NCBI GenBank assembly: GCA_025462805.1
Contig: JAOAPJ010000175.1
Span: 1 to 17,632, forward strand
DNA from: Acidobacteriaceae bacterium
Lineage (GTDB): Bacteria > Acidobacteriota > Terriglobia > Terriglobales > Acidobacteriaceae
DNA length: 17,632 nt
Reading direction: 5' to 3'
The notes below the pieces were generated by a model that saw nothing but the letters and a program-made list of their open reading frames with translations, ran no database searches and was not told the origin of the DNA. Of this stretch, positions 1 to 17,632 are shown piece by piece. The position numbers were made by a program, and so were the translations under genes. The stretch's first letter is position 1. Every line of letters begins with the position of its first letter.

Positions 1-1457
1 CCCAACCTGGCCTGGACCAGGCGAAGCCCAATGTCGTCACGATCGACTGGACGAAGACACTGATCGTGTCGAAGTCCACTCCAACTCTGCAGGTTGTCGT
101 CAACCCCATGACGCGTCCCGGCTCCCCCATTCATGACGGAACCTTCAAGGCCCTAAAGGATCTCGGCGCCGACGCCGTGCGCTACGTGCCTTGGGAGCCA
201 TACCCGCGACTGGCCGTGGCGGAGCTCAAGCCACCCACCGCCGGCGGTACCTCATGGGATTTCTCGCTGATCGACCCCTTGACGAAAGACTTCCTCAACG
301 CGACCGAAGGCCATAGCACCGTCATGAACTTCAGCACCATGCCCGCCTGGATGTTTAAGACGGACAAACCCGTCGAATATCCTGACGACCCAACCCAGGT
401 GGTGTGGAACTACACGCAGGGCACGGAACTCCAGGACCCGTCTGGCCAGCAGGTCGCGGACTACTTTGCGCGCCTGGTGAGCTGGTACACGCAGGGCGGA
501 TTCAGCGACGAGAACGGCAAGCGCCATGAATCCGGATACCACTACAAGTTCCCTATCTGGGAGGTGCTCAACGAAGTGGACTTCGAACACCAGACCACGC
601 CCGAGCAGTACACCGCTCGCTACGACCTCATCGTGGCCGCTATCCACAAGGTCAGCCCGGACACGAAGTTTATGGGGCTCGCCCTTGCGCAGCCTCAGCT
701 TGATCCGCGCTGGTTCAGCTATTTTCTTGATCCCACACACCACAAGCCGGGCACGCCCATCGACTACATCTCCTATCACTTCTACGCCACACCGCAGTTA
801 CCGGAGACCCTCGACGACTGGCAGTACACCTTCTTCGATCAGGCCGACCGCTTCATCACCAACGTTCGCTACGTTGAAGAGATTCGCAAGCGGCTTGCTC
901 CGCAAACCAAGACCGACCTCGACGAGCTTGGCGTCATCCTGCCAACGGATGAACAAGAGATTCGCGCCGGGAAGGCGCAGCCCGACCACATCCCCGCCCT
1001 TTACTGGAACGCCGCCGGCTCCCTTTACGCGTACCTCTTTATCAATCTCTCCAGGCTTGGCATTGACGTCATCGGCGAATCGCAGCTTGTCGGCTACCCG
1101 TCTCAATTCCCCAGCGTCTCAATGATGAATTGGAAGACGGGCCAGCCCAATGCGCGCTATTGGACGCTGAAGCTGATCAAGGACAACTTCCACGCCGGCG
1201 ACACGCTGGTCAAAACCGAGACCAGCCACGCAAGCGACATCGAAGCGCAGGCCTTCGAGACCTCGGCCGGCCACAAGCTCCTCTTGCTCAATCGGCATAA
1301 CCGCTCCGCTGAGGTGGCGCTACCGGCAGCCGTCACTGGGTACACCGTAACGGCCGTCGATGGCGAGACAGCAGACAACCCACCGCGTGTCATCCATGGC
1401 AGCAGTTCCTCGCTCACGTTGGCGCCCTTCGCGGTGGCCGTCCTGAGCTGGAAGTAG
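1..1457 (+). CDS. GH39-like clan GH-A glycoside hydrolase, 5'-partial
   Basis: Probable retaining glycosidase with a (beta/alpha)8 barrel followed by a small C-terminal beta domain. The frame is open from base 3 to the stop at 1455-1457, and the translation before the GTG at 66 (…VVTIDWTKTLIV…) continues smoothly into family-like sequence. The GTG is therefore an internal valine and the true start lies upstream of the window. Numbered from that GTG, WEVLNE places the likely acid/base Glu at residue 170 after the Asn typical of clan GH-A. DELGV near residue 287 is the best candidate nucleophile, and YHFY at 237-240 is a typical barrel strand. The last 90 residues (ETSAGHKLLLLNRHN…) look like the C-terminal beta domain. 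GH39 includes beta-xylosidases and alpha-L-iduronidases; the substrate cannot be read from sequence. Any signal peptide is outside the window. It is probably co-transcribed with the isomerase 3 bases downstream. Confidence 0.75.
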   Translation, partial: QPGLDQAKPNVVTIDWTKTLIVSKSTPTLQVVVNPMTRPGSPIHDGTFKALKDLGADAVRYVPWEPYPRLAVAELKPPTAGGTSWDFSLIDPLTKDFLNATEGHSTVMNFSTMPAWMFKTDKPVEYPDDPTQVVWNYTQGTELQDPSGQQVADYFARLVSWYTQGGFSDENGKRHESGYHYKFPIWEVLNEVDFEHQTTPEQYTARYDLIVAAIHKVSPDTKFMGLALAQPQLDPRWFSYFLDPTHHKPGTPIDYISYHFYATPQLPETLDDWQYTFFDQADRFITNVRYVEEIRKRLAPQTKTDLDELGVILPTDEQEIRAGKAQPDHIPALYWNAAGSLYAYLFINLSRLGIDVIGESQLVGYPSQFPSVSMMNWKTGQPNARYWTLKLIKDNFHAGDTLVKTETSHASDIEAQAFETSAGHKLLLLNRHNRSAEVALPAAVTGYTVTAVDGETADNPPRVIHGSSSSLTLAPFAVAVLSWK

Positions 1458-1460
1458 CCG

Positions 1461-2891
1461 ATGTCCGTCACACCGGAGCTCCGCGTTGGCCTTTGCGGCA
1501 TCGGCCTCGAGGCCTACTGGGAGCAGTTCGATGGCTTGCGCGACCAGCTCGAGGGCTACGTCGCTCACGTCGCGAGCGAACTGCGCCAGCCGGGTGTCGA
1601 GCTCATCACGCTCGACCTGGTCGACTCCCCCACGCGAGCCCGCAACGTGGGCCGCGACTGTCGAGCGGCGAACATCGACCTGCTCCTGCTCTACGTCACT
1701 ACCTATGCCCTCTCCAGCACGGTGCTGCTGCTCGCTCAGCAGGCCAATATTCCTATCCTCGTGCTTAACCTGCAGCCGACGTCTGCCATTGACTACGAGG
1801 CTGTCAATCGCCTGTCGGATCGCACACGCATGACCGGCGCCTGGCTCGCCTACTGCTCCGCCTGCCCCGTACCGGAGATCGCGAATCTCTTCGTCCGTGC
1901 TGGACTCCCCTTCCACCAGGTCACGGGGTATCTGGACGAGCTGGAGACATGGCAGCAGATACGCGAGTGGCTCGCCGCCGCGCGAGTTCGCTCCCTTCTG
2001 CGCGCCATGAATCTCGGCCTCCTCGGCCATTACTACAGCGGCATGTTGGACGTCGCGACGGACATCACACAGATCGCTATCACTTTCGGCTGTCATCTCG
2101 AAATGCTCGAGGTGGACGAACTCACAGCCCTCCGCGAATCCGTTGCTCCGGGCGCCATTGCCGAACGCGTCGCGCACCTCCACACTCAGTTCGACGTCCA
2201 GCCCGACTGCCCTCCTGCTGAACTCGATCGCGCCGCCCGCACCTCCATCGCACTAGACCGCTTCGTATCCACACATGAACTCGGAGCACTCGCCTACTAC
2301 TACAAGGGAACGGGTAACGCCGCCAACGAAGACACAATGAGCTCCATCATTCTCGGCACCTCGCTGCTGACCGCGAACCATATCCCCGTCGCGGGCGAGT
2401 ATGAGGTGAAGAACGCCATCGCGATGAAGATCCTCGATACACTCGGGGCCGGCGGTTCATTCACCGAGTACTACGCGATCGACTTCGCAGATGACATCGT
2501 TCTCATGGGCCACGACGGCCCTGGCCACACCGCAATCGCGCAAGGCCGCACGAAAGTCCGTCCTCTGGATGTGTACCACGGCAAGGTTGGCCGCGGCCTC
2601 TCCGTAGAGATGTCCGTCCGCTTGGGCCCGGTCACGCTGCTTTCCATTGCCGAAGAGCGCTGTGGCAGTTACAAACTGCTTGTCGCACACGCCACGTGCG
2701 AATCCGGCGAGACCCTCGCCATGGGCAATACGAATAGCCGCTTCCGCTTCCCCTTGGACGCCCGCTCGTTCGTAGAGCGCTGGAACGACCAGGGTCCGGC
2801 TCACCACTGCGCTATCGGCATCGGCCACCTCGGTCCGGTACTCCAGAAGCTCGCCCGCCTGCTCGAGATCCCCATCCAACAAGTCTGCTGA
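1461..2891 (+). CDS. L-arabinose/L-fucose isomerase-like sugar isomerase (AraA family)
   Basis: A 476-residue member of the AraA/FucI-type aldose-ketose isomerase fold. The C-terminal half can be aligned by eye with E. coli AraA at all four metal-binding positions. AGEYEVK gives Glu313 (AraA Glu306). SFTEYY gives Glu336 (AraA Glu333). The histidine of IVLMGHDG is His351 (AraA His350). GPAHHC at 446-450 matches the AraA GAHH motif that carries the last ligand. Cofactor would be Mn2+ or a similar divalent metal, and the enzyme is cytosolic with no signal peptide. The N-terminal half is much more divergent than true AraA and the length is slightly short, so the actual sugar is uncertain. The ATG has a GGAAG ribosome site 6 bases upstream, inside the end of the preceding glycosidase gene, so the two are translationally close and probably one operon. 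It ends 8 bases from the convergent TPR gene. Confidence 0.75.
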   Translation: MSVTPELRVGLCGIGLEAYWEQFDGLRDQLEGYVAHVASELRQPGVELITLDLVDSPTRARNVGRDCRAANIDLLLLYVTTYALSSTVLLLAQQANIPILVLNLQPTSAIDYEAVNRLSDRTRMTGAWLAYCSACPVPEIANLFVRAGLPFHQVTGYLDELETWQQIREWLAAARVRSLLRAMNLGLLGHYYSGMLDVATDITQIAITFGCHLEMLEVDELTALRESVAPGAIAERVAHLHTQFDVQPDCPPAELDRAARTSIALDRFVSTHELGALAYYYKGTGNAANEDTMSSIILGTSLLTANHIPVAGEYEVKNAIAMKILDTLGAGGSFTEYYAIDFADDIVLMGHDGPGHTAIAQGRTKVRPLDVYHGKVGRGLSVEMSVRLGPVTLLSIAEERCGSYKLLVAHATCESGETLAMGNTNSRFRFPLDARSFVERWNDQGPAHHCAIGIGHLGPVLQKLARLLEIPIQQVC

Positions 2892-2899
2892 CTAAACGC

Positions 2900-4093
2900 C
2901 TACTGCTGCGATTCTGCTAAGTCCAGCCGCTGCGGAGTGACCTCCGCGTTTGTCGCGGGCACCACTCCATGTCTCTGGGCTCGCAACCTTGCAAACTCCG
3001 CGAGCGCCTTCCTCTGTTCCTCCGCCCGGCCCAGCTTGCGGTCCACCTGCGCCAGCCGGTACCACGCCACCTGGTCCTCCGGGTTCAGCGTCACAGCACG
3101 CTCCAGATGTGGTAACGCCCCGCTCACGTCGCCCTGTGTGGAGAGCACCGCCGCCAGCCCCACATGCGCCTCCTCAAACATCGGATAACTCTCCACAGCC
3201 TGTTCGAAGTACCGCAGCGCCTCCGCCACATTGCCCTGCCTGCGTTCAATCTCCGCAAGTTCGTACGCCGCATTCGCATTGGCCTCGTCGAGCGCCAACT
3301 CTTGACGGAACTCCTCAGCCGCGCGCTTCAGATCGTCTGCGTCTGATTTACCCTCCGCACGCGCCAGCAACGTGCGTCCGATGCGGTAATGCACATTCTG
3401 CCGCTCCGGATCCTTCTGGAGGACTGCCTTGTAGTCGCCTACAGCAGCATCGGTGTCGCCCTGCGCCTCTTGTGCCTCGCCCGCGGCCATCAATGCCCAA
3501 GTTGACTCCGGCGCAGCTTGGAAGAGCTTCTGCGCCGTCAGGAACGCTGCATTGCCGAAGATCTTGCTAGAGTAATAAAGGACCTCGGGGTCCTCCGGAT
3601 ACGCAGCGCGCAGCTCCGTCGCCGTGGTCACGGCCTTCGTATCGCTGTGCAGCGCCGTGTACGCTCGCTCAAGCCGCAGCCCGCACATCCGCCGAAGCTC
3701 GCCGTCTGTTGTCTGCCGAAAACCCTTCTCCAGAGCAGGTAATGCTTCTTTATACTGTCCCTTCTCAGAGAGCGCCATCGCAAGAAGCGTGTCCACCCGC
3801 GTCATGCCCGGTCGCAGCGACAGGGCATGACGCAGCTCGCCCACGCTCGCGTCGAACTTGCCTTCCTTGAAATAGACCATGCCCAGCGTCACCCTCAGTT
3901 CGGCGACATCCGGCTCCCGTTTCACCAGCTCTGCGTATGAGGCCTCGGCCTCTTTGTAGCGTCCAGCTTCGAGCGCACTGCGGCCGCGCTGGGATAGGGA
4001 CTCTGCGCCTTTCGGGGGCTCCTGCGCAACCGCCGTCCAGAGAAGGCACAGCGAGAGAATCGCGTATGCGGACAGAAAACCCGACCGTGTCAT
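2900..4093 (-). CDS. Exported tetratricopeptide-repeat protein
   Basis: A 397-residue protein starting at the ATG at 4093. It has a basic N terminus, a hydrophobic stretch (about residues 5-22) and AVAQ followed by EPP, a plausible signal peptidase I site. The remainder is a run of TPR-type helix pairs, about eight or more. Recognisable units include ALEAGRYKEAEASYAELVKR, YFKEGKFDASVGELRHAL, AEIERRQGNVAEALRYFEQA and AAVLSTQGDVSGALPHLERA, separated by a less regular middle section at about 130-190. It probably acts as a periplasmic scaffold; the partner is unknown. A longer frame reaches a GTG at 4147, but that start would lie inside the terminator stem of the upstream receptor and would put 18 polar residues before the signal peptide, so it was rejected. 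It lies just downstream of the TonB-dependent receptor, so a shared role in outer-membrane uptake is inferred. No strong ribosome site precedes the ATG. Confidence 0.82.
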   Translation of the reverse strand: MTRSGFLSAYAILSLCLLWTAVAQEPPKGAESLSQRGRSALEAGRYKEAEASYAELVKREPDVAELRVTLGMVYFKEGKFDASVGELRHALSLRPGMTRVDTLLAMALSEKGQYKEALPALEKGFRQTTDGELRRMCGLRLERAYTALHSDTKAVTTATELRAAYPEDPEVLYYSSKIFGNAAFLTAQKLFQAAPESTWALMAAGEAQEAQGDTDAAVGDYKAVLQKDPERQNVHYRIGRTLLARAEGKSDADDLKRAAEEFRQELALDEANANAAYELAEIERRQGNVAEALRYFEQAVESYPMFEEAHVGLAAVLSTQGDVSGALPHLERAVTLNPEDQVAWYRLAQVDRKLGRAEEQRKALAEFARLRAQRHGVVPATNAEVTPQRLDLAESQQ

Positions 4094-4112
4094 GTGTGCC
4101 AGTCTACCGCTC

Positions 4113-4148
4113 AAAAATCGTGGACTGCTCGCGACTTGGCAGTCCACG
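4113..4148 (-). terminator. Rho-independent terminator after the TonB-dependent receptor
   Basis: A perfect 10-bp inverted repeat (CGTGGACTGC at 4119-4128, GCAGTCCACG at 4139-4148) with a 10-base loop. On the minus strand it is followed at once by ATTTTT (4118-4113). It begins 14 bases past the stop codon of the receptor gene at 4163. GC-rich stem plus T run is the classic intrinsic-terminator form. It separates the receptor from the TPR gene, which must then rely on read-through or its own promoter. Confidence 0.8.
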
Positions 4149-4162
4149 CAGGAAGACCATCA

Positions 4163-7100
4163 TCAGAATGTGATCTTGCCTCCAAGTTGCAGCACGCGGC
4201 CCGGCCGCGCTGAGACTACGTGGCCGAACAGTACATTCGCCGCGGGCGGCTGGTCGTTCACATTTCGGTCCACCGCGCCCGTACCCGGCCCTCCCGCTGC
4301 CGCACTCGGTGACGTGGGATCGACGCCGTACTGAACATGATTGAAGGTGTTGAAGCTCTCCACACGAAACTGGAAGTTTGCCCGGTCCCCCAGAGCGAAG
4401 CTTTTGTCCACTCCCATGTCCCAGTTATTGATACCCGGCTCCCGCAGAATGTTTCGTCCACTGTTACCGAATTCGCCCGCCAGTGGCTGCTGGAAAGCCG
4501 CTGTATTGAACCACTGGTTGATGCTCTTGGAGAAGTTCGAATGCGGACTGCCGATCACATTCGCACGCTCGTTGTACGCCTCGAGCAATCCAAACTGATC
4601 GTTCCCCTGCACCGAAAACGGGAATCCCTGCTGGAACGTACCCACGCCTGTCCACTGCCAGCCACCCACTGCCAGATCTGCCGCGCGATTTATTTGGCCG
4701 CCAAACCTTTTGCCTCGACCCACCGGCAGCTCATAGACGTAACTCAACACAAACCGCTGCCCTACGTCGAAGTCCGAACGCGCATAGTCGGCATTCGGGT
4801 TGTGATCGTTCTGGTGGCCGGCAAACCCGTTCGTCGCGCCGATTCCAGCCGCCGCCGACTTGTCATCCATGCTCTTCGACCACGTATAGACTGCCAGCAG
4901 CGCCAGGTCGGTCGAGCGCCGCTCGATCCGCACATTCGCCGCGTTGTAGTTCGAATAACCGATCCACCGGCTATCGAGCGTGCCGGTGCCATTGGTGAAA
5001 TTGGGCAATGGCTTACGGTTGACCACCGGGCAGTCGCCAAGGGTCGGATTCAGTTGGCAGAAGCCAGGATTGGCCACGGGAAAGGGCTGATTGATGTTGA
5101 TTCGGTCGAGCAGATGCGTGCCCTTGTTGCCTACGTAGTTCAGCTCCAGTGTCGTATTCCGCGCCAACTCGCGCTGCACCGAAGCGGACCACTGCTGCAC
5201 GTAGGGATTCTTTGGATTCTCCGAGATGATAACCGCAACGAACTGGCTGCCTGCGGGAAACGTCGTACCTCCATTCGACCCCACAGCCACCGGGCGCAGG
5301 CTCGTCGCCGGGACGAAGAGGTTGTCAGTCGACTTCGGCAGCGTGGGGTCCACCGTCGGGGTCAGTGAAGCGCGAATTACATAGGGATACAGGTCGCCCG
5401 AGTTGTCGATTTCGCGCGTCTCCGAAGAGTCGAAGAACATTCCATAGCCGCCGCGGACGACTGTCTTATCCGTGAAGCGATAAGCGAAACCCACGCGCGG
5501 CGCAAACACACCATACTGCGGATCGGCGGGGTTGTTGCGGCCGCAGTATCGGTAGAATCCATTGCCCGACGGCGCGATCCCGTCCGTCAACAGCGTCGGA
5601 TTTGCAAAGCACATGCCCCCGAGTGCGTTCTGCTTGTCGATCCAGAACATCTTGTTGTTCTTCTCATACGGCACGGTGCGGAAGTCCCAGCGCAGCCCTA
5701 GGTTCAGCGTCAGATTCGGCGCTGCCTTCCAGTCGTCCTGGAGGTATGGGCCGATGTATTTGAAGACGAACTGGTTCAGGTTGCCCGGAGTACTGCTGCT
5801 CGACTGACTGAACGGACCCGGCTGGAAGGTGCTGGCACCCGCGTAGTAGCCAAGTAGATAGTCAGCCACCGCATTGCCCGTGCCGCAGTGTACCGTCGGG
5901 CACCCGCTGCTGTTGTTGCTGATGGTCGTATTGTTGAAGCTGTAGGAGCCAAGAAAGTTCGTCGACAGATCGCGCCGCTGTACCCAACTGCGGTAGTCAA
6001 AGCCTGTGCTGAAGGTGTGCCTTCCCCTCACTGTCGAAACCGAGTCCGCGAATTCCCACATGGGGATGTCGCTGGTCGTCGGGTTGTTGCCGGGACTGCC
6101 CACCGCGCCGCTCAGGTTCTGCAGCCCGATGTTCGGATACCCGCGCGCGTAAGCCGGAAGGTTGCTGAAGACACCGGTCAATCCCAGCGCGCTCACGTCA
6201 GACTGCGGCGCGGGGCTATCGCCCTGGATGACCGTCGCTCCCAAGTGGCCCACTCTGAAGTTGTTGACGAACGCATGCCGGAGCGTAATCGTGTGCGAGA
6301 TCTCCCAGCTTGTCGAGCTCTCGCTAAAGTTGTTGAGGCCGGCCGGCAACGATGTGGTGCTCGTTGTCTGCAATGAGTAATCCGCCTTTGTATACCGGAA
6401 GAACACGGAACCCCACCTGCCGACGTTCTGGTCCAGGCGGTAGGTCTGCTGGTCAGTGTCGTTGGGCAGCGCCGTACTCAGGTGGAAGTTGCCCAGGCAA
6501 TCGGCGGTAAAGCAGTTCGGAGCCGGAAACAGCTTCGCCGTCACCGCCGCCAGTCGTGAGAAGCGCGTCGCCGGAACCGCGTTACCCGCAAAGGGAGCCC
6601 CGGTCGCCGGATCGATCGGCATACAGGGATTGCCCCCCGCCAGTGCGCTCGTGCAGGCCGCGGTCCCATATGCGGGCAGCCCGGAGGCCGCAAAGTCTCC
6701 GCTCAACTCCGCCGGGGTCGGCACGTTGAAATAGCTGCTCGTGCCGTTGCGAATCCGCCAGCCCTCATAATTTGCCAGCCAGAAGGTCTTGTCGCGGCCG
6801 TCGTACAGCTTTGGAATGACAACCGGACCGTCTAGCACAAAGCCGAACTGGTTCTGCCGCAACTCCGGCTTGGACGGCTGGAAATGCGTGCTCGCATCGA
6901 ATGCATCGTTACGCGCAAACTCGAAAACAGCTCCATGCAGCCTGTTAGTGCCGCTCTTGCTCACGATATTGATCTGGTTTGCGCTGAATCCATACTCGGC
7001 CGAGTACGTTTCGCTCTGAACACGAAACTCCTGGATGGCGTCCTGCGACAGAATGACCGCAGGCGTGTTCAGCGCCGTATCTGTGTTCACCATACCGTCC

Positions 7101-7690
7101 AGTGTGTAGTTGTTTGACTCCGGTCGCGCTCCGTTGATGCTGATCGCGTTGCCTTCGCCCTGTCGCATCTGGCCTTGCTCGCCCACCGTTTGCACGGCGC
7201 CCGCACCAATGAACAGCAGGTTGAGAAAGTTGCGTCCGTTCAGCGGAAGCTGGTCCACCTGGCGCTGCGTCACAAGCTGCGTCACGGCTGCTGTGTCCGT
7301 GTCCAGCGCCACAGCCGAAGCATTGATCTGCACTGTCTCCGTGTTCGCGCCCGGTTTCATCTGCGCGTTCACTCGCGCCTGCTGCGCTACACCAAGCGAG
7401 ATCCCGCCGATATTCTCTTTCGCGAATCCGGGGACCGTCACCGACACGGCATACGGCCCAGGAATCAGGTCGGGCACGGAGTAATCGCCCGCCGAGCTGG
7501 AGATTGCCGTATGGGCAATGCCGGTGGCTGTGTCTGTAATTGTCACTGTGGCATTTGGTACCACGGCCCCAGTATTGTCCGTGACCGTGCCAAGGATCGT
7601 GCCGGTCGCCCCGCCTTGGCCGTGCGCCGTCGCCACCAGCAGGACCGCAGCTACGCCCGTCGATAGCCAGCGATTGAGCTTCTGTATCAT
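4163..7690 (-). CDS. Oar-like TonB-dependent receptor with carboxypeptidase-regulatory-like N-terminal domain
   Basis: A large outer-membrane receptor (1175 residues), probably for energy-coupled uptake of oligosaccharides. The start is the ATG at 7690, with GGAGG five bases before it; a longer open frame to 7837 lacks family character. Residues 1-25 are a signal peptide ending at about AHGQ. Residues 28-110 form the beta-sandwich domain (GTVTDNTGAVVPNATVTI), which is the TonB-receptor version of the carboxypeptidase regulatory domain. The plug follows at about 125-245 (DQLPLNGRNF, INGARPESNNYTLDG, QDAIQEFRVQSETYSAEYG). The rest is a beta-barrel with many aromatic strands, ending in GKITF with the terminal Phe used for barrel assembly. 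No SusD-like partner is present. This architecture is abundant in Acidobacteria. Its position beside the rha operon suggests that rhamnose-containing glycans are the ligand, but this is inference. Confidence 0.93.
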   Translation of the reverse strand: MIQKLNRWLSTGVAAVLLVATAHGQGGATGTILGTVTDNTGAVVPNATVTITDTATGIAHTAISSSAGDYSVPDLIPGPYAVSVTVPGFAKENIGGISLGVAQQARVNAQMKPGANTETVQINASAVALDTDTAAVTQLVTQRQVDQLPLNGRNFLNLLFIGAGAVQTVGEQGQMRQGEGNAISINGARPESNNYTLDGMVNTDTALNTPAVILSQDAIQEFRVQSETYSAEYGFSANQINIVSKSGTNRLHGAVFEFARNDAFDASTHFQPSKPELRQNQFGFVLDGPVVIPKLYDGRDKTFWLANYEGWRIRNGTSSYFNVPTPAELSGDFAASGLPAYGTAACTSALAGGNPCMPIDPATGAPFAGNAVPATRFSRLAAVTAKLFPAPNCFTADCLGNFHLSTALPNDTDQQTYRLDQNVGRWGSVFFRYTKADYSLQTTSTTSLPAGLNNFSESSTSWEISHTITLRHAFVNNFRVGHLGATVIQGDSPAPQSDVSALGLTGVFSNLPAYARGYPNIGLQNLSGAVGSPGNNPTTSDIPMWEFADSVSTVRGRHTFSTGFDYRSWVQRRDLSTNFLGSYSFNNTTISNNSSGCPTVHCGTGNAVADYLLGYYAGASTFQPGPFSQSSSSTPGNLNQFVFKYIGPYLQDDWKAAPNLTLNLGLRWDFRTVPYEKNNKMFWIDKQNALGGMCFANPTLLTDGIAPSGNGFYRYCGRNNPADPQYGVFAPRVGFAYRFTDKTVVRGGYGMFFDSSETREIDNSGDLYPYVIRASLTPTVDPTLPKSTDNLFVPATSLRPVAVGSNGGTTFPAGSQFVAVIISENPKNPYVQQWSASVQRELARNTTLELNYVGNKGTHLLDRININQPFPVANPGFCQLNPTLGDCPVVNRKPLPNFTNGTGTLDSRWIGYSNYNAANVRIERRSTDLALLAVYTWSKSMDDKSAAAGIGATNGFAGHQNDHNPNADYARSDFDVGQRFVLSYVYELPVGRGKRFGGQINRAADLAVGGWQWTGVGTFQQGFPFSVQGNDQFGLLEAYNERANVIGSPHSNFSKSINQWFNTAAFQQPLAGEFGNSGRNILREPGINNWDMGVDKSFALGDRANFQFRVESFNTFNHVQYGVDPTSPSAAAGGPGTGAVDRNVNDQPPAANVLFGHVVSARPGRVLQLGGKITF

Positions 7691-7811
7691 CTGTTCCTCC
7701 CCGCAAATTGAGCCCCGGCGAACTACCGGGACCGCTGGAAGTAACTCCGTCGACTGCTCTTCCCTCTGGCAGAGTTGCGCTCGAAAGGACCCTGCTCTGG
7801 CATTCGTGAAG

Positions 7812-7825
7812 TGGAACTTCTTCCA
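7812..7825. promoter_or_regulatory. Candidate operator TGGAACTTCTTCCA at the receptor transcription start
   Basis: A palindrome with 5-bp arms TGGAA and TTCCA around CTTC. It lies within a few bases of the predicted start of receptor transcription, where a bound repressor would block initiation. The half-sites are the same as in the rhaI-rhaT palindrome and the E. coli IclR consensus operator, but the spacing is 2 bp shorter than in the former, so the match is only moderate. Confidence 0.35.
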
Positions 7826-7833
7826 GCGCGCAG

Positions 7834-7863
7834 ACAATATCGACCCTCAAGAAACATTGTCAA
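7834..7863 (-). promoter_or_regulatory. Putative sigma-70-type promoter of the TonB receptor gene
   Basis: On the minus strand there is a perfect -35 TTGACA (7863-7858), an 18-base spacer, and TATTGT (7839-7834) as a 4-of-6 match to the -10 box. Transcription would start near 7827, giving a leader of about 137 nt before the ATG at 7690. The box lies in the most AT-rich part of the intergenic region. The assignment rests only on consensus matching. Confidence 0.5.
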
Positions 7864-8047
7864 GCGTAAAAATAATTCTCCAATGAAATATGCCAGCCGC
7901 GGGACTTGACCGTCACTAACGCATGCTGCATCGGGCCATACGGCCCCGCAAAATGTGTGGAAGGCGGTACAGGAGAGGGCGTTCGAGCTTATTTCGCGAC
8001 TCGATTCCGTCGCCAGAAGCAGGCTTTGGAACCACAAATCAGGCGAC

Positions 8048-9193
8048 TCAGACCCCTGAGGTCGCTCTGGCTGGCGTCTCGGCGAGAGCCTCGGCGGATA
8101 GCACGGCGTCGGGCGCAACAACTCGATGCTGCACGTAGTTATATGGCGGAACAGTATGCCCGCGAAGCAGCGTCACCCCCAGTTGAATTAGTCGCGGCCC
8201 GTAAGTGTGCGCTTCGTGGGAGATGGACGCGATCAGGGGCCCTTTCTTGTTCTTCCTCATCTCTTCGAGCACCTCGGGAATGCAATCTTGGCCCACAATC
8301 GCGATGCTCTTCTCCCTGTTCAACTCGCGTACCACCTGCAGTGCGCCCAGGGCACTCGTATCCGTCGCCGCAGCGATGAGCACGCGATCCGAGCGCCCAT
8401 GGCGCTGCAGGAACTCGGAAACTACCTGTGCGCTTGTCAGCCGCATACCGCGCCCATCCAGCCGTACATAGGCGCGGGGCCCGATTGCCGGCAGAAGAGT
8501 GCGTATGCTCTCAAAGGCTCCAGTGATGCGGCTCTGAACGAAGGTGCCCGCTTCTGCAACGTCCAGTCCCAACACCCAATCCACCTTGCTCTTCCAGGAA
8601 CGGATGGCGTGCTGCGCCAGCAGTTCTCCCGCCTCATACCCAACCTGAAAATTGTCCACACCGAAATACACTGCGCTCGGGTGCGGGATATCTACGGCAA
8701 TGAGCGGAATGCCCGCCTTGGAGAAGGTGTGCGCGATCAGCGGAGCAACCCGCTCCTCGATCTGGAACTCGATCACCAGGTCTACACCCTCCGCGACGAA
8801 TTCCTTCGCGTTGCGGATCGCGGTCTCCGCATCATAGCGGTTGTCGCGGACCATTAACTCGACGCCCGAAGCCGCTGCAGCCGCGCGCAAGCTGCTGCTC
8901 ACGGCCTCCGAGAAGGGCATCTCTGCGCTCTCTCCGGCAAACCCAAAGCGAATCTTTTTCGGTCGCGCCACGAGCCGGTAGGCCCCGTCTGGAGTCTGAG
9001 CAACATAGCCGCGGTGAACGAAGGTTTTGAGAATTCGGTAGATGCTTGTCTTCGAGATCTGCGCACGCTGGAAGAGCTGTTCGAGTGTCAGCGGATGATT
9101 GTCCGCCTCCAGAAGCTCCAATACGTCGAGCGCCTTGGAAAGGATCGGAATCAGGTACAGGCGCTTCATTTTTTGGCGCTGCAATCGTGCCAC
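8048..9193 (-). CDS. Hybrid transcription regulator: IclR-type HTH plus periplasmic-binding-protein-like sugar sensor
   Basis: A 381-residue protein. Residues 12-75 form a winged helix-turn-helix of IclR type: SKALDVLELL, then PLTLEQLFQRAQISKTSIYRI with the recognition helix at about 48-57, and a wing at YVAQTPDGAYRL. There is no IclR effector (GAF-like) domain. Residues 81-360 instead read as a type I periplasmic-binding fold as in LacI or RbsB: KKIRFGFAGESAEMPFSEAV, GVDLVIEF, GIPLIAVDIPHPSAVYFGVDN, VLIAAATDTSALGAL, IAIVGQDC and ASISHEAHTYG. It is probably a cytosolic sugar-responsive regulator of this rhamnose locus. The gene follows rhaB in the same direction. The start is uncertain: GTG at 9193, TTG at 9184 or ATG at 9169, none with a strong ribosome site. 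Confidence 0.82.
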   Translation of the reverse strand: MARLQRQKMKRLYLIPILSKALDVLELLEADNHPLTLEQLFQRAQISKTSIYRILKTFVHRGYVAQTPDGAYRLVARPKKIRFGFAGESAEMPFSEAVSSSLRAAAAASGVELMVRDNRYDAETAIRNAKEFVAEGVDLVIEFQIEERVAPLIAHTFSKAGIPLIAVDIPHPSAVYFGVDNFQVGYEAGELLAQHAIRSWKSKVDWVLGLDVAEAGTFVQSRITGAFESIRTLLPAIGPRAYVRLDGRGMRLTSAQVVSEFLQRHGRSDRVLIAAATDTSALGALQVVRELNREKSIAIVGQDCIPEVLEEMRKNKKGPLIASISHEAHTYGPRLIQLGVTLLRGHTVPPYNYVQHRVVAPDAVLSAEALAETPARATSGV

Positions 9194-9298
9194 CCCCGCG
9201 CGTTCACCATATCAGGTGCGTTTCTCTATTGGAAGGCTCTGTCAGTCCGACTACGATCACATCCAGCCATCGCGGTCCATGTACACCCCGAAGGCGCG

Positions 9299-9397
9299 TC
9301 ACGTGTGCCCGAGCCGCTCTGGTACGCGAACGGCCGCTTGTCCGGTCTCCGGAAAGAGTGTGTCGTCATAGCAGATGATGAACAGGGCGATTCGCGT
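9299..9397 (-). pseudogene. Decayed N-terminal fragment of lutA/lldE (L-lactate oxidation Fe-S protein)
   Basis: Directly after the rhaB stop, the minus strand encodes 32 codons reading T-R-I-ALFIICYDDTLFPETGQ, then AAVRVPERLGHT, then TGA. This matches the N terminus of the LutA/LldE/YkgE family, whose members begin M-R-[VI]-ALF-x-x-C-x-x-D-x-LFPE-x-G and continue …LLERLGH… The expected ATG is ACG (one base change) and LL before ERLG is VP. The conserved cysteine-rich sequence that should follow (FPxxQTCCGQ) is absent in all three frames. Roughly 200 residues of the family are missing. I read it as a relic left by a deletion, not a working small gene. The rest of the gap (9194-9298) shows nothing I recognise. 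Confidence 0.65.
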
Positions 9398-9398
9398 C

Positions 9399-10820
9399 TC
9401 AGCACGCGTCGACAGCGGTCAATACACGGGCCCAGTACGCGATCCTTGTAGGCGAATTTGGCTCGTCCTCCCAGGTCGCCAACTGGATGGCGAAGTTTCC
9501 GATCGTCGAGCTCTCTGCAACTCCGCAGCAGACCTCCATCCCCGTGGCCCTCGCGGTTAGCCTGTTGAGAAGCCCGTTCCGGCTCCCGCCACCGACAATC
9601 GCCAGCCTGCGGAAGCGCTTCCCGGTCAGCCCCTGGGCGTCGCGCAACGTTACGGCATAGCGCTCAGCAAGGCTATGGAAGATCAGGCTGGCGAAACGCG
9701 GCAGCTCCGACGCATTCTCCCTGATGGGCGCGAGCCCAAGCGCTACCCGCTGCTCATTTATGCGCGACGCCATCGCCCCAGGTAACAAGAGGTCGGGATC
9801 ATCCACCTCGAGGAGGCCGTCAGGGGCTGGCGCGTTCTCGGCGGCTGTAATCAGGTCAACTATGGAAGCACCTGGGCTCAATTGCTCGATTGTCTGCTTC
9901 AGCAGCCACATGCCGTTAACGTTCTTATGAAAGCACACGCGGTCACCAGCCGCACCCTGATTTGTAAAGCCTGCCCGGCATGCCTCTGCGGTTAGCAGCG
10001 GCTGATCCAGCAGCGTGCCTACGAGCGACCATGTGCCGGAGCTGATGTAGGCCCAGTCGTCGCCTTCGAGCGGAATGGCAGCGACCGCAGACGCCGTGTC
10101 ATGACATGCCGTCGCAATCAACCGCGTGTTCGTAAGCGCCGAAGGTGCGTCGGGCAATCCTCGGAGCACGCCTACATCCGTCCCCGTCTGCACCAGCGTG
10201 GGCGCCGCGGATGCGTCGAGGCCCGCCACGCGAAAGACCTCTTCGCTCCAGGCGTGCCGTCCCATGTCCACCAGTCCTGTGTGCGTCGCATTGGTGTACT
10301 CGGCGACACGGCGCCCGCCCAGCGCCGTCAGCACGTGCTCGGGCAGGTTGGTCCACGGTGCAGCGTGCGGGACGCCGGCAGCGCCGTCTGCCATGAGCTG
10401 ATAGAGCGTGTTGATCCGCAATGGCTGCGCGCCGATCAACTGATAGAGCTCCTCGTCGGCGCAGTGGGCCCGCAGTGCAGCGATTGTCGCTTCCGTCCGC
10501 GCATCGCGGTAGCAGTGTGGCGGCCCGAGCGGCACACCTGCGTCGTTCAACCTCACATAATCAACGGCCCACCCGTCCACTCCGAGCGATACGATCGGAG
10601 CGTCCAATCCATCGCCACCGAGCAGTAGACCCTTCGCGAGTTCGCAGAGAATGCGATCCAGGTCCCAGTACAGCGAAGATCCATCCGCAATCGGCGCGTT
10701 GTCGAAGCGGTGCATCAGGCTGATGCGTGGGCGCTCTGCCTGCCACTCCAGACGCGAGATGCGGCAACTCTCCGCACCCAGGTCAATCGCAATCAGAGAG
10801 GGACGGTGGCTGCCAAGCAC
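9399..10820 (-). CDS. rhaB: Rhamnulokinase (FGGY family)
   Basis: Phosphorylates L-rhamnulose to L-rhamnulose-1-phosphate with ATP in the cytosol, the second step of the pathway. At 473 residues it is close to the usual length (about 490). The N-terminal nucleotide/phosphate loop is IAIDLGAESCRISRL (10-24). GVDGWAVDYVRL (80-91) corresponds to the GIDTWGVDF segment of E. coli RhaB. CHDTASAVAAIP (239-250) carries the likely catalytic base Asp241. YISSGTWSLVG (258-268) and IVGGGSRNGLLNR (408-420) are the FGGY C-terminal nucleotide-site motifs. The start is a GTG with GAGAGG upstream. It begins 18 bases after the rhaEW stop, so it is in the same operon. The stop is immediately followed by the lutA relic. 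Confidence 0.93.
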   Translation of the reverse strand: MLGSHRPSLIAIDLGAESCRISRLEWQAERPRISLMHRFDNAPIADGSSLYWDLDRILCELAKGLLLGGDGLDAPIVSLGVDGWAVDYVRLNDAGVPLGPPHCYRDARTEATIAALRAHCADEELYQLIGAQPLRINTLYQLMADGAAGVPHAAPWTNLPEHVLTALGGRRVAEYTNATHTGLVDMGRHAWSEEVFRVAGLDASAAPTLVQTGTDVGVLRGLPDAPSALTNTRLIATACHDTASAVAAIPLEGDDWAYISSGTWSLVGTLLDQPLLTAEACRAGFTNQGAAGDRVCFHKNVNGMWLLKQTIEQLSPGASIVDLITAAENAPAPDGLLEVDDPDLLLPGAMASRINEQRVALGLAPIRENASELPRFASLIFHSLAERYAVTLRDAQGLTGKRFRRLAIVGGGSRNGLLNRLTARATGMEVCCGVAESSTIGNFAIQLATWEDEPNSPTRIAYWARVLTAVDAC

Positions 10821-10838
10821 GATAGAGTACCTCTCGAG

Positions 10839-13061
10839 TTAGCGCAGGAATGCGTCCGTCAGGCCGCCATCCACGGGAATCAGATGGCCTGTCGTGCATG
10901 GCGATCTGGGCCCGGCGAGGAAGAGAATGGCCTCGGCACACGTCTCTGGATCGATCGGGCGGTGAGTCAGCGTCCGCTCTGCATAGAAGAGGGCTAGGGC
11001 CATGCGGAGCTCGTCGTCGGTCATACTCTCGTCGTTGTCGATCCCGTATTTCCTCAGTGATGCCAACACCCGATCGCGGGGAAACATCGTCGATCCCTTC
11101 ACCACGGTCGCTGGGCTGATTCCATTCACACGTATCAGCGGCGCCTGAGACACCGCTAACTCGCGGACCAGATGGCTCAGTGCCGCCTTGCTCACGTCGT
11201 ACGCCTCGGAGCCACGCTTCGGCACAACCGCGTTGGCCGAACTCGTGAGCACAATGCTCGCCGGCAGACCCTGCTCACGCAGCAGCTTCCCGATCTCTTC
11301 GACGAGCAGGAAGTTGGCCGTTACGTTCACTTCAAGCGTCAGCGCCCACTGCTCGTCAGAGATAACGCCGGTCGGGGATGAGGGGAAAAGTGCCGCCGTG
11401 TTGACCAGGATGTCTACACCGCCGAACTGCCCCACGGCGAAGCGCATCGCTTCCCGGATTGATTCGCGGCTTCGGATATCAACCGGCACGGCAGCCGCTG
11501 ACTCCTTGCCGATCGTCTTCTTTAATTCCTCAGCAACAGTCTCGGCGCCTCTTGCGTCGCGATCCGCCACCACAACATGTGCGCCGCGCTCTGCCGCAAG
11601 CTTCGCCACTTCCCGGCCAATTCCGCTTCCACCACCCACCACCATCAGGATCTGCCGGCTCAATTCCCTCTCCGGCGGTTGGCGCCGAATCTTGGCCTCT
11701 TCGAGCGCCCAGTACTCAATGCGAAAGGCCTCTCCCACCGGCAGAGCGACATAATTGCTATAGACCTCAAAGGCCTCGGCGAGCGCGCTTGAACCGCACT
11801 GCGCCACTGGCAGGACAGGAGCACCGGCTTCCAATGCGCCAGCGCCCTTCATGACGTGTATCGCGTTCACATAGAACTCGCCAGTGATCCGGGACTCTGG
11901 CTTACTTTTGCCGAAGCTGAACATCCCTAGGCCGGGGATCAGGATCACGGTCGGGTTCGGGTCGCGCATTGCCGGCGAGTCCGGCATCGCGTGCGCCTTG
12001 TAGTACGCGCCGTACTCGTCTCGATAGTCCGCGAGCCGGGTGTCCACCTGCTCCTTGAGAGCGTCCATTCCGTTTGCCGGATCCCAGGGCACATACATCG
12101 GGCGAATCTTCGTACGAACGAAATGGTCCGGGCAGCTTGTCCCAAGGAACGCCAGCCGCTCTGCAGCAGCCGAATTCACAAACTCCAACACGTCCGGGTG
12201 GTCCGAATAGCTTCCGATGAGACGCTTCTGCGCGCTCACACGACCGCGCAGGAACGGGAGGATCTCCATGGCAAGTGCTTTGCGGTCTGTTAGAGGCTCA
12301 TGCTTTGCTCCACCAAACGTGGCGCTTGCTTTCTTCGCCTGATGCTCATTGATGAAGCTCGTGAGCTGATCGATGATGGTGATGGTGTTTAGATAACACT
12401 CGCGCTGCGTCGCACCCCAGGTGAATAGGCCGTGGCCTCCAAGGATCACCCCGTCGCAGTTCGGCTGTTGCTCCGCGGAGCGCTTCAGCATCATCCCCAG
12501 CTCAAAGCCCGGTCTCTGCCAAGGCAACCACACCAGGGCGCGACCGTAGCGATGGTTGAACTCTTCCATCTTGTCGCGGCCATTCGCCGCGGCCGCCAAT
12601 GCAATCGCGCAGTCCGGGTGTAGATGATCCACGTGTGCAAATGGCAGGAAGCCGTGGAGCGGGGTGTCGATCGATGCGGCCACGGGATTGAGCCCGAAGG
12701 TGCAGAGCGGATAATAGGACACCATCTCATCTTCGCGGTCCACACCAGCGTATAGCGCTTCGAGAGCGAGCAGTCGCTCCATATAGAGCGTCGCGAAACC
12801 CTCGCGCTTGATGCTGCCGAGGTCTCCGCCACTTCCCTTCACCCAAAGCACCGACGCCCGCCGGCGGGTCAGCGGGTCGGCCATCTCGATCTTCGAGCTT
12901 GTGTTGCCGCCGCCGAAGTTGGTGATCCGCAGGTCCGAACCTAATAGGTTCGAGCGGTAGCGCAGCAGTTCAGGTTCATCCATGCCGCGGGCCACACTGT
13001 CATCCCACCGGTCTTCGAGGTGCTCGAGCCGGATCTGCGAACCAGCCAAAGTGACAGACAT
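10839..13061 (-). CDS. rhaEW: Bifunctional L-rhamnulose-1-phosphate aldolase / L-lactaldehyde dehydrogenase (RhaE-RhaW)
   Basis: A fused enzyme of 740 residues. Residues 1-450 are a class II aldolase/adducin domain. FGGGNTSSK (49-57) is the phosphate-binding loop. HVDHLHPD (143-150) with GGHGLF (208-213) supplies the probable zinc ligands His146, His148 and His210. Residues 468-740 are a short-chain dehydrogenase: the glycine motif VGGGSGIG (475-482) for NAD, Asp500 after the second strand (VVVAD), LVNTAA (552-557), catalytic Ser (LTSS, 605-608), YDVSK (Tyr621, Lys625) and a C-terminal PVDGG. The aldolase makes DHAP and L-lactaldehyde; the dehydrogenase half of this family oxidises L-lactaldehyde to L-lactate. 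It is also named RhaD aldolase/alcohol dehydrogenase in domain databases. The NNAG motif is NTAA here. It lies 102 bases after rhaI and 18 before rhaB. Confidence 0.93.
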   Translation of the reverse strand: MSVTLAGSQIRLEHLEDRWDDSVARGMDEPELLRYRSNLLGSDLRITNFGGGNTSSKIEMADPLTRRRASVLWVKGSGGDLGSIKREGFATLYMERLLALEALYAGVDREDEMVSYYPLCTFGLNPVAASIDTPLHGFLPFAHVDHLHPDCAIALAAAANGRDKMEEFNHRYGRALVWLPWQRPGFELGMMLKRSAEQQPNCDGVILGGHGLFTWGATQRECYLNTITIIDQLTSFINEHQAKKASATFGGAKHEPLTDRKALAMEILPFLRGRVSAQKRLIGSYSDHPDVLEFVNSAAAERLAFLGTSCPDHFVRTKIRPMYVPWDPANGMDALKEQVDTRLADYRDEYGAYYKAHAMPDSPAMRDPNPTVILIPGLGMFSFGKSKPESRITGEFYVNAIHVMKGAGALEAGAPVLPVAQCGSSALAEAFEVYSNYVALPVGEAFRIEYWALEEAKIRRQPPERELSRQILMVVGGGSGIGREVAKLAAERGAHVVVADRDARGAETVAEELKKTIGKESAAAVPVDIRSRESIREAMRFAVGQFGGVDILVNTAALFPSSPTGVISDEQWALTLEVNVTANFLLVEEIGKLLREQGLPASIVLTSSANAVVPKRGSEAYDVSKAALSHLVRELAVSQAPLIRVNGISPATVVKGSTMFPRDRVLASLRKYGIDNDESMTDDELRMALALFYAERTLTHRPIDPETCAEAILFLAGPRSPCTTGHLIPVDGGLTDAFLR

Positions 13062-13163
13062 AACAATCCCTGCTTCCTACGGTCGGCCGCCAGCACGCCT
13101 TGGCCGCGAAACGACAGATATCACAACCGAAATCTCAATAGCAACTTACTTACCTATAGAAAT

Positions 13164-14354
13164 TCACGCATATGTGCTCAAGAGCGCCGCGTTCCTCGCA
13201 GCCCTCTCCCGCTCGATTCGCACCACGTAACCGCTCTCCCTCAGGGCCGCCATCGGATCCGCGGGCAGTCCCCGTTTCTGCCGCCAGCCGGCCAGTGCTG
13301 GTCGAACATCGGTCCAGAAGGCCGCCCGCAGGCACTCTTCCGCGTCGACGATCTGGCCCGCGGCCTGTAGATGTGCAAGCCGTTCGCGGTCCACCAGCGC
13401 CGCCTTCAGATAGAGCTCCTGCGCTGCCACCACGGTCTGAACCATCGCCTCCATCTTTCCCTTGAGATTATGGCTCTGGTCGATCATGTAGGCGATCTCG
13501 GCAACCGCTGCGCCATCACTCTCATTGAAGATTTCATGGAAAATCCGAAAGACCTGGTATGGATCGATCGAGCCTATCGTCAGATCATCGTCCGCATACC
13601 GCCGATCGTTGAAGTGAAAGCCGCCTAATAGACGCATGTGCAGCAGCCAGGCCACCACCTGCTCGATGTTTTGCGATTGGTAGTGGTGCCCCGTGTCCAC
13701 CAGCACACGCGCCTGCGGGCCGGCCGTGCGCGCCAGATGCACCGCCATCCCCCAGTCCGCCACATCCGTGTGATAAAAGGCCGGCTCGAATGGCTTGTAT
13801 TCGATCAGCATGCGCTGCTCCGGGCCAAGTTCTGCGTGTGTCGCCCCCATGGCCTTCTCTAGCCATCCGATACGGTTACGAATGCTTTGTGACCCGGGGT
13901 AATTTGAGCCATCCGCAATCCACAACGACACATCGGTTGAACCAACTTCCTTTGCAATCCGGACCGATTCAAGCAGGTGGTCGACAGCCATTCTTCGAAT
14001 CCCCGGATCCGGATTGCAGATCGAGCCCAGCTTGTATTCCTGGTTCTGAAACAGGTTTGGATTGACCGAGCCCGCGCGCACGCCGTAGCGCGCCGCTAGG
14101 CTTCGAATCACCGCCGCGTCCGGTATGCCCCCGGGCATATCCCAGAGCACGTGCAGCGCAAGCTGCGGGGTGACCCCGGTGAGCGCGTGCACTTCCGCCG
14201 CATCCGCGAACTTCTCCTCAAGCGTTGTGGCTGCGCCCGGCTGCAGGAACTTCCCGAAACGGGTGCCGGTGTTCGCGAACCCCCAGGACGGAATCTCAAT
14301 CTGCAGCTTGTCCAAGGTGCGGATTTTGTCCTCGCTGACTTCGCTCCCGCTCAT
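13164..14354 (-). CDS. rhaI: L-rhamnose isomerase, RhaI type
   Basis: Converts L-rhamnose to L-rhamnulose; a metal-dependent TIM-barrel enzyme of the Rhizobium/Pseudomonas stutzeri type, not the E. coli RhaA type. The ATG at 14354 has GGAGGAG six bases upstream and gives 396 residues; the frame extends to 14543, but that extension would run through the operator. Numbered from this ATG, key residues are His68 (LHVLWD), Glu185 (LIEYKPFEP), Asp220 and His223 (LVDTGHH), His247 and the aspartates of GGFHFNDRRYADDDL (about 244-258), and Asp292 (YMIDQSHNLKGK). These correspond to the catalytic and two-metal sites known in P. stutzeri L-RhI. It is the first gene of the minus-strand rha operon and diverges from rhaT. 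Confidence 0.93.
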   Translation of the reverse strand: MSGSEVSEDKIRTLDKLQIEIPSWGFANTGTRFGKFLQPGAATTLEEKFADAAEVHALTGVTPQLALHVLWDMPGGIPDAAVIRSLAARYGVRAGSVNPNLFQNQEYKLGSICNPDPGIRRMAVDHLLESVRIAKEVGSTDVSLWIADGSNYPGSQSIRNRIGWLEKAMGATHAELGPEQRMLIEYKPFEPAFYHTDVADWGMAVHLARTAGPQARVLVDTGHHYQSQNIEQVVAWLLHMRLLGGFHFNDRRYADDDLTIGSIDPYQVFRIFHEIFNESDGAAVAEIAYMIDQSHNLKGKMEAMVQTVVAAQELYLKAALVDRERLAHLQAAGQIVDAEECLRAAFWTDVRPALAGWRQKRGLPADPMAALRESGYVVRIERERAARNAALLSTYA

Positions 14355-14379
14355 CGCATTCTCCTCCGGGCAAGGCCAG

Positions 14380-14409
14380 AGTTTATGTCGATCCGACCGA
14401 CTTTTCCAA
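14380..14409 (-). promoter_or_regulatory. Putative rhaI operon promoter
   Basis: On the minus strand, TTGGAA (14409-14404) could be the -35 and TAAACT (14385-14380) the -10, with an 18-base spacer; each matches 4 of 6 consensus bases. The transcript would begin about 20 bases before the rhaI ATG. The -35 lies inside the palindromic operator, as expected for repression. It rests on consensus matching only. Confidence 0.4.
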
Positions 14410-14429
14410 ATGGAAAATCTTTTCCATTT
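14402..14429. promoter_or_regulatory. Palindromic operator between rhaI and rhaT (IclR-box-like)
   Basis: A perfect inverted repeat: arms AAATGGAAAA (14408-14417) and TTTTCCATTT (14420-14429) separated by TC. A third half-site TTTTCCA (14402-14408) overlaps its left end. The core TGGAAAATCTTTTCCA closely resembles the known E. coli IclR operator consensus TGGAAATNATTTCCA, with one extra base at the centre. It lies between divergent rhaI and rhaT, overlaps both proposed promoters, and is the clearest candidate binding site for the IclR-HTH regulator encoded at 8048-9193. Confidence 0.75.
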
Positions 14430-14449
14430 GACATCTCTTACGCTAGGAT
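14421..14449 (+). promoter_or_regulatory. Putative rhaT promoter
   Basis: TTTCCA (14421-14426) and TAGGAT (14444-14449) are spaced by 17 bases, each a 4-of-6 match to sigma-70 boxes. A perfect TTGACA lies at 14428-14433, but no acceptable -10 follows at the right distance. Either way the promoter overlaps or abuts the palindrome. Confidence 0.3.
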
Positions 14450-14514
14450 AGGCGACGCCCGCCTGGAGCGCAGCCTTTCTGCCGCCCGCACGGCCTAATA
14501 TTCGAGGTGCAACT

Positions 14515-15669
14515 TTGGGTGCCAATCCCCTCGTCGGGGTCATGTATCACTGGATCGGCGGTCTCGCCTCCGCCAGCAACTTCATTCCCTTTCGGCCCAT
14601 AAAACGCTGGTCTTGGGAGATTTATTGGATCGTACAGGGCTTCGCCGCGTGGATCGTGGCTCCTGCGCTGATCGCTTCCCTGCTCGTTCCTGGATTGCCC
14701 GCCTTGCTGCACCACGCTCCCTCGCAGGTGCTCTGGCATTCATTCCTGTGGGGGACGCTCTGGGGTATAGGAGGCCTTACCTTCGGACTGTCCATCCGCT
14801 TCCTCGGCATCGCCCTCGGTTATGCCATCGCCCTCGGTTTCTGCACCGCTTTCGGCACCCTGATGCCGCCCGTATTCAGCGGACAACTCGCCGCCATCCT
14901 CCACCAGCGCGGCGGCCAGATCATTCTGTTGGGCGTGTTCGTCTGCCTGCTGGCCATCGCGGTCAACGGTATGGCCGGCTACTCGAAAGAAAGGGAAGTG
15001 CCCGCTGAGGAGAAGGCGGAGCTCGGGGAGCGCGACTACTCCTTCGCTAAGGGACTGGCCGTCGCCATCTTTGCCGGAATCATGAGCGCCTGCTTTGCTT
15101 ACGGGCTTGCCGCCGGCAAACCGCTTGCCGAGCTCACGGCTGCTCAGCTCGTGGTTCATCACCGCGCTCTGCTTTGGCAGAACCTCCCCGTGCTGGTGGT
15201 GGTTTTATGGGGCGGGTTTCTCACCAACCTGCTCTGGTCCGCCGCGCTGATCGTGCGCAATCGCTCGGCATTGCAATTTCTCGGCGCACCGGGCAGCAAC
15301 CCCATGGGCACTTCGCCAACCACTGGGGAGACACTCATCAGCCTCGATCCCTTGCATCCGGAACTTTCGCTCCGCCTCCCGCCAGCCGTGCTCCTGCGCA
15401 ATTACCTGCTTGCTGCGCTGGCTGGCGTCATCTGGTACTTCCAGTTCTTTTTCTATTCCATGGGTCAGACGAAGATGGGCAAGTATGACTTTTCCAGCTG
15501 GACACTGCACATGGCAAGCATCATCATCTTCGCTACGATTTGGGGGATCGCGCTGCGCGAATGGAAGGACACCAGCCGCCGTACTCGTTTTCTAGTCGCC
15601 TGCGGACTTTCGCTGCTCATCGCCTCCACCATCGTCGTCGGCTACGGCAACTTCCTCTCTGCCCGCTGA
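14515..15669 (+). CDS. rhaT: L-rhamnose/H+ symporter RhaT
   Basis: A 384-residue inner-membrane sugar/proton symporter with about ten hydrophobic helices, importing L-rhamnose. It can be matched by eye to E. coli RhaT along its length. Examples are YHWIGGLASASNFIPF (E. coli WHLIGAASAACFYAPF), KRWSWEIYW (KKWSWETMW), GTLWGIGGLTFGLSIRFLG (GAMWGIGNINYGLTMRYLG), GVIWYFQFFFYSMGQ (GLMWYLQFFFYAWGH) and SSWTLHMA (ISWMLHMS). The start is a TTG at 14515, with GAGG seven bases upstream. The frame is open back to 14452 without another good start; an ATG at 14539 is a possible alternative. It diverges from rhaI and ends 21 bases from the convergent amidohydrolase gene, with no obvious terminator between them. 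Confidence 0.93.
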   Translation: MGANPLVGVMYHWIGGLASASNFIPFRPIKRWSWEIYWIVQGFAAWIVAPALIASLLVPGLPALLHHAPSQVLWHSFLWGTLWGIGGLTFGLSIRFLGIALGYAIALGFCTAFGTLMPPVFSGQLAAILHQRGGQIILLGVFVCLLAIAVNGMAGYSKEREVPAEEKAELGERDYSFAKGLAVAIFAGIMSACFAYGLAAGKPLAELTAAQLVVHHRALLWQNLPVLVVVLWGGFLTNLLWSAALIVRNRSALQFLGAPGSNPMGTSPTTGETLISLDPLHPELSLRLPPAVLLRNYLLAALAGVIWYFQFFFYSMGQTKMGKYDFSSWTLHMASIIIFATIWGIALREWKDTSRRTRFLVACGLSLLIASTIVVGYGNFLSAR

Positions 15670-15690
15670 GCGCAGCCGTGCGCGAGCGAC

Positions 15691-16644
15691 TCACTCACGC
15701 TGGTCCGAGCGCCTCGGCTGCCATCGATAGATTCGCTGCGAATTCGCCATGAAGAACTTCTCTTCGGCGGTTTCGCCTTTGCTTGCGACGAACTGCCGAA
15801 CGATCGCAAGGGTCTCCCCGTAGCTCGCTATATGGTCGCTGTTCGGCCAATCGCTGCCGAAGAGCAGCCTGTCTTCTCCGAACAGCGACCATATGCATTC
15901 GAGTTTCGCCTCATAAGGGGCGACGTTGCGATCCAGACGGCCCTCTCGTCTCACGGGAACCTCGGACAGCTTTGCGACAACTCGTGGTGCAGTGGCCAGC
16001 TCCTGCAGTCGAGCACGATAGTCCGTTCGCTCGCTTGCACTGTCCGGCTGCTGAGCGTTGGGCAAATGGTCGATCACTATCGTCAGCTCCGGAATCCGCT
16101 GCGCTACGCCAACCAGCGCACGGATGAGGCGGGGATCCGGGTTCGCGCTCTCCAGCACGAGACCGAACCGCGCCAACCGCCGCAACCCGTCAACGAAGCT
16201 TGGCTCCTGCAGAGCCGTCGCCAGGTCACGCTTCCATAAGTTTCCGTAGCGGATACCGAGGAACAGCGGGCTGCGGTGCAGGCGTTCCAAATCGCCGGCA
16301 AAGCTCGGGTCCGATGGCTCAAGGTTACCGACCATCCCCACCATTACAGGGTAGCGTTCGACCGTATGAAGGAGCCAGTCATTGTCGCTTTTGAGCGGGC
16401 TCGCTTCGATCGCGATCGCCCCGACCACACCGTATCTTCCGGCGATTCGCTCGTATCGAGGCGGGAGCGAAGGACGGCGGATCACATCGCCCGGCTCGGG
16501 CCAGGGTACGCCATCCGGCCGGCGTGGATCGAAAAGGTGAATGTGGGCATCGATGATGCGGCGAGGGACCGCTGCAGCCAGCGTCAGGCGTGGTACCGTC
16601 ATCGCCACAGCAGTTGCGCCACACAGAAAGTTTCGTCGATTCAC
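15691..16644 (-). CDS. Tat-exported metal-dependent amidohydrolase (lactonase-like, amidohydrolase 2 family)
   Basis: A 317-residue TIM-barrel hydrolase. The N terminus MNRRNFLCGATAVAMTV, ending near TLAAAVPRR, is a twin-arginine signal, so the folded metalloenzyme would act in the periplasm. The mature part starts with the metal motif IDAHIHLFDP (His34, His36). It continues with a strand-end His193 (IVIDHLPN), VAKLSE (223-228) and FGSDWP (262-267, Asp265), which are the usual amidohydrolase 2 motifs. Closest named relatives by motif are L-fuconolactonase and L-rhamnono-lactonase-type enzymes, so a sugar-lactone substrate is a reasonable inference but not shown. The start is a GTG at 16644, chosen because it puts the twin Arg at residues 3-4; its ribosome site is weak. 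It lies 75 bases after the GH109-like gene and is probably co-transcribed with it. Confidence 0.8.
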   Translation of the reverse strand: MNRRNFLCGATAVAMTVPRLTLAAAVPRRIIDAHIHLFDPRRPDGVPWPEPGDVIRRPSLPPRYERIAGRYGVVGAIAIEASPLKSDNDWLLHTVERYPVMVGMVGNLEPSDPSFAGDLERLHRSPLFLGIRYGNLWKRDLATALQEPSFVDGLRRLARFGLVLESANPDPRLIRALVGVAQRIPELTIVIDHLPNAQQPDSASERTDYRARLQELATAPRVVAKLSEVPVRREGRLDRNVAPYEAKLECIWSLFGEDRLLFGSDWPNSDHIASYGETLAIVRQFVASKGETAEEKFFMANSQRIYRWQPRRSDQRE

Positions 16645-16719
16645 GGGATATAGGATGTGACTCGCACCGTGCCCGACGCAAGCACGCTTGTCGTAATCGA
16701 ACAGGAGGAAAGCGTCACA

Positions 16720-17632
16720 TTAGTTACGCGCGCCGCCGATCGGTGAGCCCGACCGTTCGTGCCAGCGGCCGCGTGTGAAGTCTGGGAACCTCGCCGGGCC
16801 GCTCCCCGCCTGCAGCGACGCCGCGCTCAGCGGCCCGGGTGCAGACCACGATGCAGCATCGTATACATCCAGATCCGGCGCGAGTCCTTTGCGCATGCAA
16901 TCCAGCAACCGATACAGCATGATGTAGTCCATACCGCCATGCCCGCCGGCCTTGCGCGCCACGTCCCCTTCCTGGCGCCACAACGGGTGCTCATATTGCT
17001 TGTACGCATCCAGGCTTGCCCACTCTTCTTCACCCTTCTGCCCGTCCAGGTAGATACGCGGCGGATAGTCGGTGAAGATGCCCTTTGTTCCGGCAACAGT
17101 GTTGATGCGGTCGTATGGCCGTGGGTTCGAGACATCGTGCTTCAGCGTGATGGTGAGCCCATTCGCCGTCTTGATCAACGACGTATTCATGTCACCGGTG
17201 ATGTAGCGCTCCGCCCAGCGTGGGTCTCCCTTGTCGAGATGAGCGCTGCGGTATGCATCCAGACCGCGCTGCGGAGTGCTCATGGAGACGAGATAGTCGA
17301 AACGGTCACCGCGATTGATACCCATATAGTTCGCGACCGGGCCGAGTCCGTGCGTGGGATACAGGTTGCCATTGCGCTCCGTGTGTACAGTTCGGCGCCA
17401 CAGCCCCTCCCCCTGCTTCGAGAACAGCTCCTCCCGTAGATCGTGCAGGTAGGCTCCCTCTCCATAGAGAAGATCGCCGAGCAGGCCCGCATGCACCATG
17501 CCTAGCACCAGCGTCTCGTTGTATCCATAGCAGCAGTTCTCGAGCATGATGCAGTGCCGCTTGGTCGCCTCTGAGGTGTTCACCAGCCGCCAGCAGTCGT
17601 CAATTGTCGTGGCGGCAGGCACCTCCACCGCA
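16720..17632 (-). CDS. GH109-like / Gfo-Idh-MocA family protein, 5'-partial
   Basis: The C-terminal 300 or so residues of a protein of the NAD-dependent glycosidase family GH109 (alpha-N-acetylgalactosaminidase type), which is built on the Gfo/Idh/MocA fold. Recognisable stretches are HCIMLENCCYGYNE, GEGAYLHDLRE, YPTHGLGPVANYMGINRGD, FDYLVSMSTPQRGL, GHGGMDYIMLYRLLDC and DVYDAASWSAPGPLSAASL. The frame runs off the right edge, and the GTG at 17628 is an internal Val of the family's V-P-A segment. The N-terminal Rossmann NAD-binding domain and any signal peptide therefore lie outside the window. Family enzymes use tightly bound NAD in an oxidation/elimination mechanism. An ordinary oxidoreductase is possible, but the HGLGP and ENCCY motifs favour GH109. 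Confidence 0.82.
   Translation of the reverse strand, partial: AVEVPAATTIDDCWRLVNTSEATKRHCIMLENCCYGYNETLVLGMVHAGLLGDLLYGEGAYLHDLREELFSKQGEGLWRRTVHTERNGNLYPTHGLGPVANYMGINRGDRFDYLVSMSTPQRGLDAYRSAHLDKGDPRWAERYITGDMNTSLIKTANGLTITLKHDVSNPRPYDRINTVAGTKGIFTDYPPRIYLDGQKGEEEWASLDAYKQYEHPLWRQEGDVARKAGGHGGMDYIMLYRLLDCMRKGLAPDLDVYDAASWSAPGPLSAASLQAGSGPARFPDFTRGRWHERSGSPIGGARN

Follow-up and report, generated by a model that had tools for sequence, protein, structure and literature searches.

What kind of protein is encoded by the minus-strand gene at 8048..9169 of a 17,632-nucleotide contig from an Acidobacteriaceae bacterium (the whole of this stretch is called the window below), and which genes does it govern? 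The original prediction had read it as an IclR winged helix (about residues 12-75) joined to a type I periplasmic-binding-protein (PBP) fold (about 81-360) and as the likely rhamnose regulator. The open reading frame, 8048-9193, has 381 codons and stays open to a GTG at 9193; we place the start at the ATG at 9169, following the database entry P0001 (373 aa) and the conserved KRLYLIPILSKALD after this ATG.

8048..9169, minus strand: gene of the IclR-SBP regulator (proposed RhaR of Acidobacteriota), 373 aa; from ORF, Pfam, database entry P0001 and AlphaFold2
8990..9142, minus strand: IclR-type winged helix-turn-helix, residues 10-60 of 373; PF09339 50.5 bits, PDB profile matches and fold
8159..8947, minus strand: RbsB-like sugar-binding sensor (type I PBP, CUT2), residues 75-337

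The expected domain boundaries proved accurate. In the 381-aa reading Pfam places HTH_IclR (PF09339) at residues 18-68 (50.4 bits, cut-off 22) and Peripla_BP_4 (PF13407) at residues 83-345 (79.9 bits, cut-off 35.1), and Peripla_BP_1 is also above its cut-off in the sensor (30.7 bits against 22.2). For IclR_C, the LacI HTH and GntR the Pfam scan reported no match up to E = 1, a nominal limit within which HMMER filters drop most matches above about 0.1. The N terminus is of IclR type and not LacI, the C terminus is occupied by Peripla_BP_4 and not by IclR_C, and structure prediction agreed with the supposed build: the AlphaFold2 model is a single well-ordered two-domain protein (mean pLDDT 93.1) with the winged helix from residue 8. 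A LacI-type identity was rejected, as Pfam finds no LacI HTH and the winged helix is of IclR type by fold and by its PDB matches (13 PDB sequences, for the most part of IclR-type regulators, match the N-terminal profile); an ordinary IclR identity was rejected for want of IclR_C, and the regulator fully belongs neither to LacI nor to the IclR family in its usual definition, which includes that domain. As for the sugar-sensor body, the foreseen PBP fold stood, whereas its kinship had to be corrected: the fold is RbsB-like, scores higher as Peripla_BP_4 than as Peripla_BP_1, and has its nearest kin among ABC-transporter (CUT2) solute-binding proteins, not specifically among LacI-type sensors.

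This two-domain build, established computationally, is no mis-assembly, because both domains are precomputed in 119 of the best 120 relatives out of 3456 found. A search from a distant member gave both domains in 112 of the 120 relatives listed, the eight others being mostly shorter, and both were matched in 65/65 aligned members (40 of the window's clade and 25 more distant), among which the locus-derived sequences had been pre-picked as full-length matches. Of plasmid records 42 had a match, and among the 40 matches listed there is no full-length IclR-SBP fusion, all of them beginning at residue 74 or later except H32 and H33 (64) and H8 (46). By E-value, the plasmid protein that matches the sensor domain best is a binding protein for transport (29% identity), whose gene lies in an L-rhamnonate operon of Acidisoma.

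One source gives the name 'ribose transport system substrate-binding protein' to many database members of the family, P0003 and P0008 included, and such naming hides their winged helix. Names of this kind, together with PF13407 and the RbsB-like fold, would suit an ABC-transporter solute-binding protein. We consider this reading extremely improbable and rejected the identity, because a winged helix occupies the N terminus, where an export signal would be expected, in the above 119 of the 120 best listed relatives; moreover, the ten window ORFs scanned include no ABC ATPase or permease. The regulator thus shares its fold with the RbsB/GanP/YtfQ-type CUT2 proteins and differs from them in its fusion to a DNA-binding domain, in its presumably cytoplasmic location and in the lack of ABC genes among those ORFs.

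The surroundings of the gene point to rhamnose.

4163..7837, minus strand: TonB-dependent receptor (predicted regulon member), named by reading the sequence; the true start is probably further in than 7837
9399..10820, minus strand: rhaB, rhamnulokinase (predicted regulon); TIGR02627 311 bits, below the cut-off of 528
10839..13061, minus strand: rhaD, bifunctional rhamnulose-1-P aldolase / short-chain dehydrogenase (predicted regulon); NF006189 998 bits, cut-off 634
13164..14354, minus strand: rhaI, L-rhamnose isomerase (predicted regulon); TIGR02635 477 bits, cut-off 531
14515..15669, plus strand: rhaT, L-rhamnose/proton symporter, divergent from rhaI (predicted regulon); PF06379 216 bits, NF010024 465 bits, cut-off 468

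The genes rhaB, rhaI and rhaT score below the NCBIfam cut-offs, yet those families are the best explanation for them; rhaI starts, as read from the sequence, at the ATG at 14354 after GGAGGAG. In agreement with what had been claimed, no classic rhamnose regulator of AraC, DeoR or LacI type occurs among the ten ORFs scanned. An amidohydrolase at 15691-16644, related to L-fucono-1,5-lactonase (99 bits against a cut-off of 400), adjoins the rhamnose genes and possibly represents a non-phosphorylated deoxysugar branch.

The same context recurs elsewhere, where surroundings unrelated to rhamnose would have spoken against the prediction: rhaI or rhaD at 60% identity or more lies within the fetched stretches of 28 of the 35 regulator loci (L001-L035), which are related, so that the counts are not independent. 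This linkage, itself a computed observation, supports the reading as a rhamnose regulator. Neither gene was nearby in the other seven (L001, L004, L009, L010, L012, L032, L033), and the draft genomes G305 and G306, which belong to these seven, gave no RhaI match at E <= 1e-60. The clade, at 56% identity or more, occurs in 22 of 297 Acidobacteriota genomes; rhaI, at 60% or more and in one case partial, is found in 30, which include every one of the 22 (Fisher p 6e-27, uncorrected for relatedness). Clade member and rhaI lie no more than 4 kb apart in 21 of these 22; in G120 they are on separate contigs.

Further genes near the regulator belong to the same metabolism. A GH106-type alpha-L-rhamnosidase adjoins it in L002, an alpha-L-rhamnosidase (Bac_rhamnosid families) is near it in L010, and a LutB-like lactate-oxidation gene accompanies the rha genes in L008 (7867-9306). 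In L028 (5847-8703) a candidate operator is followed by three LutABC-like lactate-oxidation genes and then by rhaI, and L014, L024, L027, L030 and L034 have a candidate site at a similar place; this fits a breakdown of rhamnose via lactaldehyde to lactate. We count the pathway coherence given by the LutABC-like genes and the rhamnosidases in favour of a rhamnose regulator.

On which DNA would such a regulator act? The regions upstream of rhaI share an element that we read as TTkCAATAGAnA followed by TTTC. Exact TTKCAATAGA, a motif chosen by reading the very loci in which it was counted, occurs 27 times in 25 of the 35 loci L001-L035, compared with a mean of 1.45 (maximum 5) in 20 Markov resamples and of 0.6 (maximum 6) for 200 letter-shuffled motifs. 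From 28 of 34 sites (dropped were L002 11204, L008 3329, L011 9977, L013 9975, L032 4007 and the window site) a 22-bp matrix was made; its threshold of 8.5 is the 95th percentile of resampled sequence, in which scores go up to 22.0. Within 500 bp upstream of rhaI 18 of the 22 clade-bearing genomes pass and four stay below the threshold, against 0/9 control rhaI genes, eight of which come from genomes without the clade and one of which is the second rhaI of the clade-bearing genome G187. Within 3 kb the numbers are 19/22 and 0/9. Fisher p is 3.5e-5 with the nine controls and 8.5e-5 with the eight without the clade, uncorrected for relatedness and with short loci of many test genomes, though not training data, inspected before the test. 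Two of the 22 positives overlap the training set (L163 is the L024 genome, L169 the L002 genome), and without them 17/20 pass; the median score of the positives is 24.7.

In three draft genomes (L129, L131, L132) rhaI and the regulator are on different contigs, and the site nevertheless stands immediately before rhaI, as exact TTTCAATAGA in L129 and L131 and as TTCCAATAGG, two differences from TTKCAATAGA, in L132. Of the four other genomes in this separate-contig search, one has its rhaI beside another regulator copy (L130), one ends at the contig edge (L133) and two gave no rhaI match. The candidate site also precedes the regulator gene itself in several genomes, among them loci without rha genes, where it is exact (L004) or has one mismatch (L001, L009). 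Thus the candidate operator is conserved, is found before rhaI on other contigs and is absent before rhaI where the clade is missing. In five whole genomes TTKCAATAGANA was not enriched over its reversed control (6 against 5); alone it is unspecific genome-wide, and what carries the case is therefore where the site stands, ahead of rhaI, rhaD and the regulator. In many genomes the motif is no more than half palindromic, and the relatives' sites have TTTC/GAAA boxes in common with different spacing.

As the link of motif to protein is one of association, it may be asked whether the operators belong to another, unlinked regulator, the IclR-SBP protein controlling something else. We hold this to be very unlikely: such a regulator would hardly account for the site before the IclR-SBP gene in the three loci without rha genes, for its presence before rhaI on another contig in three genomes, or for its presence before none of the eight rhaI genes in genomes without the clade, and the TTTC/GAAA boxes fit IclR motifs in general form. 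The preferred reading remains that the IclR-SBP protein recognises these operators.

In the window a direct search was weak: the clade consensus GAAAN7TCTATTGAAA gave only two sites, each with three mismatches (0.41 expected; 11/200 shuffles equal this), and TCTATTG alone was not significant (1 against 0.80 expected). The comparative route was therefore taken. The elements predicted in the window are the following.

7868..7889, minus strand: predicted site ATTTCATTGGAGAATTATTTTT upstream of the TonB-dependent receptor gene; matrix 16.4
9214..9235, minus strand: predicted autoregulatory site CTTCCAATAGAGAAACGCACCT upstream of the regulator; regulator-promoter matrix
13124..13163, minus strand: predicted site(s) upstream of rhaD (ATTTCTATAGG..., GTTGCTATTGAGA...); borderline matrix scores 9.7, 8.7, 7.7
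14380..14409, minus strand: predicted rhaI promoter TTGGAA-N18-TAAACT, read by eye; its -35 overlaps the candidate operator
14407..14430, no strand: 24-bp palindrome CAAATGGAAAA-GA-TTTTCCATTTG with perfect arms in the rhaI/rhaT intergenic region; predicted main operator

With the matrix trained without the window, 7868-7889 is the highest match in the whole window, and the five best matches, which fall in three places (7868-7889, 14403-14424 and 13124-13163), are all intergenic, intergenic DNA being 5% of the window. The rhaI/rhaT match at 14403-14424 scores 12.0, well below the positives' median. The palindrome with its 11-bp arms is the only perfect inverted repeat in the window with an arm of at least 11 and a loop of at most 10; seven of 100 Markov resamples hold any such repeat. 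The site at 9214-9235 is the top window match (16.5) of a matrix from the regulator promoters of five other genomes, is not among the top seven window matches of the 28-site matrix, and lies where relatives have their regulator-upstream site; in the window, TTCCAATAGA is at 9225-9234.

An IclR group-2 operator consensus, TGRAACAN1-2TGTTYCA, is given in the available text of a 2021 survey of the family (PMC8222616). The rhaI site at 14411-14426 differs from it at two of 16 positions, a match not significant alone, since 17/200 shuffles hold as many matches and an equal one lies at 9069-9084, inside the regulator gene; at three mismatches or fewer the window has three sites against 1.01 expected, and for the group-1 consensus it holds no good site. 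The claim that DNA-site preference would be unlike that of LacI holds as far as it is visible here, the candidate operator being made of TTTC/GAAA boxes as in published IclR motifs.

How would the bound protein act? Of 33 sites, 32 (all but rhaI of L077) have a core overlapping the footprint predicted for the polymerase (-45 to +20). Since the promoter model uses E. coli-like weights and takes whichever promoter scores best close to a site, in several cases a weak one, chance would produce much of this overlap. The clearest regularity is seen in close relatives: in 6/6 of those scored, the -35 hexamer, TTGAAA, is provided by the rhaI site. This very place, at about -40 in these relatives and, by eye, in the window, is one that activators use, and the IclR family includes activators, so that the same protein on the same operators might instead be an activator, or act in both ways, and recruit RNA polymerase when rhamnose is bound. 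We regard this as rather unlikely. Across lineages the position of the site relative to the promoter shifts from -42 to +17, with cores at about -1 to +17 or within the spacer, and the orientation flips, while overlap with the polymerase footprint is the constant; shifting position and flipping orientation fit steric repression better than activation.

We therefore return to repression and consider it quite probable that the protein is a cytoplasmic one-component repressor of L-rhamnose catabolism that acts via TTTC/GAAA operators and is released by sugar. Its IclR winged helix, in a dimeric protein as we infer, would bind operators overlapping the promoters of rhaI(/rhaT), rhaD, the TonB receptor gene and its own gene and would block RNA polymerase there, and its RbsB-like body would bind L-rhamnose (or L-rhamnulose or its phosphate), upon which closure of the cleft may displace the pair of winged helices and thereby release the repressor from the DNA. 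Residues R214 and D270, invariant in 65/65 members, align with residues of ribose-binding proteins which we take to be ligand contacts.

As a refinement of this repressor model, the effector may be not free rhamnose but L-rhamnulose, rhamnulose-1-phosphate, L-lactaldehyde/L-lactate or a rhamno-oligosaccharide, which we see as a sizeable possibility while not the one to be expected first. The LutABC-like genes between site and rhaI in L028, the predicted site at the TonB receptor gene, the alpha-L-rhamnosidases near the regulator in L002 and L010 and the L-rhamnonate operon around the best plasmid relative by E-value all speak for a linked compound; RbsB-type proteins, on the other hand, mostly bind free monosaccharides, and the predicted regulon includes isomerase and importer.

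A precedent exists in AraR of Bacillus subtilis, which according to the available part of PMC4218819 unites a GntR winged helix with a GalR/LacI-type sugar-binding domain and is thus likewise a chimeric one-component sugar regulator, with the winged helix of one family and the PBP-fold sensor of another. We group our regulator with such chimeric proteins, as one that would work in an AraR-like way with an IclR head; it differs in having this head where AraR has GntR, in its RbsB-like sensor (PF13407), in rhamnose as the predicted sugar and in its occurrence, here, in Acidobacteriota. With IclR, KdgR, PcaR and TtgV it shares the N-terminal IclR winged helix and, in its candidate operator, the TTTC/GAAA boxes, and it differs from them in having a sugar-binding sensor in place of the GAF-like IclR_C and about 370 aa, compared with about 250 residues in the available text of the IclR survey (PMC8222616), in whose main text words that start with Acidobacter, periplasmic or rhamn are absent. 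As in LacI/GalR proteins, a PBP type I sugar sensor serves a one-component regulator, here without the LacI HTH. LacI-type sites have a central CG, and the candidate site has none.

RhaS/RhaR (AraC type), RhaR (DeoR type) and RhaR/RhmR/RhiR (LacI type) likewise control rhamnose catabolic and transport genes, with a head and build unrelated to those of the IclR-SBP regulator. The types AraC, DeoR and LacI are those listed in the available text of a survey of rhamnose regulons (PMC3870299); in its main text no word starts with IclR or Acidobacter. Our literature searches, which are no proof of absence in print, found no report of a fusion of IclR with a periplasmic binding protein, the available part of PMC5882156 contains no such case, and for acidobacterial rhamnose regulation no described regulator was found, as judged mostly from titles.

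The IclR-SBP family is larger than the rhamnose branch formed by our regulator: its members outside this branch adjoin hexuronate, arabinoside and other genes. In a quick tree a single branch has the 40 members of the window's clade on one side (SH-aLRT 99); the distant members L086, L108 and L109 join next to this clade, with a possible long-branch effect flagged by the program, and the rhamnose clade has winged-helix residues unlike those of the other branches. There are up to seven matches per searched genome, in a survey that covered Acidobacteriota only; the few database members with an organism name are from what we take to be acidobacterial groups.

The neighbours of distant members were clustered and cluster representatives compared with Pfam. 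UxuA mannonate dehydratase and a short-chain dehydrogenase adjoin them in six loci (L094, L096, L099, L102, L104, L113), with an SGL-type lactonase as a further clustered neighbour in four of the six, and this branch is likely a hexuronate regulator; by eye, its regulator-uxuA intergenic regions hold, to a varying degree in six regions, another candidate motif that is TGnnAAACGAT-like. GH127 genes adjoin distant members in L093, L100, L103, L111 and L112, and rhamnosidase-type genes do so in L093, L103, L111 and L112. AraA-like isomerases lie near distant members in L090, L091, L095, L101, L107 and L115; these are homologues of a distant AraA/FucI-like isomerase (Pfam 26 bits) that stands beside a GH39-like gene at 1461-2891 of the window, and an annotated arabinose isomerase adjoins a transport operon on a Rhizobium plasmid (L127). 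No clear theme is seen around L087 (peptidases) and L086 (transaldolase-family gene). The distant members L079, L080/L089 and L098 (35-38% identity) also adjoin rhaI-like genes, 40% or 63% identical, and control of rhamnose by IclR-SBP proteins may therefore extend beyond one branch.

On balance we lean towards seeing in the IclR-SBP proteins a distinct family of one-component sugar sensors, derived from an IclR head and a CUT2 binding protein and expanded in Acidobacteriota, where branches for rhamnose, hexuronate, arabinoside and other sugars would replace LacI, AraC and DeoR types. Closure of the cleft would be passed to a winged-helix dimer via a short linker without the LacI hinge helix. 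The family would have gone unnoticed because databases often name its members ribose transport proteins, and a new label is suggested for these.

Taken together, the conserved neighbours and conserved DNA sites suggest that this protein would be a gene switch for the use of the plant sugar rhamnose in a soil bacterium. It would bring a head-sensor pairing for which our searches found no report among sugar regulators, and a testable predicted rhamnose regulon and operator for soil Acidobacteriota. Orthogonal sugar-responsive switches might be drawn from the modular pairing of head and sensor, and a comparison of the branches could reveal how a binding protein of transport systems turns into an allosteric regulator.
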